Assembly: GCF_034314105.1 (NCBI RefSeq)
Contig: NZ_JAVIWJ010000001.1
Location: 1,613,501 to 1,677,500, forward strand
Reading direction: 5' to 3'
DNA: 64,000 nt
DNA from: Pseudomonas sp. AB6
GTDB lineage: Bacteria > Pseudomonadota > Gammaproteobacteria > Pseudomonadales > Pseudomonadaceae
The stretch's first letter is position 1, and every line of letters starts with the position of its first letter. The notes under the pieces are model-generated. The model was not told where the DNA came from and did not search any database. It saw only the letters and a list, made by a program, of their open reading frames with translations. Positions 1 through 64,000 of this stretch are shown in pieces. Both the position numbers and the translations under genes were made by a program.

Positions 1-1543
1 ACCGTATCCATGCGGTGGTACCGTGATCCCGGCCTCTCATCCGTGCGAATAGCATCGCCATGCTGATGATGCCCAAGTACGCCTCTGTCTTACCGCCGCC
101 GGTGGCAAACCATAGAACGTCTGCGGTTTCCATGCTGCCCCGAAGTTCTGTTACAGGAGCATGGCGTTCGTAGATCGAGCGTATTTGGGTCAGGATGAAG
201 CCGAGCTGAAACAGATGCCAGCCGGCAAACTTCTTACCCTGCATTTTGATGGCCCGGGCCATGGCCTCGTTCATCCACTGGAAGCACTGGCGCAGATCGT
301 CATGCTCTCGCAACAGGTCTACACCGTCTCGGATCCTGCTGATTTCAAATTGGAAGGAGTCCCGGTCTGCAATGGCTATATCACGATCTGCCATGAGCCC
401 TGCTGACTCCAGAGAATGAATTCTAGAGGCCCACAGCCCCAAGTATTGTTCCTGGGCGTTGAGGAAACTTTCACAGACGACCAAAGGGTCGTGCGCGAGT
501 CGTTTATAATCAGGAGCGTGCGTCATGCCCACATCGCCTGGCCGGGGTGCGTCAACCCGGGCCTGGGCTGAAGTGGGCATGCCATCGGTCATGAACTTAT
601 TGTCGTCGAGCTGAATAACACCGCAACTGACCCCATAACCCGGCAGACCGTCATCATCCCTGTACCGATAGTCCTCGGGCTGCAGGCGGTGAGGAACTTT
701 GTGGCTTGTCCCGGCAGCCAGCTGTGCCACCAGGCGAGCATCGAGGAGGTATGGAAACTCGATACCGAAAGCACGGGCATTTGCGGTGGTGGTCTGGTTC
801 TCCAAAAACAGCTCAAGCAAAAAGCGGCCTTCCATGTTCGCCCCAAAGGCAGTTGGCGCAGGGCGCAAACGACCGCGGAGGTTGATCTCATAGCTGAGAA
901 TCTCATTGGGGTCAGAGATAATTTGTTCATATACGGCGTAGTTCAGCCCTCGCTGATCAGCTAACGCAGCTTCACTCCATTCGAAACTGAGTCTGGCCCC
1001 CCCGTTGGGGTTCAGGCGGCAGCGGCGCATGATTCGGGGGTCGTCCAACCACCGATTTTTCTCTATGTTGAGGGTAGCGGTGACCACCGACTTGGCGGAC
1101 ATCCACTCGTTTGGCTTAGCTGGATCAAACGCGAGTGTGATTTCCGAAAAACAGACCGTGTATCGTTTGAACGTTACCGAAATGGTTTGGCTTCTGCGCG
1201 GCGTTGCACCGTCGAGAATGACGTCTCGCGCCATGCTGCGGATGTCCGGTATGTATCTGTGCACCAGATCAAATTGCCCGCTTAGTTCGCACTGGATTAG
1301 CCCTTCAGCGTCCGGCGAGACCAGCAGCACAATTCCCACCGAGTTAGGGGGCTGCGGCCCGGTGTAGTCAATGTCCGGTGCGGGGCCAATGCAGCCCACC
1401 AAGCTAAGCCGATTAGGCTCAGTGCCGTCATACAATTTGCCTTCAGGAGGCAGTACGTCCGCATCCTTGTCACTGAGTCGCAGGCGCATCTCACTGAGAA
1501 ATGCGGCTGTCAGTCCCATTTCCTCTCGATAATTGAGCGTCAT
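1..1543 (-). CDS. DrmA-like DNA helicase, partial (3' end outside window)
   Basis: An uninterrupted frame runs from an ATG at 1543 to the left edge, giving 514 N-terminal residues with no stop. A likely ribosome site (AAGGA) lies just upstream. Around residue 485 it has a helicase Walker A box, ATGGGKTEAYLG, preceded by VLWF. The roughly 450 residues before it contain no motif I recognise. A long N-terminal region followed by a WF-TGGGKTEAYLG box is what I know from DrmA, the helicase of DISARM anti-phage systems. It is the last visible gene of a minus-strand operon and starts 9 bp after the 388-aa gene. Helicase function is well supported by the P-loop. The DrmA relationship is inferred, and motif II onward cannot be seen. 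Confidence 0.6.
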   Translation of the reverse strand, partial: MTLNYREEMGLTAAFLSEMRLRLSDKDADVLPPEGKLYDGTEPNRLSLVGCIGPAPDIDYTGPQPPNSVGIVLLVSPDAEGLIQCELSGQFDLVHRYIPDIRSMARDVILDGATPRRSQTISVTFKRYTVCFSEITLAFDPAKPNEWMSAKSVVTATLNIEKNRWLDDPRIMRRCRLNPNGGARLSFEWSEAALADQRGLNYAVYEQIISDPNEILSYEINLRGRLRPAPTAFGANMEGRFLLELFLENQTTTANARAFGIEFPYLLDARLVAQLAAGTSHKVPHRLQPEDYRYRDDDGLPGYGVSCGVIQLDDNKFMTDGMPTSAQARVDAPRPGDVGMTHAPDYKRLAHDPLVVCESFLNAQEQYLGLWASRIHSLESAGLMADRDIAIADRDSFQFEISRIRDGVDLLREHDDLRQCFQWMNEAMARAIKMQGKKFAGWHLFQLGFILTQIRSIYERHAPVTELRGSMETADVLWFATGGGKTEAYLGIISMAMLFARMRGRDHGTTAWIR

Positions 1544-1552
1544 GGAGCTTCC

Positions 1553-2719
1553 TTAAGTCTGTGTGGTTTCCAGGTGTTTGCCAGCTTGATGAATGACGAG
1601 CAGCTGATCGTCCTCATCCCAGTCGAAATGGATGCGTAACGTGCGTGAAGGATCGCGTGCGTTGCCCAGACAAAAGTGCCTGTTGATATCGGCTGGCTTG
1701 CCTTTATATTTTCGGTTGTCGGAGTGCTGCCCCATCGTCACGGTGGACATCTTGGGTTGAAAGTCGATGCTTTCCTGTGTGAAGTTTTCGAGGACGTCGT
1801 GAAGACGCTCGGTTTTATTCCGATAGTGCTCGTAAAGCTTGGTGGCCATGAGCAATAGACATGCCCGAAACTTGGCGGTATCACGATAGACCGAATCACG
1901 CATCGATTTCAGGGCTGGGATCGTCAAATGGATGCGTTCCGGGTGCATCGCCAGGATGCTGTTCACTACATCCGACAGACCTTCATCCTTTACGGCGACA
2001 GCCTGAGTAACCGGCAGCCGGATTGATCTCACGGTGGCAATTTCAATCATGTCATCAAACGCATGCCCATCTAATGTGAGGGTGCCGATGGTGATGGTAG
2101 TGGCACCCTTGCTTCGATCAAGGAGGGCTTTTCTAAGCTGTTTACCCACCTGCTGATGAGCGCAACGTACTTGCTCGATAGCATTTGAAACGTAGACTGC
2201 AGCATTTTCCGGCTGCTTGACGCCTGCAAGACGCGCAAATACCAGCACAGCGGTACGATCTCGTGGGCCATACACGTTATGCCTGTACCAGTTCGAAACA
2301 GTTGCATCGCTGACGCTTACATTTTCCTTCTTCAAGTGAACTTGCACCTGAGATGGCTTGAAACGGGCTGAGACGGCGTCGACCATTAATTTCCATCGAT
2401 CGGCCGCCCGAATCATTTGCTGCATGCCTTCCGAAAGGGCCACCATCTCGAAGAGTTTTTCCTGAGTTGCCAAGCGCTCATTGGTGTACTTGAGCAGGAT
2501 GATCTGATCACCGGCCTCCAGTTGTTCCGCCGGAGTAGGGTGAATGTCCTCGTTTTGGAGAACCAACACTGGGCGTGTCTTACTCCACGGCAGGGGGGTA
2601 GGCGATTCATCAATCGTAATCCAGACAAGCTCCGGGCTTAAAACATCACCATCCTGGACTTCAGTCACGGGCTCAGCCGGCTGCTCCAGTAACAGCTCCA
2701 GCCAGTTATCCATTTCCAT
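1553..2719 (-). CDS. Hypothetical protein of the DISARM-like operon (388 aa)
   Basis: I do not recognise this protein. The N-terminal 60 residues are acidic and proline-rich. A short stretch at about residues 134-146 (VSVSDATVSNWYR) looks like the recognition part of a helix-turn-helix, and the C-terminal half is mixed alpha/beta with no catalytic motif I can name. It lies 81 bp after the 511-aa gene and 9 bp before the helicase gene, so it is very likely cotranscribed and functionally linked to them. It could be a DNA-binding or scaffolding subunit of the helicase system, but that is inference from context. The start at 2719 keeps it clear of the upstream gene. Confidence 0.5.
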   Translation of the reverse strand: MEMDNWLELLLEQPAEPVTEVQDGDVLSPELVWITIDESPTPLPWSKTRPVLVLQNEDIHPTPAEQLEAGDQIILLKYTNERLATQEKLFEMVALSEGMQQMIRAADRWKLMVDAVSARFKPSQVQVHLKKENVSVSDATVSNWYRHNVYGPRDRTAVLVFARLAGVKQPENAAVYVSNAIEQVRCAHQQVGKQLRKALLDRSKGATTITIGTLTLDGHAFDDMIEIATVRSIRLPVTQAVAVKDEGLSDVVNSILAMHPERIHLTIPALKSMRDSVYRDTAKFRACLLLMATKLYEHYRNKTERLHDVLENFTQESIDFQPKMSTVTMGQHSDNRKYKGKPADINRHFCLGNARDPSRTLRIHFDWDEDDQLLVIHQAGKHLETTQT

Positions 2720-2800
2720 TTCGAGCGGGATTACCGCGTGATGTTTGCGTGGCGGATATTCGCTGTGATCAGATTCAGTGACAACGGTGAGTGCCAGAGA

Positions 2801-4336
2801 TTAGGGCATTGTTTCACCGTCCTTGCAGCGAATGCCACCCCAATCTAGCTGCCAATGTCTTAACTTGTCGCCTCGGTCTGCGCTAGCCGTACCATGTTCC
2901 AACCACCAGCGCTGCAGCACGCGCACTATCTGGTCTGCCTCATAGGCATACACGGGTATTATCATTTTTTTGCACGGGATAGCGACCCAGTGTTGCCGCG
3001 TCGGCCACAGCATGCCGGTAATGATGACTTCATCGAGCATGCCGTGGTATTGCCGATAAGCTTTCACACCATCCATAGCCGTTAGCTGTATTATTTCGAT
3101 CCACTCAGCATCGAGTATGTCATCCAGCCAATTGCCTAAGGCCAAAGCCTCGTGTGGGCTGCCACATAAGACGAGCGTTTTCACCTTGCCAGCCCGGGCT
3201 CTGATGAGGTGCTGCTTTAGCCACCCGGCCTTGCCTGAGACGGATTGCATCAGCAAGCCATGTAACTCAGAAATTTGCCTGATCAAATAGCGCGATGCCA
3301 TTTCGGTCTCGCCATAGTGACATGTTCCTTTCTCCGCCATTTCCAGCCAGCGATACAGCGATCGCACAGGAAACAGGCCAGGGCGCGTCGCTGCCTGAAG
3401 GACTGCTTCAAGGCGCGCCAGAGGGACAATCAGCTCGTTTAGTCCGCGAAACAGCTTTCCGATAATGGCCAGCCGATCTTTGAGGGCAGGATCTTTGGAG
3501 CGTTCAAGTTCGCGTCGCAGCTGGAAAAAACGGGTAGCGATATCTGCGAGAGCTGCATTTGCGATGTCGTCGCTGATGGACGCCTGCTGGAAATCCAGCT
3601 GGGGAGGCGTCACGGAGTCTAGCGATGCCTTATCTGAAAGACGCATGATCCACAGATGGGTGCGAGTTCGATTCGTTCGCATTTTGGCGATTGCGTCGCT
3701 GTCGCCCAAGGATAGCAATACTATTCGGGGAGTCTGTGGGAAACACTCGTCAAGCGCACTGTCTACCGCCCAAGCGTTGTCATTACCGCCGCGCGTACCA
3801 TCGACCACGATGACAAAAGGGCGAGAGCCTCGACTGATAAGGTCAGTGAGCTCCATCAGATCAGCGGATCCATCCACCACCAACGTCTGAGATGTGTGCG
3901 AGGTTTTGTGTTCCTTTAGGTTTGCGGGGCGAAGAACGCGAGTATGCAAGGCAGCAACTCGTGAAAGATCTTGGGCCCCAAGACGAGGCCTAGATATAAA
4001 TACTATGTCTGGATACTGTTCCACGTTTCCGGGATTGAGCCATGGAGCCCGAATCCCGCCTTGAAGCGCATCCATCCGAATGCGATGCAAATACACCATT
4101 AGCCGTGTAATGCCTTCGCCACTCAATACGGGCAATGCGATGGCGATCGATTGCCCATACTTCAGCGCGCGCCCGGCCACGGCGAAGCTTGCTGCTTCCG
4201 CAGAGTCGGATGGCAACAAGCCTAAGGTGCCCCACGCGGTGGAGGAGGGGTTCAGCAAGTCGCCAGCGGGTACAGCGCCCCAAGACTCCCGCATTTGCGT
4301 AAGCCACTGAGCAGGGACTGCGATTTCCATGGCCAT
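2801..4336 (-). CDS. Hypothetical 511-aa protein, possibly DrmE-like
   Basis: The gene starts 2 bp after the stop of the 90-codon frame upstream, so translation is probably coupled. No P-loop is visible. The sequence reads as two alpha/beta halves: an N-terminal part with IVFISRPRLG and FVIVVDG strands, and a C-terminal part (about residues 385-465) with KTLVLCGSPHEALALGNWL, DEVIITG and KKMIIPVYA, which resembles a degenerate RecA-like helicase lobe. Class 2 DISARM contains DrmE, a protein of unknown fold family. This could be a relative, but I rest that only on position and overall texture. It could equally be an unrelated inactive helicase-like subunit. Confidence 0.45.
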   Translation of the reverse strand: MAMEIAVPAQWLTQMRESWGAVPAGDLLNPSSTAWGTLGLLPSDSAEAASFAVAGRALKYGQSIAIALPVLSGEGITRLMVYLHRIRMDALQGGIRAPWLNPGNVEQYPDIVFISRPRLGAQDLSRVAALHTRVLRPANLKEHKTSHTSQTLVVDGSADLMELTDLISRGSRPFVIVVDGTRGGNDNAWAVDSALDECFPQTPRIVLLSLGDSDAIAKMRTNRTRTHLWIMRLSDKASLDSVTPPQLDFQQASISDDIANAALADIATRFFQLRRELERSKDPALKDRLAIIGKLFRGLNELIVPLARLEAVLQAATRPGLFPVRSLYRWLEMAEKGTCHYGETEMASRYLIRQISELHGLLMQSVSGKAGWLKQHLIRARAGKVKTLVLCGSPHEALALGNWLDDILDAEWIEIIQLTAMDGVKAYRQYHGMLDEVIITGMLWPTRQHWVAIPCKKMIIPVYAYEADQIVRVLQRWWLEHGTASADRGDKLRHWQLDWGGIRCKDGETMP

Positions 4337-4338
4337 GA

Positions 4339-4611
4339 TTAGGCCTTGGCTTCTTGGGTAGATTTAGACAGCAGCGCCGCCTTGATGCTTTCCGGTACTT
4401 TGTAGAAGTTTTTCTTGCTCTTCACGGGTGCGATCAACCGCAGACGAGACAACCAGCGAAGCGCGTCTTGCGGATTCACATCGGGGTAGACGTCCATGAG
4501 CTGAAGTGCGATGTCGTCTTCATCAAACTTTTCCTCTTCGCATACCGCGCTCAGCACAGATGTCGCCCAAGGAACAGCGGAAACGCCGGCCTTGACGAGA
4601 AATTCATCCAT
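4339..4611 (-). CDS. Detached C-terminal piece of the operon ATPase (or small separate protein)
   Basis: This 90-residue frame overlaps the end of the large ATPase gene by 61 bp. Read upstream of its ATG, the same frame stays open and natural-looking (RAKLPVATATKPKS) back to about 4650, where the ATPase frame turns into Arg-rich, unlikely sequence. I therefore think it is the true C-terminus of the ATPase, separated by a one-base frameshift. The residues (DIALQLMDVYPDVNPQDALRWL, then LRLIAPVKSKKNFYKVPESI) look like a winged-helix or helical tail. As a stand-alone gene it would start at 4611 and couple to the 511-aa gene 2 bp downstream. Confidence 0.45.
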   Translation of the reverse strand: MDEFLVKAGVSAVPWATSVLSAVCEEEKFDEDDIALQLMDVYPDVNPQDALRWLSRLRLIAPVKSKKNFYKVPESIKAALLSKSTQEAKA

Positions 4612-7130
4612 GCTCTTCGGCTTCGTTGCAGTAGCGACTGGTAGTTTTGCCCGAAGGCGCTGACGCGCACTACGTCAGGCTTTTTCTTTTTGGCCTCAAA
4701 CAGCCTATCCAACGAGAAGTACCAGCCCTGACTGAATTTTTCGAGGGTGGTGACGGACGTTGAGGTGTTCTCCAGTTCCAGCTTGTTGAGGAGATGAGCG
4801 AGTGCGGTTGTTTTCCAAACGTCCAGCGCCACGAACGGCTGCATGGATTCACGTCCTGCCGTAAGCTCGGTATGACTTTCCCACTGCCACAGCGCCTTCG
4901 GTGTCATGAGGAAGATGACCCGCACGCGGTTGCGCTTAGCGTTGATGTTAAGTCGTGCTTCGTGGGCGATATCAAGCAAGTCCAGCGTTTTGCTAATAGG
5001 TTGATCACCGGTCAGTTCCACGAACAGCATGATATGTTTTTTAAGTGCTTGGACACCCAGAACGCTTTCGTTGAGAAGCTTTTTGAAGTCGCCCGCCGAG
5101 CCAAGGTCTGTGTCTTTTTTGTGAGCGGATTGATAGCGACCAAATGGATTGCCGTTGAGAACCGGTTCTTCTTCTCCGATCGCAAGAAGAGACTCCACCA
5201 TCCAGAGGGGATTCAAACCGAGTGCCTCTGACCCGGTGATGACACCGACCGAGTAGTTGGACGATCTAGCCTCTACCGTGCTTTCTTGAGTTTTTTCGTT
5301 TTTTTCTTCGCTGATGAGGAGCTTTTCGTCCCGTAAGGTGAGAGGTGACGGGCGAACCGCTTTTTCAGGGAAGGCGTGTGCGGAAAGTGGATCATTTTCG
5401 TTAATCGCATCAATGGCTTCGAGGAGTTTGTCCTCGACTTTTTTCTGCGGGCCGCCGACCAGGTTCATGATGTTGGCGTTGCGCAGGGAGTATTCTTTGC
5501 CACCTTCGTTGCGCCGCGTGCATTGCAGCACCCCTAACCCGCACAACTCATCCAGAAATGCTTCAAACAGTGCGACGGTCATTGGTTCAAAAATATCGGG
5601 AGCCCACTCTTCGACAATCGCCTTGGCTCGGCTTGGCGAGAAGGTTCGTTTGCTCTGCGCGATCAGGCTGTAGGCGATCAGCTTGTAGCGCAGGTCAAGG
5701 TTGAGCGTGATGTCGAACCGATCACAAATCAGCTGGTTAATGTTGTGGTCACGCCGGATCTGCTCAATGTCATCCGTTGTGATGACGAGGCTGCCAACTT
5801 TGTTTTGATGGCGAGCACTCAAGGTCTGGATAAGTTCATGGCAAACGATATGAATCAGACCTGGGTGGCGGTTGGTCTCTACCAGGATACGGTTCATGAG
5901 AAGCGGTGTTTCGAACTCGTAGCCCAGATGACCCAAAGGCTCGCGAATTAACTGAAGAGCTTCGGTAGGAGTCATAATGGACACCTGGATCGCGCTCCCG
6001 AGCTGATGTAGCGGATAGTTTGGGGCGTCAGCGAAGCGACGTACGTTTTCCAAGCCTGCGATGACTACCTTGAAGCGCCCGTTACTATTGTTAACCAGAC
6101 CGCTTAGTTCGCGGAAGATCCGGAAACCGTTAGCAGCGTCCAAACCAAGGATCGGATCGATTTCGTCGAGACACACCATGAACGCATCCGGGTTCTCTCG
6201 GCGGAAATAGTCCTGCAAAGCCGCAACCTGACCGGCTGTATCGATCCCATAGGTTTCATTGATCAGTTTGCTGGTCACGGCATAGTTATAAATAGTCTTC
6301 CAGACGAAAGCGCGATGCTTATCGAGTTCGTTACCCGACAGGTTGGCTCGGTCAAGATTGCCATCCATCTGGTGCAGGAAGGCGTGGGATCGTTGCTCAG
6401 GATTATGAAAGCGACGCTGTGTCTCATTGAGTAGTGTCGTCTTACCCAATTGCCGGCCGCCAAAGATCATCGCTGCGCCATTGCGCATCGTTGTCAGCAT
6501 TTTGATGTCGTTCTCTCGACCGTAGCGCATCTCAGGGGGCGCCGGCTGCATCTGGTTACCCGTGTACGGATTAAAGAACGTCCACGGTAGACTCAGCTGC
6601 AAAAAGGTCTTAAGGCGCGAGGTTTCCTGGACGTTCAAACCTGCAAGGACGGTGAGCAAAATCGGGTCGACATGCAATAGCGTATGTCGTTCTCGTTTGG
6701 AGAAGCTTGCGAGGTCGTTACGCTCGTCGTTTGACAGATCTCGTCCTGAAATCAGGATCATTCGATCGTGTAAAAACTGGGTTTGTTCATTCAGAACTGT
6801 ACGGAGTTCAGCAACCGTCCATTCCCCGGTCGCGACCAATACGTTTATAGCCTGCTCTTCAGATTTCTGGTTGAAGAAGACGATGCCTCGCCCAGTCTCT
6901 CGTCGCCGCACAGACATAGTGAGTCGGCAAAACTTGTTATGTGCGGTGAACCCTGTCTTATGGGGCATGGTGGTGTCGAACACCGGATAAACAGCCTCCA
7001 ACCCTAGCGTATGGAGCACATGCACAAGCTGATCATAGGACAATTTATCCAGGGATTTTAGGCGTCCACGTAAGCCCACCAGGTCTTCAATTGCGCGTTT
7101 AAAATAGGAGGGGAGTGGGTCGAGCAACAA
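4551..7130 (-). CDS. Large P-loop (AAA/STAND-like) ATPase of the DISARM-like operon, damaged at both ends
   Basis: This reads as an 859-residue ATPase. Walker A is GGRQLGKTT (about 224-232), and Walker B is FMVCLDEID (about 317-325) followed by a sensor-like strand VVIAGLEN. About 210 residues precede the ATPase core, and a long helical part with an acidic linker follows it. Two defects stand out. The first usable start is a TTG at 7130 with no clear ribosome site, and the frame stays open straight up to the transposon end at 7162, so the original 5' end appears lost. The last ~32 residues (about 4551-4650) look out of frame, while the correct tail continues in the neighbouring frame (4339-4611). 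It is probably a pseudogene or a sequencing-error casualty. By position it is the first gene of the operon. Confidence 0.6.
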   Translation of the reverse strand: MLLDPLPSYFKRAIEDLVGLRGRLKSLDKLSYDQLVHVLHTLGLEAVYPVFDTTMPHKTGFTAHNKFCRLTMSVRRRETGRGIVFFNQKSEEQAINVLVATGEWTVAELRTVLNEQTQFLHDRMILISGRDLSNDERNDLASFSKRERHTLLHVDPILLTVLAGLNVQETSRLKTFLQLSLPWTFFNPYTGNQMQPAPPEMRYGRENDIKMLTTMRNGAAMIFGGRQLGKTTLLNETQRRFHNPEQRSHAFLHQMDGNLDRANLSGNELDKHRAFVWKTIYNYAVTSKLINETYGIDTAGQVAALQDYFRRENPDAFMVCLDEIDPILGLDAANGFRIFRELSGLVNNSNGRFKVVIAGLENVRRFADAPNYPLHQLGSAIQVSIMTPTEALQLIREPLGHLGYEFETPLLMNRILVETNRHPGLIHIVCHELIQTLSARHQNKVGSLVITTDDIEQIRRDHNINQLICDRFDITLNLDLRYKLIAYSLIAQSKRTFSPSRAKAIVEEWAPDIFEPMTVALFEAFLDELCGLGVLQCTRRNEGGKEYSLRNANIMNLVGGPQKKVEDKLLEAIDAINENDPLSAHAFPEKAVRPSPLTLRDEKLLISEEKNEKTQESTVEARSSNYSVGVITGSEALGLNPLWMVESLLAIGEEEPVLNGNPFGRYQSAHKKDTDLGSAGDFKKLLNESVLGVQALKKHIMLFVELTGDQPISKTLDLLDIAHEARLNINAKRNRVRVIFLMTPKALWQWESHTELTAGRESMQPFVALDVWKTTALAHLLNKLELENTSTSVTTLEKFSQGWYFSLDRLFEAKKKKPDVVRVSAFGQNYQSLLQRSRRAWMNFSSRPAFPLFLGRHLC

Positions 7131-7161
7131 CCCCTCAATTTCCTGAGCTGCGAGATATCGA

Positions 7162-7208
7162 GGGGTTGTGCCGAGATAAAGGAAATTTAGGACATTCGTT
7201 CTGTAACT
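7162..7208. repeat. Left terminal inverted repeat of the Tn4651-type transposon
   Basis: The left end reads GGGGTTGTGCCGAGATAAAG and continues inward for about 47 bp. Its counterpart at 18003-18049, on the other strand, reads GGGGTCATGCCGAGATAAAG. The two match at most positions, including a shared GGAAA.TTAGGACA block. GGGG-starting repeats of about 46-48 bp are typical of the Tn4651/Tn5041 branch of the Tn3 family. Confidence 0.85.
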
Positions 7209-7286
7209 GACTGTAATTACGTTGTTTTTTATTTATTCTCGTTGTGGCTTAAGCCAATACCCAAGAGGCTGTCATCCCGTATCTAG

Positions 7287-8297
7287 CTATGGCTTGCGCC
7301 GCAGTAAAGAGCCCGCAGCGTTCTCCTCGAAGGCTCTAGCCTCTTCGATATAACCGTGTACGGTGCCGTCATGCCGCCAGCCACCCTGACGTTTGATCTC
7401 GAGAAAGCCCGCCCCAGCCCGATGGGCGCTTGTGGCCAGTCCACGGCGTAGACTATGGCTGCTCATCTCGGGCACATACGACAGCCCTGCTGCTTCGGCA
7501 CGTGCCGACAGGATGGCATTAACGCTACCTTCGTGCAGTCCAACCTCGCCGAGTACTCCCCAGCGACTGATGCGCCGGAACAGTGGACCTTGCTCGATCT
7601 GCGCCGTATCCAACCAGCCCCGTAGTGCCTTCGCTGGGCAGCATATGCTGTCGCCGAACGGGATCGCTTTGTCCAGTCCCTCGCCCTCCTGATCGGTCTT
7701 GGAGCGAGGCAGTGTGATCCGCAGTCCTTCCCGCTCCCACTGTAAATATTGCACTTCCAACATGACTAGCTCGCTGCGTCGGAACGCCCCGAAGTACCCC
7801 ACTTGTAACAATGCGCTGTCACGAAGCGCGGTGAGCCCTTCAAGCGTGTCCAGGTGCGCCACGATGCGTTCTAGATCCTCCAGCAGCAGGGCCTTGGCTT
7901 TTTGTCGAGGGCGTCCGTGCACTCGCTCAATCCCACGCAAGGTTTTGCGTACGGTGGCGCTGGCGCCTGGGTCGGGAAAGCCCTGATAGCGATGCCATTG
8001 CGACAGCGCGGTCAGGCGCAGGGCCAAAGTGCGTGGGTTCAGCACTTCCGCGAAGGCCAGCAGGTAGCGAATCAGCGCGGCTTCATCGCACGGCAGCACG
8101 CCGCCCCAGGCGAGAAAGTGGCGAATGGCCGAGCGGTAGGTGCGCCGGGTGTTGTCGGCGGTGGCCGCCGCCAGAAAACGTTGGTGTTGCTCGGCCAACT
8201 GCGCGGGCGTGGCCAGCGTACCGGGGGTACGCGGGGGCACCGCGGGTGTGTCGAGCCACCTGGCGGGGAGATTTTCGTCGTGATGGCTGGCTGTCAT
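7287..8297 (-). CDS. tnpS: Cointegrate resolution protein S, tyrosine recombinase
   Basis: This is a tyrosine recombinase of about 336 residues. It has an N-terminal SAM-like core-binding domain (TRRTYRSAIRHFLAWGG), an arginine box in FGAFRRSELVML, the HxxR box in SSHSLRRGLATSAHRAG, and a C-terminal GGWRHDGTVHGYIEEA with the likely nucleophilic Tyr. With TnpT it resolves transposition cointegrates at the res core located between the two genes. It sits 78 bp inside the left terminal repeat, as in Tn4651. I prefer the ATG at 8297; a longer start at 8351 would put the N-terminus almost on the res palindrome. Confidence 0.85.
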   Translation of the reverse strand: MTASHHDENLPARWLDTPAVPPRTPGTLATPAQLAEQHQRFLAAATADNTRRTYRSAIRHFLAWGGVLPCDEAALIRYLLAFAEVLNPRTLALRLTALSQWHRYQGFPDPGASATVRKTLRGIERVHGRPRQKAKALLLEDLERIVAHLDTLEGLTALRDSALLQVGYFGAFRRSELVMLEVQYLQWEREGLRITLPRSKTDQEGEGLDKAIPFGDSICCPAKALRGWLDTAQIEQGPLFRRISRWGVLGEVGLHEGSVNAILSARAEAAGLSYVPEMSSHSLRRGLATSAHRAGAGFLEIKRQGGWRHDGTVHGYIEEARAFEENAAGSLLRRKP

Positions 8298-8362
8298 CCC
8301 AAAACGCCTGTTTAGGCCGTGTGTACTGCGGATTATAGAAGCGCATGCCAAACCTGTGCACC

Positions 8363-8394
8363 TAACTCACGATAACCAAGCTTATCGTGGGTTA
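8363..8394. promoter_or_regulatory. res core site for TnpS
   Basis: TAACTCACGATAA and TTATCGTGGGTTA form a 13-bp inverted repeat with one mismatch and a 6-bp spacer (CCAAGC). It lies between the divergent tnpS and tnpT genes, the same place and architecture as the recombination core of Tn4651-type elements. It probably also overlaps the tnpS promoter. Confidence 0.75.
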
Positions 8395-8487
8395 ATTGGC
8401 GCTCTCGACGAGCTTAACTATTCTTTACTTAAATCGATGTATTACGTTTCCCATAATACGGTACGAAAAAATCTGAGGTGTTCGTTC

Positions 8488-9540
8488 ATGGCCCGTTCCG
8501 GCGTCCTTTATGTGCATGTCGCCCATGCGGCGGCCCAGCTCGTCGCAGACGGCCGCAATCCGACGATTGACAGCATCCGCGCCGCCCTAGGCGAGACGGG
8601 CAGCAAAAGCACGATTGCCCCGTTGTTAAAACGTTGGAAAGCCGCGCATCCCGGCACGCTGGCGCAGGCCGAACTGGGGTTGCCCGCGGAGCTCGTCCTG
8701 GCGCTGAAGGGACTGTACGAAAAAGTTCAGGCGGAGGCGGCCATTCAACTCCAGCAGGCCGTAGAGGCTCACCAGTCAGAGACCGCCGCGTTGCAGGAGC
8801 AGTTGCAGCAAGCGTTTGTCGAGCGCGACGCGTCACTCAACGTTCAGAAGCAGCAGACCCATGCACTGGCCGCAGCCACTACCCGCAGCCAAGAGCTGGC
8901 TGACACCGTGCAGCGTCAGGAGATCGTCTTGGCCGGTCTAGGCAGTGAAAAGCTCGGGCTCGAACAGCGCCTGGCTGACCGCGCCGCCGAAGTCGCCTCG
9001 CTGACCCAGCAATTGCAACACTCGCGGGTGCAGTTCGAGCACTACCAGGCATCGGTCGCGCAACAACGCGCCGACGAGCGCCAGAGCGCTGAACAACGCC
9101 ACCATCGCCTGGAACAGGAGCTGACAGAACTCCGCCAGCTCCGGCTCGCGCAGCAAACCCGCCTGGGTGAGCTGCAGGCACAGGAACAACGCCGGGCGCA
9201 GGACAATGATCTGCTCAAGGACGCCCTGCTCACGGCCGAGGAGGCGCTCACTCAGAGCCGCAGTGCGCAGGAGCACCTGACATATCAACTCACCGAACTG
9301 AAACAGGGCCATATGACTCTGCAACAGCACCATGCCCAGGGCGAGCAGTGTTTGGTCGAGACACTGACGCGCCTGGCCGTGATCGAGAGAGAACGGAGCT
9401 TTGTGGCGGAACGTTTAACTCAGGCCGAAACGCAATTGACTGAGCTGGCCACAGAAAAGCAGCTACTCCTGCAAGAAAAAGCAGTGCTATCCAGTCAGCT
9501 CGCGGAGTTCAGGAGGATGGAACCGACCCCGTCATCCTAA
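8488..9540 (+). CDS. tnpT: Cointegrate resolution protein T, KfrA-like coiled-coil DNA-binding protein
   Basis: This is a 350-residue protein. Its N-terminal ~75 residues (VHVAHAAAQLVADGRNPTID, then IRAALGETGSKSTIAPLLKRW) match the KfrA-type DNA-binding helix-turn-helix domain. The rest is an almost continuous Gln/Glu/Leu-rich coiled coil to the C-terminus. In Tn4651-type transposons TnpT binds next to the res core and assists TnpS. The start at 8488 has GAGGTG 8 bp upstream; a longer in-frame start at 8356 would run across the res palindrome and is unlikely. Confidence 0.8.
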   Translation: MARSGVLYVHVAHAAAQLVADGRNPTIDSIRAALGETGSKSTIAPLLKRWKAAHPGTLAQAELGLPAELVLALKGLYEKVQAEAAIQLQQAVEAHQSETAALQEQLQQAFVERDASLNVQKQQTHALAAATTRSQELADTVQRQEIVLAGLGSEKLGLEQRLADRAAEVASLTQQLQHSRVQFEHYQASVAQQRADERQSAEQRHHRLEQELTELRQLRLAQQTRLGELQAQEQRRAQDNDLLKDALLTAEEALTQSRSAQEHLTYQLTELKQGHMTLQQHHAQGEQCLVETLTRLAVIERERSFVAERLTQAETQLTELATEKQLLLQEKAVLSSQLAEFRRMEPTPSS

Positions 9541-10800
9541 CGCCCCAAGATCCGGGTGATGCATTCATCGATATAACAGAAAGCGCGCGCCGCACATGTG
9601 AACCGTGCGCGTTCAAGCGCTATCCACCGTTCGCAATCCGGAAACTCAAGTGGACGCTGGTTCTCTCTCCGTGCTGCTCAGACTGACCTGTAATGTTAGA
9701 GAATCTAAATCTGGTGACCGCCTCCTGTCTGAATCCTGCGCATGAACCCCAGTCTGAGGGCTGTGAAAAACCGTTTCACATGGTCGAGGCCAGCCGGTGA
9801 GCCAGCGGATACTCGAATCCGATCGGCCGGGAGTCAAGGTGCTGTCGGTCTTTGACTTTGGGCACCTGACCAGGCACAACAGCTTTTTCCATTCCTGAGG
9901 TTTGCTTTTGGGAGGCGAGAGTTCAGCCGGAGAATGCAAGACTGGCGGTGCCTAGCCTGCGATTCCTCACACGTCGGCTCAACCGTGATGAACTCAAGGC
10001 TCATCTGATCAGCACATTCCTGAAGGGGGAAAGGAATGGGTCAAGCAGAAAGCTGAGGATTCCAGGAGGGTGTTTTGGACTAGGCTGATGCGATAAGCAG
10101 GTTTACGATCAGTCGCGACCGAAGTCGAGTCCGGGGCGGTAGTAACGCTCTGTTCTGCTTTTCCAACCTTGGTGTTGCAACCTTTCGCCGATGGCCTCGG
10201 CATCAAGCTGATTGGCACCGAACTGGAGGTCATCGAAGGATTGCTGATAGGACATATCACCGGCAACAACTGTCGGTGCGAGAATAAAGTTCTTCGCCTT
10301 GAGGCTGTCTATGGTCCTCTGAGTCAGTCCGACTCAGAGCTTGGGGCGATACCCGGGTGATCGAGAACTGCTGGCCGCCCCGCAAGACGCCCATTGGCGG
10401 AATTTTCATCCGGCACGGCGCCGTGGACAACTGCACCTGCCGGCCATCAGATAGCCGGCTGGCGGCGGAATGAGCTGAGCTGCGTTGACTTTCGTAACGC
10501 GGCACGCTTAGAATTCACATATTGTAACAATTGAGGTCGTATTGTATTGGACAGTCATTGTCGTCACTCGGAGAAATTCTCCGCACAAGCTTGGCACGAC
10601 CTCAGCTAGATTCCCTTAGCCAACGTCTTGCCAAGTGCAGGCGTTGCGCGCATCAGTATCAAACTCCTTCGCGTAACTAAAACATCAAGCCTGAGCGAGC
10701 AGATTTTTCTGTACTCGCCCTGATCGTCGCTTGCGTCTTGCGCTCGCTACGATCGCAGGTTTGTGCACCCATCGTCTGCCTCCGTTTGTGCAGCAGCGAT
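9541..10800. other. Transposon interior without a recognisable gene
   Basis: About 1.26 kb between tnpT and the leader region of the Nramp gene. Open frames of 60-100 codons exist on both strands, but none has a family motif together with a good ribosome site. It probably holds decayed cargo. I see no insertion-sequence ends or tandem repeats in it. Confidence 0.4.
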
Positions 10801-10844
10801 TGTTTTAACGTGTTCGTACCACCGGGTACGTAAAGGAGGGCGTC

Positions 10845-10937
10845 ATGCCACCCGAAAATAATCCAAGGCCATCTCAATATTTGAAGCTGTGCCTCCACGA
10901 AAAACATGAAGGAGAGACCTCTTATGGACCCCAGTAG
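10845..10937 (+). CDS. Candidate leader peptide 1 (30 aa, Pro-rich start)
   Basis: A 30-codon frame with an excellent Shine-Dalgarno sequence, AAGGAGG at 10833-10839, 5 bp before the ATG. The peptide starts MPPENNPRPSQYLK, so three proline-containing stretches and an acidic residue fall in the first nine codons, and it ends at a TAG inside the serine repeat of the next small ORF. It is 312 bp upstream of the Nramp transporter start. Proline-rich leader peptides control the Mg2+ transporter gene mgtA in enterobacteria (MgtL). A similar attenuation role here is inference from position and composition only. Confidence 0.45.
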   Translation: MPPENNPRPSQYLKLCLHEKHEGETSYGPQ

Positions 10938-10995
10938 TAGTAGTAGTAGTAGTAGTCCGGTCACTCTGATTGAAAGGGCGGCGTCTAGCGGGTAG
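10924..10995 (+). CDS. Candidate leader peptide 2 (23 aa, eight consecutive serines)
   Basis: This 23-codon frame (MDP, eight Ser, then PVTLIERAASSG) starts inside the end of leader ORF 1 in another frame. AAGGAG at 10909-10914 lies 9 bp before its ATG. All eight serines are encoded by AGT. The overlap means ribosomes finishing ORF 1 would cover this start, so the two could form a coupled sensing device in the 5' leader of the Nramp gene, which begins 254 bp downstream. No homologue is known to me. The strong ribosome sites argue that it is translated. Confidence 0.45.
   Translation: MDPSSSSSSSSPVTLIERAASSG
10933..10956 (+). repeat. (AGT)8 trinucleotide repeat
   Basis: Eight perfect AGT units encode the serine run of leader ORF 2 and also supply the stop codon (TAG) of leader ORF 1. 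Changes in unit number would keep ORF 2 in frame, so this would vary peptide length and not switch a gene off. Confidence 0.9.
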
Positions 10996-11249
10996 CAGTA
11001 CAACCATCACTGGCTGATCTCCTCCCTGTACTTCCCCCCGCATTTCTCTCCGCGTGACCTCTTCACGACCCTGACCACTTTTGGTCGACGGTTTAGTGCC
11101 CGTTTATTTCGCGCCCCTCAGCGCCAGGATGGCTGATTTTCCACTCTGATCCAGCTTTAGGCTTTGGTTTGCAGAGGGAAAGCACCTGCGCACCTGTCCG
11201 GCGGGAATCGAAAGCGGCATCCAGCGTTACGCTTTGGAGAGATTTCGTT

Positions 11250-12890
11250 ATGTCCAACTTGAAGATTGAAATTGCTGTTCTTGACAGTGCCCACGTCGGA
11301 GACATCCGAGGAGCATTCGGCACCATCCGTCATGACGACATCGCCCCGCGCAATAGTTGGTGGCAACGCTTCAAAACACTGATGGCCATCCTCGGCCCCG
11401 GGTTGATCGTGATGGTCGGCGATAATGACGCCGGCGCATTCAGCACCTACGGCCAGGCCGGCCAGAACTACGGAACCATGCTGCTGTGGACCATGGCACT
11501 GTTGATCCCGGTGCTGTATGTCAACCAGGAAATGGTGCTGCGTCTGGGTGCTGTGACGGGTGTCGGCCACGCCCGGCTGATCATCGAACGCTTCGGCAAG
11601 TTCTGGGGTGCGTTTAGTGCGATCGACCTGTTCATCCTCAACGCGCTGACCATCGTCACCGAGTTCATCGGCATCAGCCTCGGGATGGAGTTTCTCGGTG
11701 TGCCCAAGGTGGCCGGTGTGTGCGTGGCAGCGGTGTTCATCATGCTCGCAGCCTGTACCGGCGACTTCCGGCGCTTCGAACGCTTCGCATTGATCCTGGT
11801 GATTGGCAGCCTGCTCTTGGTACCCATTTTCGTGATGATCCATCCACCGATGGCACAAGTCGCTCACGATTTTTTCATCCCGCAACTGCCGACTGATGGC
11901 AAATTGTCGGAGGTGTTGCTGCTGATCATCGGCATCGTGGGTACCACCGTCGCACCATGGCAGCTGTTCTTCCAGCAAAGCTACGTGATCGACAAACGTA
12001 TCACCCCGCGCTTCATCAAGTACGAACGCGCCGATCTATGGCTGGGCATTGCGATGGTGGTGATTGGTGCAGTGGCCATGATCGCCTTCACCGCGCAAGT
12101 GTTTGTCGGTCACCCTGAGTTCGGCCAGTTCACCGATGCCGGCGCCATCGCCACAGGTATCGCCAAATATCACGGGCGCCTGCCGGGCGTATTGTTTGCC
12201 ATCGCATTGATCGACGCCAGCATCATCGGTGCAATGGCGGTGTCGCTGTCGACCGCCTACGCACTGGGCGATGTACTGAACCTGAAACACTCGCTGCATC
12301 GTAAACCAAGCGATGCCAAGGGCTTTTACCTGATGTACTGCGGCTTGATCGCCCTCGCTGCGGCGCTGGTGTTGATTCCGGGTGTGCCGCTCGGTCTGCT
12401 GACCAACGCAGTACAGACGCTGGCGGGTGTACTGCTGCCAAGCGCCACCGTGTTCCTGTTGCTGCTGTGCAACGACAAGGAAGTGCTGGGCCCATGGACG
12501 AACAAGCGCTTCACCAACCTCATTACTGCGGTCATTGTCGCGGTACTCGTACTGCTGTCGATCGTCTTGACAGCTGCGGTGGCCTTCCCGGATATGTCCG
12601 GTGAAACCATCACCAACATCCTCATCGGTGGCGGCTTGGTGGGACTCGTCATCGCCATTGCGGTAAATGTGCTGCACGCTCGCAAAGAAGTCGACAACGG
12701 GGCGCTGCCTGAGAACACCGTTACCTTCACCCAACAAATGATGCACGCCTGGCGGATGCCTCCACTGGCACAACTGAAGCCGATGGTACTGTCGCAACGT
12801 AACCGTATCTGGATGGGCGTGCTGCGCGGCTATCTGGTGGTGGCAATGGTCATGGTGATTTACAAGGTCATTCAGCTGGCACTCGCTTAA
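11250..12890 (+). CDS. Nramp-family divalent metal transporter, atypical metal-site motifs
   Basis: This is a 546-residue membrane protein with about 11-12 hydrophobic segments and the Nramp fold signature. TM1 has ILGPGLIVMVGDNDAGAFS (DND at 58-60), where classical MntH/DMT proteins have DPGN. TM6 has GTTVAPWQLFFQQ (231-243), where MntH has the MPH triplet. The canonical metal-binding methionine is therefore absent, a change known from Nramp-related proteins that do not favour Mn/Fe and include Mg2+ transporters. The substrate is unknown. The start at 11250 has GGAGAG 8 bp upstream; a longer frame to 11169 lacks such support. It is transposon cargo, preceded by two leader ORFs. Confidence 0.8.
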   Translation: MSNLKIEIAVLDSAHVGDIRGAFGTIRHDDIAPRNSWWQRFKTLMAILGPGLIVMVGDNDAGAFSTYGQAGQNYGTMLLWTMALLIPVLYVNQEMVLRLGAVTGVGHARLIIERFGKFWGAFSAIDLFILNALTIVTEFIGISLGMEFLGVPKVAGVCVAAVFIMLAACTGDFRRFERFALILVIGSLLLVPIFVMIHPPMAQVAHDFFIPQLPTDGKLSEVLLLIIGIVGTTVAPWQLFFQQSYVIDKRITPRFIKYERADLWLGIAMVVIGAVAMIAFTAQVFVGHPEFGQFTDAGAIATGIAKYHGRLPGVLFAIALIDASIIGAMAVSLSTAYALGDVLNLKHSLHRKPSDAKGFYLMYCGLIALAAALVLIPGVPLGLLTNAVQTLAGVLLPSATVFLLLLCNDKEVLGPWTNKRFTNLITAVIVAVLVLLSIVLTAAVAFPDMSGETITNILIGGGLVGLVIAIAVNVLHARKEVDNGALPENTVTFTQQMMHAWRMPPLAQLKPMVLSQRNRIWMGVLRGYLVVAMVMVIYKVIQLALA

Positions 12891-12916
12891 ATGTAAGCGT
12901 CGGTAAAGCCCGGACA

Positions 12917-12995
12917 TGGTGTCCAACTAAATTGATTTGCCCCCCGAAAGCGATGCCCAACCTTCGGGGTCAGATCACACATTAGGTGGACACCA
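12917..12995. repeat. 79-bp palindromic MITE-like element
   Basis: The ends TGGTGTCCAACTAA (12917-12930) and TTAGGTGGACACCA (12982-12995) are inverted repeats matching at 13 of 14 positions. An inner stem CCCCGAA/TTCGGGG is nested between them. It lies 27 bp after the Nramp gene, so the inner hairpin may act as a terminator. It could be a miniature inverted-repeat element or joined ends of a lost insertion sequence. No target duplication is visible. Confidence 0.6.
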
Positions 12996-13181
12996 TCACC
13001 CCAAGCGCTGAGATCATGAAGGTGTGTTGGCAGGACGGTTACAATGAAACAGCGCTTCGACAGAGCGTCCTTCTCCAGTAATTACAACTTCACCCGGATG
13101 TCACTCCTCGCGTAATCCAGCAGCGCGTTCGGGTTTCTTCGGCCAGTTATGCTTAGAACTCTCCTTTTGGAGGATGTCCTG

Positions 13182-13871
13182 ATGTGTGGAAGACTGTCCC
13201 AGTACCACGGTATTCACGATTTCGTCGCCGCGCTGAGCATGCCAAACCCCGTGGTCAACTCAGTCGGAGAAGCACCGCTGGAACGGTACAACGTGGCGCC
13301 ATCGACTCAAGTTGCCCTGCTTCATCTTGAAGATGAAACACTTCGTGCCGACCTGGTACGCTGGGGGTGGCACCCTCATTGGGCTACCGATCGTCTGCCG
13401 CCGATCAATGCCCGCGCCGAGAAAGTCGCACATGGCCTCTTCTTCCGGGCGATCTGGCCTCACCGCGCCATCGTGCCGATCGACAACTGGTTCGAATGGG
13501 TTGTTGAGAACGGAATAAAAAAACAACCCTATCTCATCCGGCACCGAGACAGATCGCCCATCCTGTGTGCGACCATCGGCCAGTTCCCTGACACAAATGA
13601 AGGCCCAGGGGAGCATGATGGATTTGTGATCATCACCGCCGACAGCGCCGGTGGCATGATCGACATTCACGACCGGCGCCCGGTGGTTCTGGAGCCAAAG
13701 TTAGCTCGGGAATGGCTGGACCCGACCACGTCAAAGGAGCGCGCAGAGCAGATGGTGCTGCGCCATGGCGATCCGACCGAGGCCTTTGAGTGGTTTAGGG
13801 TCAACCCCGGTGTTGGCAACGTGCGAAATCAGGGCGCAGGCTTGATCAAGCCTTTGACCAGCCTGTCATAA
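13182..13871 (+). CDS. SRAP domain (HMCES/YedK) abasic-site DNA-protein crosslink protein
   Basis: This is a 229-residue protein beginning MCGR, which fixes the start: after Met removal Cys2 is the residue that forms the thiazolidine crosslink with abasic sites in single-stranded DNA. GGAGG lies 8 bp upstream. Other SRAP features are the RYNVAPS motif, WGWHPHWA, INARAEKV and the DNWFEWV stretch. The C-terminal part (TADSAGGMIDIHDRRPVVL) carries the conserved HDR-P motif with the active-site His. The family shields abasic sites at replication forks. It rides in the transposon between the Nramp gene and a broken YkvA gene. Confidence 0.85.
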   Translation: MCGRLSQYHGIHDFVAALSMPNPVVNSVGEAPLERYNVAPSTQVALLHLEDETLRADLVRWGWHPHWATDRLPPINARAEKVAHGLFFRAIWPHRAIVPIDNWFEWVVENGIKKQPYLIRHRDRSPILCATIGQFPDTNEGPGEHDGFVIITADSAGGMIDIHDRRPVVLEPKLAREWLDPTTSKERAEQMVLRHGDPTEAFEWFRVNPGVGNVRNQGAGLIKPLTSLS

Positions 13872-13917
13872 GCCGCCTCGCTGGCCTGTCCAGCTATTTG
13901 GGCTTTCAATGTAGAAA

Positions 13918-14301
13918 TGAAAGGTCTTCTTGAGCATCTGCGGCGTTGGGCAAAAAACCTGAAACGGCAGACCATGATTCTATGGTTTTGCTACCACCAC
14001 CCTCAAACGCCTTGGCTACCAAAATGGATTTCGGTTTCGTGATGACCTATGCGCTAAGTCCCATCGACCTCATTCCTGATTTCATCCCGAAGTTGGGGTA
14101 TCTGGACGATGTAATCATTCTGCCACTCGGTATTCTGCTGGCGATTCGATTTATGCCCCCTTGGTTCTCGAGGAGTGCCAGCTAAAAGCGAGTGCGTGGG
14201 AACAAGATCAGGTGAAGCGCCGAGAGCGAGTTAGAGCCGGGTTAGAAAAAGTCGATATACTGTGTGAGAAACCTCGTGAGCACTACTATGACACTCACTG
14301 A
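13918..14301 (+). pseudogene. YkvA (DUF1232) gene broken by two frameshifts
   Basis: An ATG at 13918 opens a frame reading [17 protein letters not shown] and ending TPWLPK near 14020. The family core [20 protein letters not shown] continues in a second frame (about 14021-14150), and the conserved tail [17 protein letters not shown] follows in a third frame from about 14160 to the stop at 14301. Reading across the three frames restores a normal-length YkvA-type small protein, so two single-base indels have destroyed it. DUF1232 proteins are of unknown function and membrane-associated. Confidence 0.7.
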
Positions 14302-14482
14302 CGCTACTCTCGTGTTGCTCTTGGCGGCGCGCATTCATGGGACAGATGAGGCTGTCAGGGCCTCTGCGAAGAGCTGTGTAAAGAAGTTGCCGCGCGGCAA
14401 ACGTGATCTCATTTACACGGTGATTAATAGCCGAAGCCCGCTCGAGCTAGTGGACTTTCTAGCGCAGAACCTCGATACGTGA
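14288..14482 (+). CDS. Small hypothetical protein (64 aa)
   Basis: The frame starts MTLTDATLVLLLAARIHG at 14288 and ends FLAQNLDT. It is helical, with no motif I recognise. It overlaps the tail of the broken YkvA gene and ends 34 bp before tnpC, which is on the other strand. The amino-acid pattern looks natural, but there is no strong ribosome site, so it may be a remnant. Confidence 0.35.
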   Translation: MTLTDATLVLLLAARIHGTDEAVRASAKSCVKKLPRGKRDLIYTVINSRSPLELVDFLAQNLDT

Positions 14483-14516
14483 GTTCTCTTACCGTGACCA
14501 TCGTTGAGGTCCAGTC

Positions 14517-14873
14517 CTAAAAGTCAGGAGCAAGTGCTGCCAAAGGAGCCAGATGTTTAGAGCCTGTTTGCAAGCAAGAACACAGGGTAGAAATATCCTC
14601 TTGAAGGACCACCGCCTGTTCCCAAATACTGTCAACATCAGTGATAGCTACGGCGAGAGGAGAATCTTCCAATATCGTCATGGCCATGGCATGCAGACGT
14701 AAGAAGTTGTCCCGAATGCCGCCGATCCCACCAATTTCAGCAAGACAGGCATCTAGCCGGTCCACCAAATTAAGCAATTGAGAGGTGTCGTAGCTCACGC
14801 GTAGGGAATCGAGTGCCTTGGCATCAACTTCCCCATAGGGTGTCACTCGAAACGAAGCGGGTGGGATGTGCAT
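14517..14873 (-). CDS. tnpC: TnpC-type transposition regulator
   Basis: A 118-residue protein with no enzymatic motif, mostly helical (SQLLNLVDRLDACLAEIGG, then SIWEQAVVLQEDISTLCSCL). Its ATG overlaps the tnpA stop in an ATGA arrangement, so the two are translationally coupled. In Tn4652 a small gene in exactly this place, tnpC, lowers transposase level after transcription. The assignment rests on position, size and the Tn4651-type context. Confidence 0.65.
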   Translation of the reverse strand: MHIPPASFRVTPYGEVDAKALDSLRVSYDTSQLLNLVDRLDACLAEIGGIGGIRDNFLRLHAMAMTILEDSPLAVAITDVDSIWEQAVVLQEDISTLCSCLQTGSKHLAPLAALAPDF

Positions 14874-17800
14874 CAGTTCGTCTCCTCAACTTTGCTATGG
14901 GACATCTGTTGCCCACGAATCGAACCCGCAGCCTGCTGGAAAATGGAGTCTTTGATCCAGGGCTCAGGGGGGCGCTTGAGGCTGAGATTGAATTCTCCAA
15001 AGCGTTTGACGTTGCTGGTCAGGTAGGGGCTGAGAAACGATACATCTTCATCGGTAAACTGCCAGCCGTCACGGGCGAGCTTCTGCAGGATGCGCATCAT
15101 GTCAACGGTGTTCTGCAAGATCACTGAGGAAGCAATCATGTCGTTGTAACGCAAGCGCTTCTGTTGCTCATCTGGATCGTTCTCGGCGATGACATCGCCG
15201 CCGAAGGACAGCCACTTCGAGAAACCGTTGTAGGACTCGATCTTGTTGGTATTGGCGGTTACTTCTTGGCGCAACTCACGGTTGCCAATCCATTTGAGTA
15301 GGAAAATGGTCCGGATCACACATCCCAACTCCTGCGCTGCATGGTAGAGCTTGTTGCGCCTACTGTAAGAACCGAGTTTACGCAGCAGCATTGGCGAGGA
15401 TATTTTGCCGGCCTGAATCGACAGCGCCACCTGCATCAGATCCTGCCAATGGGTTTCTATCTGGCTCCAGTTGACGGTATCAGTAAAGAGGCTGTTGATA
15501 TGCTTGTACTTGACCGAGCGATCGGGCCGATACATTACTAGGTTGCGCCAGTTGCGAATGCGAGGCATTAGATTGATGCCCAGCAAATGGGTGAATGCAA
15601 ACACTGTTGCGGACTGGCCTTGAGTGTCTGAATAAACCGTATTGACTTCAACGCTATGATCCGCTTTCAGCAGGCCCTCAATGACATAGATAGCCTCCCA
15701 GATGCCTGGAGGGATGAAGTGCTGAAAGACTGCGATGTAGTTATTTGCCACATGTCGGTAGGCGACCGCGCCCATCTTGCGATATCGGAAATGGTAGCCT
15801 GCGAGCAAGTTTTCATCGTAAAAGTCAAATTGTGTCCCGTCGGCCGCTACCGCCTTACCGTCGCCCCAGAGCTTGGGCAGATCAAGCTGGAGATAAAGCT
15901 CGACCAACTCCCGGTTAGCCTTATCCAGCTTGTCGAGTGGCAGGTGCCGACGATTGGTGTAAGACAGCATGTGTGGGGTCACGTTACCCGCCAGATGGCG
16001 AGCAGCCTGGTTCGGCCCTAGGTTGCAGCCCATGGCGAAGATCGTCATCAGGTAGCGCTCGGCCGGCTCCTTCAGTTTGGGATCGCTGCCGGACATCGGC
16101 CCGAAATGACGGGTGAACTGAATCCAGTGTTCGATGTTGGCCATGATGTCGAGCACATGCCTGGCAGGCATACGCTGTGTGATAGCCGTTTGTAACGAGA
16201 TTGCTGAAGGCGGGATGTCACGGGCGACCACTCGGCGCAACACAGGATCACCGGCCTCATTAATCGACACATCACCGCGGCAACTGGGAAACTTGTCATC
16301 CAACTGCTGAGCAGTACTCTCAAGTTGCTCCTTCAAGCTGGCGACAAACTCTGTGGCCGTACTCGGCAGGCCGACCTTTTCGCAGTACTCCGGCAGACGA
16401 GCCAGACACTCATCCCAAGGCAGTAACTGTTTGCGGTAGTCAGCAAACGACTCCGAGCCAAGCACACAGATATCGCCAGAGCGAAGCTCATTGGCCAGAT
16501 GGGAAAAAACGCAGACTTCCAGGAAGCGCCGATTGGTCGGTGGCCCTTCGCTGGGGGCACGACGGACAACTTTGATCCAGCGATCCGAGGCGAATGACAG
16601 GTCCACATGCTCGTCGATCCATTCCCTATGCAGGATCTCGTTGGCCTGGACCAAGTGCAGAGCCTCGATCAGCGAGCGATCCTGGGTTGTTGGCTCCAGT
16701 TGCAGCAGATGACTCAGGCGGAACAGCAATGATCGATGGGATTTGAAGTGCTTCCAGAGTAGCGGGAGATAGTTACTGCCGCCTGTGGCCTGGACTTCGG
16801 CGCAGGCCTCGCGAAGGTGATCAAGATTCCCTTCGGGGGACAGATACTCGCGAATCAAACTGCCAGCTTCCTGATCGCTTGGTTCTTGGCTGAGAATCTG
16901 AATCACACCATCCAAAGTGGCCACGAGCAGCTCTAGTTTTTTGCGCTGACGCTGCTGGATTTGCTCCAACTCATCCTTGGCTCGCTTGTGAATAGTCGCG
17001 ATACGCTTGATGAACATCTCAGCAAGGTGATCCCGTGCTCGTACACGCATGAGGTAGATCAGAGCCAGCATCAAAGTGTAGCGCTTTGGAAGCGAACAAT
17101 CCTTAAGTTCAGAAACATCCGCTTTCTCCGCTTGATTCGCAAAAAACCAAATCTTAGTATCAACGATCCCTTCAAAGATGGAGTCGAGATCACCGAATCC
17201 CTCCAACCAACTTAAGTGATCGATCAGTATCTCCAAGTGTTTGCGAGAGGGCTTTTTGGGGACATGCTTCAGGGCATTGAAGTCGCTTTGGCGACGACCG
17301 AAATCGGTGTCAAGAAGCTCTCTGAGACGGTAGATCACATCTATCGGAGCTCTATCGACGACTCGATTGAAAATCTTTTCCTGGAGAACAACTTGGGCGT
17401 CTTCAGCCGCGTCATTGAGCGTCGAGTAGGCCGGGAGTTCGTAGCCTCGCTCAAGCAGCTCGCCAATCAGGACATTGATGACGTCAACACGCTGATCAAG
17501 GATCACTACCGCTTCGTGGGCAGCTTCCTGCGCAATTTTTAGGGCATCGGTCCCATAAAATGGAGTGATCTGTAGGTATTGGCGGATAGCTGTTTGATGA
17601 CGATACAGGGTTCGGGGGGTTGCATAACGAGGAACTATGCGCGCCCCGTAACTCAGGCAAGACCTGACATGGTTGACGATTTCAGCTGGAATTTCCTCGA
17701 AAACAGGGAAGTAATGAAGCTGTTGGAATGCTTTAAGCAGAACGGCTAACCCAATGGTAAGAGCAGGGCTTTTAGCCGTTCTAGAGAGCCATTCGAGCTC

Positions 17801-17890
17801 CGATTCTGAGAGCGAATAGCTCTGATGAAGTTCTTTCGACGACAGATTCGTCGGCAGCTTCGGATAGGCTGTCCGCTCCAGAGAGGCCAT
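14873..17890 (-). CDS. tnpA: Tn3-family transposase
   Basis: This is a 1005-residue, full-length Tn3-family transposase. The catalytic triad is visible: Asp in VAADGTQFD (about 684), Asp in VYSDTQGQ (about 755) and Glu in TNKIESYNGFSKW (about 885). The N-terminal half holds the DNA-binding region for the terminal repeats. The protein catalyses replicative transposition through a cointegrate, which TnpS/TnpT then resolve. It starts at 17890, about 110 bp inside the right terminal repeat, and overlaps tnpC at its 3' end. No frameshift was seen. Confidence 0.95.
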   Translation of the reverse strand: MASLERTAYPKLPTNLSSKELHQSYSLSESELEWLSRTAKSPALTIGLAVLLKAFQQLHYFPVFEEIPAEIVNHVRSCLSYGARIVPRYATPRTLYRHQTAIRQYLQITPFYGTDALKIAQEAAHEAVVILDQRVDVINVLIGELLERGYELPAYSTLNDAAEDAQVVLQEKIFNRVVDRAPIDVIYRLRELLDTDFGRRQSDFNALKHVPKKPSRKHLEILIDHLSWLEGFGDLDSIFEGIVDTKIWFFANQAEKADVSELKDCSLPKRYTLMLALIYLMRVRARDHLAEMFIKRIATIHKRAKDELEQIQQRQRKKLELLVATLDGVIQILSQEPSDQEAGSLIREYLSPEGNLDHLREACAEVQATGGSNYLPLLWKHFKSHRSLLFRLSHLLQLEPTTQDRSLIEALHLVQANEILHREWIDEHVDLSFASDRWIKVVRRAPSEGPPTNRRFLEVCVFSHLANELRSGDICVLGSESFADYRKQLLPWDECLARLPEYCEKVGLPSTATEFVASLKEQLESTAQQLDDKFPSCRGDVSINEAGDPVLRRVVARDIPPSAISLQTAITQRMPARHVLDIMANIEHWIQFTRHFGPMSGSDPKLKEPAERYLMTIFAMGCNLGPNQAARHLAGNVTPHMLSYTNRRHLPLDKLDKANRELVELYLQLDLPKLWGDGKAVAADGTQFDFYDENLLAGYHFRYRKMGAVAYRHVANNYIAVFQHFIPPGIWEAIYVIEGLLKADHSVEVNTVYSDTQGQSATVFAFTHLLGINLMPRIRNWRNLVMYRPDRSVKYKHINSLFTDTVNWSQIETHWQDLMQVALSIQAGKISSPMLLRKLGSYSRRNKLYHAAQELGCVIRTIFLLKWIGNRELRQEVTANTNKIESYNGFSKWLSFGGDVIAENDPDEQQKRLRYNDMIASSVILQNTVDMMRILQKLARDGWQFTDEDVSFLSPYLTSNVKRFGEFNLSLKRPPEPWIKDSIFQQAAGSIRGQQMSHSKVEETN

Positions 17891-17975
17891 GGAGTTCTTC
17901 CCTCAAGAAAAAGCAAAAGCTTCAGCATAGACGGCTAAACTCGGGACGAGGAAAAGCAACACAGTAAAAAATTTA

Positions 17976-17997
17976 ATATATATATATATATATATAT
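17976..17997. repeat. (AT)11 dinucleotide repeat near the right transposon end
   Basis: A 22-bp perfect AT alternation lies just inside the right terminal repeat and upstream of tnpA. It is likely to be easily melted or bent. IHF acts at the ends of Tn4652, but I do not see a clear IHF consensus here. Confidence 0.8.
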
Positions 17998-18002
17998 CAT
18001 AC

Positions 18003-18049
18003 GGTTACATTAAGAGTGTCCTAATTTTCCTTTATCTCGGCATGACCCC
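18003..18049. repeat. Right terminal inverted repeat of the Tn4651-type transposon
   Basis: On the minus strand it begins GGGGTCATGCCGAGATAAAG and pairs with the repeat at 7162-7208. It lies next to the tnpA 5' end, as expected. Confidence 0.85.
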
Positions 18050-18280
18050 GAGTTGATGCGGATCATCTTAAGATGCCTCACAAAAAGCGGTGGGTGCCGC
18101 ACGCCCGCTTGAAAATCCCTGGACAGCATCGTCATGGGGAATCGGATAGTTGACTTCGCCGGACGCTTCGGATGTTCTAACGCGCGCTGCCGATGCAGCG
18201 GGCTAGTGAACTCGATTAGTTGCTGCCGCATAACTGGCAGCTACCTAAACTGGGTTAACTCACTAACCTAAGGGGATAGA

Positions 18281-18718
18281 ATGCTCATTGTCTTCAGCGG
18301 ACTTCCAGGTACCGGAAAAACGACTATCGCAAGTGACCTTGCTAGCAGAACGAGTGCCGTGTATCTGCGGGTCGATACGATTGAACAGGCTATTCGTGAC
18401 TCCGGTGCTCCTGCAAAAGACGTAGGGCGGAGCGGTTACATGGTCGCCAATGAGCTTGCTCTGAGCAATCTTCGTTTTGGCAGCACTGTTATAGTTGACT
18501 GTGTTAACCCAGTAATCGAAAGCCGAAAGACGTGGAGTGATATCGCCACACGCTCTGGTGCTCCATTAGTGAACATCCAAGTGATCTGCTCTGATAAATA
18601 TGAACACCAGCGCCGGGTAGAAACCAGAAAGATTGATATTCCTGGACTGACTCCACCAACCTGGCAGTCTGTACTGGATCATGAATACGAGGCGTGGGAA
18701 GCGCTCCGTTTAAGATAG
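18281..18718 (+). CDS. P-loop kinase-like ATPase, C-terminus frameshifted
   Basis: A 145-residue P-loop protein with Walker A FSGLPGTGKTT at residues 4-14, YLRVDTIEQAIRDSG and a strand STVIVDCVNP, typical of small AAA/zeta-toxin-like or gluconate-kinase-like ATPases that act on small molecules. GGGGAT precedes the ATG. The frame stops at 18718 with WEALRLR. In the next frame the sequence goes on as KIDTALTSPAQAVAVAMI and stops at 18792, which restores the IDTA-type tail common in this family. A single-base indel near 18710 probably removed the last ~25 residues. Substrate unknown. Confidence 0.6.
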   Translation: MLIVFSGLPGTGKTTIASDLASRTSAVYLRVDTIEQAIRDSGAPAKDVGRSGYMVANELALSNLRFGSTVIVDCVNPVIESRKTWSDIATRSGAPLVNIQVICSDKYEHQRRVETRKIDIPGLTPPTWQSVLDHEYEAWEALRLR

Positions 18719-18861
18719 ACACAGCCCTGACGTCTCCGGCGCAGGCGGTGGCGGTGGCGATGATCACCGAACGATTTTTATCCAAGGAGTAGCGCCAGCT
18801 AAAAGCCAGGGTCGCAAGGTGTGATTAGCAGACGCTTACAGTGTTCATAGGTACTGCAACG

Positions 18862-19587
18862 TTAAAAAACTTCGCGGTCTGACGGCTCTTCGGACTCAGG
18901 ATCAGCTTCATAGAGGGTGATCGGTAGCAATCCATGCTCGATGGATTTAGTCTGCGGATCGTAGTAAGCCTGATAGAAATTGAACGACTGAATGTCTTCC
19001 CGCTCGCAGTGGGCTCTGATGATTCGGATGCATTTCAGCTTGTCTTCCAGCGGAGTCTTGATGCCAAAAATCAGGCCATCCAGGCTTGTAAAACGGTACT
19101 TGAGGATCCGGTGCTTTTCGTCGGAAATATCGAGGTAGGAACTCAGCACCAGGCGATACTCTTTTTCTGATCCCCATTGAGGAAGCTTGGACGTCAGCGC
19201 GAAATCGACATTTTTGTGGTGCTCCATCCAAAGCTCATTCGAGTGGGATCTCAACCACTCGCTTTTGCTGCTGAGATTTCCTTGGGCATCGCTGTACCAG
19301 AAGCCACTCAGGGCTTCATTCGAAACGTTACCGAGGAATCTGAAGAAGTCCATCTCTGAAAATTCTCGATCATAAAACACCTCTTTAAAGCTCATGTTTT
19401 GGAAGCTGTGAGAGATACCGTTGTATCCTCTGCCGTCTGGCTTATTCATTTCCATTGTCATTGAGGGCGCGTCGCCGAGAACGCGATATCTCAAACAGAT
19501 TCCCCTATGATTATCACCATAGCTACCCCAAATCGCCGAGTTATTGCACTCTTTCATGAAGCAGGCGACATACCATTGCGGGTGCAT
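18862..19587 (-). CDS. DUF2971 protein, C-terminal half (split gene)
   Basis: A 241-residue frame with the C-terminal hallmark of DUF2971 proteins: WYVACFMKECNNSAIWGSYG followed by DNHRGICLRYR, and later EYRLVL and LDGLIFGIKT. The family, of unknown function, normally has this part joined to an N-terminal fRs...NDPlEG region, which here sits in the preceding gene. Its ATG overlaps that gene's TGA (TGATG). The frame is also open upstream of the ATG (QIERL), fitting a former continuous reading frame. Confidence 0.6.
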   Translation of the reverse strand: MHPQWYVACFMKECNNSAIWGSYGDNHRGICLRYRVLGDAPSMTMEMNKPDGRGYNGISHSFQNMSFKEVFYDREFSEMDFFRFLGNVSNEALSGFWYSDAQGNLSSKSEWLRSHSNELWMEHHKNVDFALTSKLPQWGSEKEYRLVLSSYLDISDEKHRILKYRFTSLDGLIFGIKTPLEDKLKCIRIIRAHCEREDIQSFNFYQAYYDPQTKSIEHGLLPITLYEADPESEEPSDREVF

Positions 19588-20333
19588 CAGTCGTTCGATC
19601 TGATCAGGTAGTGGGACACGAAAGCGGTGATTAATTCACGTGCCCCGATGTGACCACCTGGCATAACGTGCGCGGTTCTAATGGCGTATGTCGCATTGAG
19701 TAACGCCATTTTTTCATACGAGCCAGCGTCTCGAAGCGTGCCATCCTGAGCTTCGATGTTAGAGATGGCCTGAAGGTGTAGGTCGCGATCACCTAGCGGA
19801 TCCTCGGACGTCTGGTCGGGGTACACACCAGACAGTCCGTGCTTGAAGTTGACGAGCAGCACGGTGGACAACAAGCGAGTGTGCAAGGTCGCAAGATAGA
19901 ACGACAGCTCTGGCCTGTAGTGCCTCGCTTCATTCTTTGAAAGAGCGCGCACATAGCCTTGGATGACATCGCAGCCACCGATCAGCGCATCCATCTCTTG
20001 GTACCCGGCTTGGAAAGCTCCACGTAGGTTGGAGGGGTACTGCTCTATGGGAAGATTTTTTGGCAGGGGCGTTCCGAGTCGCACCGCTTCATCCAACTCC
20101 CAACTTCTGAGCGCCAGCACCAGGAGGTAGTGCCTGAAGAAGTTTCTCCATATGATCTCATCGCCTGCCCAGTAGATTTCTTTGTAGCCTTCTAGAGGAT
20201 CATTGAGTTGTTCAGGTGGCGCAAAATAAATCTCAAGATTTTCTAGCTCGCCGGGGAGGCCTTTCTTGATGTCAGTAGCCTCATTCCCCAATAAGCGCTC
20301 CGCTGTCCGGAAGCGGTACAGGTGTCGTTCCAT
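19587..20333 (-). CDS. DUF2971 protein, N-terminal half (split gene)
   Basis: From the ATG at 20333 (MERHLYRFRTAERLL) it has the N-terminal DUF2971 signature ELENLEIYFAPPEQLNDPLEG. The middle is helical, and it ends SHYLIRSND at 19587, where the C-terminal half begins in another frame. Together the halves give about 490 residues. Either a frameshift has broken one gene, or the two halves are made by coupled translation through the TGATG overlap. A longer start at 20555 adds residues that look non-coding. It lies among defence-type genes. Confidence 0.6.
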   Translation of the reverse strand: MERHLYRFRTAERLLGNEATDIKKGLPGELENLEIYFAPPEQLNDPLEGYKEIYWAGDEIIWRNFFRHYLLVLALRSWELDEAVRLGTPLPKNLPIEQYPSNLRGAFQAGYQEMDALIGGCDVIQGYVRALSKNEARHYRPELSFYLATLHTRLLSTVLLVNFKHGLSGVYPDQTSEDPLGDRDLHLQAISNIEAQDGTLRDAGSYEKMALLNATYAIRTAHVMPGGHIGARELITAFVSHYLIRSND

Positions 20334-20573
20334 ATAGGCTCGTCGATAGGTGGCTGGGAAAAATCGCTGGCATGTCTTGGTCTTTAACAGCGGGCCGGGC
20401 ACTCGGGACTGTAGCCCACCAGATCGGCAGCCTGCCCATAAAAATGCCCGATGCTGCATCCTATCTGGGTTAGGGCGCTGCTGAAGAAGCGGGCTATGCA
20501 AGTCACTTTCGCCCGCGGAGATGGCTCCTCGTTCGCCACAAGCGTTCCGCGCCACTGAATAACCTACGCTGGA

Positions 20574-21851
20574 TCAGGTTTCGACTAAGACTCCAAGACC
20601 ACGCAAACGGATGGCCGCGGCGCTTTTAGAAACAGCAAAATATCGGCTCAGTGCGTCGAGCACCAGGTGGTAATTTCTGATGTTGTCCCGCTGGTCATCG
20701 AGAAAAAGGGCGCCATGTCCTCGGTTGCGAATATCGTGGTGCTCAACCAGAAGCGAGAAAGCTTCGAGAAAATGCCGTTCAGGCATCAGTAGGTAAGACG
20801 CAAATGTATTCGCTTGCCATTCGAGGCGTTCCAATTCGCTTTTGGGGACAGCGATGCGCTCAAGCTGATCAATGTCCTTCGAACGTAGGCTCTCCCGTGC
20901 AATGTAGCGGCCGTGATTGAGATAATAGTGCCCCAGCTCGTGAGCAAGCGTGAACCGGGTCATCGGGGCTGTTTTGTCGCGAGAATTGATTTTTATCTCC
21001 AAGGGGGCAAATGTGATCCTACCTAAAGCACCGTCTGGCTCATCTACGTAGCTAACGGTCAAGGCACTCGACGTGGTCGCACCAGCGACTACGGCTTCCA
21101 GATCTACTACCCCCCTTGTATAACCGGCAGATCGCAAAACCTGCTCTGACAGATTTTCAATTGCTCCCTTAGAGATATAGCCAATTCTGAGGACTGGCAG
21201 GTGAGGAGGCCGAATGATTTCCAATATGGCTGGATCGAAACTGCCAGCCAGATCAAGCCCTGTCCAGATCCCCCCCCAAGCATTAGTGTAGCCCCCAGGG
21301 GTAACAGCATAAGCTCCCGTGAGAGTCGGCCGGAAGCCAGGCTGGGTCAGAGCGTACTCAATTTCAGCACGCTTTCGCGACGACGCATTTCTCACTCCCG
21401 TGAGGAGGGCGCGAGCCAGCTCCCATTGGAAGCCTTCGTCCGGAAAATACCGAATAACACCGAAACCCTGATTCCTGGCGATGTTGATCGTGCCGGACTG
21501 GAAGGCGCTTGCCGATACGAATATCCCTTTTGCATTGAATCCTGTGACTTGGCGGATCTTGGTCCCAAACTCCTCGATATCTCCAACCGGAACGGTGCCC
21601 GCATAATTCTTACATTCGACAAGAACGATCATTGACGGCTTAGGTTGGCCAGGAAGGAAGATCTCTATGGCGATGTCAAAAACGATGTCGTCTTCTCGAT
21701 CGCGAGAGTAATAGCGCCGCTTCCTGAAAATCCGGCAATGCTCAGGTCGGCAAAAAAACCGCCCCTCATCGATCTCGCGATTCAGGAATTGGAAAACCTG
21801 CTCCTCGAAGAGATCACCTTTGGCGAAAGTACTGAGCACTAGTGGTTCCAT
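20574..21851 (-). CDS. Mrr-like restriction endonuclease domain fused to ImmA/IrrE metallopeptidase
   Basis: This is a 425-residue two-domain protein. Residues ~10-140 look like an Mrr-type PD-(D/E)XK nuclease: FEEQVFQFL, Asp59 in IVFDIAIEI and the E79-x-K81 pair in VLVECKNYAG, followed by the usual Gly-rich ARNQGFGVI strand. Residues ~225-425 are an ImmA/IrrE-type zinc peptidase with HELGH at 304-308 and a third ligand region LERLEWQANTFASYLLMP. IrrE-type peptidases cleave repressors after stress signals, and Mrr-type domains cut DNA, so the fusion suggests a self-regulated nuclease. Neighbours are also defence-type genes. Domain calls are firm; the working model is inferred. Confidence 0.75.
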   Translation of the reverse strand: MEPLVLSTFAKGDLFEEQVFQFLNREIDEGRFFCRPEHCRIFRKRRYYSRDREDDIVFDIAIEIFLPGQPKPSMIVLVECKNYAGTVPVGDIEEFGTKIRQVTGFNAKGIFVSASAFQSGTINIARNQGFGVIRYFPDEGFQWELARALLTGVRNASSRKRAEIEYALTQPGFRPTLTGAYAVTPGGYTNAWGGIWTGLDLAGSFDPAILEIIRPPHLPVLRIGYISKGAIENLSEQVLRSAGYTRGVVDLEAVVAGATTSSALTVSYVDEPDGALGRITFAPLEIKINSRDKTAPMTRFTLAHELGHYYLNHGRYIARESLRSKDIDQLERIAVPKSELERLEWQANTFASYLLMPERHFLEAFSLLVEHHDIRNRGHGALFLDDQRDNIRNYHLVLDALSRYFAVSKSAAAIRLRGLGVLVET

Positions 21852-22006
21852 CTTGGTAATAGCGATCCTGATATTCTTGGATTAGCTGCGGCGCGAGCCC
21901 ATGGACGCAGTTGACCCCTCGGCTTTATCGAACGCCCCGTGATCACCCTAGCTATGACTCCAGTTTACAGGCGAAGGGAAGGGGAGAACGTCCATTGGAG
22001 GCTCTC

Positions 22007-23203
22007 CTAGAAGCGCAGTTTTGGATATTCGCCGTTTTCGACAGCGAACCGAAATACGGCATGGCATGCAGAAAGGAAGGCTGCTTCAGTCTCGCACCGA
22101 CGTGTTAGTACCTCCAGCTCGGGGTAGTCGAAGAACACCACAGGAACCTGATGTTTATCCATGAAAGCCAGAGCCCGCTCACTGTACTCCTCATACATGT
22201 CTGTGAAGAGCTCCTTCACGATCACTATGCCCACCATTGGCTTGTCAGAAAAATCGACTTGGATACTTTCACCGGATGGCAGTCTCAGTTGCTGAACCGG
22301 TGCCCGCAGAGCCGTCGAGAACGCGCCGCCAAGCTGGGATAACCCTCCAACGAGCTGGTTGAGCGATACCCGGCGTTTTCTGTCCATTGATCTATTGATC
22401 ATCGCTTCCGTGTTGGGACTGTCCTTGGCCTGCAGGAAGAGATTTATTTCGCCGCCCAGAACGGCGACGTCGACAAGCTCTTCGTTGTCACTAGGCTTGA
22501 TCGGGCCGTGAATGATTTCGTTGGCTGAGAACACCCGTTGCAAGAGAAACACGATATCCTGTTCCTGGTAACGGCCTGGCTCAGGGCGAACCAACGTGCT
22601 GGTCGAAAATCCGGATGATCCATGGAATGCGTGTTGATCTTCACGCAGATCGAAATATACGAAATCGCTAGGGAACAGCTCCTCACCAAGCAGAACGGGA
22701 AACGCTTCGCGGTCATCTGAATCAGTACGTATAGAGAACCATTGCTCCGCTTGATCAATCATCATGTGAGAATCGGGGTCACATAGCACCGGTAGGTCTC
22801 GAATTTTGGCCCGCAAATATGCGAGTGATGCGGATGCTCGACAGCTGAGCTGCTCCCTGTTGTGTTCATCGAGAAAGCAGACATCGAATTCGTCCGGTAG
22901 GTCAGCCAACGCTGAGCACAGGGAATCACTGGGCACTAACGGTGTAGTGATAGCGAGGGGATTGTCCAGATCGTCAAAAAATGCAGATATCAGAGCCAGG
23001 CCGTGCGTACCCTTCATCTCAACGGGAGCCAGGTACCACTTCAGCCCTTTTCGGGAGCGAGCCGTCAGTATGATCTCCTTCGACGTCTTTACTAGGAGTA
23101 CGGCCCGTTGTTCCGTTAGATGATTTTCAGGCGCGACGGCGATGCCGCGGCCGAATGTGCGCATTGGCCCAAACAGATCCGGTCTCGTGAAGGTGAAATA
23201 CAT
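22007..23203 (-). CDS. Putative PD-(D/E)XK-type nuclease of unknown family
   Basis: A 398-residue protein whose middle part, ELVDVAVLGGEINLFLQAKD (about 242-261), reads as a PD-(D/E)XK core: a conserved Asp245, then a strand and Q-A-K260. A basic helix (MDRKRRVSLNQL) follows. I know this pattern from uncharacterised nuclease-like proteins. The N-terminal 200 residues have no recognised motif. It stands between the Mrr-IrrE fusion and a CHAT protease on the same strand, with gaps of about 150 and 590 bp. Nuclease activity is inferred. Confidence 0.5.
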   Translation of the reverse strand: MYFTFTRPDLFGPMRTFGRGIAVAPENHLTEQRAVLLVKTSKEIILTARSRKGLKWYLAPVEMKGTHGLALISAFFDDLDNPLAITTPLVPSDSLCSALADLPDEFDVCFLDEHNREQLSCRASASLAYLRAKIRDLPVLCDPDSHMMIDQAEQWFSIRTDSDDREAFPVLLGEELFPSDFVYFDLREDQHAFHGSSGFSTSTLVRPEPGRYQEQDIVFLLQRVFSANEIIHGPIKPSDNEELVDVAVLGGEINLFLQAKDSPNTEAMINRSMDRKRRVSLNQLVGGLSQLGGAFSTALRAPVQQLRLPSGESIQVDFSDKPMVGIVIVKELFTDMYEEYSERALAFMDKHQVPVVFFDYPELEVLTRRCETEAAFLSACHAVFRFAVENGEYPKLRF

Positions 23204-23797
23204 CCTTGCTCCTCAATGATGAATGCTCCGATTCGCACCGAATAGTAGATGGTGCTCACCGGCCACCCTCCCATGATTGTTTGAATTTTGTGACAGCCTG
23301 TGATGGGCCGTCAGCCAAGCCTGCGCCGGTGGCAATATTACTCTTCGCGTGGAGGGAGGCACCAATGGCAGTGTGGCAAGATTTCAGCCCGACGGTAGTC
23401 GTGGCGGGCACCAGAAGGAAGAAGAGGGCAGCTACGTCCTTATCGGCTTCGTGGAAAATGCTGCTTAGTGGATGCAAGGATGCCCACCCGAATAAGGGCG
23501 ACTTCCAGCTGGAACACTGGCGCTTGGGCGCACGCTCCCCACGCTCTCTGGAACTGCCGAATTGTCCTCCCGTGCTGCGTGACGGCAAACAGCCCGACTA
23601 AGGATAGACAAACGTTCGTTCTGTTTGACCATCAAAAAAGGATGAGGGGTTGCGCCGTTACCCCGGCGGCGTTGGTTAAACGGGAAAGAGGGCTGCCATA
23701 GGCCCGGCAGTTTCCCTTGGCGTACGGCTGATTAGCCTCCAATAAACTGCGTTCGTAGGAGAGGGCTATAGCACTAGGTACCAGCACATTGAAACTT
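23204..23797. other. Intergenic stretch without a confident gene
   Basis: Open frames exist on both strands (for example about 110 codons on the minus strand at 23256-23588), but none has a motif, good ribosome site or natural start. I see no repeats or recombination sites. Confidence 0.4.
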
Positions 23798-24883
23798 CTA
23801 CGCCTTGACCAAGGTAAGGTCAGCTTCAGTTGCGAGTGCGTTTATGAACAGCTGAGGGATGTGCGACTCACCAGGATATGTCATAGCAAGTTGAGTGGTC
23901 GCCCGATTAAAGGCTTCACGAATATCCTGCCCAAAGCCAATTGACGCGTAAAACCGGGCGGCGAAGTCTTTAGCTGCCTCATCTGCTATGGCGCCGTCCA
24001 TGCCAATGGCCGCGTGAACATGCACAGAACAACGTTCTGCCAGCTCCAAGGAATGGCAGCAATTGAAAACGGCTAGCTTCAGATAGCGGGCGCTCCCGGC
24101 TATTGCACGCAGCATTCCTTCCAGAGGTACCAGGTGGGGCTCACCATTTGGGCTCTCTAACACCAAATGTCCGGCACTTGTTCCATGCCCACTGAAGTGC
24201 ATGACGGCCGGCTCATTTTCATCAAGCGCTTGGAGTAGATCCTCCGCACGAACAGCCCAGTGTGAGTTTACCTTCAGAGCGTCACGATGCTTAGAAGCGC
24301 GGATGTGGGCGTTCACCCCACGGATCTCGTTTTGGAGATCCAGTGCTTTTTCAGATTTGCGACCGGGATCAGCACCGAAAAATAAAATCAAAATTTGTTC
24401 AGGGAGTTGCTGAAGCTTGGCCACTTCACGCTCTAGATCGTCCGCTCGGGCCATTTGATTAGCTAGGCCAGATTGTAGGACGTTAAGTTGGCGGTTGCGT
24501 GACTGGATGTCTCGGTCGACCTGCTGATTTAGCCGTTGCTGTTCAGTTTGTCGCTTGCGGGCTGCTTCCTTTAGCTCCCGTTCCAAGGCTTTGTCGAGAT
24601 GCTGCTGGTCTGCTAGAAGCCGAGCCATTTCACGGTTGATGTCGGCGACGATCTTCGCCGCGTCTACCTCAGCTTTGGTTCTCTGGCCGTCATACCGCTG
24701 CGCTTGTTGTTGCTTTGTTCTGACAGTCGACGCAGACTGGGCACGGGTCGCCTCCGTCTCGGCTTTACGGCTGGCTTCTCCATGCTTTGCCGCCTCGTGG
24801 AGTTTACGGGCGTGAGATTCCCTCAGGCGAGCAATGCGCTGTTGATGGGAACGTACCAAACCGCGATAGTGATTTGAGCTCAT
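23798..24883 (-). CDS. CHAT-domain caspase-like protease with N-terminal coiled coil
   Basis: A 361-residue protein. The first ~160 residues are a highly charged coiled coil (Gln/Arg/Glu/Lys-rich). From ~163 a caspase-like CHAT fold follows: ILILFFGADPG strand, catalytic His233 in MHFSGHGTSAGHL, and Cys275/276 in LAVFNCCHSLELAE. CHAT proteases serve as effectors in several bacterial defence systems, for example with gasdermins and Craspase. Its start faces the start of a small membrane protein gene about 120 bp away, which may be its partner or target. Protease assignment is strong, the system is unknown. Confidence 0.75.
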   Translation of the reverse strand: MSSNHYRGLVRSHQQRIARLRESHARKLHEAAKHGEASRKAETEATRAQSASTVRTKQQQAQRYDGQRTKAEVDAAKIVADINREMARLLADQQHLDKALERELKEAARKRQTEQQRLNQQVDRDIQSRNRQLNVLQSGLANQMARADDLEREVAKLQQLPEQILILFFGADPGRKSEKALDLQNEIRGVNAHIRASKHRDALKVNSHWAVRAEDLLQALDENEPAVMHFSGHGTSAGHLVLESPNGEPHLVPLEGMLRAIAGSARYLKLAVFNCCHSLELAERCSVHVHAAIGMDGAIADEAAKDFAARFYASIGFGQDIREAFNRATTQLAMTYPGESHIPQLFINALATEADLTLVKA

Positions 24884-25001
24884 AATTCACCCCTTGGCTT
24901 CCTGGCATTCTGTACTGGCGCACCACTCATAGACGCTTCGCTTGAGCATTAGTTTTCATATACGGCGGCTTCTAACCAAGCGCAGACAGACGGACGCTCT
25001 C

Positions 25002-25496
25002 ATGGACGAAACCCTGACCTACCTGAAAGATCGCTATAAAGACGAGCAGGCGCGATTCGACCATTTCGAGAACAAATGCGCTAAGTTCCTCACTGCTGTG
25101 TCGATTGTGATCGTAGCTCTGACCGCTCTCGTGAGCGCAAAGGGGAAGGTGATTTTCGCTCTCCATGGCCCCCTGGATGTCTTGGCTTTTGGGTCGTTCA
25201 TCGCCGCCGCGTTCTGCGTCGTGTGCTCTTGGGGCCACGCCTTGAATGCGCTCAGAATACGGGACTGCCCATCGCTGCCCTCAAGCCGTGAGACCGCAGA
25301 ATGGATGAAAAACGCTGCCCCTAATGCTTATAAACAGCACCTCTTTAACTGCTACATAGACACCTTAGAAAAATTGAAGTCAGCTATCGACGAAAAATCC
25401 AAACCCTTAGACTTTGCCTACAGCGAAATGGTCTACGCCGCATGGGCGTTGTCGCTGTTGGCAGTAATCAGCATTGGCAGGGAGTTATATTCATGA
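25002..25496 (+). CDS. Small membrane protein, SLATT/effector-like (164 aa)
   Basis: The protein has a charged N-terminal helix (LTYLKDRYKDEQARFDHFE), two close transmembrane segments (FLTAVSIVIVALTALVSA and VLAFGSFIAAAFCVVCSW), a soluble helical stretch and a third hydrophobic helix near the C-terminus (MVYAAWALSLLAVISI). This layout resembles SLATT- or Pycsar-TM-type effectors that disrupt membranes. The start at the ATG 25002 has a weak ribosome site; a TTG at 24942 would add 20 basic residues. It is divergent from the CHAT gene and overlaps the next ORF by ATGA. Function is inferred from architecture. Confidence 0.5.
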   Translation: MDETLTYLKDRYKDEQARFDHFENKCAKFLTAVSIVIVALTALVSAKGKVIFALHGPLDVLAFGSFIAAAFCVVCSWGHALNALRIRDCPSLPSSRETAEWMKNAAPNAYKQHLFNCYIDTLEKLKSAIDEKSKPLDFAYSEMVYAAWALSLLAVISIGRELYS

Positions 25497-25618
25497 GCAA
25501 CGATCAAAAACCTAAGAATCAGGAAAACAAAACGCCTGCGCCGCCACCTACAACGGAGTATCAACGACGCTCTGAAGAGAGACCAATCAACCATAAGGAT
25601 CACCCTAGTCGGCGTTAG
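25493..25618 (+). CDS. 41-aa hydrophilic protein coupled to the membrane protein
   Basis: Begins in an ATGA overlap with the membrane protein gene, so translation is coupled. The peptide (MSNDQKPKNQENKTPAPPPT, then basic) is very hydrophilic, Pro/Lys/Arg-rich and probably disordered. I know no family. It may be an accessory or antidote to the membrane protein. Confidence 0.45.
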   Translation: MSNDQKPKNQENKTPAPPPTTEYQRRSEERPINHKDHPSRR

Positions 25619-25875
25619 CCCAGGGTTGTGGACGCCGGGTGGTCGGTCGTGCGGAGCAGGAGACTCATTAAGCCGTCCTACTAGTTCGATCAACGTCTTC
25701 ACTGGCGGCCCTGTGATTGCAAAGCCTACAGCCGACCCTACGGGGCGCGCCCTTAATGATCTCTCGCCGCGTGCGTCGTAGAGAGGAGGGCGCTAGCTCC
25801 TAGATGTAGATATTACGGGGGCTGAGGCAAACCAGGCCCTTCAGTGGCCAAGCTCCCACAGTTAACTTTCTACCC

Positions 25876-27237
25876 TCAGTGGGTCTGAAACCACTGGGAT
25901 TTCGATATATCTGGTCGAATGCCAATATCTGGCCAGATGTCTGCTTTAGCCCCAACATCCTGGGAGACGAAACTCTTCGGAATCCAGCCTGCGCGCTTTG
26001 CCGATTCACGCAGCTCGGCAAATGTAAGCGAGGCACTGGGCTCAAGCTTGTCCGAGCCTTTCCAGTGCATCCGAGCCGATGCAGGCCTGTCGCGAAGGAC
26101 TTGTAAGATGCTGGTGGTAAAGTCGCTGAGCTTTTCAATGAGGCTGCCGTACCCATAAGCATCGACGCCACGCATCAAAGGAAGCAGGTAGCTATGAGGA
26201 CTCAGCAATTGGTCATGCTGGTGCCTGAATTGCGCATAACGCTGGAAGTAGGGCTGGAATTGAGCAGAAAGGCGGAAGCGTCGACCAAGGTAAAGCGGAC
26301 TTTCGAAAATCCCTGGCCCCTTGGCAATCCCCAGCTGTGAAGCCAGGTAAAAGCTCGCAAATTCAGTTTTGGGCTGGTTTTGTACTGGATCGGATACTTC
26401 GAAGTCTCGGGGTTTGAAGTAAGAGAACGTTGGCTTGATGGTCTGTGTGGCACCAAGCGCCTTCATGGGAATGTCCGAATGGAGGGCCGCTGCGACGACG
26501 AACAAAAACGGTTCCGATTTCTCACTATAGTTTGTGAGCGACTCCGCAATACCCATCAGGTCAGAGAGTTGTTCCAATGTGAAGATTGTCCGCCGATTTT
26601 CTGTACGGGCTTCGAAGTCTTTCGGCAATAAGTCCCTAAAGGGATTTTCAGTCTCGGTACCTGCGGCAGTGTTATCGTAGGCATCGGCGAGCGACTTGGG
26701 GCTTGGCAGAGAATCGGTGAAGGCGAAATACTCCCGTCCATGCGTTATGAACCAGTTCCGATGGTGTTTAGAACTCAGACCTGGATCATCGCCCGAGAAG
26801 GTCTGTCGGATGATCGGACGCCATAGCGGATCGAGAGGCTTCTCTGCGAAATTCCCGCGGGTCTTTTTGGAGTACCGGCTACAACCCGGTGTCGCTACCC
26901 ACGCAACCGGCGGTCTCATGATGAACTCTATAAAAGTTTTTGCGTCGGTGCCGTTCCAATCATCCAAGGCTTTCCCTCGGATTGACCAACTCCAGTGCAT
27001 CATCGACTCTAGGATCGGGCAAAGCACTTTGTAGTGCCGGTCTTGGAATCCAGGCCGTCGAGATTGTGAGATGAGAAAGGACATGCCCGTTCGCCAGGCG
27101 TTGAGCGCATTCAGGTGCTCGGGAATTGTCTTTAAGCGGCGCCGGACTTCCAGGTTTATCGGTTGTTCAACGTGAGCATGGTCGTTAAGCAGACCTAGGG
27201 GTGGGAACAGAGGATAAGGAACTGTGGGCTCAGCCAT
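25876..27237 (-). CDS. Tyrosine-recombinase-like protein lacking clear catalytic residues
   Basis: 453 residues from an ATG at 27237, with AGGA 9 bp upstream. The N-terminal region (LNALNAWRTGMSFLI, WSIRGKALDDWNGTDAKTFI, RPPVAWVATPG, then DPLWRPI) follows the SAM-like N-terminal pattern of a Pseudomonas/Burkholderia integrase group, in which a W.gp...WRPF stretch follows the core-binding helices. The later part (LEQLSDLMGIAESL, FLFVVAAALHSDIPMKALG) aligns in texture with the catalytic core, but the arginine box and HxxR are not evident. It may be a non-catalytic partner integrase of the kind found in multi-integrase islands. Moderate to low certainty. Confidence 0.4.
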   Translation of the reverse strand: MAEPTVPYPLFPPLGLLNDHAHVEQPINLEVRRRLKTIPEHLNALNAWRTGMSFLISQSRRPGFQDRHYKVLCPILESMMHWSWSIRGKALDDWNGTDAKTFIEFIMRPPVAWVATPGCSRYSKKTRGNFAEKPLDPLWRPIIRQTFSGDDPGLSSKHHRNWFITHGREYFAFTDSLPSPKSLADAYDNTAAGTETENPFRDLLPKDFEARTENRRTIFTLEQLSDLMGIAESLTNYSEKSEPFLFVVAAALHSDIPMKALGATQTIKPTFSYFKPRDFEVSDPVQNQPKTEFASFYLASQLGIAKGPGIFESPLYLGRRFRLSAQFQPYFQRYAQFRHQHDQLLSPHSYLLPLMRGVDAYGYGSLIEKLSDFTTSILQVLRDRPASARMHWKGSDKLEPSASLTFAELRESAKRAGWIPKSFVSQDVGAKADIWPDIGIRPDISKSQWFQTH

Positions 27238-27930
27238 AGATATAAGTCCTATGCGAACACGGTGACCGCCTGAAGTAAGCGGGAACTGAGTGACTGGTTC
27301 AGCTTGGTTTACCAAGTAAACAAGTCACAGCATGTAGATCAGCGCACCGTGCGTAAACGTCATGGAAGGATTCCTTTTGGGGACTCATGACGGAGTGGAT
27401 GCCCAAGACACAAGCTGCAGCGAATAGGCGCAATGAGTGGCCAAGGTTACTCATGGAAATCGCAAGCGCTGAACGGTCAATCGGTTCTTCATAGACAGCG
27501 TACACTCAAGTGAGAAGCACGACAAAGATCACATTGGCGAGTGTCTGACTAGGCTTAAGCAAAAATAGTTGGTGGCTTTGGAGTTGAGATTCGCCGTCTT
27601 GTTTTCAAATCTTAGGATTCGATAAATCAAATCTCGCAATCTCGAAAGGCTAGAAGGTAGGGCTCAGAAGCTGTTGATTTGGTTGGATTCTTATAATTCG
27701 AGGCAAAGTCCGGTTTTTACCGACTGGTGACAAGCGCGGTATCTGAGCTTGAGTTGAACGTAGTTTAACATAATATACATTATGCGAACCTTTAGGCTGT
27801 TCGCCTGTACGCCCAATGCTGCTGATTTGAGGCCTAGCAAACACGTGCTAAGCCCTTAACACTTGGCGTAACGATTCCGCACTCTGAACCGAGCCGCTTG
27901 TAGTCGTCACGAACGCTAACGTGCAAGCAT

Positions 27931-28157
27931 TCACCAGAGACCGACGATGGTCTTCGTCGACAGCCGGACGCACTCTGCTTTATCAGCTATATACCAATGA
28001 CTGAAAAATTTGGTTTGTCTAACGGAATCAGCCATATACCGCTTAAGCTCAAAAATCATGATTGGGTGGTCATCTATACGGACTTCAACACTTTCTTAAG
28101 TGTAGAGCCAACTCGAAAAGTAACTTTATCGTCTAGGTCAGCGCCAATTTTATCCAT
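27931..28157 (-). pseudogene. Possible decayed small gene in two frames
   Basis: From an ATG at 28157 (MDKIGADLDDKVTFRVGSTL, ending KKVLKSV at a TAG) the sequence looks natural. A second frame continues VEVRIDDHPIMIFELKRYMA and ends with TKTIVGLW at 27931. Joined by a single-base shift they make about 75 residues. I cannot name the family. The surrounding ~950 bp (27238-28269) hold no other confident gene and are AT-richer than the flanks. Confidence 0.3.
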
Positions 28158-28175
28158 ATCAAATCCAACATAACG

Positions 28176-28277
28176 ATGAAAAATTACCATAACGTCTTAG
28201 ATATGATGTCCAGCGGCTTGCTGGCGCGGATGGTGCGCGCCAGCACTTACCTCGATATGGCAATGCGCTTTAACTAA
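28176..28277 (+). other. 33-codon open frame, possible gene remnant
   Basis: Reads MKNYHNVLDMMSSGLLARMV and ends YLDMAMRFN at 28277, just past the stop of the D-aminoacylase gene on the other strand. It could be the 3' end of a lost gene. The DNA also forms a 10-bp-stem hairpin (CTGGCGCG/CGCGCCAG) at 28219-28245, which might instead be structural. Confidence 0.25.
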
Positions 28278-29727
28278 ACCCCATACGCAAATCCCCCTCC
28301 CTTGCCAGAAACCGCCCTTCTCTTTTACCGCTCGCCTGGCCTTCGCTGTAACTCAACACGCCATTGACCCACACCCCATCAATTCCTTCCGCCGGCCGCT
28401 GCGGTTCATGGAAGTCCGCCATGTCGCGGATGGTCAGCGGATCAAACAACACCAGGTCCGCCCAATACCCTACGCGAATCTCGCCACGCTTTTTTAAGCC
28501 AAAACGTGTCGCCGACAATCCGGTCATTTTGTGCACGGCGGTGTGCAGCGGAAAAAGCCCCACATCACGGCTGAAATGCCCGAGTACTCGTGGAAATGCG
28601 CCCCACAAGCGCGGGTGCGGGAAAGGATCCTCCGGCAATCCGTCGGAGCCAATCATGGACAGTGGATGAGCAAGAATTCTTCGCACATCAGCCTCGTCCA
28701 TGCCGTAGTACACCGCTCCAGCCGGTTGCAGCCGTTCGGCGGCATTGAGCAATGACACGCCCCACTCCGCAGCGATGTCGATCAGATCGAGGCCGCCCAG
28801 CTCGGGATGCGGCATGGACCAGGTAATTGTGATGCGATGGGCGGCGGTGACTTGCTTGAGGTCTAGGGTCGAAGAGCTGGCCGCGTAGGGATAACAATCG
28901 CAGCCCACCGGGTGGGTTTTCGCTGCATGCTCAAGGACCGCTAACAGCTGCGGGCTGCGGCCCCAGTTGCCGACACCGGCACACTTGAGGTGAGAAATGA
29001 TCACTGGGACTTTCGCGTGACGACCTATCTGGAACGCTTCGTTCATGGCCTCCAGCACTGGTTCGAATTCGCTGCGCAAGTGGGTGGTGTAGACCGCGCC
29101 GAATGCCGTCAGCTCTTCAGTCAGTTGCAGCACTTCATCGGTGGACGCCGAAAATGCGCTCGCATAAGCCAGACCAGTAGACAATCCCAACGCGCCCGCT
29201 TCCAGGCTGTTACGCAGTTGCTCGCGCATCGCGCTGATTTCATCCGCAGTGGCGGTACGAAACAGGTCATCCAGGTGATTGCTGCGCAGTGCAGTGTGAC
29301 CAACCAGCGCCGCCACGTTCAGCGTGGTGTTCGCCGCTTCGACGGCCGCTCGGTAATCGCTGAATTTCGGATAAACAAACGCCGCCGCCGTGCCAAGCAA
29401 GTTCATCGGGTCTGGCGGATCTGCAAGCAAACTGACCGGCGATGCACTGATCCCACAGTTGCCGACGATCACCGTGGTCACGCCCTGGCTGAGTTTGGGC
29501 AGCATCTGCGGCTGGCGGATCACCACCGTGTCGTCATGGGTGTGAACATCAATGAAGCCCGGCGCCAGCACTCGGCCCGCGGCGTCGACTTCTTCGATGG
29601 CAGTGGCGTCGTGCAAGTCGCCAATGAACGCGATGCGACCGTTCAGGATCGCCACGTCGGCGGGGTAACCGGGGCTGTTGCTGCCGTCGATAATCAGGGC
29701 GTTGCGGATCAGCGTATCGTACAACAT
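28270..29727 (-). CDS. N-acyl-D-amino-acid deacylase (D-aminoacylase)
   Basis: This is a 485-residue member of the amidohydrolase superfamily. It has the N-terminal metal motif PGFIDVHTHDD, a central VGNCGISASP with the Cys of the D-aminoacylase metal site, VIISHLKC and the late MIGSDGLPED aspartate motif. It hydrolyses N-acyl-D-amino acids to the free D-amino acid in the cytoplasm. The start at 29727 (MLYDTLIRNALIIDG) lies 1 bp after the RpiR regulator's stop, so the two are coupled; longer starts run into that gene. With the GntP permease upstream it forms a three-gene uptake and breakdown operon. Confidence 0.85.
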   Translation of the reverse strand: MLYDTLIRNALIIDGSNSPGYPADVAILNGRIAFIGDLHDATAIEEVDAAGRVLAPGFIDVHTHDDTVVIRQPQMLPKLSQGVTTVIVGNCGISASPVSLLADPPDPMNLLGTAAAFVYPKFSDYRAAVEAANTTLNVAALVGHTALRSNHLDDLFRTATADEISAMREQLRNSLEAGALGLSTGLAYASAFSASTDEVLQLTEELTAFGAVYTTHLRSEFEPVLEAMNEAFQIGRHAKVPVIISHLKCAGVGNWGRSPQLLAVLEHAAKTHPVGCDCYPYAASSSTLDLKQVTAAHRITITWSMPHPELGGLDLIDIAAEWGVSLLNAAERLQPAGAVYYGMDEADVRRILAHPLSMIGSDGLPEDPFPHPRLWGAFPRVLGHFSRDVGLFPLHTAVHKMTGLSATRFGLKKRGEIRVGYWADLVLFDPLTIRDMADFHEPQRPAEGIDGVWVNGVLSYSEGQASGKREGRFLAREGDLRMGFS

Positions 29728-29728
29728 G

Positions 29729-30589
29729 TCAGTCTCCCAACGGCAAGCGATCGTTGCCGCCACGGTAATCGTCCAGGGCCAGTTTGATCCGCCGCAGACG
29801 CTCTTGATTGTCTTCAGGATTTGCCAGTGCGAGTTCGGTGGCGAGTACATCAATGGCCAGCAACATGCCGTAGCGCGCCGCTGTGGGTTTATAAATAAAC
29901 GATGTTTCAACGCCTTGCAGCGGCAGGAGCACATCAGCCTGTTGCGCCAGTGGTGAATCGGCGCGGGTGATGGCGAGAATCCGCGCGCCGTAGCTGCGCG
30001 CCAGCTCGACGGCTTCGATCAGTTCAGACGTTATGCCAGTCAGCGAGCAGGCGATCACGACGCGTTCGGTATCGAGGCTAGCGGCGGTGACACGCATCAT
30101 TACCGGGTCATGGCACACCGCAATCGGGTAGCCAAATCGCACCAATCGCACTTGCAGCTCATCGCTGCACAACGATGAGCAGCCACCCATGCCGAAAGCG
30201 TGGATCATCCGCGCCTTGCCCAGTAATTTCACTGCATCGGCAAAGTGTGACTCATTGAAAGCTGCCAAGTGCTGACGCAAGGTCGATTCGATATCACCGA
30301 CAATCTGGCCGTAAAACGCCGACTGCTCGGGTGTACCGGCCGGGTCGAGGAAACGGCTGCCGACGCCGCTGGCCTGGGCAAGTTGCAAACGTAAGTCGCG
30401 CAAGTCCCGACAGCCCACCGTGCGGGCAAAGCGCGACAGGGTGGCGGTGCTGACTTCCGCTCGCAGCGCCAATTCATCTAGGCTGGCAGAAGACGCAAAT
30501 CCTACGTCATCGAGCATCAGCCGAGCGATGCGTCCTTCCCCGGCACTGAAGGAATCCTGGCGCGTGCGAATCTGGTAGAGGATGTCCAT
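29729..30589 (-). CDS. MurR/RpiR-family transcriptional regulator
   Basis: 286 residues. The N-terminal helix-turn-helix 6 domain (SLDELALRAEVSTATLSRFA) is followed by a SIS sugar-phosphate-binding domain (MIHAFGMGGCSSLCSDEL, then VIACSLTGITSELIEAVELA). Such regulators usually respond to a phosphosugar or an N-acetyl amino sugar. It sits in the middle of the operon between the permease and the D-aminoacylase and probably controls it. There are 11 bp between it and the permease stop. Confidence 0.85.
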   Translation of the reverse strand: MDILYQIRTRQDSFSAGEGRIARLMLDDVGFASSASLDELALRAEVSTATLSRFARTVGCRDLRDLRLQLAQASGVGSRFLDPAGTPEQSAFYGQIVGDIESTLRQHLAAFNESHFADAVKLLGKARMIHAFGMGGCSSLCSDELQVRLVRFGYPIAVCHDPVMMRVTAASLDTERVVIACSLTGITSELIEAVELARSYGARILAITRADSPLAQQADVLLPLQGVETSFIYKPTAARYGMLLAIDVLATELALANPEDNQERLRRIKLALDDYRGGNDRLPLGD

Positions 30590-30600
30590 GGCGGCTCCGG

Positions 30601-31950
30601 CTATAGCAGGTAGGAAAGGCCCACGGTAAGGCCAAACGCGACCAGCGAAATAATCGTTTCGAGCACAGTCCAGGTCTTGAAGGTCTGGGCGACGGTCATG
30701 TTGAAGTATTCCTTGATCAACCAGAAGCCGCCGTCATTGACGTGGGAAAAGATAACCGATCCTGCGCCCGTCGCTAGCACCAGCAACTCTGGATGCGGAT
30801 AACCCAGACCAATCGCCACCGGCGCGACAATCCCCGACGCCGTGGTCATTGCCACCGTCGCAGAACCGGTGGCAATGCGCATTAACGCGGCAAATAGCCA
30901 ACCCATGATCAGCGGCGACAAGTGAAATTCATGGGCCAGGCTGACAATCTGATCGGTGACGCCGGCCTCCACCAGAATCCGGTTCAACCCACCGCCCGCC
31001 CCCACTAACAACGTGATACTGGCCGTCGGCGCCAGACATTCATTGGTAAATTTTAAAATCGATTCGCGGTTGAAGCCTTGGGCGATACCCAGCGTCCAGA
31101 AGCTCAGCAAAGTCGCCAGCAACAGCGCGATCACTGAGTTACCAATGAACAATAGAAACTGGTTCAGCCCGCTGCCCGGCGTGGAAATCAGATTCGCCCA
31201 GCCGCCGATTAGCATCAACACCACCGGCAGCAAAATAGTCGCCATGGTGATGCCAAAACTCGGAAGTTTGTCGCGCGGTTCACGGTCGAGGAACTGCCGT
31301 TCCAGCGGGTTCTGCGCCGGCAGTTGAATGCGCGGCACAATAAATTTTGCATAGAGTGGACCGGCGATGATTGCGGTCGGAATACCGATCAGAATCGCAT
31401 ACAGCAAGGTCTGCCCCACCGACGCCTGATAGGCCTGCACCGCCAGCATCGCCGCGGGGTGCGGCGGCACCAGTGCGTGCACCACCGAGAGCCCGGCGAC
31501 CATCGGCAAACCGACCATCAGGATCGACACGCCGACACGCCGCGCTACGGTAAAGGCAATCGGCACCAGCAGTACAAAACCAACTTCGAAGAACAACGGC
31601 AGCCCGACCAAAAACGCGATACAGACCATCGCCCAGTGAGCGTTTTTCTCGCCGAAGCGGTCGATCAAGGTACGCGCTACCTGCTCGGCGCCGCCGGACT
31701 CGGCCATCATCTTGCCGAGCATCGTGCCCAGAGCCACGACTAGTGCGATATGCCCCAGAGTTTTACCCACCCCGGCCTCATAGGTGCCTACCACTCCGGA
31801 CGCCGGCATTCCCGCCAGCAACGCAAGACCGATGGACACCAGGGTGATCACAATGAACGGATTGAGTCGGTAACGGGCGATCAGAACGATCAGCGCGATA
31901 ATGGCGATGGCGGCATACACCAGCAGCCAATAGCCGAAGGATAGAGTCAT
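30601..31950 (-). CDS. GntP-family gluconate:H+ symporter-type permease
   Basis: 449 residues, about 12-14 hydrophobic segments, starting MTLSFGYWLLVYAAIAIIAL. The family signatures are visible: ALVPPHPAAMLAVQAYQASV and HVNDGGFWLIKEYFNMT near the C-terminus. GntP permeases import gluconate and related acids with protons. Here the neighbours are a D-aminoacylase and an RpiR regulator, so the substrate may be an acylated D-amino acid and not gluconate. The gene's 5' end and promoter region are duplicated in inverted orientation at 32491-32788. Confidence 0.85.
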   Translation of the reverse strand: MTLSFGYWLLVYAAIAIIALIVLIARYRLNPFIVITLVSIGLALLAGMPASGVVGTYEAGVGKTLGHIALVVALGTMLGKMMAESGGAEQVARTLIDRFGEKNAHWAMVCIAFLVGLPLFFEVGFVLLVPIAFTVARRVGVSILMVGLPMVAGLSVVHALVPPHPAAMLAVQAYQASVGQTLLYAILIGIPTAIIAGPLYAKFIVPRIQLPAQNPLERQFLDREPRDKLPSFGITMATILLPVVLMLIGGWANLISTPGSGLNQFLLFIGNSVIALLLATLLSFWTLGIAQGFNRESILKFTNECLAPTASITLLVGAGGGLNRILVEAGVTDQIVSLAHEFHLSPLIMGWLFAALMRIATGSATVAMTTASGIVAPVAIGLGYPHPELLVLATGAGSVIFSHVNDGGFWLIKEYFNMTVAQTFKTWTVLETIISLVAFGLTVGLSYLL

Positions 31951-32116
31951 GCGGTACTCCCCGAAAGGGTCACGTCGAATGGATTGTGAAATTCATAAAT
32001 CATTTTTATGAATTATTTTCAAACAACGTGAAAGTAATTTTCGTAGACGGGTAAGAGTTGTCGCAAAGAGATATGGGTGGACGCAGTTTTTGAAACTCAG
32101 TTAGGCGGATTTTCAT
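31855..32116. repeat. Inverted duplication, arm A (permease start and upstream region)
   Basis: The first ~95 bp of the GntP permease and the 166 bp upstream of its ATG recur in inverted orientation at 32491-32745. The spacing from ATG to arm end is 166 bp in both arms, and shared words include TACGAAAATTACTTTC-like and TCTCTTTGCGACAAC-like blocks. The arms have diverged, so the event is old. Confidence 0.8.
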
Positions 32117-32129
32117 CGCCGGCCCTTGC

Positions 32130-32396
32130 TCACCGGCCAATGCGATACGTCAATGTAATCGCAGACACGTCCCACAACTTCTTGGCCTTTTGCACGTCAG
32201 CTGTAGTTCCGCATCCGCGGGCATACGTAAGAATGTTATCCCAAGGCATAAGGAGCGCTGATGCAAACACATTCGTTCCAGCCTCAACCTCTTTCCCCTT
32301 GCTTTTGCCATAACGGTGCAGGAGCAAATGTTCCAGCTCGCGCGCCGCGTCCAACCTGCTAATGACGCACTCTCGTCGACCTGTCGAAATGCGCAC
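32130..32396 (-). pseudogene. ImmA/IrrE peptidase fragment with altered active site
   Basis: The 88-codon frame contains ARELEHLLLHRYGKSKGKEV followed by EAGTNVFASALLMPWDNIL, clearly the second half of an ImmA/IrrE metallopeptidase. The zinc motif HELGH has become RELEH, and the N-terminal helix-turn-helix part is missing. It lies in the spacer between the two arms of the inverted duplication and is surely non-functional. Confidence 0.65.
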
Positions 32397-32490
32397 TCAA
32401 ATGGCGGTAGTCGTCAGTAAGCAGAAACGCTAGTACTGACGTAGAGAAACGCCGGAGCCTTGTTATTGGCTAGAGAATAAGGCGGGAGTG

Positions 32491-32745
32491 ATGAAAATCC
32501 GCTTGACCAAGTTTCAAAAACAGCGACTACCCGTATCTCTTTGCGACAACCCTTATCCCTGTACGAAAATTACTTTCTTTTCGTTTGAAAGTTGCGCCTC
32601 GAAATGTTTTATGAGTTTCACAACCTATTCGGCGTGACCCTTTCGAGGAGTACTGCATGACCCATTTCTTCGGCTATCGGCTGCTGGTGTATACCGTCAC
32701 CGCCACCATCGCGCTGATAGCCCGTTACCGACTCAATCTGTTCAT
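32491..32745. repeat. Inverted duplication, arm B
   Basis: Counterpart of 31855-32116 in opposite orientation. It begins ATGAAAATCCGC and runs through a copy of the permease promoter region into a truncated permease start. Confidence 0.8.
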
Positions 32746-32788
32746 TGTGACAACCTTGGCGTACCGCAGGCCTTTTTACTTGATCTAG
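32657..32788 (+). pseudogene. Truncated second copy of the GntP permease 5' end
   Basis: Reads MTHFFGYRLLVYTVTATIAL then IARYRLNLFIVTTLA and stops at 32788, against MTLSFGYWLLVYAAIAIIAL in the intact gene. It has lost 9 bp in the first transmembrane segment and everything after about codon 35. A ribosome site (GAGGAG) is still present. Confidence 0.75.
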
Positions 32789-32949
32789 CGCTTAGAGCGC
32801 TGGTCGCTCGAACACTTCGCTCACCCCCCAGTTTCAATGCTGATGATCACCCATCAGGCGCGTCATTGTGCGCGTGAAACATAGGTGCCAGCGATGGATA
32901 GCGTTCGTTTTAACACTAAAAAACATAAGAAAATTACCTGGAGCACCGT

Positions 32950-34275
32950 ATGTTTAAGCGAGTAATTCCCACCGCACTCTTATTGGCGACAAGTTCCATG
33001 TGCGCCCAGGCAGACAACACTACCGCGCACGGTTTTCTGGAAGACAGTAAAGCCAGTCTTTCGTTGCGCACCTTGTATTTCAACAGTGACAACCGCGACG
33101 GCACGGCAGCTCCTTCTAAGACCGAGGAGGCGGCACAGGGTTTTTTGCTGCGTTATGAGTCCGGATTTACCCAAGGCACCTTAGGATTCGGGCTTGATGC
33201 TCAGGCACTGCTGGGCATTACGCTGGACAGCGGACACGGACGCCATTTGGGCAGCGGCATGATCCCGACTGACGGCGATGATGCCGCCAATTCTTGGAGC
33301 AGCTTTGGCCCGACCGCAAAGATGCGCATTTCCAAAACAGAGTTTCGCTATGGCACGTTGCTGCCTAAGTTGCCGATCCTGCTGTCGAATGATGCCCGCC
33401 TCTTGCCGCAATCGTTCACCGGGGCTCAAGTCACCTCGAACGAAATCAATGGCCTGATGCTGACCGGCGGTGTGCTTGAACACGCGGTCGGCCGCGCGTC
33501 GACAGACCGGACCGGTTTGTCGGTGCCGGGTGGCACCCAAGACAGCAACAAATTCTACTTCGCTGGCGGTGACTACAACATCACCAAAGACCTGAAGGCG
33601 CAATACTACTTCGCGCAGTTGGAGGACTTCTACAACCAGAACTTCTTTGGCCTGACGCATGTATTGCCCATCGACGGCGAAAGTTCGTTTACCACCGACC
33701 TGCGTTACTTTCGCACCACCTCGACCGGTGCCAATAGTTCCGCCGCCGGCCGCTCGCAAGGCTACCAGACATCGGGTTACACCAAGGATAACAACGGCGA
33801 AATTGATAACAGCACCTGGGTGGGAATGGTGACCTACTTCAACAGTGGTCATGCGGTGTCACTGGGGCATCAACATGTGGGTGCCGGTAGTAACTTCACT
33901 CAGCCCAACCAGGGCGGCCTGGTCGATAAAGGCGCCGGCGGCGGCAGCGTTTATTTACCGACAGACCGTATGATCCAGAACTTTGGTCGAGCTGGGGAGC
34001 AGACCAATTTCGGCCAATACAGCTATGATTTCGCCCCGCTGGGTGTGCCGGGTTTAAGGGCGACTATCGTGTATCTGAAGGGGACGGACATCAAGGCACA
34101 AAACGCAGGTGATCAGTCCGAATGGGAGCGCGACATGACCGTTGACTACGTGCTGCAATCAGGCTCGCTCAAAGGGCTCGCTTTCAGTTTGCGCAACGGC
34201 AAGTCGAACACCGAAGCGGGCCGCAATGTGGAACAGAACCGCTTCATCATCAACTACACACTTTCGCTGCTTTAA
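32950..34275 (+). CDS. OprD-family outer membrane porin
   Basis: 441 residues with a signal peptide (ALLLATSSMCAQA, cleavage near residue 22). FLEDSKASLSLRTLYFNSDN marks the start of the OprD barrel, followed by the usual alternating strands and FGPTAKMRISKTEFRYGTL and a C-terminal NRFIINYTLSLL ending in an aliphatic residue. OprD porins admit basic amino acids, peptides or organic acids. It may serve the D-aminoacylase/permease locus upstream. GGAG lies 8 bp before the ATG. Confidence 0.85.
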   Translation: MFKRVIPTALLLATSSMCAQADNTTAHGFLEDSKASLSLRTLYFNSDNRDGTAAPSKTEEAAQGFLLRYESGFTQGTLGFGLDAQALLGITLDSGHGRHLGSGMIPTDGDDAANSWSSFGPTAKMRISKTEFRYGTLLPKLPILLSNDARLLPQSFTGAQVTSNEINGLMLTGGVLEHAVGRASTDRTGLSVPGGTQDSNKFYFAGGDYNITKDLKAQYYFAQLEDFYNQNFFGLTHVLPIDGESSFTTDLRYFRTTSTGANSSAAGRSQGYQTSGYTKDNNGEIDNSTWVGMVTYFNSGHAVSLGHQHVGAGSNFTQPNQGGLVDKGAGGGSVYLPTDRMIQNFGRAGEQTNFGQYSYDFAPLGVPGLRATIVYLKGTDIKAQNAGDQSEWERDMTVDYVLQSGSLKGLAFSLRNGKSNTEAGRNVEQNRFIINYTLSLL

Positions 34276-34794
34276 GCGCCAACGCGATAAACAATCTGGT
34301 CAAGGGGATGATTGATGCCTAGCTTGAGTTGCGCTTCTGTGTTGGCACCGACGCCAAATTGATTCAGTTGCCTAGATATCGCTGACCCGGTCTGATTCCT
34401 TGGGAGCCATTATCTATAGTGGATTTAGGCTGGAGGCCTGGACGCATCAGGCCCACCTGCGCAACCTACTTGCACGGTTCAGATCATCTCTGCGCTAGCC
34501 AATGCGCTGTCGGGGAAATCGAGAGCGATGATCTGGCTTCCGTTCTGGGACTCGATAGCAGCTCACCTTCCCATCTGCCTGAGCCGCTGGGGGATGCGAA
34601 GTCGTACTTGAACAAATCACCCGTTCAGGCGCGGCAGTGTCCGAGATGATCCTTTAGTTGTCCGGCACGTTTTCTTGTACTAGCTAATGCGGCGCCCGTC
34701 CTGCAGGGACAACTTCTGCGGGAACTTTGGAGCGTGGGCGCTTAATACATTGTATGGTTAATCCCCCCGTATTTTCGTTGAGACAAACAGCAGC
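34276..34794. other. Intergenic stretch without a recognisable gene
   Basis: About 520 bp between the porin and the LysR gene. A 76-codon frame (34419-34649) has no motif or ribosome site. The last ~60 bp are AT-rich and probably hold the LysR promoter. Confidence 0.4.
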
Positions 34795-35688
34795 ATGAAC
34801 CAACTTCTGGCTATGCGCGCGTTCGTCCGAGTCATCGAAACCGGCTCATTCAGTCGCGCATCCGAACACCTAGCGTTACCTCGCTCCACTGTCAGCAAGC
34901 TGATTACTGATCTGGAAAAACATCTGGGCATCAGGTTGATTCAGCGCACCACCCGCGCCCTCACCCCGACGTCTGACGGTCTGGATTACCACAGGCATGC
35001 GTTGCGCATAGTCGCCGAGCTAGACGAGGTGGACAGCGCTGTGCGCGGCCGAAAGCTCAAAGCACACGGCCACTTGCGGGTGGATGCTCCGGCATCTTTC
35101 GCCAACTGCCTGCTGATCCCCGCGCTAGTGGATTTTCATCGTGAGTACCCTGACATAACCATTGCCCTAGGGATCAGTGACCGGGCTGTGAACCTTGTAG
35201 GTGAAGGAGTTGACTGCGTGATTCGAGCGGGAAAGCCAGAGGACATGACGATGATAAGTCGAAAGATCACCGCACTTGAATACATCACCTGCGCAGCCCC
35301 CAGCTATCTAAAGCGCATGGGAACGCCGCTCTCCCCCGATGACCTGCAGAAAAACCATCTCAGAGCGGGTTATTTTTTTACATCAAACACGCTGGAACCG
35401 CTGATTTTCCAGCGAGGTACGAGTCGGTATGAAGTGGGTAACTGTGCTTTTACGACTAACGAAGGTAATGGCCTCAAAGAAATGCTGCTCGCGGGCATGG
35501 GCGTCGGGCAGCACTTTCAAGCGATTGTTCAACATTACATAGATGAAGGCCGGTTAGTCCCGTTGTTGCAGGACTGGTCGCGACCCGCGATGCCGCTCCA
35601 GATTATGTACCCACCCAACCGTCATCAAAACGCTCGTTTAAAAGTGTTCATCGACTGGGTCATTCAACGGTTCGGCGTCACGGGATGA
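34795..35688 (+). CDS. LysR-family transcriptional regulator
   Basis: 297 residues with an N-terminal winged helix-turn-helix (MNQLLAMRAFVRVIETGSFS, then LPRSTVSKLITDLEKHLG) and a periplasmic-binding-protein-like effector domain (AHGHLRVDAPASFA). It ends 10 bp inside the convergent RidA gene. Its target is not visible; the RidA gene is the nearest candidate. Confidence 0.9.
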   Translation: MNQLLAMRAFVRVIETGSFSRASEHLALPRSTVSKLITDLEKHLGIRLIQRTTRALTPTSDGLDYHRHALRIVAELDEVDSAVRGRKLKAHGHLRVDAPASFANCLLIPALVDFHREYPDITIALGISDRAVNLVGEGVDCVIRAGKPEDMTMISRKITALEYITCAAPSYLKRMGTPLSPDDLQKNHLRAGYFFTSNTLEPLIFQRGTSRYEVGNCAFTTNEGNGLKEMLLAGMGVGQHFQAIVQHYIDEGRLVPLLQDWSRPAMPLQIMYPPNRHQNARLKVFIDWVIQRFGVTG

Positions 35689-36079
35689 CTGCCGTTACAC
35701 GAATCTCAACGCGCATGGCTGGCAGCCCAAGGCATTCAACACCTACCTGTGTCCAGATCGGCGCATGGTTGGGCATGCAGTGTCGGAACCACTTGACCAT
35801 CGCCTCGTTCACCTCGGGAGGAAAACCGCCAACATGGTACGAGTTGACGTGAATGACATGCTCCCAACCAGCCCCCGCAGTTGCCAAAGTACGTGTCAAA
35901 TTGCCAAAGGCTTGAGCGACCTCATCCGCGACGAATTGCGGAAAGTTAAATTTCTCATCCCAGCCGCCTTGTCCTGATGTTTCAATGCGGTTGCCGATTT
36001 TGACTGCCTGGCTGTAGTGCAGGTTTTCGCGCAGATAGTCGCCATAACCCGGAGTGACGAAAAATTCAGACTTGCTCAT
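35678..36079 (-). CDS. RidA/YjgF-family protein
   Basis: 133 residues from the ATG at 36079, which has AAAGGA 6 bp upstream; an ATG at 36103 lacks this. The fold signature is HYSQAVKIGNRIETSGQGGW and VGVECLGLPAMRVEIRVTAV. The conserved Arg of active imine deaminases lies in AMRVEIRVTAV. RidA proteins hydrolyse reactive enamines and imines from amino-acid breakdown. It overlaps the convergent LysR gene by 11 bp. Confidence 0.8.
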   Translation of the reverse strand: MSKSEFFVTPGYGDYLRENLHYSQAVKIGNRIETSGQGGWDEKFNFPQFVADEVAQAFGNLTRTLATAGAGWEHVIHVNSYHVGGFPPEVNEAMVKWFRHCMPNHAPIWTQVGVECLGLPAMRVEIRVTAVIP

Positions 36080-36156
36080 GATGTTCCTTTGGTTGCAGTT
36101 CATTACCCAACAGATACTAGTGGACTATACGACGGAAAATAATCCCGGGTTTTTGA

Positions 36157-36186
36157 CATCACTGTTCATGCACATGGACAGTGATG
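36157..36186. repeat. 30-bp near-perfect palindrome
   Basis: CATCACTGTTCATG and CATGGACAGTGATG flank a 2-bp centre (CA) and pair at 13 of 14 positions. It is 77 bp upstream of the RidA start in a 311-bp gap. It could be an operator or a structured relic. No T-run follows, so a terminator is unlikely. Confidence 0.7.
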
Positions 36187-36390
36187 AATGATGCTGAACC
36201 ACCGCTATTGTTGTGCCTGCCCCACTTGGAATTCCTGCTTTTTTAGACGCTTGGTAGGCGTGCTGACATTACCTACCGACCCAATCGCCGTAAGGGCATT
36301 CTCGTCATTGAGACATCTTAGTTATGCTCCCTAAGGTTCTATCGGATCGGCCCAATCCCGGAGGAACTCATCATCGGCGAAGGTGTTGGA

Positions 36391-37875
36391 TCAATCGTGC
36401 AACGCCTTCGCCGCTGACAATAATCCGCGAAATTTCTCATAGCGCTGATTCAAGGCAGGCTGTTGCTCGGCCCGTGGAAAATATCGCGTTTTAATCGGCA
36501 TCCCGGTGTGTAGCAGTGCGTCGCCCTGCCCGTTCGCTAAAAAGCCCAGCGTGGCCGCGCCGATGCAGGCGCTGAGTTCACTGCCGTGTAGCGTGTAGAT
36601 TTCCCGGTCGAGGATGTTTGCCAACAACTGCGCCCAATATTCACTGCGCGCGCCGCCGCCCACCAATGCACAAGTATTCACTGCCGCGCCTGCCGATTGA
36701 ACCGCGTTCATCGCGTCCAGCAAGCCAAAACCCACCCCTTCCAGTACCGCGTAACCCAGCATCGCAGGTGAACAGTCGTAGCCCAGGCCCATGAATCCAC
36801 CGCGCAGTAACGGATCGTTATGTGGCGTGCGTTCGCCTGCGAGATAAGGCAGAAAAATCGGGTTGGAAACCGCTACCGGTTGATCGATGGGCACTACCTT
36901 ATGCACCCGTTCCAACAACGTTTGCTCGTCGGAGAAGCCCAATAGCTGAGTCATCCAGCGCAAGCAACTGGCGCCCGCCAACATCGCGCCCATGGTGTAC
37001 CAGCGCTGCGGTACTGCATGACAAAAACTGTGCACGGCGTGCGTAGGATGGCCAGCCATGTGATCGGTGATCGCAACAATCGCGGCACTGGTGCCCAGCG
37101 TGATAAACGCATCCCCGGCATGGATGGCGCCGATGCCCACCGCAGAAACCGGGTTGTCGCCACCGCCACCAGCGATGACCAGACCCACCGGCAAGCCCAA
37201 GCGTTGCGCCGCTGAGGCCTTGAGCCCGGCGGACACTGCGCGCCCTTCCACCAGCCGAGGCAATTGACAAAGCGCGAGCCCAGTTGCGCGAACCATCGGT
37301 TCAAACCAGTCACGCGTGGCCACGTCTAGCCACAAGGTTCCAGCAGCGTCCGAGACATCGCTGACCCGCTCGCCGCTTAGACGCAAGCGCAGGTAGTCCT
37401 TGGGCGACATCACGCAATCAATCTCGCTGAACACCTGGGGTTGATGCTGCTTAAGCCAAAGGATTTTGGGGGCGGTCAACCCGGCCATTGGCAGGCTGCC
37501 AGTCACATCGGAGAATTCAGGGTAATCCCGCGCCAATTGCTCCGCTTGGGCGCTAGCCCGTGAGTCATCCCAGAGCATGGCCGGATACACCACCCGGTTG
37601 TCATCGCCCAACAGCACCGCACCGTGCATTTGCCCCGACAAACCAATGCAGACAATGCGTGCATAAGCCTGCGGCTGAACCTGGCGCAATTGATCCAGGG
37701 CACTGAGACACGCCTGCCACCAGTCTTCGGGATGCTGTTCAGACCATCCCGGTTGTGGACGGCAAATCGTCAGTTTGGCGCCAACATGGGCCAGCACGAT
37801 TCCACGCTCATCCAACAATACCGCCTTGAGTTCTGAGGTACCAAGATCGATCCCGAGCGAGACCGGATTGTTCAT
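36391..37875 (-). CDS. xylB: Xylulokinase (FGGY-family sugar kinase)
   Basis: About 494 residues. The N-terminal SLGIDLGTSELKAVLLDERG phosphate motif, GLSGQMHGAVLL, MLWDDSRA and the C-terminal ALVGGGARSEYWAQLLANIL are classic for XylB. The enzyme phosphorylates D-xylulose with ATP in the cytoplasm. It is the last gene of the locus, starting just after the LacI stop. Starts at 37881 or 37875 avoid the overlap that 37896 would give. No isomerase or dehydrogenase is in the window, so the imported sugar or polyol cannot be named. Confidence 0.85.
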   Translation of the reverse strand: MNNPVSLGIDLGTSELKAVLLDERGIVLAHVGAKLTICRPQPGWSEQHPEDWWQACLSALDQLRQVQPQAYARIVCIGLSGQMHGAVLLGDDNRVVYPAMLWDDSRASAQAEQLARDYPEFSDVTGSLPMAGLTAPKILWLKQHQPQVFSEIDCVMSPKDYLRLRLSGERVSDVSDAAGTLWLDVATRDWFEPMVRATGLALCQLPRLVEGRAVSAGLKASAAQRLGLPVGLVIAGGGGDNPVSAVGIGAIHAGDAFITLGTSAAIVAITDHMAGHPTHAVHSFCHAVPQRWYTMGAMLAGASCLRWMTQLLGFSDEQTLLERVHKVVPIDQPVAVSNPIFLPYLAGERTPHNDPLLRGGFMGLGYDCSPAMLGYAVLEGVGFGLLDAMNAVQSAGAAVNTCALVGGGARSEYWAQLLANILDREIYTLHGSELSACIGAATLGFLANGQGDALLHTGMPIKTRYFPRAEQQPALNQRYEKFRGLLSAAKALHD

Positions 37876-37882
37876 CACCATT

Positions 37883-38884
37883 TCAACGGCACCCACAGGA
37901 ATTCCGAATCCGTAACGTAGGGGGTAACCGAACGGTTTGTCGTTTGCCCTCGGGTGATTCGATTCGTTTAAGCAGCAACTTCACCGCCCGTGCACCCAGC
38001 GCCTCCACCGGTTGCGCGATCACTGTCAGGCGCGGCACAAAAAAATCTGCCCAATCGAAATCGTCGAACCCCACCAGTGCCATCTGTTCGGGCACAGCAA
38101 TGCCGGCGTCACGCAAGGCATGCATGGTGCCGATGGTCATCATGTTGTTAGCTGCCATGATCGCCGTGGGCGGTGAAGCCAACGTCAGCAATTGTCGTGT
38201 GGCCAACCGTGCAGGCTCACTGCTGGACTGGCCATTGACTAGTAATGCCGGATCAAACCGCAAACCCGCCGCACTCAACGCTGCCCGATAGCCTTCAATA
38301 CGTTCCTCTGTGGTACTGAACCCGCGACGCCCGGCGACACAGGCAATGCGTTGATGACCATGTTCAATCAAATGCGCAACCAAGGCCTGAGAAGAGCGCT
38401 TGTTTTCTACGCCCATTTGGTCGAAGCCTTTTGCGGCAAACCTATCCACCAGCACTGTGGGAATCTCGTTGGCCTGCAAATACGCCAACGTCCGGTGGTG
38501 TTTAGTGTCCATGGACGGCGCCAGCAAGATGCCGTCTACCCGGCGATGATGTAGCGCTTTCACCACCCGCAGCTCCTGTTCGGGATCATCGTGGGTGTCT
38601 ACAAATAACATCATGATTCCGTGCCTGGCCGACTCGGTTTCGATGGCATGCACCGTCTCGCTGAAATAGTGGTTGGACAGCGCCGAGATCGCCACACCAA
38701 TGGTGTTGGTGGTCGAACGGGCTAACGAGCGCGCCAGCGTATTAGGGATGTAATCGAGGCACTGAACCGCCGACTCCACCGCACGCGCCGTCACCGGGCT
38801 AACCTTGCGCGTGCCGTTGAGCACGTGCGACACCGTTGATGTCGATACCTTGGCAAGTTTCGCTACATCATCCATCGTTACCAC
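37883..38884 (-). CDS. LacI-family transcriptional regulator
   Basis: 333 residues. The headpiece is VTMDDVAKLAKVSTSTVSHV, followed by the hinge helix (NTLARSLARSTT) and a ribose-binding-protein-like effector domain. It lies between the substrate-binding protein and the xylulokinase gene on the same strand and most likely controls the locus through the double operator at 42635-42660. Confidence 0.9.
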   Translation of the reverse strand: MVTMDDVAKLAKVSTSTVSHVLNGTRKVSPVTARAVESAVQCLDYIPNTLARSLARSTTNTIGVAISALSNHYFSETVHAIETESARHGIMMLFVDTHDDPEQELRVVKALHHRRVDGILLAPSMDTKHHRTLAYLQANEIPTVLVDRFAAKGFDQMGVENKRSSQALVAHLIEHGHQRIACVAGRRGFSTTEERIEGYRAALSAAGLRFDPALLVNGQSSSEPARLATRQLLTLASPPTAIMAANNMMTIGTMHALRDAGIAVPEQMALVGFDDFDWADFFVPRLTVIAQPVEALGARAVKLLLKRIESPEGKRQTVRLPPTLRIRNSCGCR

Positions 38885-38916
38885 AGCGATTACTCCGCCC
38901 TTTCCATCACATTAAA

Positions 38917-38939
38917 TGGGCCTTCTGTGGGAAGGCCCA
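38917..38939 (-). terminator. Hairpin after the substrate-binding protein gene
   Basis: TGGGCCTTC and GAAGGCCCA form a perfect 9-bp stem with a 5-nt loop in the 59-bp gap before the LacI gene. On the minus strand a short TTTAAT follows. It may be an intrinsic terminator or an mRNA-stabilising hairpin that raises the level of the binding protein over the regulator. Confidence 0.6.
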
Positions 38940-38943
38940 GCTG

Positions 38944-39885
38944 TTAGTGCTTGGACCAACCGGTATACGAGGCAATGTTGTCCCGGGTAATCAGGGTCGG
39001 CGCTAGCAGTTTGATCTTGTCCGCCGGTGGCTTGCCGTTGAGCAGGTCGTAACCGATGGTCACCGCGTCCTGGGCCTGGGCCCACGGATCCTGGCTTGCG
39101 GAGGCCTGGATCGACGAATCGCTGGACTTCAGTGCCCCTTCGATATCCGGTGCGCCGTCAACTGAAGTGATGATGATGCCGCTGCGTTTCAGCTGCTTGG
39201 CGGCCAGGTCGCTGCCGATGGCCTGCGGGTCATTAATCGTGAACAACCCATCGATTTTAGGGAAACGCACCAGATAACCCTGCATGGCGTTCAAACCACC
39301 TTCCCGCGAGCCCTTGCCGTCTTGATCGTCAGACAAGACCTTGATCCCCGGCGCTGCCGCGAACACGGTTTTACAGCCATGAACTCGGTCGGTGACCGCA
39401 GTCACCTGCGGCCCATTCTGGATGATCACGTTGCCCTTGCCGGACAGTTTGTCGACGATGTACTGGCAGGCCAAACGGCCAGCCAAATCGTTATCGGTCT
39501 GCACAGTGGCATCCACACCCTTGGCGTCAACGTCAACAGCGACGACTACGATTCCGGCCTTGCGGGCTTTGCGGATGGCGGGTTCGATGGCAGAAGGATC
39601 CGTTGCGTTCAACAGGATCAAATCGACTCCGGCTGAAATAAAGTTATCAATTTGAGTAAATTGTTTGCTGAGGTCGTAATCCGCCGACACTGCGATCACT
39701 TTGGCTTTCGGATTGATCTCCATGGCCTTTGCCTTGGCACCCTCCACCAGCGCGACAAAATACGGATTACCCAACGAGCCAACCGTTATGCCAACCGCGT
39801 TCAGATCCCGAGCCTGGACACCTGCGGACAAGGTCGCGGCCAGCAATAACGTAGCAAAGGCAGGAAACTTCAACATGTAGTTCAT
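38944..39885 (-). CDS. Ribose-type sugar ABC transporter, periplasmic binding protein
   Basis: 313 residues with a signal peptide (FATLLLAATLSAGVQA). It has the type I periplasmic fold of the RbsB group: VGITVGSLGNPYFVALVEGA-like start, NFISAGVDLILLNATDPSAI and GLFTINDPQAIGSDLAAKQL. It delivers a pentose or polyol to the permease. It is separated from the permease gene by 45 bp and followed by a hairpin. Confidence 0.85.
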   Translation of the reverse strand: MNYMLKFPAFATLLLAATLSAGVQARDLNAVGITVGSLGNPYFVALVEGAKAKAMEINPKAKVIAVSADYDLSKQFTQIDNFISAGVDLILLNATDPSAIEPAIRKARKAGIVVVAVDVDAKGVDATVQTDNDLAGRLACQYIVDKLSGKGNVIIQNGPQVTAVTDRVHGCKTVFAAAPGIKVLSDDQDGKGSREGGLNAMQGYLVRFPKIDGLFTINDPQAIGSDLAAKQLKRSGIIITSVDGAPDIEGALKSSDSSIQASASQDPWAQAQDAVTIGYDLLNGKPPADKIKLLAPTLITRDNIASYTGWSKH

Positions 39886-39930
39886 GGCTTATCTCTTGTG
39901 ATTATTGTGATAACGCTCGAGGTACAAAAA

Positions 39931-40953
39931 TCAGGTTCGTGTGCCCGACTGACGATAACGGTCGAGTGCGACTGCGCCGATGATGACGATGCCTTTGATA
40001 ATGTATTGCCAGATATCGGACACGCCCATTAACACTAGGCCGTTGGTCAGCACCGCGATAATCAAGGCCCCGATCAGCGTGCCACCAATGGTGCCGACCC
40101 CGCCGGTAAAGCTGGTCCCGCCGAGAATCACCGCCGCAATCGCATCGAGCTCATAGGATTGACCCAGCTGTAACCCGTTGGCCGCCGACAATCGCGAGGC
40201 CGTCATCACTGCCCCTAAACCCGCCAATGCCCCGGAGACCGCATAAACAAACAACAGCACTTTCCAGACTTTTATCCCAGATAAGCGCGCCGCTTCCGGG
40301 TTGCCGCCCACGGAGTAAATGTGCACCCCCATGACCGTGCGCCGCAAAATAAACCACGACAGTGCAACCACGCACAGCGCAATAATTATCAGCCACGGCA
40401 CGCCCAACACTGAATCGTTTCCAATAAAGGCGAACGGTAAATCCGGGTTGAACACAGTTTTATCGTCAGCCATCAGGCGCGCCAAACCGCGCATCGCAGT
40501 CAAGGCGCCAAGCGTCACAATGAACGGCGGTAGCCGCATGAACGCTATAAGTCCACCGTTGACTAACCCCAGCAGCAACCCGAATCCAACTCCAGCGACG
40601 ATCCCCAGCATGCCAAATTGAGGGGATGTCGACAGCAACATTGCGACCACCGCCGACGCCGCCAGAATGGCACCGACTGACAGATCAATCCCGGCGGTTA
40701 GGATCACAAAGGTCATGCCCGCCGCCAGCACCACATTAACTGAAGCCTGCTGGCTGATGATCGACAAGTTCTGCACCGTAAAGAAGTTTTCGCTCATCAG
40801 GGCGAACCCCGCCAGCAGTAGAATCAGCACCGGCAGCATGCCCACCGTACTCAGCCGCCCGCGAATTTTCTCGCCGATGCCACCCGCGACTGTCCCACGG
40901 GTTTCGCTGACAGGTACGCCCATGGCATTGGTTTTTTCGGTGTTTGGATTCAT
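39931..40953 (-). CDS. Ribose-type sugar ABC transporter, permease
   Basis: 340 residues, about eight to ten membrane segments. The family motifs are ILTAGIDLSVGAILAASAVV and DAIAAVILGGTSFTGGVGTI, the latter forming the contact with the ATPase. RbsC-like. It sits between the ATPase (39-bp gap) and the binding protein genes. Confidence 0.9.
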   Translation of the reverse strand: MNPNTEKTNAMGVPVSETRGTVAGGIGEKIRGRLSTVGMLPVLILLLAGFALMSENFFTVQNLSIISQQASVNVVLAAGMTFVILTAGIDLSVGAILAASAVVAMLLSTSPQFGMLGIVAGVGFGLLLGLVNGGLIAFMRLPPFIVTLGALTAMRGLARLMADDKTVFNPDLPFAFIGNDSVLGVPWLIIIALCVVALSWFILRRTVMGVHIYSVGGNPEAARLSGIKVWKVLLFVYAVSGALAGLGAVMTASRLSAANGLQLGQSYELDAIAAVILGGTSFTGGVGTIGGTLIGALIIAVLTNGLVLMGVSDIWQYIIKGIVIIGAVALDRYRQSGTRT

Positions 40954-40992
40954 GGCAGTTCCACTTTGGGCGGTTATTTTTGTTTTATTCGA

Positions 40993-42534
40993 TCAGGCGA
41001 CGTGGTCTGCGACCTGCGCCGCGCCGGTGGCCAAATCAATGATGGTTTCTTGAGTGATCTCCCGCCCGGACATGCCGCCCAACTCAGCCACTAATTGACC
41101 TTCGCGCATGATCAATACCCGGTCAGAGGTGCCGATGATTTCCGGCAATTCACTGGAAATCAGCACAATTCCCACCCCGGCCTTGGCTAGCTCGTTGATG
41201 ATTCGGTAGATTTCCGATTTCGAACCAATATCCACGCCACGGGTGGGTTCGTCGAGAATCAGCACATGGGGTTTGACTTCCAGCAAACGGGCCAGCAATA
41301 CCTTTTGCTGGTTGCCACCCGACAAGGCGCCGACGTTAACCTTGCCCGAGCCAACCCGGATCGACAGCGAGCGAATGGCAGCGCTGGCGCGTTGCATGCC
41401 GTGATTGAGGTCAAGCACGCCGTAATGGGCGTCGGGCACGCAGGCACAGACGTTGATGTTGTCGCGGACACTCATGTCGAGAAACAACCCTTGGGCTTTT
41501 CGGTCCTCGGTGAGGTACACCACTCCGGCGCGGATCGCATCGGCGGGGTCACGCAACTGAGTAATGGCCTGGCCTGCAACTTCCAGCGTGCCGGATGTGC
41601 GAGGGTTCGCGGCGAAAATCAAGCGGGCCAATTCGGTACGGCCCGCCCCCACCAAGCCTGCGATGCCCAGCACTTCACCGGCGTGAACGTCAAAACTGCA
41701 ACCGCGCACCCGTGCGCCATCGGCCATGTCGCGAACACGCATGACCACTGCCCCCGGATCGTACGGCGCGTGTTCCTTTTTATAGAAACCAGACAGGTCG
41801 CGCCCCACCATCATCTTCACCAGCACCTCGGCTGACAGGGCTTCGCGTTCGAGCATGCCGACGTGTTCGCCGTCGCGAAGCACTGAAACCCGGTCCGACA
41901 ACTCATAGATTTCAGCCATACGGTGGCTGATATAGATGATTGCCAGCCCTTGACTGCGTAATTGCTTGATAAGCGCAAATAGACGGTCGGTCTCACGGGA
42001 CGACAGCGGCGTGGTGGGCTCATCCATGACCAGAATTTTTGCATCGGCGTGCAGCGCGCGGGCGATTTCCACCAGCTGTCGCTCGGCAATCGACAATGTG
42101 CTGACTTTAGTCAGCGCCGTAAAATCTGCGCCGAGTCGGTTTAGCACCTCGACACAGCCCGCTAGCATCGCCTTGCGATTGACTATCAAGCCGGAACGTA
42201 GCTCGCGCCCGAGGTAGATATTCTCGGCCACACTTAGGTTCGGACACAGGCTCAACTCTTGGTAAATAACCGCAATGCCATGCGCTTTGGCAGTGCGTGG
42301 GTTGTAGCTGGAGACCGGTTGGCCGTCGATTCGAATCTCGCCCCCGGCGTCTGCCTGATAGGCGCCGGAGAGGATCTTCATCAACGTGGATTTGCCTGCG
42401 CCATTCTCGCCCATTAATGCGTGAACTTCGCCGGGATAAACGTTCAAATCAACGCTCTTCAGCACCCGCAAACCATTGAAGGTTTTGGAGATGCCGCGCA
42501 TTTCGAGAAGAGGTAAGGGTGAGGAAAAACTCAT
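40993..42534 (-). CDS. Ribose-type sugar ABC transporter, double ATPase
   Basis: 513 residues with two ABC domains, as in RbsA/XylG. The first has Walker [13 protein letters not shown], signature [16 protein letters not shown] and Walker [13 protein letters not shown]. The second has the degenerate P-loop [15 protein letters not shown], signature [15 protein letters not shown] and [13 protein letters not shown]. It energises uptake through the adjacent permease. It is the first gene after the operator region. Confidence 0.9.
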
Positions 42535-42634
42535 GGGCGCGCCCTCAAATTTTTTATTTTTTTACGTGGGCGTGCATAGGCTTTGATCCTGATGCAACCT
42601 GATTGAGGTCGACTCTAGTCGATAAATCCATTTA

Positions 42635-42660
42635 CGCAAGCGCTTGCGCAAGCACTTGCG
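42635..42660. promoter_or_regulatory. Tandem LacI-type operators
   Basis: CGCAAGCGCTTGCG (42635-42648) is a perfect palindrome. CGCAAGCACTTGCG (42647-42660) follows, sharing two bases with it and differing from a perfect palindrome at one central position. The centres are 12 bp apart. They lie between the OprB porin end and the ABC ATPase start and are the probable binding site of the LacI regulator encoded in the same locus. Confidence 0.75.
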
Positions 42661-42723
42661 TGGTCGCCGCGCGCTTTTATGGTTTCCTTCGCAAACAACT
42701 TCGCCGCGACAGAGATGGGCCGA

Positions 42724-44079
42724 TCAGAAGGTTGATTGAACCTGCAGACCCGCTACTACGCCGTTCTGCACTTCGCGTACGCCGCCTGGGTGAGCGATGT
42801 ATTGCACGTTAGGCCTGACGTTTAGCCATTGGGTGACTTGAATGCCATAGTTGAGTTCGAGGTTGTACTCAGTGTGTTGCTCTGGCACATAGGCGGCGTC
42901 GGCGTAATTAAGGCCGCTGACGTCGTTTGCTGTTTTGGCGTTACGCAGGTACAGGCTGCTGGCGTGCAAGCGAGCAACACCCAACCCCAAGGTGTCAGTC
43001 GGACGGGCGTCAAAAGGGCCCTTGTAAACCAACGTAACCTTCTGATAACTATCGATCGGCGTGGTAGCGCGGTCGTAGAAGCTGGCATTGGCCGAGAGGG
43101 TCAAACCTCGGGAGACATCGCCATTCACCGTGGTGAGTTGCTGCTTACCGGTCAACCACCAGCCATGGCGACTGGTATCGCTGCGGTAATCTTCACCGGA
43201 TAACGCAGCCGGTTGATTGTTGGCATCCTTGTAAACATCGCTGGCTTTGGCGGTGCTGTAGTAATAACCGACGTGGTATTCACCCGGCAGATTATCAACC
43301 GTGGGCGCCCACACCAACTCAACTGGTATTAAGGCGCCGGTCGTGCCCGCGCCATTGAGTTTGAAGCCATTGTCGTTCTGTAGGTTGGATGGATTGACGT
43401 CAAACACGCCGACTTGTGCGTATGCCGAATCGGTCAGTTTGTATTTAGCTCGTGCTGCCCATTGGCTGATCGGGCTGTTATAGATGCTATCGACATAGTT
43501 ACCTGGCTGTGAGCCACAAAACGCCAGGTTCTGGAATAGGCAATCCTCAACGCCAAACTCATCGCTGAACGCGAAACGGCCGGCTTTGATATTCAGCGCG
43601 GTATCGAACCAGCCCTTACTCAGCCACAACTCGCTGAGGCGACTCACGCTACCGGTGCCCTGCACTTCTTGGGTGGCGGAGAAGCTGCCCGCGCGCGGGT
43701 CGTTGAGGTTGTCGGTATTCAGGTTGTCGCCGTTGCGATTGGTGAGCTGAACCATAAATTGAGTGTCATTCCACCCCATCAGCTTATGCAGGTCGATAGC
43801 GGCACCTACGGTGAACTGGTCGGCATAGCGTGTAGTGTGATGCTTGTCGTAGCCGCCGCGCAGGTTCGAAGCTGATTCGCCGGTATAGCCCATTTGAACG
43901 TCAATACCTTTTTCCAACCACTCGGCGCGCAGTCCTCCCCAGTCACCGGTCATCCACTGTGAATCGGCTGAGAATGCGTCCTGTGCTTGTGCGCTAAGCG
44001 TCCAACTGGATGCGGCACACAGTGAAATAAGCACGCCAAAGACTTGCGGGCGCACGTGGCGGACGGTCGATCGAAGCAT
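42724..44079 (-). CDS. OprB-family carbohydrate-selective porin
   Basis: 451 residues from the ATG at 44079, with AGGA upstream. The signal peptide ends near SAQAQDAF. The OprB start motif WMTGDWGGLRAEWLEKGIDV, the strand WLSKGWFDTALNIKAGRFAF and the C-terminal VAGLQVQSTF with the terminal Phe needed for barrel insertion are all present. It forms the outer-membrane entry for the ABC transporter's sugar. It is transcribed in the same direction, about 190 bp before the operator-controlled genes. Confidence 0.85.
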   Translation of the reverse strand: MLRSTVRHVRPQVFGVLISLCAASSWTLSAQAQDAFSADSQWMTGDWGGLRAEWLEKGIDVQMGYTGESASNLRGGYDKHHTTRYADQFTVGAAIDLHKLMGWNDTQFMVQLTNRNGDNLNTDNLNDPRAGSFSATQEVQGTGSVSRLSELWLSKGWFDTALNIKAGRFAFSDEFGVEDCLFQNLAFCGSQPGNYVDSIYNSPISQWAARAKYKLTDSAYAQVGVFDVNPSNLQNDNGFKLNGAGTTGALIPVELVWAPTVDNLPGEYHVGYYYSTAKASDVYKDANNQPAALSGEDYRSDTSRHGWWLTGKQQLTTVNGDVSRGLTLSANASFYDRATTPIDSYQKVTLVYKGPFDARPTDTLGLGVARLHASSLYLRNAKTANDVSGLNYADAAYVPEQHTEYNLELNYGIQVTQWLNVRPNVQYIAHPGGVREVQNGVVAGLQVQSTF

Positions 44080-44376
44080 ATGGTTTTTCCTGTATTTTCT
44101 ATGACACAACGACGATATGGAGCTTTGTCGTCGCTATTCCCTAGGTTGCGCGGCCCCTGTAATGGAACGGAGCAGAATCAAAGCGAGCTCATGGTATAGA
44201 TAAGTCCAAATATTTCAAATAGGAATATTTCTCATTTATCTGTGCGCCGCTATCCAAGGCCTAAAAGCGTATCGTCTGATCATGCTTTTCTACGGTAAAA
44301 AAGCACCGCGCAGTACTCGCGTTTCTGCTATCACTGGCCACTCAAGCCCGAAAAACACTCGCCGAGGGATTTACCC

Positions 44377-44985
44377 ATGCCGCATTTACTGCATGTTGAA
44401 AGTTCGCCACGCAAGCAACGTTCAGCATCGATTGAAATCGCCCATGCATTTATCGACGCCTGGAAAAGTAAGCACTCGGGGGCCACAGTTGACACTCTCG
44501 ACGTGTGGAATACCGCGTTACCGGAATTTGATGGCGAGGCGTTGGGCGCCAAGTACGCGGGCATTGAGGGTCGCGAACGGACCCCGGCCGAGCGGCAGGT
44601 CTGGACGGAAATAGAAGCGCTGGCTGAACGTTTCAAACGTGCGGACGTGATTGTATTCAGCGTGCCCATGTGGAACTTCGGCATTCCCTACCGGCTCAAG
44701 CACCTGATCGATGTGGTCAGTCAGAAAGACCTGTTGTTCACGTTTGATGACCGAGGCCTGAACGGTTTGCTAAACGGTCGCAAGATGTTGGTTATCGCGG
44801 CACGCGGCGCACAACTGGACCGTACGGAGCACCAAGTGTCCTATATGGCCAGTTGGTCAGAGATGGTCGGCATCGACGAACAACACACGGTCATTGTCGA
44901 AAAAACCCTGTATGGCCCAGAGGTTGATACTCAGGGCCGAAACGCCGCCAAAGCAGAAGCCGTGGCACTGGCTTCAACGATTTGA
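44377..44985 (+). CDS. azoR: FMN-dependent NADH-azoreductase / quinone reductase
   Basis: 202 residues with a flavodoxin-like fold. LLHVESSPRKQRSASIEIA binds the FMN phosphate, and VFSVPMWNFGIPYRLKHLID is the hallmark of AzoR. It reduces quinones and azo compounds with NAD(P)H. GAGGG precedes the ATG. It stands alone between the porin and a chemoreceptor remnant. Confidence 0.85.
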   Translation: MPHLLHVESSPRKQRSASIEIAHAFIDAWKSKHSGATVDTLDVWNTALPEFDGEALGAKYAGIEGRERTPAERQVWTEIEALAERFKRADVIVFSVPMWNFGIPYRLKHLIDVVSQKDLLFTFDDRGLNGLLNGRKMLVIAARGAQLDRTEHQVSYMASWSEMVGIDEQHTVIVEKTLYGPEVDTQGRNAAKAEAVALASTI

Positions 44986-45000
44986 TACCAGACGCTCAAC

Positions 45001-45473
45001 TCAAACGGTAAATTTCATCACCAGACCGTTCAACTCAGTGGCGAGCCGTGACAGTTTGTGGCTTGCCGTTGACGTTTGCTCGGCTGCCGTTGACGACTCG
45101 GCAGACAGGTCACGAATACTGATCAGGTTCTTGTCCACCGACCTAGCCACTTGCGCTTGTTGCTCCGAGGCGGTGGCGATCAGCATGTTTCGCTCGGCAA
45201 TGTTTACGATAGCGGCGGCGATTTCAACCAGTGCGGCACCCGCTTCGTGGGCGATCAATAAGGTTTTGTCGGCTTCAGTGCTGGTCAGAGTCATTGATGA
45301 AACGGCGTGTTCCGATCCCTCCTGGACGCCCCTAACGATTTGTTCGATTTCCAGAGTTGATTGTTGAGTACGGTGAGCCAAAGCCCGTACCTCATCGGCA
45401 ACGACCGCGAATCCCGTACCCTGATCACCCGCCCTCGCAGCTTCAATAGCGGCGTTTAGCACCAGCAGACGCG
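45001..45473 (-). pseudogene. Methyl-accepting chemotaxis protein, C-terminal fragment
   Basis: Only the end of the signalling domain remains: [34 protein letters not shown] and a C-terminal tail ending [18 protein letters not shown]. The sensor, membrane and first signalling parts are absent. Homology stops at about 45472, where an MFS fragment starts on the opposite strand. Confidence 0.8.
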
Positions 45474-45475
45474 CT

Positions 45476-46205
45476 CAATTTTTTCTGGCCGATGTCCGCG
45501 ACGGGCTTGGACCTTATCTGGCCATTTATCTGCTAGCGGTTCATCACTGGGACCCGGCCAGCATCGGCGTGGTCATGACCCTGGCGGGAATTGCTGCGTT
45601 GATCACACAAGCGCCGGCGGGTGCGATGATCGACGGCATATGTGGTAAACGCGGCCATGTTGCCGTTGGTGAGCCAAAAACTGTCGCTGGTCAATTTGCA
45701 AATGGCTACCCCGTTGAGCGCGGCCTGCATTGTCGCCGCGCAACTGGTCATGGTTCCTGCCGCCTGGCTTGTCGGGACCAAGGCCGATCAGTGGGGACGA
45801 AAGCCGCTGTTGCTTGCCGGATTCTTGATCCTGCCCTTGCGTGGGGTGCTTTACACCCTGTCCGATGACCCCTATTGGCTGGTCGCCATCCAAATGCTGG
45901 ACGGGGTTGGTGCCGGGTTATTTGGTGCGCTGTTTCCGTTGGTGGTGAAGGACCTGACACACCGCACTGGCCGATTCAATGTAAGCCTCGGCGCCCTGTC
46001 TACGGTGTTCGGTTTCGGCGCAGCGCTGAGTAACAGCCTCGCTGGGCTGGTGGTTCAACAGGCGGGCTACAGCGCGGCGTTTCTGACGCTGGCCGCAATA
46101 GCCAGCGTCGCGTTTGTTTTACTGTGGTGGGCGATCCCGGAAACCCTTCGCCAGTCAGATCGGTCCAGTACTGTCGACCTGAGCGCTTCCAGGGTCGCCC
46201 GATGA
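45476..46205 (+). pseudogene. MFS transporter, 5'-truncated with internal deletion and frameshift
   Basis: The first piece (QFFLADVRDGLGPYLAIYLL to PAGAMIDGI, 45476-45640) is the start of an MFS permease lacking its N-terminal codons. The second piece (from about 45642, NAAMLPLVSQKLS) is the second half of such a protein in another frame, ending at 46205. Membrane helices 3-6 are missing between them. It ends just before the convergent TetR gene, which may once have regulated it. Confidence 0.75.
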
Positions 46206-46772
46206 CTAGGGCAACAGCCCCGCCGCTCGGTAAACTTCGATTGTCTCGTCGAACGCCGCGATGTCATTGCGGCCTCGCGACACCAGTTGAGCGCCTTCAA
46301 CGGCCGAATAGATAGCCAGTGCCTTTTGCTGCAACGTTTTTAACGGGGCATCACCCTGTAGCAGGGACAGCACGGTTACCAGCCAGTTAACGTTCGCTTC
46401 AGTGAACGCATCCACTTCGGTTCTCACTTCAAGGGGCAGGTCCTGATACTCGGCGGCCATGATCCCGCACAGGCACATGCGATTGTCGTTGACCAGTGCC
46501 GAGCGAAAAATAGCGGTGTAGCCGTTTATCAAGAAGCGCGGATCTTGGGACTGCTCAGACAAACCTGTCAGGTATTTGACCCCATCTTCCGTATACCGCC
46601 GTGCGAGCGCAGCCCCCAAATCGCCCTTGGTGGGGAAGTGATGGTGAATGCTGGCGCTTTTGATTCCGACTTCCTTCGCGATCTCGCGAAAGCTCAGCGC
46701 GTTATAGCCGAGGGCTTGCACCCTGGCGCGGGCGATGCCCAGGATGGTTTCTTTGGTACTTGAGGTTGTCAT
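46206..46772 (-). CDS. TetR/AcrR-family transcriptional regulator
   Basis: 188 residues from the ATG at 46772, which has AGGGAG upstream. The helix-turn-helix ALSFREIAKEVGIKSASIHH is typical, with a C-terminal ligand domain (ALVNDNRMCLCGIMAAEYQD) resembling regulators of reductases or transporters. It is convergent with the broken MFS gene. Confidence 0.85.
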   Translation of the reverse strand: MTTSSTKETILGIARARVQALGYNALSFREIAKEVGIKSASIHHHFPTKGDLGAALARRYTEDGVKYLTGLSEQSQDPRFLINGYTAIFRSALVNDNRMCLCGIMAAEYQDLPLEVRTEVDAFTEANVNWLVTVLSLLQGDAPLKTLQQKALAIYSAVEGAQLVSRGRNDIAAFDETIEVYRAAGLLP

Positions 46773-46894
46773 TAAGAAACTCCCTACTGACAAAGACCTG
46801 ATAAGAATACGTTGCTCGGCATTCTATCTATCTAGTGAAAGGTAGAACAGTGCCGCCGTAAAAATTATCCTGCCTAGAGTCGTTGGCAAATCCT

Positions 46895-49597
46895 TCACCA
46901 GGTCATACGAATCCCAACGTTGCCACTGATGCCTTTCAGGTCGTTGCTGTCCAGGTTGGCGTCATAGTCAGCGCCCAGGTAAACCGCGACCGTCGGCGAT
47001 AGCTGCGCCACAACTCCCATGCCGACATCGGCGGAAGAGGCTTTATGCTGAGTTTTTATCCGGTCCACGTCGTCGTAGGTCACCGTATCCGAGCCGCCAA
47101 ATGTCCGCCATACGTTGGCACGCAGATAAGGTTCGACCGGCGTATTGCTGACCCGATAGCGCCCATTCAAACGCACACCCAAACGCCCGGTGGTGTAGTT
47201 CTGGGAATCAAATGAAACCTCGGAAATTCCGTCGTTTTGATCGTCGAGGCTAATGTGCTGACTGATCAACTGCGCTTGCGGCTCAACACTCCAGTGATCG
47301 GACAGCGCTACCGGGTAGCCACCTTCCAGAGAAAACGTCAGCCCGTGGCCGTGGGTATCGAGCTTCACCCCTCTGTCCGACTGACTGTTTCCGTCTAAAC
47401 GAGTGGCCATGGCCACCGCGTCCACATACCAGCCTGATCGGTCCGACAGGGTCCAATAAAGCCCGACATTATCGCCATCGAGCTTGGTCTGACCCGCTTG
47501 GCGCCCCTGAAAGCCTTCGGCAAATCCTTTTACGCTGCCGCGGAGGTGGGTTTGCCCCACAAAAAAACCAAAGCGTTGATAGCGTCCTTCACTTATTTCG
47601 GATGAGAAAAGGTCATTCCCGATCTGGAAGCCATCCAGAGAGCCATCAAGGCTGGGTGATACGGTTCCAGACCAGCTTTTCTTGAAGTCGTTGTTATAGA
47701 AGCGCCCCCATCCTGCAGACGCGAGACCGGTTTCGGTCAGCAGGCTTTGATCCCCCTGACGATCGTGAAATGTACCCAGGGCGTTGAGCATCAGGGTTTG
47801 CGCGGCCGGGACAACCACCGAATAGACCGGGACTTCCAACCTGAACAGCGGAATCGGCGCCGCCCCCGCCACGGCAGCAGGCAGCGCTGGCGTGGTGGCT
47901 GCCGGTGTCGGTGAAGCGTCGGCTGGGGAGTCAGCAGGAACTGTCGATGGCGGATCAGCGGGCGCCACGGGTGCGGCAGTCGGTGGTTCTACTGGCGGCT
48001 CGTCCGCCGCAACGATAGGCGCTGCGGGTGCTAAGGGCGGTGCAGATGGTGGCCGGATAATCACCGGCGGCGCGGCTGGCGGCGCAGCCCGAGGGGCGAT
48101 TGCGATAACAGAAGAGCGCAGGTACCAGTTGTTCTCGGAGCCCGCAGTAACGCCGCCTTTGAACAAATAATATTGATAGGCACCGGCTGACACCGAGTTC
48201 TTCAGTGCAAACGCATCGGCGCTGCTGGTCGCACCGTTTTGCGCCTGCACGACCTCGATACCGTTTTGAAGGGTCAAGGCACCTTGACCGCCGAGGTTAG
48301 AAATCCCTACTTGGGTATTTCCACTGATTGCACCTTGGGAGACGATTAACTTGTCGCTGGCAGAGCTGTCGTCGCCTAACACTGTTTGAAGTAGCAATTG
48401 CCCGCCACGGCCGACATAGTTGCCATACACCGACAGCGTATCCGCAGCACTCGAACTTGCGCTGGTCATGTCAATAACACCAGCGTTGGTCAGGGTCGTA
48501 AGTTGCCCGGAGGTGTAGGGCCTGACCGCTCCATTGGTCACCTGCAATGCGCTGGTGCTGTCGATAGTGAAACTGCCGGTGCCACTGGAACTGTCACCCA
48601 GAAAGAAATCCCCGACCAAGTTAAACCGGCTGTTATTGGTGAGGTTGACTGACTCCCATCCGATGTACCGGGCGGCACCAGCAGATGAGCTGTTGTCAAA
48701 GGTCAAGGTGTCCTTACCCAGTCCGCCGTCCACCGAGGGTGTTAGAGACAACGTGTCTTCGGTCAAATGACTAATAAGCGCCGTGTCATTACCGTCCCCC
48801 ATCAAAATAGACGACTTGATCAAACCTCCGGCGTTCCAAATAAACCCGTCATTACCGGTACCGGCGCGTATTTCACCGTTTATAACACCGCCGGTAACGG
48901 TAATACGGTCGTCGCCGCCACTGACGCTGATATTGCCGCCGATGGTGCCGCCGGACACAATAATCGTGTCATCGCCAAAGCCCGTCACCAAGTTACCCAA
49001 GATAGTGCCGCCCGACATATCAAAGAGGTTGTCGTCCAGCTTCATGTTGACGCGGCCGATAGTGCCACCGGTCATCTTGGCGATATCACCATCATCAAAA
49101 CCGCCGACGATGGTGCCTCCGGTCATCAAAAAAACATCGCGACTGTTGCCCTGGGTCAGCGATGCAATAGTGCCCCCGGTCATTTGAAAATTATCAACAC
49201 CGCTGCCCTGTGAAACGCCACCACTCACGGTTCCGGCGCTTATTTTAAATACGTTGGCGCCATCCCCTTGATCAACGGAGCCGAGGATTTTTCCCGAGTC
49301 CATTTGAATGACATCATTCTGCGGGCCAAAAATGATGTTTCCATTAACGGTGCCCGTACCGCCAACGGGAAATGCCAAACTGTTAGCGCCCGACAAATCG
49401 GTCAGTCCATTACTGGAACCGCTGCTGCAGCTATAGACGTCGTTGCCTGCCGATGCAATTAACGTACAGTCCGCCTTTGCCACCCCCGTTAGACTGATCG
49501 CGCACACTAAGGTCGCGGACCCTACTAACAGAACCGGCCCATGCACCGACACTGCGGTGTATTTAGCAGACCGCAAGACTTGGTTAAAGGTAAGCAT
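46895..49597 (-). CDS. Autotransporter (type V secretion) with beta-helix passenger
   Basis: 900 residues. An extended signal sequence (about 42 residues, ending near VAKADC) leads into a passenger with repeated GGTI units (MTGGTIASL, MTGGTIVGG, MSGGTILGN, VSGGTIGGN), typical of a right-handed beta-helix. A Pro/Ala-rich linker (about 500-600) follows, then a C-terminal autotransporter barrel (about 640-900) with GRLGVRLNGRYRVSN and ending GNVGIRMTW. It is exported to the cell surface and may act in adhesion. The Trp end is an acceptable variant of the usual aromatic. Confidence 0.85.
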   Translation of the reverse strand: MLTFNQVLRSAKYTAVSVHGPVLLVGSATLVCAISLTGVAKADCTLIASAGNDVYSCSSGSSNGLTDLSGANSLAFPVGGTGTVNGNIIFGPQNDVIQMDSGKILGSVDQGDGANVFKISAGTVSGGVSQGSGVDNFQMTGGTIASLTQGNSRDVFLMTGGTIVGGFDDGDIAKMTGGTIGRVNMKLDDNLFDMSGGTILGNLVTGFGDDTIIVSGGTIGGNISVSGGDDRITVTGGVINGEIRAGTGNDGFIWNAGGLIKSSILMGDGNDTALISHLTEDTLSLTPSVDGGLGKDTLTFDNSSSAGAARYIGWESVNLTNNSRFNLVGDFFLGDSSSGTGSFTIDSTSALQVTNGAVRPYTSGQLTTLTNAGVIDMTSASSSAADTLSVYGNYVGRGGQLLLQTVLGDDSSASDKLIVSQGAISGNTQVGISNLGGQGALTLQNGIEVVQAQNGATSSADAFALKNSVSAGAYQYYLFKGGVTAGSENNWYLRSSVIAIAPRAAPPAAPPVIIRPPSAPPLAPAAPIVAADEPPVEPPTAAPVAPADPPSTVPADSPADASPTPAATTPALPAAVAGAAPIPLFRLEVPVYSVVVPAAQTLMLNALGTFHDRQGDQSLLTETGLASAGWGRFYNNDFKKSWSGTVSPSLDGSLDGFQIGNDLFSSEISEGRYQRFGFFVGQTHLRGSVKGFAEGFQGRQAGQTKLDGDNVGLYWTLSDRSGWYVDAVAMATRLDGNSQSDRGVKLDTHGHGLTFSLEGGYPVALSDHWSVEPQAQLISQHISLDDQNDGISEVSFDSQNYTTGRLGVRLNGRYRVSNTPVEPYLRANVWRTFGGSDTVTYDDVDRIKTQHKASSADVGMGVVAQLSPTVAVYLGADYDANLDSNDLKGISGNVGIRMTW

Positions 49598-49841
49598 CCC
49601 TGTTCTCCTAACCGGGCACTTACACTTGAACTTCGCCGTAAGTACCCTCCTTTATCTTCAACGGTTAGCGGGAGAGGCTTCTTTAAGCCAACCCGATCCT
49701 TGGGTTCTATTGACCCTAGTCGCACCCTTGAAATATCGCAACTTCCGGCCCCGAGCACATAACATGCGCATCTATTCATTGATTTATTGCGCATGCGCAC
49801 TAAACTGACAACCCATTACCCACCGTCAAGGAGCGTTGGCC

Positions 49842-50249
49842 ATGGCAAACGCAAGCACCGTCCACCCCGCCGTTCACAGCGTAGACACACCGGAGGCGGG
49901 CCGGGTGGCCTTGAAATTCTTCTTCGGTCTGATGGAGCATTGGGGTTGTTCGGCGGATCAGCAGCGAGCGCTATTGGGTTCGATCAGCACCACCACTTTT
50001 TATAAATACAAACGCCTGCCCAGTGTTCGACTGCCCCATGACACCTTGGAGCGGATCTCGTACCTGATGGGAATTCACAAGGCACTGAGCATTATTTTCA
50101 GCAACAACCATGATCGGGTGTACGCCTGGGTCAGCAGCCCCAACACTGCCGCGCCGTTTAATGGTCAAACGGCGCTTAAGTACATGCTGGCCGGTCGCGT
50201 TGTTGATATTGCAGATGTGCGCCGTTATCTGGATGGGGTACGCGGATGA
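49842..50249 (+). CDS. Xre-like antitoxin of a RES-Xre module
   Basis: 135 residues. AAGGAG lies 8 bp before the ATG at 49842. The N-terminal helix-turn-helix-like part (MEHWGCSADQQRALLGSIST) is followed by the DUF2384/toxin-binding domain (RISYLMGIHKALSIIFSNNH, then GQTALKYMLAGRVVDIADVR). It overlaps the RES toxin gene by 4 bp, as in ParS/MbcA-type antitoxins. It neutralises the toxin and probably represses the operon. Confidence 0.85.
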   Translation: MANASTVHPAVHSVDTPEAGRVALKFFFGLMEHWGCSADQQRALLGSISTTTFYKYKRLPSVRLPHDTLERISYLMGIHKALSIIFSNNHDRVYAWVSSPNTAAPFNGQTALKYMLAGRVVDIADVRRYLDGVRG

Positions 50250-50929
50250 TCCTGCCGAAACAAGAGATACCCGCGTGGGACAACGCCTATCGAATCATCA
50301 GCAGCTCGTTCCCGCCGATCACCCTGTTCGAAGACATTCTGGACCCGTCAGAATTGCAGGTGGCCTACGCTTTGGAATCCCTCACCAATGATCGATTGGC
50401 TGAACAAGCGGGCGTCATCAGTCGGGTTAGCCCGGAAGATTGTGTGTCAGGCCCTGGTTCTACACCGGTGATGGCAGCTTTTACTCACATTGGCAGGGTC
50501 AGCCGGTTTACCGACGGGACGTTTGGCATTTATTACGCCGCCAACAGCCAGACCGCCGCCATCGCAGAAACAAGCTTTCATCAGGAACGATTTCTTGCCG
50601 CCACCCAAGAGCCTGACGTTGAACTGACCATGCGCACCTACGTCAATAAAGTGGTGAAGCCGATGCACGACATTCGTGCTGATTTCGGCCACTTGCATGA
50701 CCCCGACCCCGCCCACTATGGGATTGCACAAGCGTTCGCGAAAAAGCTGCGTGAAGCAAAATCCTGGGGGATTTTGTACAACAGCGTCCGCGCCACTGGC
50801 CATGAATGCATTGCAGCGTTTCGCCCAACAGCGGTGTCAATTCCGGTGCAAGGCAAACATATTCGTTACGTGCGGGATGCCAAAAGCCAAAAAATCGGTT
50901 GCTTTTTTGAAATTACTCCAGTGATTTAA
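50246..50929 (+). CDS. RES-domain toxin (NAD+-degrading)
   Basis: 227 residues with the RES core FTDGTFGIYYAANSQTAAIA and Arg, Glu and Ser residues typical of the family (SRFTDG, AETSFHQERFL). RES toxins deplete NAD+ by phosphorolysis or hydrolysis. It is coupled to the antitoxin by an ATGA-type overlap. Confidence 0.85.
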   Translation: MILPKQEIPAWDNAYRIISSSFPPITLFEDILDPSELQVAYALESLTNDRLAEQAGVISRVSPEDCVSGPGSTPVMAAFTHIGRVSRFTDGTFGIYYAANSQTAAIAETSFHQERFLAATQEPDVELTMRTYVNKVVKPMHDIRADFGHLHDPDPAHYGIAQAFAKKLREAKSWGILYNSVRATGHECIAAFRPTAVSIPVQGKHIRYVRDAKSQKIGCFFEITPVI

Positions 50930-51204
50930 GGCGTCTGCGCTTTGAAGGTCATTACGGTGAAGGTATTTGGATGAAACACCGGGTCGGCCTTGCGGGCTGA
51001 AGGCGGGGTGAAGTCCATGTAGGCACGATGAAATTACCGTTCCCAGCATGATCGGGCCGTCGAGCTTGAGCGCCGCGACATCGCGTGAACCGCTGATGCG
51101 GTCGGTACGGGGGTCAAGAAAATACAGCGTCGAATGGTCGACCCGCCGGCCGCTGGTGAAGATCACCCGCAGGCTGCTCAGCGCGGGAAATTCGCCGACG
51201 GGGC

Positions 51205-51340
51205 TCATGGCGTCAGCCCCGCTTCAAGCAGCAGGCACTGGAACATCGCTTGGGCCATGTACTTCTTGACCCCTGCGCTCGGACACCCCGATCTATTCAG
51301 CAATTTCCCGGTACGTGTTGCCATACACCTGAGCCAACAG
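51205..51340 (-). pseudogene. ECF sigma factor, C-terminal remnant cut by a Tn3-family element
   Basis: On the minus strand the sequence LPLLAQVYGNTYREIAE, then a stop, IGVSERR, and after a frameshift VKKYMAQAMFQCLLLEAGL ends at 51205. This is the region-4 helix-turn-helix of a FecI-type sigma factor. It begins exactly at the GGGG end of the transposon repeat at 51341, so the insertion cut the gene, and it has decayed since. The stop overlaps the ATG of an unrecognised downstream frame (51208 leftward, beginning MSPVGEFPALSSLRV), which may be the former partner gene. Confidence 0.6.
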
Positions 51341-51378
51341 GGGGAGCCTACAGAATTCGGAAAAAATCGTACGCTAAG
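51341..51378. repeat. 38-bp left terminal inverted repeat of a Tn3-family element
   Basis: Begins GGGGAGCCTACAGAATTCGG and ends ATCGTACGCTAAG, the canonical 38-bp Tn3 form with the ACGCTAAG inner end. It is followed by ParDE genes and a resolvase. The right repeat could not be found. Confidence 0.8.
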
Positions 51379-51424
51379 GTTTTTCGATCAGTCGTAGGCC
51401 CGCCAGTTGATGTGTTCCGTTCCT

Positions 51425-51700
51425 CTATCGGTCTTCGCGGGTGTGCCACAGGCGCAGCAGGTAGATAGTGGAATCCGCGATCTCGTAACGCATCTCGTAT
51501 TGGCCGATCTGAATTCGGCGTACGTCCCTTGGCTCGAATTCCTCCAGGCGTTCTCCAATGCGCGGATTGGTCAGCAGCGTGGTAGGTGCGGTGGTGAGTT
51601 CCTGCACTGCTCGTGCGGCAGCAGGTTGATTCACCGAGGCCAGAAACTCGTATAGCCGGGTAATGTCGGAAAGCGCCTTGCTTGTCCACTTCAATTCCAT
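51425..51700 (-). CDS. parE: ParE/RelE-family toxin
   Basis: 91 residues: MELKWTSKALSDITRLYEFL, NPRIGERLEEF and a C-terminal YEIADSTIYLLRLWHTREDR, the standard ParE pattern. ParE toxins poison DNA gyrase. It overlaps the antitoxin gene by one base and follows it, so it is translated from the same message. Confidence 0.85.
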   Translation of the reverse strand: MELKWTSKALSDITRLYEFLASVNQPAAARAVQELTTAPTTLLTNPRIGERLEEFEPRDVRRIQIGQYEMRYEIADSTIYLLRLWHTREDR

Positions 51701-51972
51701 CAGCGCGGCACCGGCAACGGAGTGTCGGTGCTGAGACTGTCAGCCCAGGCCTGGACGGCTTGGTGGTCAATAACGCGTCCAGCGTCAACATCAGCCAAAG
51801 CCTCACGGGTCAGGCGACTACGCTCTTCTTCTTGGTCTATCCAAGCGGACAGAGCTTGCTTGACGATCCAGTTCTTGGAGCGCTCCAGACGCTCAGCCAT
51901 CAAATCGACTTTTTCCGCCAGTTGCACCGGAACGTGAGCTGTGACGGATCGGGTTTTGGCGGTGGTTGCCAT
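51700..51972 (-). CDS. parD: CopG/ParD-type ribbon-helix-helix antitoxin
   Basis: 90 residues with a ribbon-helix-helix N-terminus (SVTAHVPVQLAEKVDLMAER, then SKNWIVKQALSAWI) and a toxin-binding tail. It is divergent from the resolvase, with the probable res region between. Confidence 0.85.
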   Translation of the reverse strand: MATTAKTRSVTAHVPVQLAEKVDLMAERLERSKNWIVKQALSAWIDQEEERSRLTREALADVDAGRVIDHQAVQAWADSLSTDTPLPVPR

Positions 51973-51994
51973 ATGTGGTTAATCCTGATTTATT

Positions 51995-52300
51995 TCGATT
52001 CAACCTAAATCATAGTGAATAATCACGCGTCGTCAAGCTTGTTGTCAGGTTGGGCTATACCCTAACCTGATGTCAGATTGAGTTATGCAACCATGTCAGA
52101 TTAGAGTGCTTTTTCAAAAAAATTGACACTTGAAGCCCTGAAACCCTGCTGGACAATGGTCTTCAAACGCACGCTGAAGAGAAAGAGGGCTTTTTATGGC
52201 ATTGCCATCGATGGCTCTCAACGGTCACGGCCTCGCACTGCGTAGCCTAAAATCGGCGAATACCGCCTCCGGCCAGTAACCACCAATCTAGGGAGGAACC
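51995..52300. promoter_or_regulatory. Probable res site and divergent promoters of parDE and tnpR
   Basis: This 300-bp AT-rich gap contains repeated TGTCAGATT words (52071 and 52096) and AACCTGA/TCAGGTT-type words of the kind that form resolvase subsites. No gene is seen. The exact subsites cannot be drawn by eye. Confidence 0.45.
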
Positions 52301-52862
52301 TTGCAGGGACAACGTATCGGCTATGTCCGGGTCAGCAGTTACGACCAAAACCCGGAACGCCAACTGGAACAAACCGAGGTGAACAAGCTGTTCACCGACA
52401 AAGCCTCTGGCAAGGATACCCAGCGTCCGCAACTGGAGGCCATGCTCGGCTTCGTTCGCGAGGGTGACACCGTTGTGGTTCACAGCATGGATCGCTTGGC
52501 GCGCAACCTAGATGACCTTCGGCGCTTGGTACAAAAAGCTGACCAAGCGCGGTGTGCGTATCGAGTTTCTTAAGGAGAGCCTGACGTTTACCGGCGAGGA
52601 CTCACCCATGGCCAACCTGATGTTATCGGTCATGGGAGCCTTCGCCGAGTTCGAGCGAGCGCTAATTCGCGAGCGACAGCGCGAGGGAATCGCCCTGGCC
52701 AAGCAACGTGGCGCTTACCGGGGCCGCAAGAAAGCTCTGTCTGACGAACAGACCGTCGCAGTCCGTCAACGGGTCGCTGCCGGCGAGCCGAAAGCCCAAT
52801 TAGCCCGTGAGTTCGGTATAAGTAGGGAAACCCTCTACCAGTACCTACGCATGGATGACTGA
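52301..52862 (+). pseudogene. tnpR: Tn3-family serine resolvase, frameshifted
   Basis: The first frame (IGYVRVSSYDQNPERQLEQ with the catalytic Ser, then VVHSMDRLARNLDDLRRLVQ) breaks at an A5 tract near 52530-52535. The second frame continues LTKRGVRIEFLKESLTFTG, FAEFERALIRERQREGI and the C-terminal helix-turn-helix LAREFGISRETLYQYL. Removing one A restores a normal 187-residue resolvase. It could be a real mutation or a homopolymer sequencing error. Confidence 0.75.
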
Positions 52863-52865
52863 TAC

Positions 52866-53300
52866 ATGTCCCGTCGCTCGATACTCTCGGCCTCTGAGCG
52901 CGACACGCTGCTTGCGCTGCCGGAAAGCCAGGACGACCTGATCCGCTACTACACCTTCAAATGCGTCGTCGCGTGCATGCAGGTTTGAACAAGGAAGAGG
53001 CTCGCAATGCCTTGGCCAGGGCGGTGTTCTTCAACCGTTTCGGTGAAATCAGGGATCGGAGCTTCGAGCAGCAACGCTATCGGGCCAGCAGCCTGAACCT
53101 GGTGACCTCCGCCATTGTGCTATGGAACACGGTCTATCTGGAGCGGGCAACCCAAGGGCTGACTGACGCCGGAAAGCCGGTGAACACCGACCTGTTTCAA
53201 TGCCTGTCGCCGTTGGGCTGGGAACACGTCAACCTGACCGGCGATTATGTCTGGCGGCAGAGCCGCAAGCACCCCAACAGGAAAGCGTGCCTAGCCTTGT
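52866..53300 (+). pseudogene. tnpA: Tn3-family transposase, internally deleted
   Basis: The start [20 protein letters not shown] with LIRYYTF joins directly to the C-terminal end: [40 protein letters not shown] and [13 protein letters not shown]. About 800 residues with the DDE catalytic core are missing, and the joint also shifts frame near 52960. The reading decays after the TGDYVWR motif. Confidence 0.8.
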
Positions 53301-53590
53301 CGGACAGGCGACGGAGCATCGCATCGATTCATGCAACGCCTGCAGCAGGATCGGGTGATGGCAGGGTCGTTAGAGGATGTGGGCATCGGCGAAGTCAAAA
53401 TGGAATCTGGCGTGGAACAAGTTGATGCGGACAGTAACCAATCTCATTCGCGACGTCGACTCTCACTGCTCACTGCTCACTGCCGCGCTAAGATACCGAC
53501 CAAGTGGCATAGTGGCAAAAGCAACGCAGTCAATCAGACGCAAATTCCAGACTGTCGGCCTGTGCTGACATCACGCCTTCGGAGATGCAC

Positions 53591-55774
53591 ATGATTATTG
53601 GTGAGAAGATCCTTCTAGAAGAATTTCTAGATGAAACAACCTCTACCTTCAGCTACTTGCTGGTTGATCGGTCAACACTACGCTGTGCGTTAGTCGACAG
53701 CGTTCTAGGTTACGACCCAAAGTCGGGTCACACAAATACCCAAGCGGCGGACCGCTTGATGGCGCGCGTGCTTGAACTGGGCGCTTCAGTGGAGTGGATA
53801 CTGGAGACCCATGTGCATGCAGATCACCTTTCCGCAGCGACCTACTTGAAAGACAAGCTGGGCGGAAAAATCACCATTGGCAGTCACATCAAGCGGGTTC
53901 AGCAGGTATTTGGCGAGCTGTTCAATTCGGGTGAAGGCTTCAAACACGACGGCAGCCAATTTGACGTACTGCTCAATGACGACGACACCTTCACGATCGG
54001 AACGCTCGACGCGAGAGCGATGCATACACCAGGGCACACGCCTGCCTGCATGACCTACCTTGTTCAAAGCGAAGGCAGCTCGCTAGCCTTCGTCGGTGAC
54101 ACCTTATTCATGCCCGACTACGGCACCGCTCGCTGCGACTTCCCGGAGGGAGATGCTAGAACGTTGTTTCGCTCGATCAAAAAAATTCTCACATTACCCT
54201 CCGACACACGCATTTTAATGTGCCATGACTACTGCCCTAACGGCAGGCCCATCGCGTTCATGACCACTGTGGCAGATCAGCGCTCTAACAATATCCACGT
54301 CGGAGAAGGCATCGCTGAAGACGACTTCGTGAAGATGCGGGAGGCACGCGATGCCACGCTGGAGATGCCGGTTTTGATCCTGCCATCGGTGCAGGTCAAC
54401 ATGCGCAGCGGCCATCTGCCGGAACCAGAAGCAAACGGCATTCAGTACCTGAAAATCCCTATTAACGCCCTTGGAAAATCAGCAATTATCACCAGCGAGA
54501 CAGCGACCAAATCACCTCCCCACGATACCTTTGTGCAGCACCAGATACTGATCATCGGCGCGGGCTCGGCGGGTATTGCGACGGCGTCGAGCTTGAAAGC
54601 CAGAGACCCGTCCGTCGACATCGCGATCATCGACCCTGCGGATCTGCACTACTACCAACCGGGTTGGACGATGGTCGGGGGCGGAATTTTTCATGTCAAA
54701 TCCACCGTTCGCGCAATGGCCTCAGTGATACCTGACGACGTGCTGTGGATCAAAGCCGCCGTCGTCGCTTTTGAACCCAAGACCAATACCGTCGTGCTGG
54801 AAAACGGTCAGCTCATCGGCTATCAACAACTGATTGTCTGCCCTGGACTGAAGCTCGATTGGGCGGCCATACCGGGGTTAACTGAAACCTTGGGCGCCAA
54901 CGGTGTAACGTCCAATTACCGCTACGATCTAGCGCCCTACACCTGGCAACTGGTAAAGGCACTGAAGCATGGCAGGGCACTGTTTACCCAGCCGCCAATG
55001 CCGATCAAGTGCGCAGGTGCGCCACAAAAAGCCTTGTACTTGTCGTGCGACTACTGGCGCAAAAACGGTCTTCAATCTCAGATCAACACTCACTTTTATT
55101 CAGCTGGCGCCACCCTCTTTGGTGTCGCTGACTATGTACCCGCACTGATGGTGTACATGCAGAAATACGCAGTCGAACTCAAATTCACGCACACGCTAGT
55201 GGCTGTCGACGGGCCAGGCAAGCTGGCGACATTCAAGCGCACTAGTCCCGATGGGAATACTGAGACGGTGGTTGAACCTTTCGACCTGCTGCATGTGGTC
55301 CCACCGCAAATTGCGCCAGACTTCATTCGCAACAGCCCGCTCGCCGATAAGGCCGGCTGGGTCGATGTAGACCCTGCTACCTTGACTCATCGCCAGTACG
55401 CCAATGTCCATGGGCTTGGCGATGTGACCAATACCAGTAACGCCAAAACCATGGCGGCCGCGCGCAAACAGGCGCCGGTCGTTGCACACAATGTGCTGGT
55501 GGCGTTAGGTCGCAGGCGTTCCTTGGCCATCTACGATGGTTACGGTTCATGCCCGCTGACCGTTGAGCGCGGCAAGATCGTGTTGGCGGAGTTTACCTAC
55601 GGTGGCACCTTGGCCCCTACCTTTGCGCCATGGTTCATCAATGGTCTAAAACCTTCTCGTCTGGCCTGGTTTTTGAAAGAGCGACTGCTGCCGCCGTTAT
55701 ATTGGCATTGCATGCTCAAAGGCCATGAATGGCTGGCGGCGCCCTTTAAATCAGATACCGAGCACGAAAAATGA
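53591..55774 (+). CDS. Persulfide dioxygenase (Blh-type) fused to sulfide:quinone oxidoreductase
   Basis: About 727 residues. The N-terminal ~310 form a metallo-beta-lactamase domain of the ETHE1/Blh kind: THVHADHLSAATYL (HxHxDH near 76-81), HTPGHTPACMTYL, VGDTLFMPDYGTARCDF and LMCHDY. From ~317 a flavin-dependent SQR follows: ILIIGAGSAGIATASSL, cysteines in LIVCPGLKLDW and PIKCAGAPQKALYLSCDYW. SQR oxidises sulfide to persulfide and passes electrons to quinone; the dioxygenase turns persulfide into sulfite. GGAG 6 bp before the ATG at 53591 decides the start. Its stop overlaps the next gene. No BigR-type regulator is beside it. Confidence 0.85.
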   Translation: MIIGEKILLEEFLDETTSTFSYLLVDRSTLRCALVDSVLGYDPKSGHTNTQAADRLMARVLELGASVEWILETHVHADHLSAATYLKDKLGGKITIGSHIKRVQQVFGELFNSGEGFKHDGSQFDVLLNDDDTFTIGTLDARAMHTPGHTPACMTYLVQSEGSSLAFVGDTLFMPDYGTARCDFPEGDARTLFRSIKKILTLPSDTRILMCHDYCPNGRPIAFMTTVADQRSNNIHVGEGIAEDDFVKMREARDATLEMPVLILPSVQVNMRSGHLPEPEANGIQYLKIPINALGKSAIITSETATKSPPHDTFVQHQILIIGAGSAGIATASSLKARDPSVDIAIIDPADLHYYQPGWTMVGGGIFHVKSTVRAMASVIPDDVLWIKAAVVAFEPKTNTVVLENGQLIGYQQLIVCPGLKLDWAAIPGLTETLGANGVTSNYRYDLAPYTWQLVKALKHGRALFTQPPMPIKCAGAPQKALYLSCDYWRKNGLQSQINTHFYSAGATLFGVADYVPALMVYMQKYAVELKFTHTLVAVDGPGKLATFKRTSPDGNTETVVEPFDLLHVVPPQIAPDFIRNSPLADKAGWVDVDPATLTHRQYANVHGLGDVTNTSNAKTMAAARKQAPVVAHNVLVALGRRRSLAIYDGYGSCPLTVERGKIVLAEFTYGGTLAPTFAPWFINGLKPSRLAWFLKERLLPPLYWHCMLKGHEWLAAPFKSDTEHEK

Positions 55775-56595
55775 TGGAGCATGATCTACTGGGCGCGGCG
55801 CTAGGTGCGGTCATTGGAGCTGTTCTGGCTCTGACCGGCGCTGGCGGGGGAATTCTTGCTGTTCCGGTTCTGGTATTTGGCCTCGGCCTGTCCATGGTGC
55901 AAGCTGCGCCGGTCGGGTTGTTAGCCGTTGGCTTGGCCGCGGCCTTGGGCGCAATCCTAGGCTTACGTCAGGGCATCGTCCGATACCGTGCAGCGGCTTT
56001 CATCTCCGGAATTGGCATCCTCGCGGCCCCGGTGGGCTTTTATATCGCCCACCGCGTATCTAATCAGCCGCTGGCGTTGGTGTTTTCTGCAGTGTTGCTC
56101 TACTCCAGTCTTCGAATGCTGCGAAAAGCCATTCGCGAAATTCGCCATGGTGCACCCGCGCCTCGAGCCGCGGCATTGCCGTGCGTGCTTAATCCGCTTC
56201 AAGGCAGACTGCGTTGGACCTTGCCCTGCGCACGCGCCTTGACGTTCACCGGCCTACTGTGTGGGCTGCTATCGGGACTGCTAGGGGTGGGTGGTGGATT
56301 TGTCATCATTCCGGCGCTAACGCGATATTCCAACCTTGAGATGAAAAGTATCGTAGCCACCTCGCTTGCCGTCATCGCACTAGTGTCGATAGGCAGCGTA
56401 ACCACCGCCACACTGGCCGGGGTGATGTATTGGGAGGCAGGGATCCCCTTTGCCCTCGGTGCGATCGTGGGACTAATCGGCGGCAGACAAATCGCCCATC
56501 GTCTCGCTGGCCCTCGTCTGCAACAAGCCTTCGCCCTGGTGGGAGTAATAGCTTCGTTCCTGCTTGCGGCCAGCGCAGTGGGTGCGAAAATTTGA
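55771..56595 (+). CDS. TSUP-family (TauE/SafE) sulfite/sulfur exporter
   Basis: 274 residues with about eight membrane helices. The two TSUP repeats are seen as LTGAGGGILAVPVLVFGLGL and GLLSGLLGVGGGFVIIPALT. Its ATG overlaps the stop of the dioxygenase-SQR gene (ATGA), so it is coupled and most likely exports the sulfite formed by it. Confidence 0.85.
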   Translation: MMEHDLLGAALGAVIGAVLALTGAGGGILAVPVLVFGLGLSMVQAAPVGLLAVGLAAALGAILGLRQGIVRYRAAAFISGIGILAAPVGFYIAHRVSNQPLALVFSAVLLYSSLRMLRKAIREIRHGAPAPRAAALPCVLNPLQGRLRWTLPCARALTFTGLLCGLLSGLLGVGGGFVIIPALTRYSNLEMKSIVATSLAVIALVSIGSVTTATLAGVMYWEAGIPFALGAIVGLIGGRQIAHRLAGPRLQQAFALVGVIASFLLAASAVGAKI

Positions 56596-56627
56596 GCTGT
56601 GTTTTATCCCACACTAAATATTGCTAC

Positions 56628-57071
56628 TTAGCTGACCACCGCAGACGAGTTCAGGCGCTTTTGAAAAAAGAAACGCTGGTGTCCGGGCGGAAAGTCTTCA
56701 ACTTTAGCGAACTCGACGAACCCGTGTTTGCGGTAAAACTCGGGAGCTTGAAAGCTGAAGGTGTCCAGCCATATGCCTATGCAGTCTTGACTGCGCGCGT
56801 GGTCTTCGGCCATGTGCATCAGGCGCGACCCCATACCCTGCCCTCGACATTGCTCGGGCACAGCCAGCAACTCGACAAACAGCCAGCTGTATAAACTTCG
56901 TCCGTACAGGCCGCCAATGATTTCATCGCTCTGCTCGTCGCGAATCAGCAGTGCGAATCGCTCAGGCTTGGCATCGCCCGCTTGAGAAAAATTGTAAGCC
57001 CGCAACGGTTTTAGAATCGCCAAGTATTCAGTTTCACCTGGGCTTTGCGACACATCGATCCGAATACTCAT
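56628..57071 (-). CDS. GNAT-family N-acetyltransferase
   Basis: 147 residues with the acetyl-CoA loop VPEQCRGQGMGSRLMHMAED and LDTFSFQAPEFYRKHGFVEF. This resembles small-molecule or antibiotic-type acetyltransferases, but the substrate is unknown. It is convergent with the TSUP gene (33-bp gap). Confidence 0.85.
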   Translation of the reverse strand: MSIRIDVSQSPGETEYLAILKPLRAYNFSQAGDAKPERFALLIRDEQSDEIIGGLYGRSLYSWLFVELLAVPEQCRGQGMGSRLMHMAEDHARSQDCIGIWLDTFSFQAPEFYRKHGFVEFAKVEDFPPGHQRFFFQKRLNSSAVVS

Positions 57072-57101
57072 CCGTAACTCCCTTGACCTGCCTATTTAAG
57101 C

Positions 57102-57290
57102 TCAGAACTTTACTTTGCGGCGCATGAAACCGTTGATAACAACCACTACGACTGCCACGGCTATGGCGATGTACTGAAAGGTTTTTTCCGTGATCGCACC
57201 GGTATTTTGCAGGTGTGACAAGCCCAGCATGATCGCCAGTACCACCAGGGCGATCACAATCGAATACGACAAGCGCTGTTTGTTGGTCAT
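57102..57290 (-). CDS. Small inner membrane protein (62 aa)
   Basis: Starts MTNKQRLSYSIVIALVVLAI and has two membrane helices (the second YIAIAVAVVVVVINGFM) with a basic end RRKVKF. An ATG at 57326 is possible, but the shorter start gives a normal small membrane protein. Function unknown. It lies 30 bp before the acetyltransferase gene on the same strand. Confidence 0.6.
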   Translation of the reverse strand: MTNKQRLSYSIVIALVVLAIMLGLSHLQNTGAITEKTFQYIAIAVAVVVVVINGFMRRKVKF

Positions 57291-57385
57291 TACGGATTCC
57301 TGAATGTGCGTAGAAATCATCTGCAACTGCGCAAATGCTCGCCCATGGTACCGCTGATAGTCTGGTGTGGCACGATCGCTTTAAT

Positions 57386-57541
57386 TTACTGCGCTTTGAG
57401 CTTTAAAAAGCCTGCCTCAGTGGCGATCTCGGAGTTTTCATCACGAGTGCCGGCGGCCGTACTCACTGCGGCATAGACCAATGCGACAGGAATTACTTCG
57501 TATACTTTTTGACCTGCGCGCCAGAGGGGGTTTCTGCTCAC
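57386..57541 (-). CDS. Possible small protein (51 aa, GTG start)
   Basis: Reads SRNPLWRAGQKVYEVIPVAL, VYAAVSTAAG and ends GFLKLKAQ. The composition is natural and includes a short hydrophobic helix, but no ribosome site is seen before the GTG. It may be a real small gene or a remnant in the 385-bp gap before the antiporter. Confidence 0.3.
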   Translation of the reverse strand: MSRNPLWRAGQKVYEVIPVALVYAAVSTAAGTRDENSEIATEAGFLKLKAQ

Positions 57542-57675
57542 TCAGACGGCTGTAATTGCCTTTGTAAAAAGTCAGTTGGCTGACCCGTATCAGTGTGGTG
57601 CCGCAACAAAAAGGATAAACCTTCGTGCTCTAATGCCCCCCCGTTTTACGACAACATGCCTCAAAGGAGTCACCA

Positions 57676-59484
57676 ATGCCCCACGAAGGTAACCTGCTGC
57701 AAGCCGCTGTTGTGTTTCTGCTTGCCGCAGTTGTGACCGTTCCCTTAGCTAAACGCCTGCAGTTAGGTGCAGTGCTGGGTTATTTGTTTGCCGGGGTAAT
57801 CATCGGGCCTTCGGTATTGGGGCTTATCGATAATCCGCAAAGTGTCAGCGATATTTCCGAGTTGGGCGTTGTATTGCTGTTGTTTATCATCGGGCTTGAA
57901 TTGTCGCCTCGGCGTTTGTGGGTGATGCGCAAGTCGGTGTTTGGCGTCGGGTTGGCACAAGTGCTAGTAACCGGCTTGGCGATCGGCAGCGTCGCGTTAT
58001 TCGCTTTCGACCAGCCGTTCAATAGCGCGGTGGTGTTGGGACTTGGATTGGCGTTGTCGTCCACCGCGTTTGGACTGCAAAGCCTAGCCGAGCGCAAAGA
58101 GCTCAACAGCCCTCACGGACGCCTGGCCTTCGCCATTCTGCTGTTTCAGGACATCGCGGCTATTCCATTGATCGCAATGGTGCCGTTCCTCGCCGGAGTC
58201 AACGACCACGCTAGTCATGCTGACAATCTCACCCACGGTCTGCAGGTAGCAGGGAGTATTGTGATTCTGGTGATCGGCGGGCGTTATCTGTTGACGCCGG
58301 TATTTCGCATCGTGGCCAAAACCGGCTTGCAGGAAGTATCAACCGCTACCGCTTTGCTGGTGGTCATCGGTACTGCGTGGTTGATGAGTTTGGTGGGCGT
58401 TTCCATGGCCCTCGGGGCATTCCTCGCCGGATTACTGCTGGCTGATTCTGAATATCGCCACGAATTAGAGTCCCAGATTGAGCCGTTCAAGGGCTTATTG
58501 CTTGGACTGTTTTTCATCAGCGTCGGCATGGGCGCCAACATTGAGCTGTTGTTTAGAGTTCCCGGTGTGGTACTGGGTTTGATGCTGTTGTTGATGTTAC
58601 TGAAGTTACCGCTGTTATTTTGTATCGGTCGATTGGCGGGTGACCTTAATCAGCAAAGTGCACTTCGCCTGGGTGTGGTGTTGGCAGCCGGCGGTGAGTT
58701 TGCTTTCGTAGTGTTTAAGATCGGCCGCGATCAAGGACTGTTCGAGCCTCGGTTGTACGACACTCTAGTATTGACCATTACCCTGTCCATGGCCCTGACG
58801 CCGATATTATTACTGCTGGTTTCACACCTGCTTAAACGAAAAGTCGTCGCGCAAGTCGTGCCGGAAAAATATCGCGATATCGAAAGCGATGCTCCCCGCG
58901 TGGTGATCGCGGGTATGGGCCGCATGGGGCAAATGATTGCCCGGATATTACGCGCTCAAAAAATATCTTTTGTCGCGCTGGACACCTCCGTGGAGTCCAT
59001 CGAGTTCTCGCGAAGCTTTGGGCATATGCCGGTTTTTTATGGCGACCCGCTGCGCCCGGAGATCTTGCGCGCTGCCAAGGTCGATCAAGCGGAATTTTTT
59101 ATCATCGCTACCGACGACCCTGACACAAATATCAAGACCGCCGAATTAGTACGCAAGTTATACCCAAAAATGAAAATCATCGCCAGAGCACGTAACCGCC
59201 AGCACGTGCATCGTTTGATGGATGTCGGTGCGCAGGCTGTGCGCGAAACCTTCTATTCCAGCCTGGAAATGAGCCGTCGCACGCTGGTCGGTTTAGGCCT
59301 TAGCCAGATTCAGGCCGACGCGCGAATAAACCGATTCAAACACCACGATGAACAAGTACTTAATGCGCAGCATCTGGTGTATGACGACGCTGCTAAAGTC
59401 ATGCAAACCGCGCGTGAAGCCAGAGCTGAGTTGGCGAAACTCTTCGAAGCTGATCGGATGGATGAAGAATCGGTGAAGGACTAA
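57676..59484 (+). CDS. CPA2 monovalent cation:proton antiporter, KefB/KefC type
   Basis: 602 residues. About 12 membrane segments (residues 5-380) carry the CPA2 core, e.g. LFQDIAAIPLIAMVPFLAG and ALGAFLAGLLLADSEYRHEL. A cytoplasmic RCK/TrkA-N domain follows from ~400 with the NAD-binding loop VIAGMGRMGQMIARIL and later ATDDPDTNIKTAELVRKLYP. It exchanges K+ or Na+ for protons, possibly gated by nucleotide or glutathione adducts. AAAGGAG precedes the ATG. No KefF/KefG partner is next to it. Confidence 0.85.
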   Translation: MPHEGNLLQAAVVFLLAAVVTVPLAKRLQLGAVLGYLFAGVIIGPSVLGLIDNPQSVSDISELGVVLLLFIIGLELSPRRLWVMRKSVFGVGLAQVLVTGLAIGSVALFAFDQPFNSAVVLGLGLALSSTAFGLQSLAERKELNSPHGRLAFAILLFQDIAAIPLIAMVPFLAGVNDHASHADNLTHGLQVAGSIVILVIGGRYLLTPVFRIVAKTGLQEVSTATALLVVIGTAWLMSLVGVSMALGAFLAGLLLADSEYRHELESQIEPFKGLLLGLFFISVGMGANIELLFRVPGVVLGLMLLLMLLKLPLLFCIGRLAGDLNQQSALRLGVVLAAGGEFAFVVFKIGRDQGLFEPRLYDTLVLTITLSMALTPILLLLVSHLLKRKVVAQVVPEKYRDIESDAPRVVIAGMGRMGQMIARILRAQKISFVALDTSVESIEFSRSFGHMPVFYGDPLRPEILRAAKVDQAEFFIIATDDPDTNIKTAELVRKLYPKMKIIARARNRQHVHRLMDVGAQAVRETFYSSLEMSRRTLVGLGLSQIQADARINRFKHHDEQVLNAQHLVYDDAAKVMQTAREARAELAKLFEADRMDEESVKD

Positions 59485-59684
59485 CCGGAGAGATGGCTTG
59501 CGCCAACCGTCTGCTGCATGTGCATCACCTTTTTAGCTAACGTGCTAGCGGAAGGTGTGTGGTGTCAGTCACGATACATCGCGAACAACTTCGCTCAGAA
59601 AGGATTGTGAATGGCACCAGTGTGTAGACGCTGTCAAAAGCTGCGATTGGCAGGAGCCAGCCGTGATGGTTAGTCAACGCCGGC

Positions 59685-60899
59685 TCAGGCAAAAACCTCA
59701 CTTAACGGGATGAAATTCAACCAGTCACCTTCAGCAACGGTCGTGCCTTCTCGTACTTCGATTAGTCCATCAGCCCAAGCCGCGCTGCGCAAAACACCCG
59801 AACTTTGGTTGCGGTAATACACCGCTCGTCCGTGCTCCATTCGTCCGCGCAGGTATTCTCGTCGCTCACCGGGCTTGTTCCAAGTGAAGCCGGCAGGTAC
59901 CAAAAATTGCAGCGGGGCCACATCCGTCACACCTTGGCGGCGCAGCAGATAAGGCCGGGCAAGGAGCGCAAAGGTCACCAATGTCGAAGCCGGATTGCCT
60001 GGTAGGCCGATTACCGGAATGCCTTGAAAATGGCCAAAGGTTAGGGGTTTACCCGGTTTTATCGCCAATTTCCACAATGACAACTCACCGTCTTCTCGCA
60101 AGGCGTGCCCGAGAAAGTCCGCTTCGCCCACCGACACGCCGCCAGTCGACAGGATCAAATCTACATGGCTGAGGCTTCCCAGTGCAGTTCGGGTTTTCTC
60201 GAGATCGTCTGGCAAGATCCCTGCGTCTACCACTTCACAACCCAGGCGCTGCAGCCAACTACACAGCAGCACCCGATTACTGTTGTAGATTTGCCCTGGT
60301 GCCAATGGAAGCCCAGGCTCGACAAGCTCGTCACCGGTAGATAACACCGCCACTCGCACACGACGGACAACGTTCAGATGCGCCAAGCCTAACGAGGCTG
60401 CAAGGCCCAATTCAATGGGCCCCATGCGCGTACCTGCCGTCAGCACTTGCTCGCCGACAGTCGTTTCCTGGCCTTGCGGTCGGATGTTTTGTTCAGCGCT
60501 CAGTGGCTGGATGAACCGCACCCGCTGATCAGCTAACACTTCGGCGTTTTCCTGCATCTCCACACAATTGGCACCCGCCGGAACCGGTGCGCCTGTGAAT
60601 ATGCGGGCGCAGGTGCCAGGGGATAACGGGCTTGGGGCTTGCCCGGCAAAGATCCGCTGGCTGACCGGCAATGGCTCACCTGTCCAATCAGACACCCTGA
60701 GTGCATAACCGTCCATGGCGCTGTTGGGCCATGGAGGTAAATCCAGAGTAGAAACCAATTCGTCAGCCAGCACCCGCCCCTGCGCATTGGCCAATGAAAC
60801 TAGCTCACACTCAAGGATAGGCGTTGCGTCAGCCATCTCCAGCAAGCGCACAATGGCAACTTCGACTGGCATCAACGGCCGGACTTCAGTGCTTTTCAT
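59685..60899 (-). CDS. moeA: Molybdopterin molybdenumtransferase
   Basis: 404 residues. It has NSAMDGYALRVSDW at the N-terminus, IFTGAPVPAGANCVEMQE, the MoCF domain LILSTGGVSVGEADFLGHAL and the PGKPLTFG / VIGLPGNPASTLVTF loops. It inserts molybdate into adenylylated molybdopterin. It lies 6 bp after moaB and is cotranscribed with it. Confidence 0.95.
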   Translation of the reverse strand: MKSTEVRPLMPVEVAIVRLLEMADATPILECELVSLANAQGRVLADELVSTLDLPPWPNSAMDGYALRVSDWTGEPLPVSQRIFAGQAPSPLSPGTCARIFTGAPVPAGANCVEMQENAEVLADQRVRFIQPLSAEQNIRPQGQETTVGEQVLTAGTRMGPIELGLAASLGLAHLNVVRRVRVAVLSTGDELVEPGLPLAPGQIYNSNRVLLCSWLQRLGCEVVDAGILPDDLEKTRTALGSLSHVDLILSTGGVSVGEADFLGHALREDGELSLWKLAIKPGKPLTFGHFQGIPVIGLPGNPASTLVTFALLARPYLLRRQGVTDVAPLQFLVPAGFTWNKPGERREYLRGRMEHGRAVYYRNQSSGVLRSAAWADGLIEVREGTTVAEGDWLNFIPLSEVFA

Positions 60900-60905
60900 G
60901 TCGAT

Positions 60906-61445
60906 TTACCCACGGGTTTCGCAGGGCTCAGCCTGCTTGAGATGGGTAACGAAATTACACGGGCGATGACGTGAATCCAATTGCTCGGCCAGGATACCGT
61001 CCCAGCCGGTGCGACACGCGTTGGTTGAACCCGGCAGGCAGCACACCAAAGTGCCATTGGCCAACCCGGCTAACGCACGGGATTGCACAGTTGAGCTACC
61101 AATATCGTCCCTGGATATCTGTCGAAACAACTCACCAAAGCCATTGACTTTTTTATCCAGCAAGCAACCCACCGCCTCCGGCGTGCTATCGCGCCCGGTA
61201 AAGCCGGTGCCACCCGTAATCAACACAACCTGAACGTCATCATCGGCAATCCAGGTCGCTACCTGAGCACGAATTTTGTACAGGTCGTCCTTGAGCAATA
61301 TACGTTCGATCAAGCTGTGACCCGCTTCAGTCAGACGATCAACAAACACTTGACCTGACGTATCGGTTTCACGGGTACGGGTGTCACTGACCGTCAATAC
61401 CGCGATATTCAAAGGAACAAAAGGTGTATCAGCCTTCGCTTTCAT
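60906..61445 (-). CDS. moaB: Molybdenum cofactor biosynthesis protein B
   Basis: 179 residues with the MoCF fold: NIAVLTVSDTRTRETDTSG, VVLITGGTGFTGRDSTPEAV and LVCCLPGSTNACRTGWDGIL. It adenylylates molybdopterin before MoeA acts. First gene of the moaB-moeA pair. Confidence 0.95.
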   Translation of the reverse strand: MKAKADTPFVPLNIAVLTVSDTRTRETDTSGQVFVDRLTEAGHSLIERILLKDDLYKIRAQVATWIADDDVQVVLITGGTGFTGRDSTPEAVGCLLDKKVNGFGELFRQISRDDIGSSTVQSRALAGLANGTLVCCLPGSTNACRTGWDGILAEQLDSRHRPCNFVTHLKQAEPCETRG

Positions 61446-61627
61446 AGGCTCAATCCAGAGAGAGGGGAACAGCCAAGTGTTATATCACAGCGTTAAATTA
61501 TCAGGCCCACCGGTTGTTATGCCGACGATTGAATACTCATTGCACCCTCCAGGGAACTTGCCGGTAATGTATACGTCTCAAGCTCGTAAGCTCGAACCCA
61601 AAAAGCATTCCCTCACGGAGACTTGTA

Positions 61628-61852
61628 ATGACTCAACGGACCCTAACTGCCGCCTTCCTGCTCGCACTGAGCGTGGCCAGCCTGGCCGGCTGTGCTTCTC
61701 CTACGGTAATCACTCTAAATGACGGTCGCGAAATCCAGGCTGTTGATAAGCCAAAATTCGATGAAGACACCGGCTTCTATGAATTTAAGCAGCTAGATGG
61801 CAAAGAGACCCGGGTGAACAAAGACCAGGTTCGGACCGTTAAAGAGTTATAG
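61628..61852 (+). CDS. YgdI/YgdR-type small lipoprotein
   Basis: 74 residues with a lipoprotein signal (LALSVASLAGCASP, lipobox LAGC) and the YgdI/YgdR domain PTVITLNDGREIQAVDKPKF, GFYEFKQLDGKETRVNKDQV. The role is unknown in the family. CGGAG lies 8 bp before the ATG. It ends about 100 bp before the tRNA. Confidence 0.85.
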   Translation: MTQRTLTAAFLLALSVASLAGCASPTVITLNDGREIQAVDKPKFDEDTGFYEFKQLDGKETRVNKDQVRTVKEL

Positions 61853-61949
61853 GTTCAACAGTTCAATTTTTGACAGTATCGCTTGTGACTTGTGCTGCAA
61901 GTGAAACGACGCAACTGACCCGGAAGGTCAGTTAGGCGGGCCGGTATTT

Positions 61950-62026
61950 CGGGGTGTAGCGCAGCCCGGTAGCGCGTCTCGTTCGGGACGAGAAGGCCGC
62001 AGGTTCGAATCCTGTCTCCCCGACCA
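61950..62026 (+). tRNA. tRNA-Pro (anticodon CGG)
   Basis: 77 nt beginning CGGGGTGTAGCGCAGC and ending TCTCCCCGACCA with encoded CCA. The acceptor stem CGGGGTG pairs with the 3' end. The anticodon stem TCTCG/CGAGA encloses TTCGGGA with CGG at 61984-61986, and the T-loop is GGTTCGAATCC. Reads proline codon CCG. Confidence 0.95.
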
Positions 62027-62065
62027 TCTGAGCGTTCGGGTCTTTGGTACATCGCCCGAAACATT

Positions 62066-62091
62066 GAAAAACCCGCCATGTGCGGGTTTTT
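62066..62091 (+). terminator. Rho-independent terminator after tRNA-Pro
   Basis: AAAAACCCGC and GCGGGTTTTT form a GC stem around CATGT and run into a T tract, 40 bp after the tRNA. Confidence 0.85.
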
Positions 62092-62228
62092 CTTTGCGTT
62101 AGTGCGACCTCAGTGCTCAAGCAAAAGCACTGACCTGCCCGGCTCGCTATGAACTAACAACGGCCGCTGAGGGTCCGACATGCCCATGTAGATTAAAAAC
62201 GCCTCTGCCAATGGTCGTTTCAAACGGG

Positions 62229-62828
62229 TCATTGCAACACATCTGATTGCTCTAGCCATCCTTCGAAGCAGATAAACGTTTGTTGGGCTATCGCTACGGT
62301 TTGTGCAATGTCTTCAGGTTCTTGTATGCACGAAAGACAAGTTAAAAAACCTTGCCATAAATTTCTGGTCTCAGCGCCATAGACGTCCATGAATGCCCCA
62401 CCCGTAGCGGATTCGACGCCAACCTTCGCTTTGATAATGCCCCGTAACACCTGACCACCCAACGTCGCACCCTCCACGACATACAGCGCACCTAGCGCTT
62501 GAGCCTGTGTTTCAACCCCCGGTAGAATTTTGCACAATGGCAGCGCGTCAATCTCCCCAAAGGTCAATCCAAGCGCGAGTAAATCCTGCTTTAAAATTGG
62601 AGTCTTAAGCCGTTGTGCCCAGCCCATACCCGGTATGGTCGACGCGGACGCGGCAAGCAGGGTTTCGAAGGGCAAATAGAACCCGTAGTAGGCCTGCATA
62701 ATGCGCCGATACACGGCGATGTCAGTGGTGAAAAAAGGTAAACGTGCATCAAGGCGTCGATGCAGGTGAGAAGTAGCGGCACGCAGATCACTATGGACCG
62801 GCGGCACAGAAGGCTGCTGTTTTTTCAT
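62229..62828 (-). CDS. Biliverdin-producing heme oxygenase (BphO/HemO type)
   Basis: 199 residues, all-helical. The proximal-helix His lies in LRAATSHLHRRLDARLPFF, and the distal-helix glycines are in LYVVEGATLGGQVL. It opens heme to biliverdin, CO and iron, either for iron recovery or as chromophore supply for a phytochrome. No phytochrome gene is next to it. Confidence 0.8.
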   Translation of the reverse strand: MKKQQPSVPPVHSDLRAATSHLHRRLDARLPFFTTDIAVYRRIMQAYYGFYLPFETLLAASASTIPGMGWAQRLKTPILKQDLLALGLTFGEIDALPLCKILPGVETQAQALGALYVVEGATLGGQVLRGIIKAKVGVESATGGAFMDVYGAETRNLWQGFLTCLSCIQEPEDIAQTVAIAQQTFICFEGWLEQSDVLQ

Positions 62829-62926
62829 ATGCCATCAAAGTAACAGCAACCCGATAACCAATGCACTTTCGTTCAACACAATTCACTAAATAGTGGCATC
62901 GCCACAGCGGAATGCAGCTTGTGCTC

Positions 62927-63817
62927 TCACCACTTCAGCTCAATACCGGTCTCGAAGAACCGAATGTCCCCGGATAATGGATCGATAAAGCGCAAGCCTT
63001 GGGCCAAGAGCTTCAAAGGTTGGTTGAAGTCATCCTCGACCGTTTTAACGACTTCTGGATAAAACGGGTCATTACAGATGGGTGCACCCAATGCGGCCAT
63101 GTGCACGCGTAATTGATGCTTCTTGCCCGTCACCGGGTACAAGCCATAACGCCAAAATTCGCCATTGCGTTCACTGACCTCGATACGCGTTTCGGTATTA
63201 CTCGTGCCCTCAGCTTCGCGCATTCGAAAAAATGGCTCTGCGGCTACCAAACGACTTGTATGCACCTGTGGAAATTCAACTTCAGGCAGCGCCCGCGCAA
63301 TAGCTTCATAACGCTTATTGATTTGGCGGGTCGGAAACAACGACTGATACGCTGAGCGGCTGTTCTTGTTCGCCGAAAACAACACAAGACCCGCCGTGTG
63401 GCGGTCAATTCGATGAAGGGGAACCAGGTTGGGGTTATCCAATCGGCGAATCAACCGTCGCAGTAGCGTTTGCTCCACATACTCACCTGCAGGAGTCACC
63501 GGTAGAAAGTGCGGCTTGTCCGCCACCACCAAGTGCTCATCGGCATACAGGATATTCTCCAGCACCGGGATAGGTGTTTCGTTCAGGACTTCACGAAAAT
63601 AGTGAATACGCAGGCCTTCTTTGTAGGATAGGGCCAAGCTGATAGGCAAGCCGTTGGCGTCCAGCACTCTGCCCCTGGCGATGCGATCCAGCCATTGCTC
63701 GTGACTGATTGCCGAAAAGTGCGCGCACAAACACTCCAGAACCGTGCCCCAAGGCCCCGCAGGCAAGTAAAGAGTACTGGCCTGAGCGTGAGCGGGGGAA
63801 AAATTTGACTCGGACAT
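62927..63817 (-). CDS. RluA-family pseudouridine synthase
   Basis: 296 residues with the catalytic motif LVPLHRIDRHTAGLVLFSAN (Asp of HRIDR), the KPHFLPVTPAGEY start of the domain and GKKHQLRVHMAALGAPICND near the C-terminus. An N-terminal S4-like part precedes it. It converts uridine to pseudouridine in rRNA or tRNA; which site cannot be told from sequence alone. Confidence 0.85.
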   Translation of the reverse strand: MSESNFSPAHAQASTLYLPAGPWGTVLECLCAHFSAISHEQWLDRIARGRVLDANGLPISLALSYKEGLRIHYFREVLNETPIPVLENILYADEHLVVADKPHFLPVTPAGEYVEQTLLRRLIRRLDNPNLVPLHRIDRHTAGLVLFSANKNSRSAYQSLFPTRQINKRYEAIARALPEVEFPQVHTSRLVAAEPFFRMREAEGTSNTETRIEVSERNGEFWRYGLYPVTGKKHQLRVHMAALGAPICNDPFYPEVVKTVEDDFNQPLKLLAQGLRFIDPLSGDIRFFETGIELKW

Positions 63818-63914
63818 AAAATGGGCTCAGCAGCAGGCGGCCCTTAACTGGCCGGTTGCGCATTATCGCGCAACGGTTGACCTAAAATCTAATAGCCGCA
63901 CCATCGCCAGGCTT

Positions 63915-64000
63915 TCAGCACCGGGCTAAAACGGGGCTTTGCGCTGCGGCGGCTTCGGTAAACTCTTTCAACCAACGCAACACATCCACCGCTTCCCAGC
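63915..64000 (-). CDS. 3' end of a gene entering from the right edge
   Basis: The last 28 codons read WEAVDVLRWLKEFTEAAAAQ and end SPVLARC before TGA at 63915. The pattern looks coding and helical. Too little is present to name the product. Confidence 0.45.
   Translation of the reverse strand, partial: WEAVDVLRWLKEFTEAAAAQSPVLARC

Follow-up and report, generated by a model that had tools for sequence, protein, structure and literature searches.

Introduction

Within the literature covered, control of Mg2+ genes by leader peptides has so far been described from enterics (mgtL and mgtM/mgtP/mgtQ), and control of the transporter gene nrmT from M-boxes of Clostridia and deltaproteobacteria. In E. 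coli MgtL, ribosome drop-off at acidic residues goes together with alternative mRNA forms and with Rho-dependent termination upon full translation (PMC11282234). Salmonella mgtQ, located between mgtC and mgtB, is described as an 8-aa frame with Asp2 and alternative stem-loops, where drop-off favors the transporter (PMC8092293). In Pseudomonas aeruginosa, low Mg2+ strongly induces mgtC (PMC4469704).

Here we describe the leader of a predicted Mg2+ transporter gene in a 64,000-nt stretch of Pseudomonas sp. AB6 (the window; coordinates refer to it, and to the forward strand unless the minus strand is given). Our best reading is an attenuator of the MgtL/MgtQ-like type for Mg2+ genes, aboard a Tn3-family transposon. 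No description of the leader element was found in Rfam 15 or in searches of open-licence PMC articles.

Results

An NRMT-Like Transporter within a Tn3-Family Transposon

The gene downstream of the leader (11250..12890) encodes an Nramp protein (Pfam Nramp 8.7e-79), a predicted Mg2+ importer whose best match among solved structures is EleNRMT, a Mg2+ transporter (7qia, E 3.2e-53), followed by 10ky (E 2.5e-19) and MntH (E 1.7e-14). An earlier note on this DNA had remarked that the usual Mn/Fe methionine is missing, and TTVA indeed stands where MntH has ATVM. This segment aligns with TTIA of EleNRMT and has the helix 6 form TxxA/T (not A/CxxM) of the NRMT motif signature given in PMC8806188. Because the helix 1 motif DxxG is absent (DAGA vs DAGG in EleNRMT), we call the protein NRMT-like after its nearest relative rather than a full NRMT member.

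The same note had placed the gene on a transposon. Terminal inverted repeats of 46 nt (left, 7162..7207; right, 18004..18049, minus strand), 85% complementary to each other, enclose a transposase, TnpA (14873..17890, minus strand), with a DDE_Tnp_Tn3 domain, the combination of transposase and long terminal inverted repeats by which the Tn3 family is recognized. The transposon also has a tyrosine recombinase (7287..8351, minus strand) and a KfrA_N-domain coiled-coil protein (8356..9540), which we take to be TnpS-like and TnpT-like, respectively. DNA of the TnpA end is 78–93% identical in the Pseudomonas plasmids listed, with TnpC annotated alongside. No 5-bp target duplication is present just outside the repeats (atcga vs gagtt); the transposon ends may have recombined.

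A Third Leader Frame Precedes the Two Noted Before

The earlier note had confined the leader to 10820–11250, with two small frames. Both frames do lie in that range, and they make up the 3′ half of a longer leader, with a predicted length of about 730 nt, whose promoter-like site and first frame lie outside the range and had been overlooked. The predicted sigma70-type promoter, TTGACT-18 nt-TAGAAT (10485..10514), is called from sequence, and a TTGAC box and a −10-like box also occur before the first frame at other loci; a promoter scan of 10500–11300 found none because this site starts at 10485. The first of the three frames, uORF0 (10547..10609), starts with TTG, encodes MDSHCRHSEKFSAQAWHDLS and has kin in other genera (MDSCSSRPSNSFSA, MESCSSSWLSTGSC, MDSCPSSLNRVS). 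Covariance model R1, which contains the window sequence, matches 10547–10665 with E 3.9e-19.

Across the 38 rows of alignment A4, many of them close relatives, uORF0 begins with TTG in 34 and ATG in 4 and stops at 10–20 codons (exactly 14 codons in 24/38), while the rows share no stop in the +1 frame and mostly meet an early one in the +2 frame. A4 rows were selected by a pattern demanding Asp/Glu at codon 2, so codon 2 is no test there. Among 25 R1 matches outside the model (22 nrmT, 3 mgtC), 24 combine a TTG/ATG start, Asp2 and a stop at 10–15 codons, the exception (L024) having neither start codon nor Asp2. A strict uORF0-plus-promoter pattern, written after the sequences had been viewed, occurs in 52/140 upstream regions, 0/140 reverse strands and 0/1400 mononucleotide shuffles.

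Two Mutually Exclusive Helices Covary beside uORF0

Three segments at and beyond the end of uORF0 form a candidate switch: a (GGCACGACC, 10593..10601), b (ACGTCTTGCC, 10623..10632), which can pair with either a or c, and c (GCAGGCGTTGCG, 10637..10648), the partner of b. The a:b and b:c helices share b and are thus mutually exclusive, and both covary; in the window their regions have nearly equal energies, −15.7 (a:b) and −14.8 kcal/mol (b:c). For b:c, 90.0% of cells are paired, with double changes at 4/9 pairs in 13 cells; for a:b, 80.1% are paired, with double changes at 4/9 pairs in 12 cells; in each case 0/500 shuffles reach that many double changes. By two of five measures a:b is no better than shuffles (63 and 496 of 500). 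The segments keep close register with the frame: a, which lies within the last uORF0 codons in the window's clade and just past the stop in most relatives, begins exactly 2 nt past the stop in 26/38 A4 rows and 2–5 nt past it in 32/38, lies inside the frame in 5/38 (window clade included) and begins 14 nt past the stop in 1/38. Judged by pairing and position in sequence, the locus thus has the MgtL-type arrangement of mutually exclusive helices coupled to a frame.

ORF1, ORF2 and the Downstream Half

The two frames already noted, said to have strong Shine–Dalgarno sequences, are real and overlapping. ORF1 (10845..10937, ATG to TAG) encodes MPPENNPRPSQYLKLCLHEKHEGETSYGPQ behind AAAGGAGG, and its PRPSQYLKLC presumably resembles the end of MgtL; ORF2 (10924..10995, ATG to TAG) encodes MDP-S8-PVTLIERAASSG behind AAGGAG, its first 14 nt lying within ORF1. 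From the ORF2 stop region to the transporter ATG at 11250 are 254 nt, against about 255 in the earlier note. Near their starts the three frames carry D2 (uORF0), E4 (ORF1) and D2 (ORF2).

Conservation at homologous leaders, which the earlier note had proposed as a check, holds for ORF2 and, at the loci read, fails for ORF1 outside the window's clade. L002 and L003 also have the two frames, with ORF1 open, and ORF1 is matched in L083 and L084; among the loci read, it occurs only in this clade (window/L083, L002, L003/L084) and is absent from L004–L006. ORF2 is conserved in loci of Pseudomonas, Paludibacterium, Aquitalea and Pseudogulbenkiania, with ORF2-like frames (MDP, MEP or MDEDP start) at about −215 to −322 in L004–L010, L014 and L018. 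The main sensing role more likely belongs to uORF0 than to ORF1. Codon differences within the clade are all non-synonymous in uORF0 and comprise 4–5 synonymous vs 6–9 non-synonymous in ORF1; peptide-level selection there is weak.

The eight AGT-coded serines of ORF2 are present as counted before (AGT × 8, 10933..10956). L083, 99.6% identical over 3.2 kb, has 12 copies, and the other 16 rows of alignment A2 have at most three AGT, the relatives showing SNSS, CSSS or SSS. By its sequence, the serine run is an AGT repeat expansion varying by slippage.

A second conserved helix joins ORF2 to the region after it, with its 5′ arm (GGTCACTC, 10959..10966) inside the frame and its 3′ arm (GCGTGACC) at 11052..11059; one of its eight pairs is missing in the window's own clade. 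A C-rich, G-poor stretch (11000..11079; 36 C, 10 G) is a candidate Rho loading region: its C minus G is 26, and among 12784 windows of 80 nt taken from the two strands of the 64 kb, 104 reach 16 or more. By eye, a local hairpin, CCGGTCA-TGACTGG, is also seen in ORF2. Folding of the whole stretch 10830–11262 (433 nt) is no better than that of shuffles (z −0.59), and a simple pattern scan of 10500–11300 found no intrinsic terminator. For the window leader and 20 related loci there is no Rfam match at gathering score, M-box included; permissive thresholds give three matches, all far under their gathering scores.

The Element Recurs before nrmT, mgtC and mgtA

R1 has a same-strand upstream match at E < 1e-3 in 22 of 55 transporter loci chosen outside the model (best E 3e-27; one match 2.2 kb away) and none in the other 33. 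Before other Nramp genes of Pseudomonas it matches 0/24 loci, with E up to 1. The genome searches scored 60 or 90 candidates per genome, so their counts are lower bounds. Forty Pseudomonas genomes yield at least four matches (E up to 0.01), namely the window's gene and three mgtC genes. Sixty Burkholderiaceae genomes yield at least 48 (E up to 0.001) in at least 27 genomes, of which at least 21 lie 0.2–0.73 kb and at least 4 about 2.1 kb upstream of nrmT. Among 20 examined of the other 23, the downstream gene is mgtC (5), mgtA (1), an ABC-transporter gene (4), another Nramp gene (1), an RND-adaptor gene (1), a distant SBP56 gene (1) or a gene without family call (7). Pseudomonas mgtA leaders lend weak support to the Mg2+-leader theme: type-2 genes (frame MGTCSSDSCRPVSVTGRFSAR, GTG start) give R1 E 0.001–0.015 for 10/13 and 0.51 for another, and type-1 genes often have MDEASSSPLRAS-like frames at about −190. 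Burkholderia-type leaders also encode a conserved protein of ~45–50 aa between the uORFs and nrmT.

uORF-start motifs were scored by definitions A–C, set after viewing 80 discovery loci, so that the only fresh test is a set of 48 loci (53 fetched less 5 near-duplicates), mostly Burkholderiaceae of species related to the discovery set. Definition A (uORF starts rich in Asp/Glu and Pro) holds in 26/48 fresh loci vs 0/48 reverse strands and 1/24 other Nramp leaders, these controls having 27–32% identity to the window transporter, mostly MntH-like proteins and approximate start positions; definitions B and C hold in 12 and 26 fresh loci. In the discovery set, 60/1600 shuffled regions satisfy definition A.

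Discussion

A Probable Translation-Coupled Attenuator

These observations favor the earlier suggestion of a translation-coupled leader related to those of Mg2+ transporters: the uORFs are conserved, two exclusive helices covary, the Nramp protein is nearest to EleNRMT and the element also stands before mgtC and mgtA. The leader is probably a translation-coupled attenuator that switches on a predicted Mg2+ transporter when low Mg2+ drops ribosomes off a leader frame. The anatomy and covariation of the element are observed in the alignments; the Mg2+ response, ribosome drop-off and Rho dependence we infer by analogy. When uORF0 is read to completion, the ribosome would cover segment a, b:c would pair and the transcript would end early, probably via Rho. 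Under low Mg2+, the ribosome would drop off near Asp2 of uORF0, as is described for MgtL of E. coli and MgtQ of Salmonella, leaving a free to pair with b while transcription goes on. ORF1 and ORF2 would form a second such stage, their overlap letting ORF1 feed ribosomes into ORF2, and the AGT tract would affect only ORF2 length. Transporter and leader are a cargo unit of the Tn3-family transposon.

Other readings have to accommodate the same evidence. An RNA-only riboswitch, with Mg2+ or another ion sensed directly by the a/b/c fold and the small frames playing no part, is unlikely. It has a precedent in the M-box before Clostridial nrmT (PMC4072509), and it would fit a nucleotide choice constrained beyond the peptide: in 55 distinct leader frames, AGT accounts for 75 of the 112 serine codons close to the start, including 7 that belong to the run in the window, vs 122/1927 serine codons in the transporter genes. 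Yet the start codon, Asp2 and a stop at 10–15 codons persist in 24/25 matches outside the model, in 37/38 rows segment a either falls within uORF0 or is at most 5 nt from its stop, and the conserved fold is one simple hairpin with an alternative, no aptamer. The Rfam searches gave no family at gathering score for the window leader and 20 related loci.

Amino-acid attenuation, with stalling at serine (AGT), cysteine or proline codons when charged tRNA is short, is improbable. The leaders often contain Ser, Cys and Pro, ORF2 has its eight AGT codons and Salmonella mgtP senses charged tRNA-Pro (PMC8092293), but the serine run is unconserved, with 8 vs 12 copies in near-identical elements and 2–3 serines elsewhere, the genes behind the leaders are for the most part mgtC and genes for transporters of ions or other substrates rather than serine metabolism genes, and the simple scan of 10500–11300 shows no intrinsic terminator. 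We reject the serine sensor raised in the earlier note because its run is a repeat that varies. Still less probable is that ORF1, ORF2 or uORF0 encode functional small proteins, such as transporter regulators, in a leader with no sensing role; the ~45–50 aa protein of Burkholderia-type leaders offers a parallel, but beyond the first 6–8 residues both uORF0 and ORF2 differ between genera in sequence and in length, and uORF0 abuts a covarying switch. That the frames arose by chance or are a decayed relic in mobile DNA, also considered in the earlier note, is hardly credible: frames of 20–30 codons do arise by chance and segment c is one base shorter than in L002, but conservation across genera, covariation and an intact transporter frame contradict it, and ORF1, ORF2 and uORF0 are all open.

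A Portable Mg2+ Uptake Unit?

Beyond the translation-coupled attenuator at this locus, we give even chances to a wider claim, namely that Pseudomonas, Burkholderiaceae and Chromobacterium-type bacteria have a general Mg2+ sensor in an undescribed leader family (a TTG-started MD(S/T/A)(C/S)S peptide plus the a/b/c RNA switch), with the ribosome as gauge. The family would control nrmT, mgtC, mgtA and further transport genes, and a transposon would have taken it up together with the transporter, making a portable unit for Mg2+ uptake whose second stage has a length-variable AGT tract. If true, a covarying element common to nrmT, mgtC and mgtA outside enterics would mean that sensing of Mg2+ by the ribosome has arisen or spread in far more bacteria; sequence searches could use the element as a marker of Mg2+ genes, and it would be a system for studying how an acidic second codon renders the ribosome Mg2+-sensitive. 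The unit's mobility on a transposon suggests that control travels along with the transporter.

Comparison with Known Systems

Like the MgtL leader of mgtA (PMC11282234), the leader places a short frame, acidic at its N-terminus, before a (here predicted) Mg2+ importer. The acidic residue lies within the first four codons of each window frame; the MgtL motif EPDP has two, whereas the window frames have one near the start, so drop-off on them may be weak or work differently. Some second leader frames of relatives do have two acidic residues near the start (MPDPEP, MPDSDS). Also unlike MgtL are the MD[STA][CS]S.. peptide, the TTG start, the leader's own a/b/c helices and the mostly different downstream genes. 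A short Asp2 frame with alternative stem-loops is shared with mgtQ (PMC8092293), which differs in having Glu5 as a further acidic residue and in acting on mgtB translation within an operon, whereas here the leader precedes the whole unit. With the M-box leaders of Clostridial nrmT, it would share Mg2+ control of a related transporter family (PMC4072509); those are RNA aptamers with no leader peptide, and the window leader and 20 related loci have no M-box match. The copper-responsive uORF CruR (PMC9426467) is alike in its C>G bubble and, on the proposed reading, in its metal link and Rho-dependent termination, and unlike in sensing Cu via a CXXC motif and in its RAPP arrest motif, neither of which the window's three frames have. 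Finally, the transposon resembles Tn4651-type transposons in its TnpA, its 46-nt inverted repeats, a TnpC-like frame and a tyrosine recombinase gene next to that of a KfrA-like protein, and differs from them in its cargo, here an nrmT-like gene with its leader and a SRAP gene.

Results

The leader of the nrmT-like gene (11250..12890, + strand), which encodes an NRMT-like transporter of the Nramp family predicted to import Mg2+, includes a first frame that is missing from the earlier note. K-mer counts over 75 non-redundant upstream regions returned GGACAGT, the start of this frame, which we call uORF0. In the window it starts at TTG 10547, downstream of a -10-like box (10509-10514), and reads MDSHCRHSEKFSAQAWHDLS; its family also takes in MDSCSSRPSNSFSA (Paraburkholderia-type loci), MESCSSSWLSTGSC (Chromobacterium), MDSCPSSLNRVS (a Gallionellaceae genome) and MESCPSCRFGELN (Paludibacterium). 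Across an alignment of 38 uORF0 loci, the start codon is TTG (34/38) or ATG (4/38), and codon 2 is Asp (31/38) or Glu (7/38), the loci having been preselected by a pattern that demands Asp/Glu there. A fair test comes from 25 recounted matches (22 transporter and three mgtC loci) to R1, the covariance model built on these 38 loci, all lying outside the alignment: 24/25 combine a TTG/ATG start, Asp2 and a stop at 10–15 codons, with L024 the sole exception. In a separate test, Asp/Glu- and Pro-rich uORF starts, by a definition set after viewing the loci, occur in 31/80 upstream regions vs. 4/80 reverse strands, 8/634 flanking windows and 60/1600 shuffles. With the definition then fixed, they occur in 26/48 new loci (53 fetched minus 5 near-duplicates) vs. 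0/48 reverse strands and 1/24 other Nramp leaders.

uORF0 is followed by three segments, a (GGCAMGAC), b (GTCYTGCC) and c (GGCAGACGGTGCG), of which b is complementary to either a or c, so that both pairings at once are impossible. Covariation is seen in both helices: 90.0% of b:c cells and 80.1% of a:b cells are paired, and double changes occur in 4/9 pairs of each (13 and 12 cells, respectively), as many as are reached by 0/500 shuffles. On two further measures, a:b is no better than shuffles (further pair types, 496/500; pairs altered on both sides, 63/500). On its own, RNAalifold recovers the outer portion of the b:c helix, and b:c hairpins have z below -2 against mononucleotide shuffles in 38/38 loci (window, -2.45). 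Folding energies in the window are -15.7 kcal/mol for the a:b region and -14.8 kcal/mol for b:c. Segment a begins exactly 2 nt past the uORF0 stop in 26/38 rows, 2–5 nt past it in 32/38 and 14 nt past it in one; in 5/38, including the window's clade, it falls within the frame. A ribosome terminating on uORF0 would therefore cover a.

R1 finds a single strong match in the window (10547-10665, E 3.9e-19; the sequence is itself a model member) and a single one in the whole host genome. Applied to 55 transporter loci selected from outside the model, R1 matches upstream on the same strand at E below 1e-3 in 22 (best E 3.4e-27) and in none of the other 33; in one of the 22, L064, the match is 2.2 kb upstream. 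Other Nramp genes of Pseudomonas give 0/24 at E up to 1.

The same element also precedes other genes. Among the candidates scored in 40 Pseudomonas genomes (E up to 0.01), the four matches are the window element and three directly before mgtC genes, identified by Pfam MgtC, with frames MDSCPSRSRQALAAS, MDSCPGRLRQVHTAR and MDSSPSRLRQAHTAS. P. aeruginosa mgtC is reported to be strongly induced by low Mg2+ (PMC4469704). Among the candidates scored in 60 Burkholderiaceae genomes (E up to 0.001), we found 48 matches in 27 genomes. Of these, 21 sit 0.2–0.73 kb and four about 2.1 kb ahead of nrmT in the same orientation. We fetched 20 of the remaining 23 and assigned a downstream gene for 13: mgtC in 5/20 (two by Pfam, three from an identical protein start), mgtA in 1/20 (0.7 kb on; TIGR01524, 1278 bits), ABC-transporter genes in 4/20 (0.3–1.4 kb on; three tested), another Nramp in 1/20 (1 kb on), an RND adaptor in 1/20 and an SBP56 gene, 1.7 kb away, in 1/20.

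Some loci carry additional leaders. Three genomes with a match about 2.1 kb upstream of nrmT (G663, G682, G697) have a second same-strand match ~1.7 kb further upstream. A second R1-like leader, with a GTG start and reading MDT..., runs divergent from the nrmT leader before a porin in L050, L074, L076 (minus strand, about 1240-1391) and L148; the porin is OprB-family in L076, the one tested. In the Pseudomonas mgtA loci (L116-L145), MDEASSSPLRAS-like frames stand at about -190 before several type-1 genes, and MGTCSSDSCRPVSVTGRFSAR-like frames, which R1 matches weakly, stand before type-2 genes.

As the earlier note held, leader and transporter ride on a transposon. It is a Tn3-family element that spans 7162-18049 and is bounded by 46-nt inverted repeats; no target duplication was seen. 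Because the homologous loci L002 and L003 have only 10474-12903 in common with the window, the sequence comparison suggests that the leader-transporter module moved as a unit. A third locus, L083, is 99.6% identical to the window across its whole 3.2 kb (window 9300-12500). An SOS-response-associated peptidase (SRAP) gene (13149-13871) lies beside the transporter within the transposon, and immediately beyond the left inverted repeat, outside the element, a gene (4551-7130) encodes a large protein that matches nSTAND1 weakly.

Direct reading of the sequence bears out the two overlapping frames of the earlier note, ORF1 (10845-10937, +) and ORF2 (10924-10995, +), each with a good Shine-Dalgarno sequence; they overlap by 14 nt, and 254 nt separate ORF2 from the transporter ATG at 11250. 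Their conservation upstream of homologues, sampled as the best 80 loci from genome contigs with the transporter as query, holds more widely for ORF2 (L002-L006, with ORF2-like frames in L007-L010, L014 and L018) than for ORF1, which is kept in L002 and L003 and absent from L004-L006. Both frames are genuine and conserved, and they belong to a wider family of leaders. The serine run has 8 AGT copies in the window, 12 in near-identical L083, and 2–3 serines at its place in other relatives; read from these sequences, it is AGT slippage. This in-frame tract (10933-10956) is a possible length-variable tuning site. In 55 distinct leader frames, 75 of the 112 serine codons close to the start are AGT, 7 of them contributed by the run in the window itself; in transporter genes the count is 122/1927. 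GGTCAC(N)C inside ORF2 is complementary to G(N)GTGACC, 85 nt downstream in the window, with 97.1% of cells complementary over 17 distinct rows; one pair occurs as A-U, G-C and G-U and is broken in the window's own clade. A C-rich, G-poor stretch (11000-11079; 36 C, 10 G) spans the 3′ arm.

Longer frames occur in some leaders. In L008, L009 and L018, frames lie in series, with a 45–48-aa frame (MHYAMLLSTEQ..., MSYGMLLTPVQ...) between uORF0 and an MDP/MDEDP-type frame. Burkholderia/Paraburkholderia loci (L029, L050, L076, L148-L170 and others) have a conserved 45–50-aa frame, MNFGLLLSQLPHVEESRxHYDAML..., between the second uORF and nrmT, at about -260 to -340; one example searched gave no Pfam match.

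The closest solved structure to the transporter is EleNRMT (7qia, E 3.2e-53), followed by 10ky (2.5e-19) and MntH (1.7e-14). EleNRMT is reported to transport Mg2+ and Mn2+, and the NRMT signature to comprise TxxA/T in helix 6 and DxxG in helix 1 (PMC8806188); helix 6 of the transporter (TTVA) fits, whereas helix 1 reads DAGA. No MgtA scored above the family cut-off among the host-genome candidates scored.

Discussion

The anatomy of the leader fits the logic of MgtL and MgtQ. When E. coli mgtL is translated to its end, a Rho terminator is reported to stay open, while at low Mg2+ ribosomes drop off at its EPDP and mgtA is transcribed (PMC11282234); Salmonella mgtQ (Asp2, Glu5) is described as working via alternative stems (PMC8092293). 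By analogy, translation of uORF0 to its end would let b:c form and switch expression off, early drop-off would let a:b form and switch it on, and ORF1 and ORF2 would provide a second stage of control. The polarity, the drop-off, Rho and the ion are what we infer in this scheme. Its main weakness is that the window's frames have a single acidic residue near each start, whereas the EPDP of E. coli mgtL has two. Because the window's frames lack this two-acid motif near their starts and their drop-off is a prediction, we regard the leader not as a proven member of the MgtL/MgtQ group but as one that, by analogy, would work like them.
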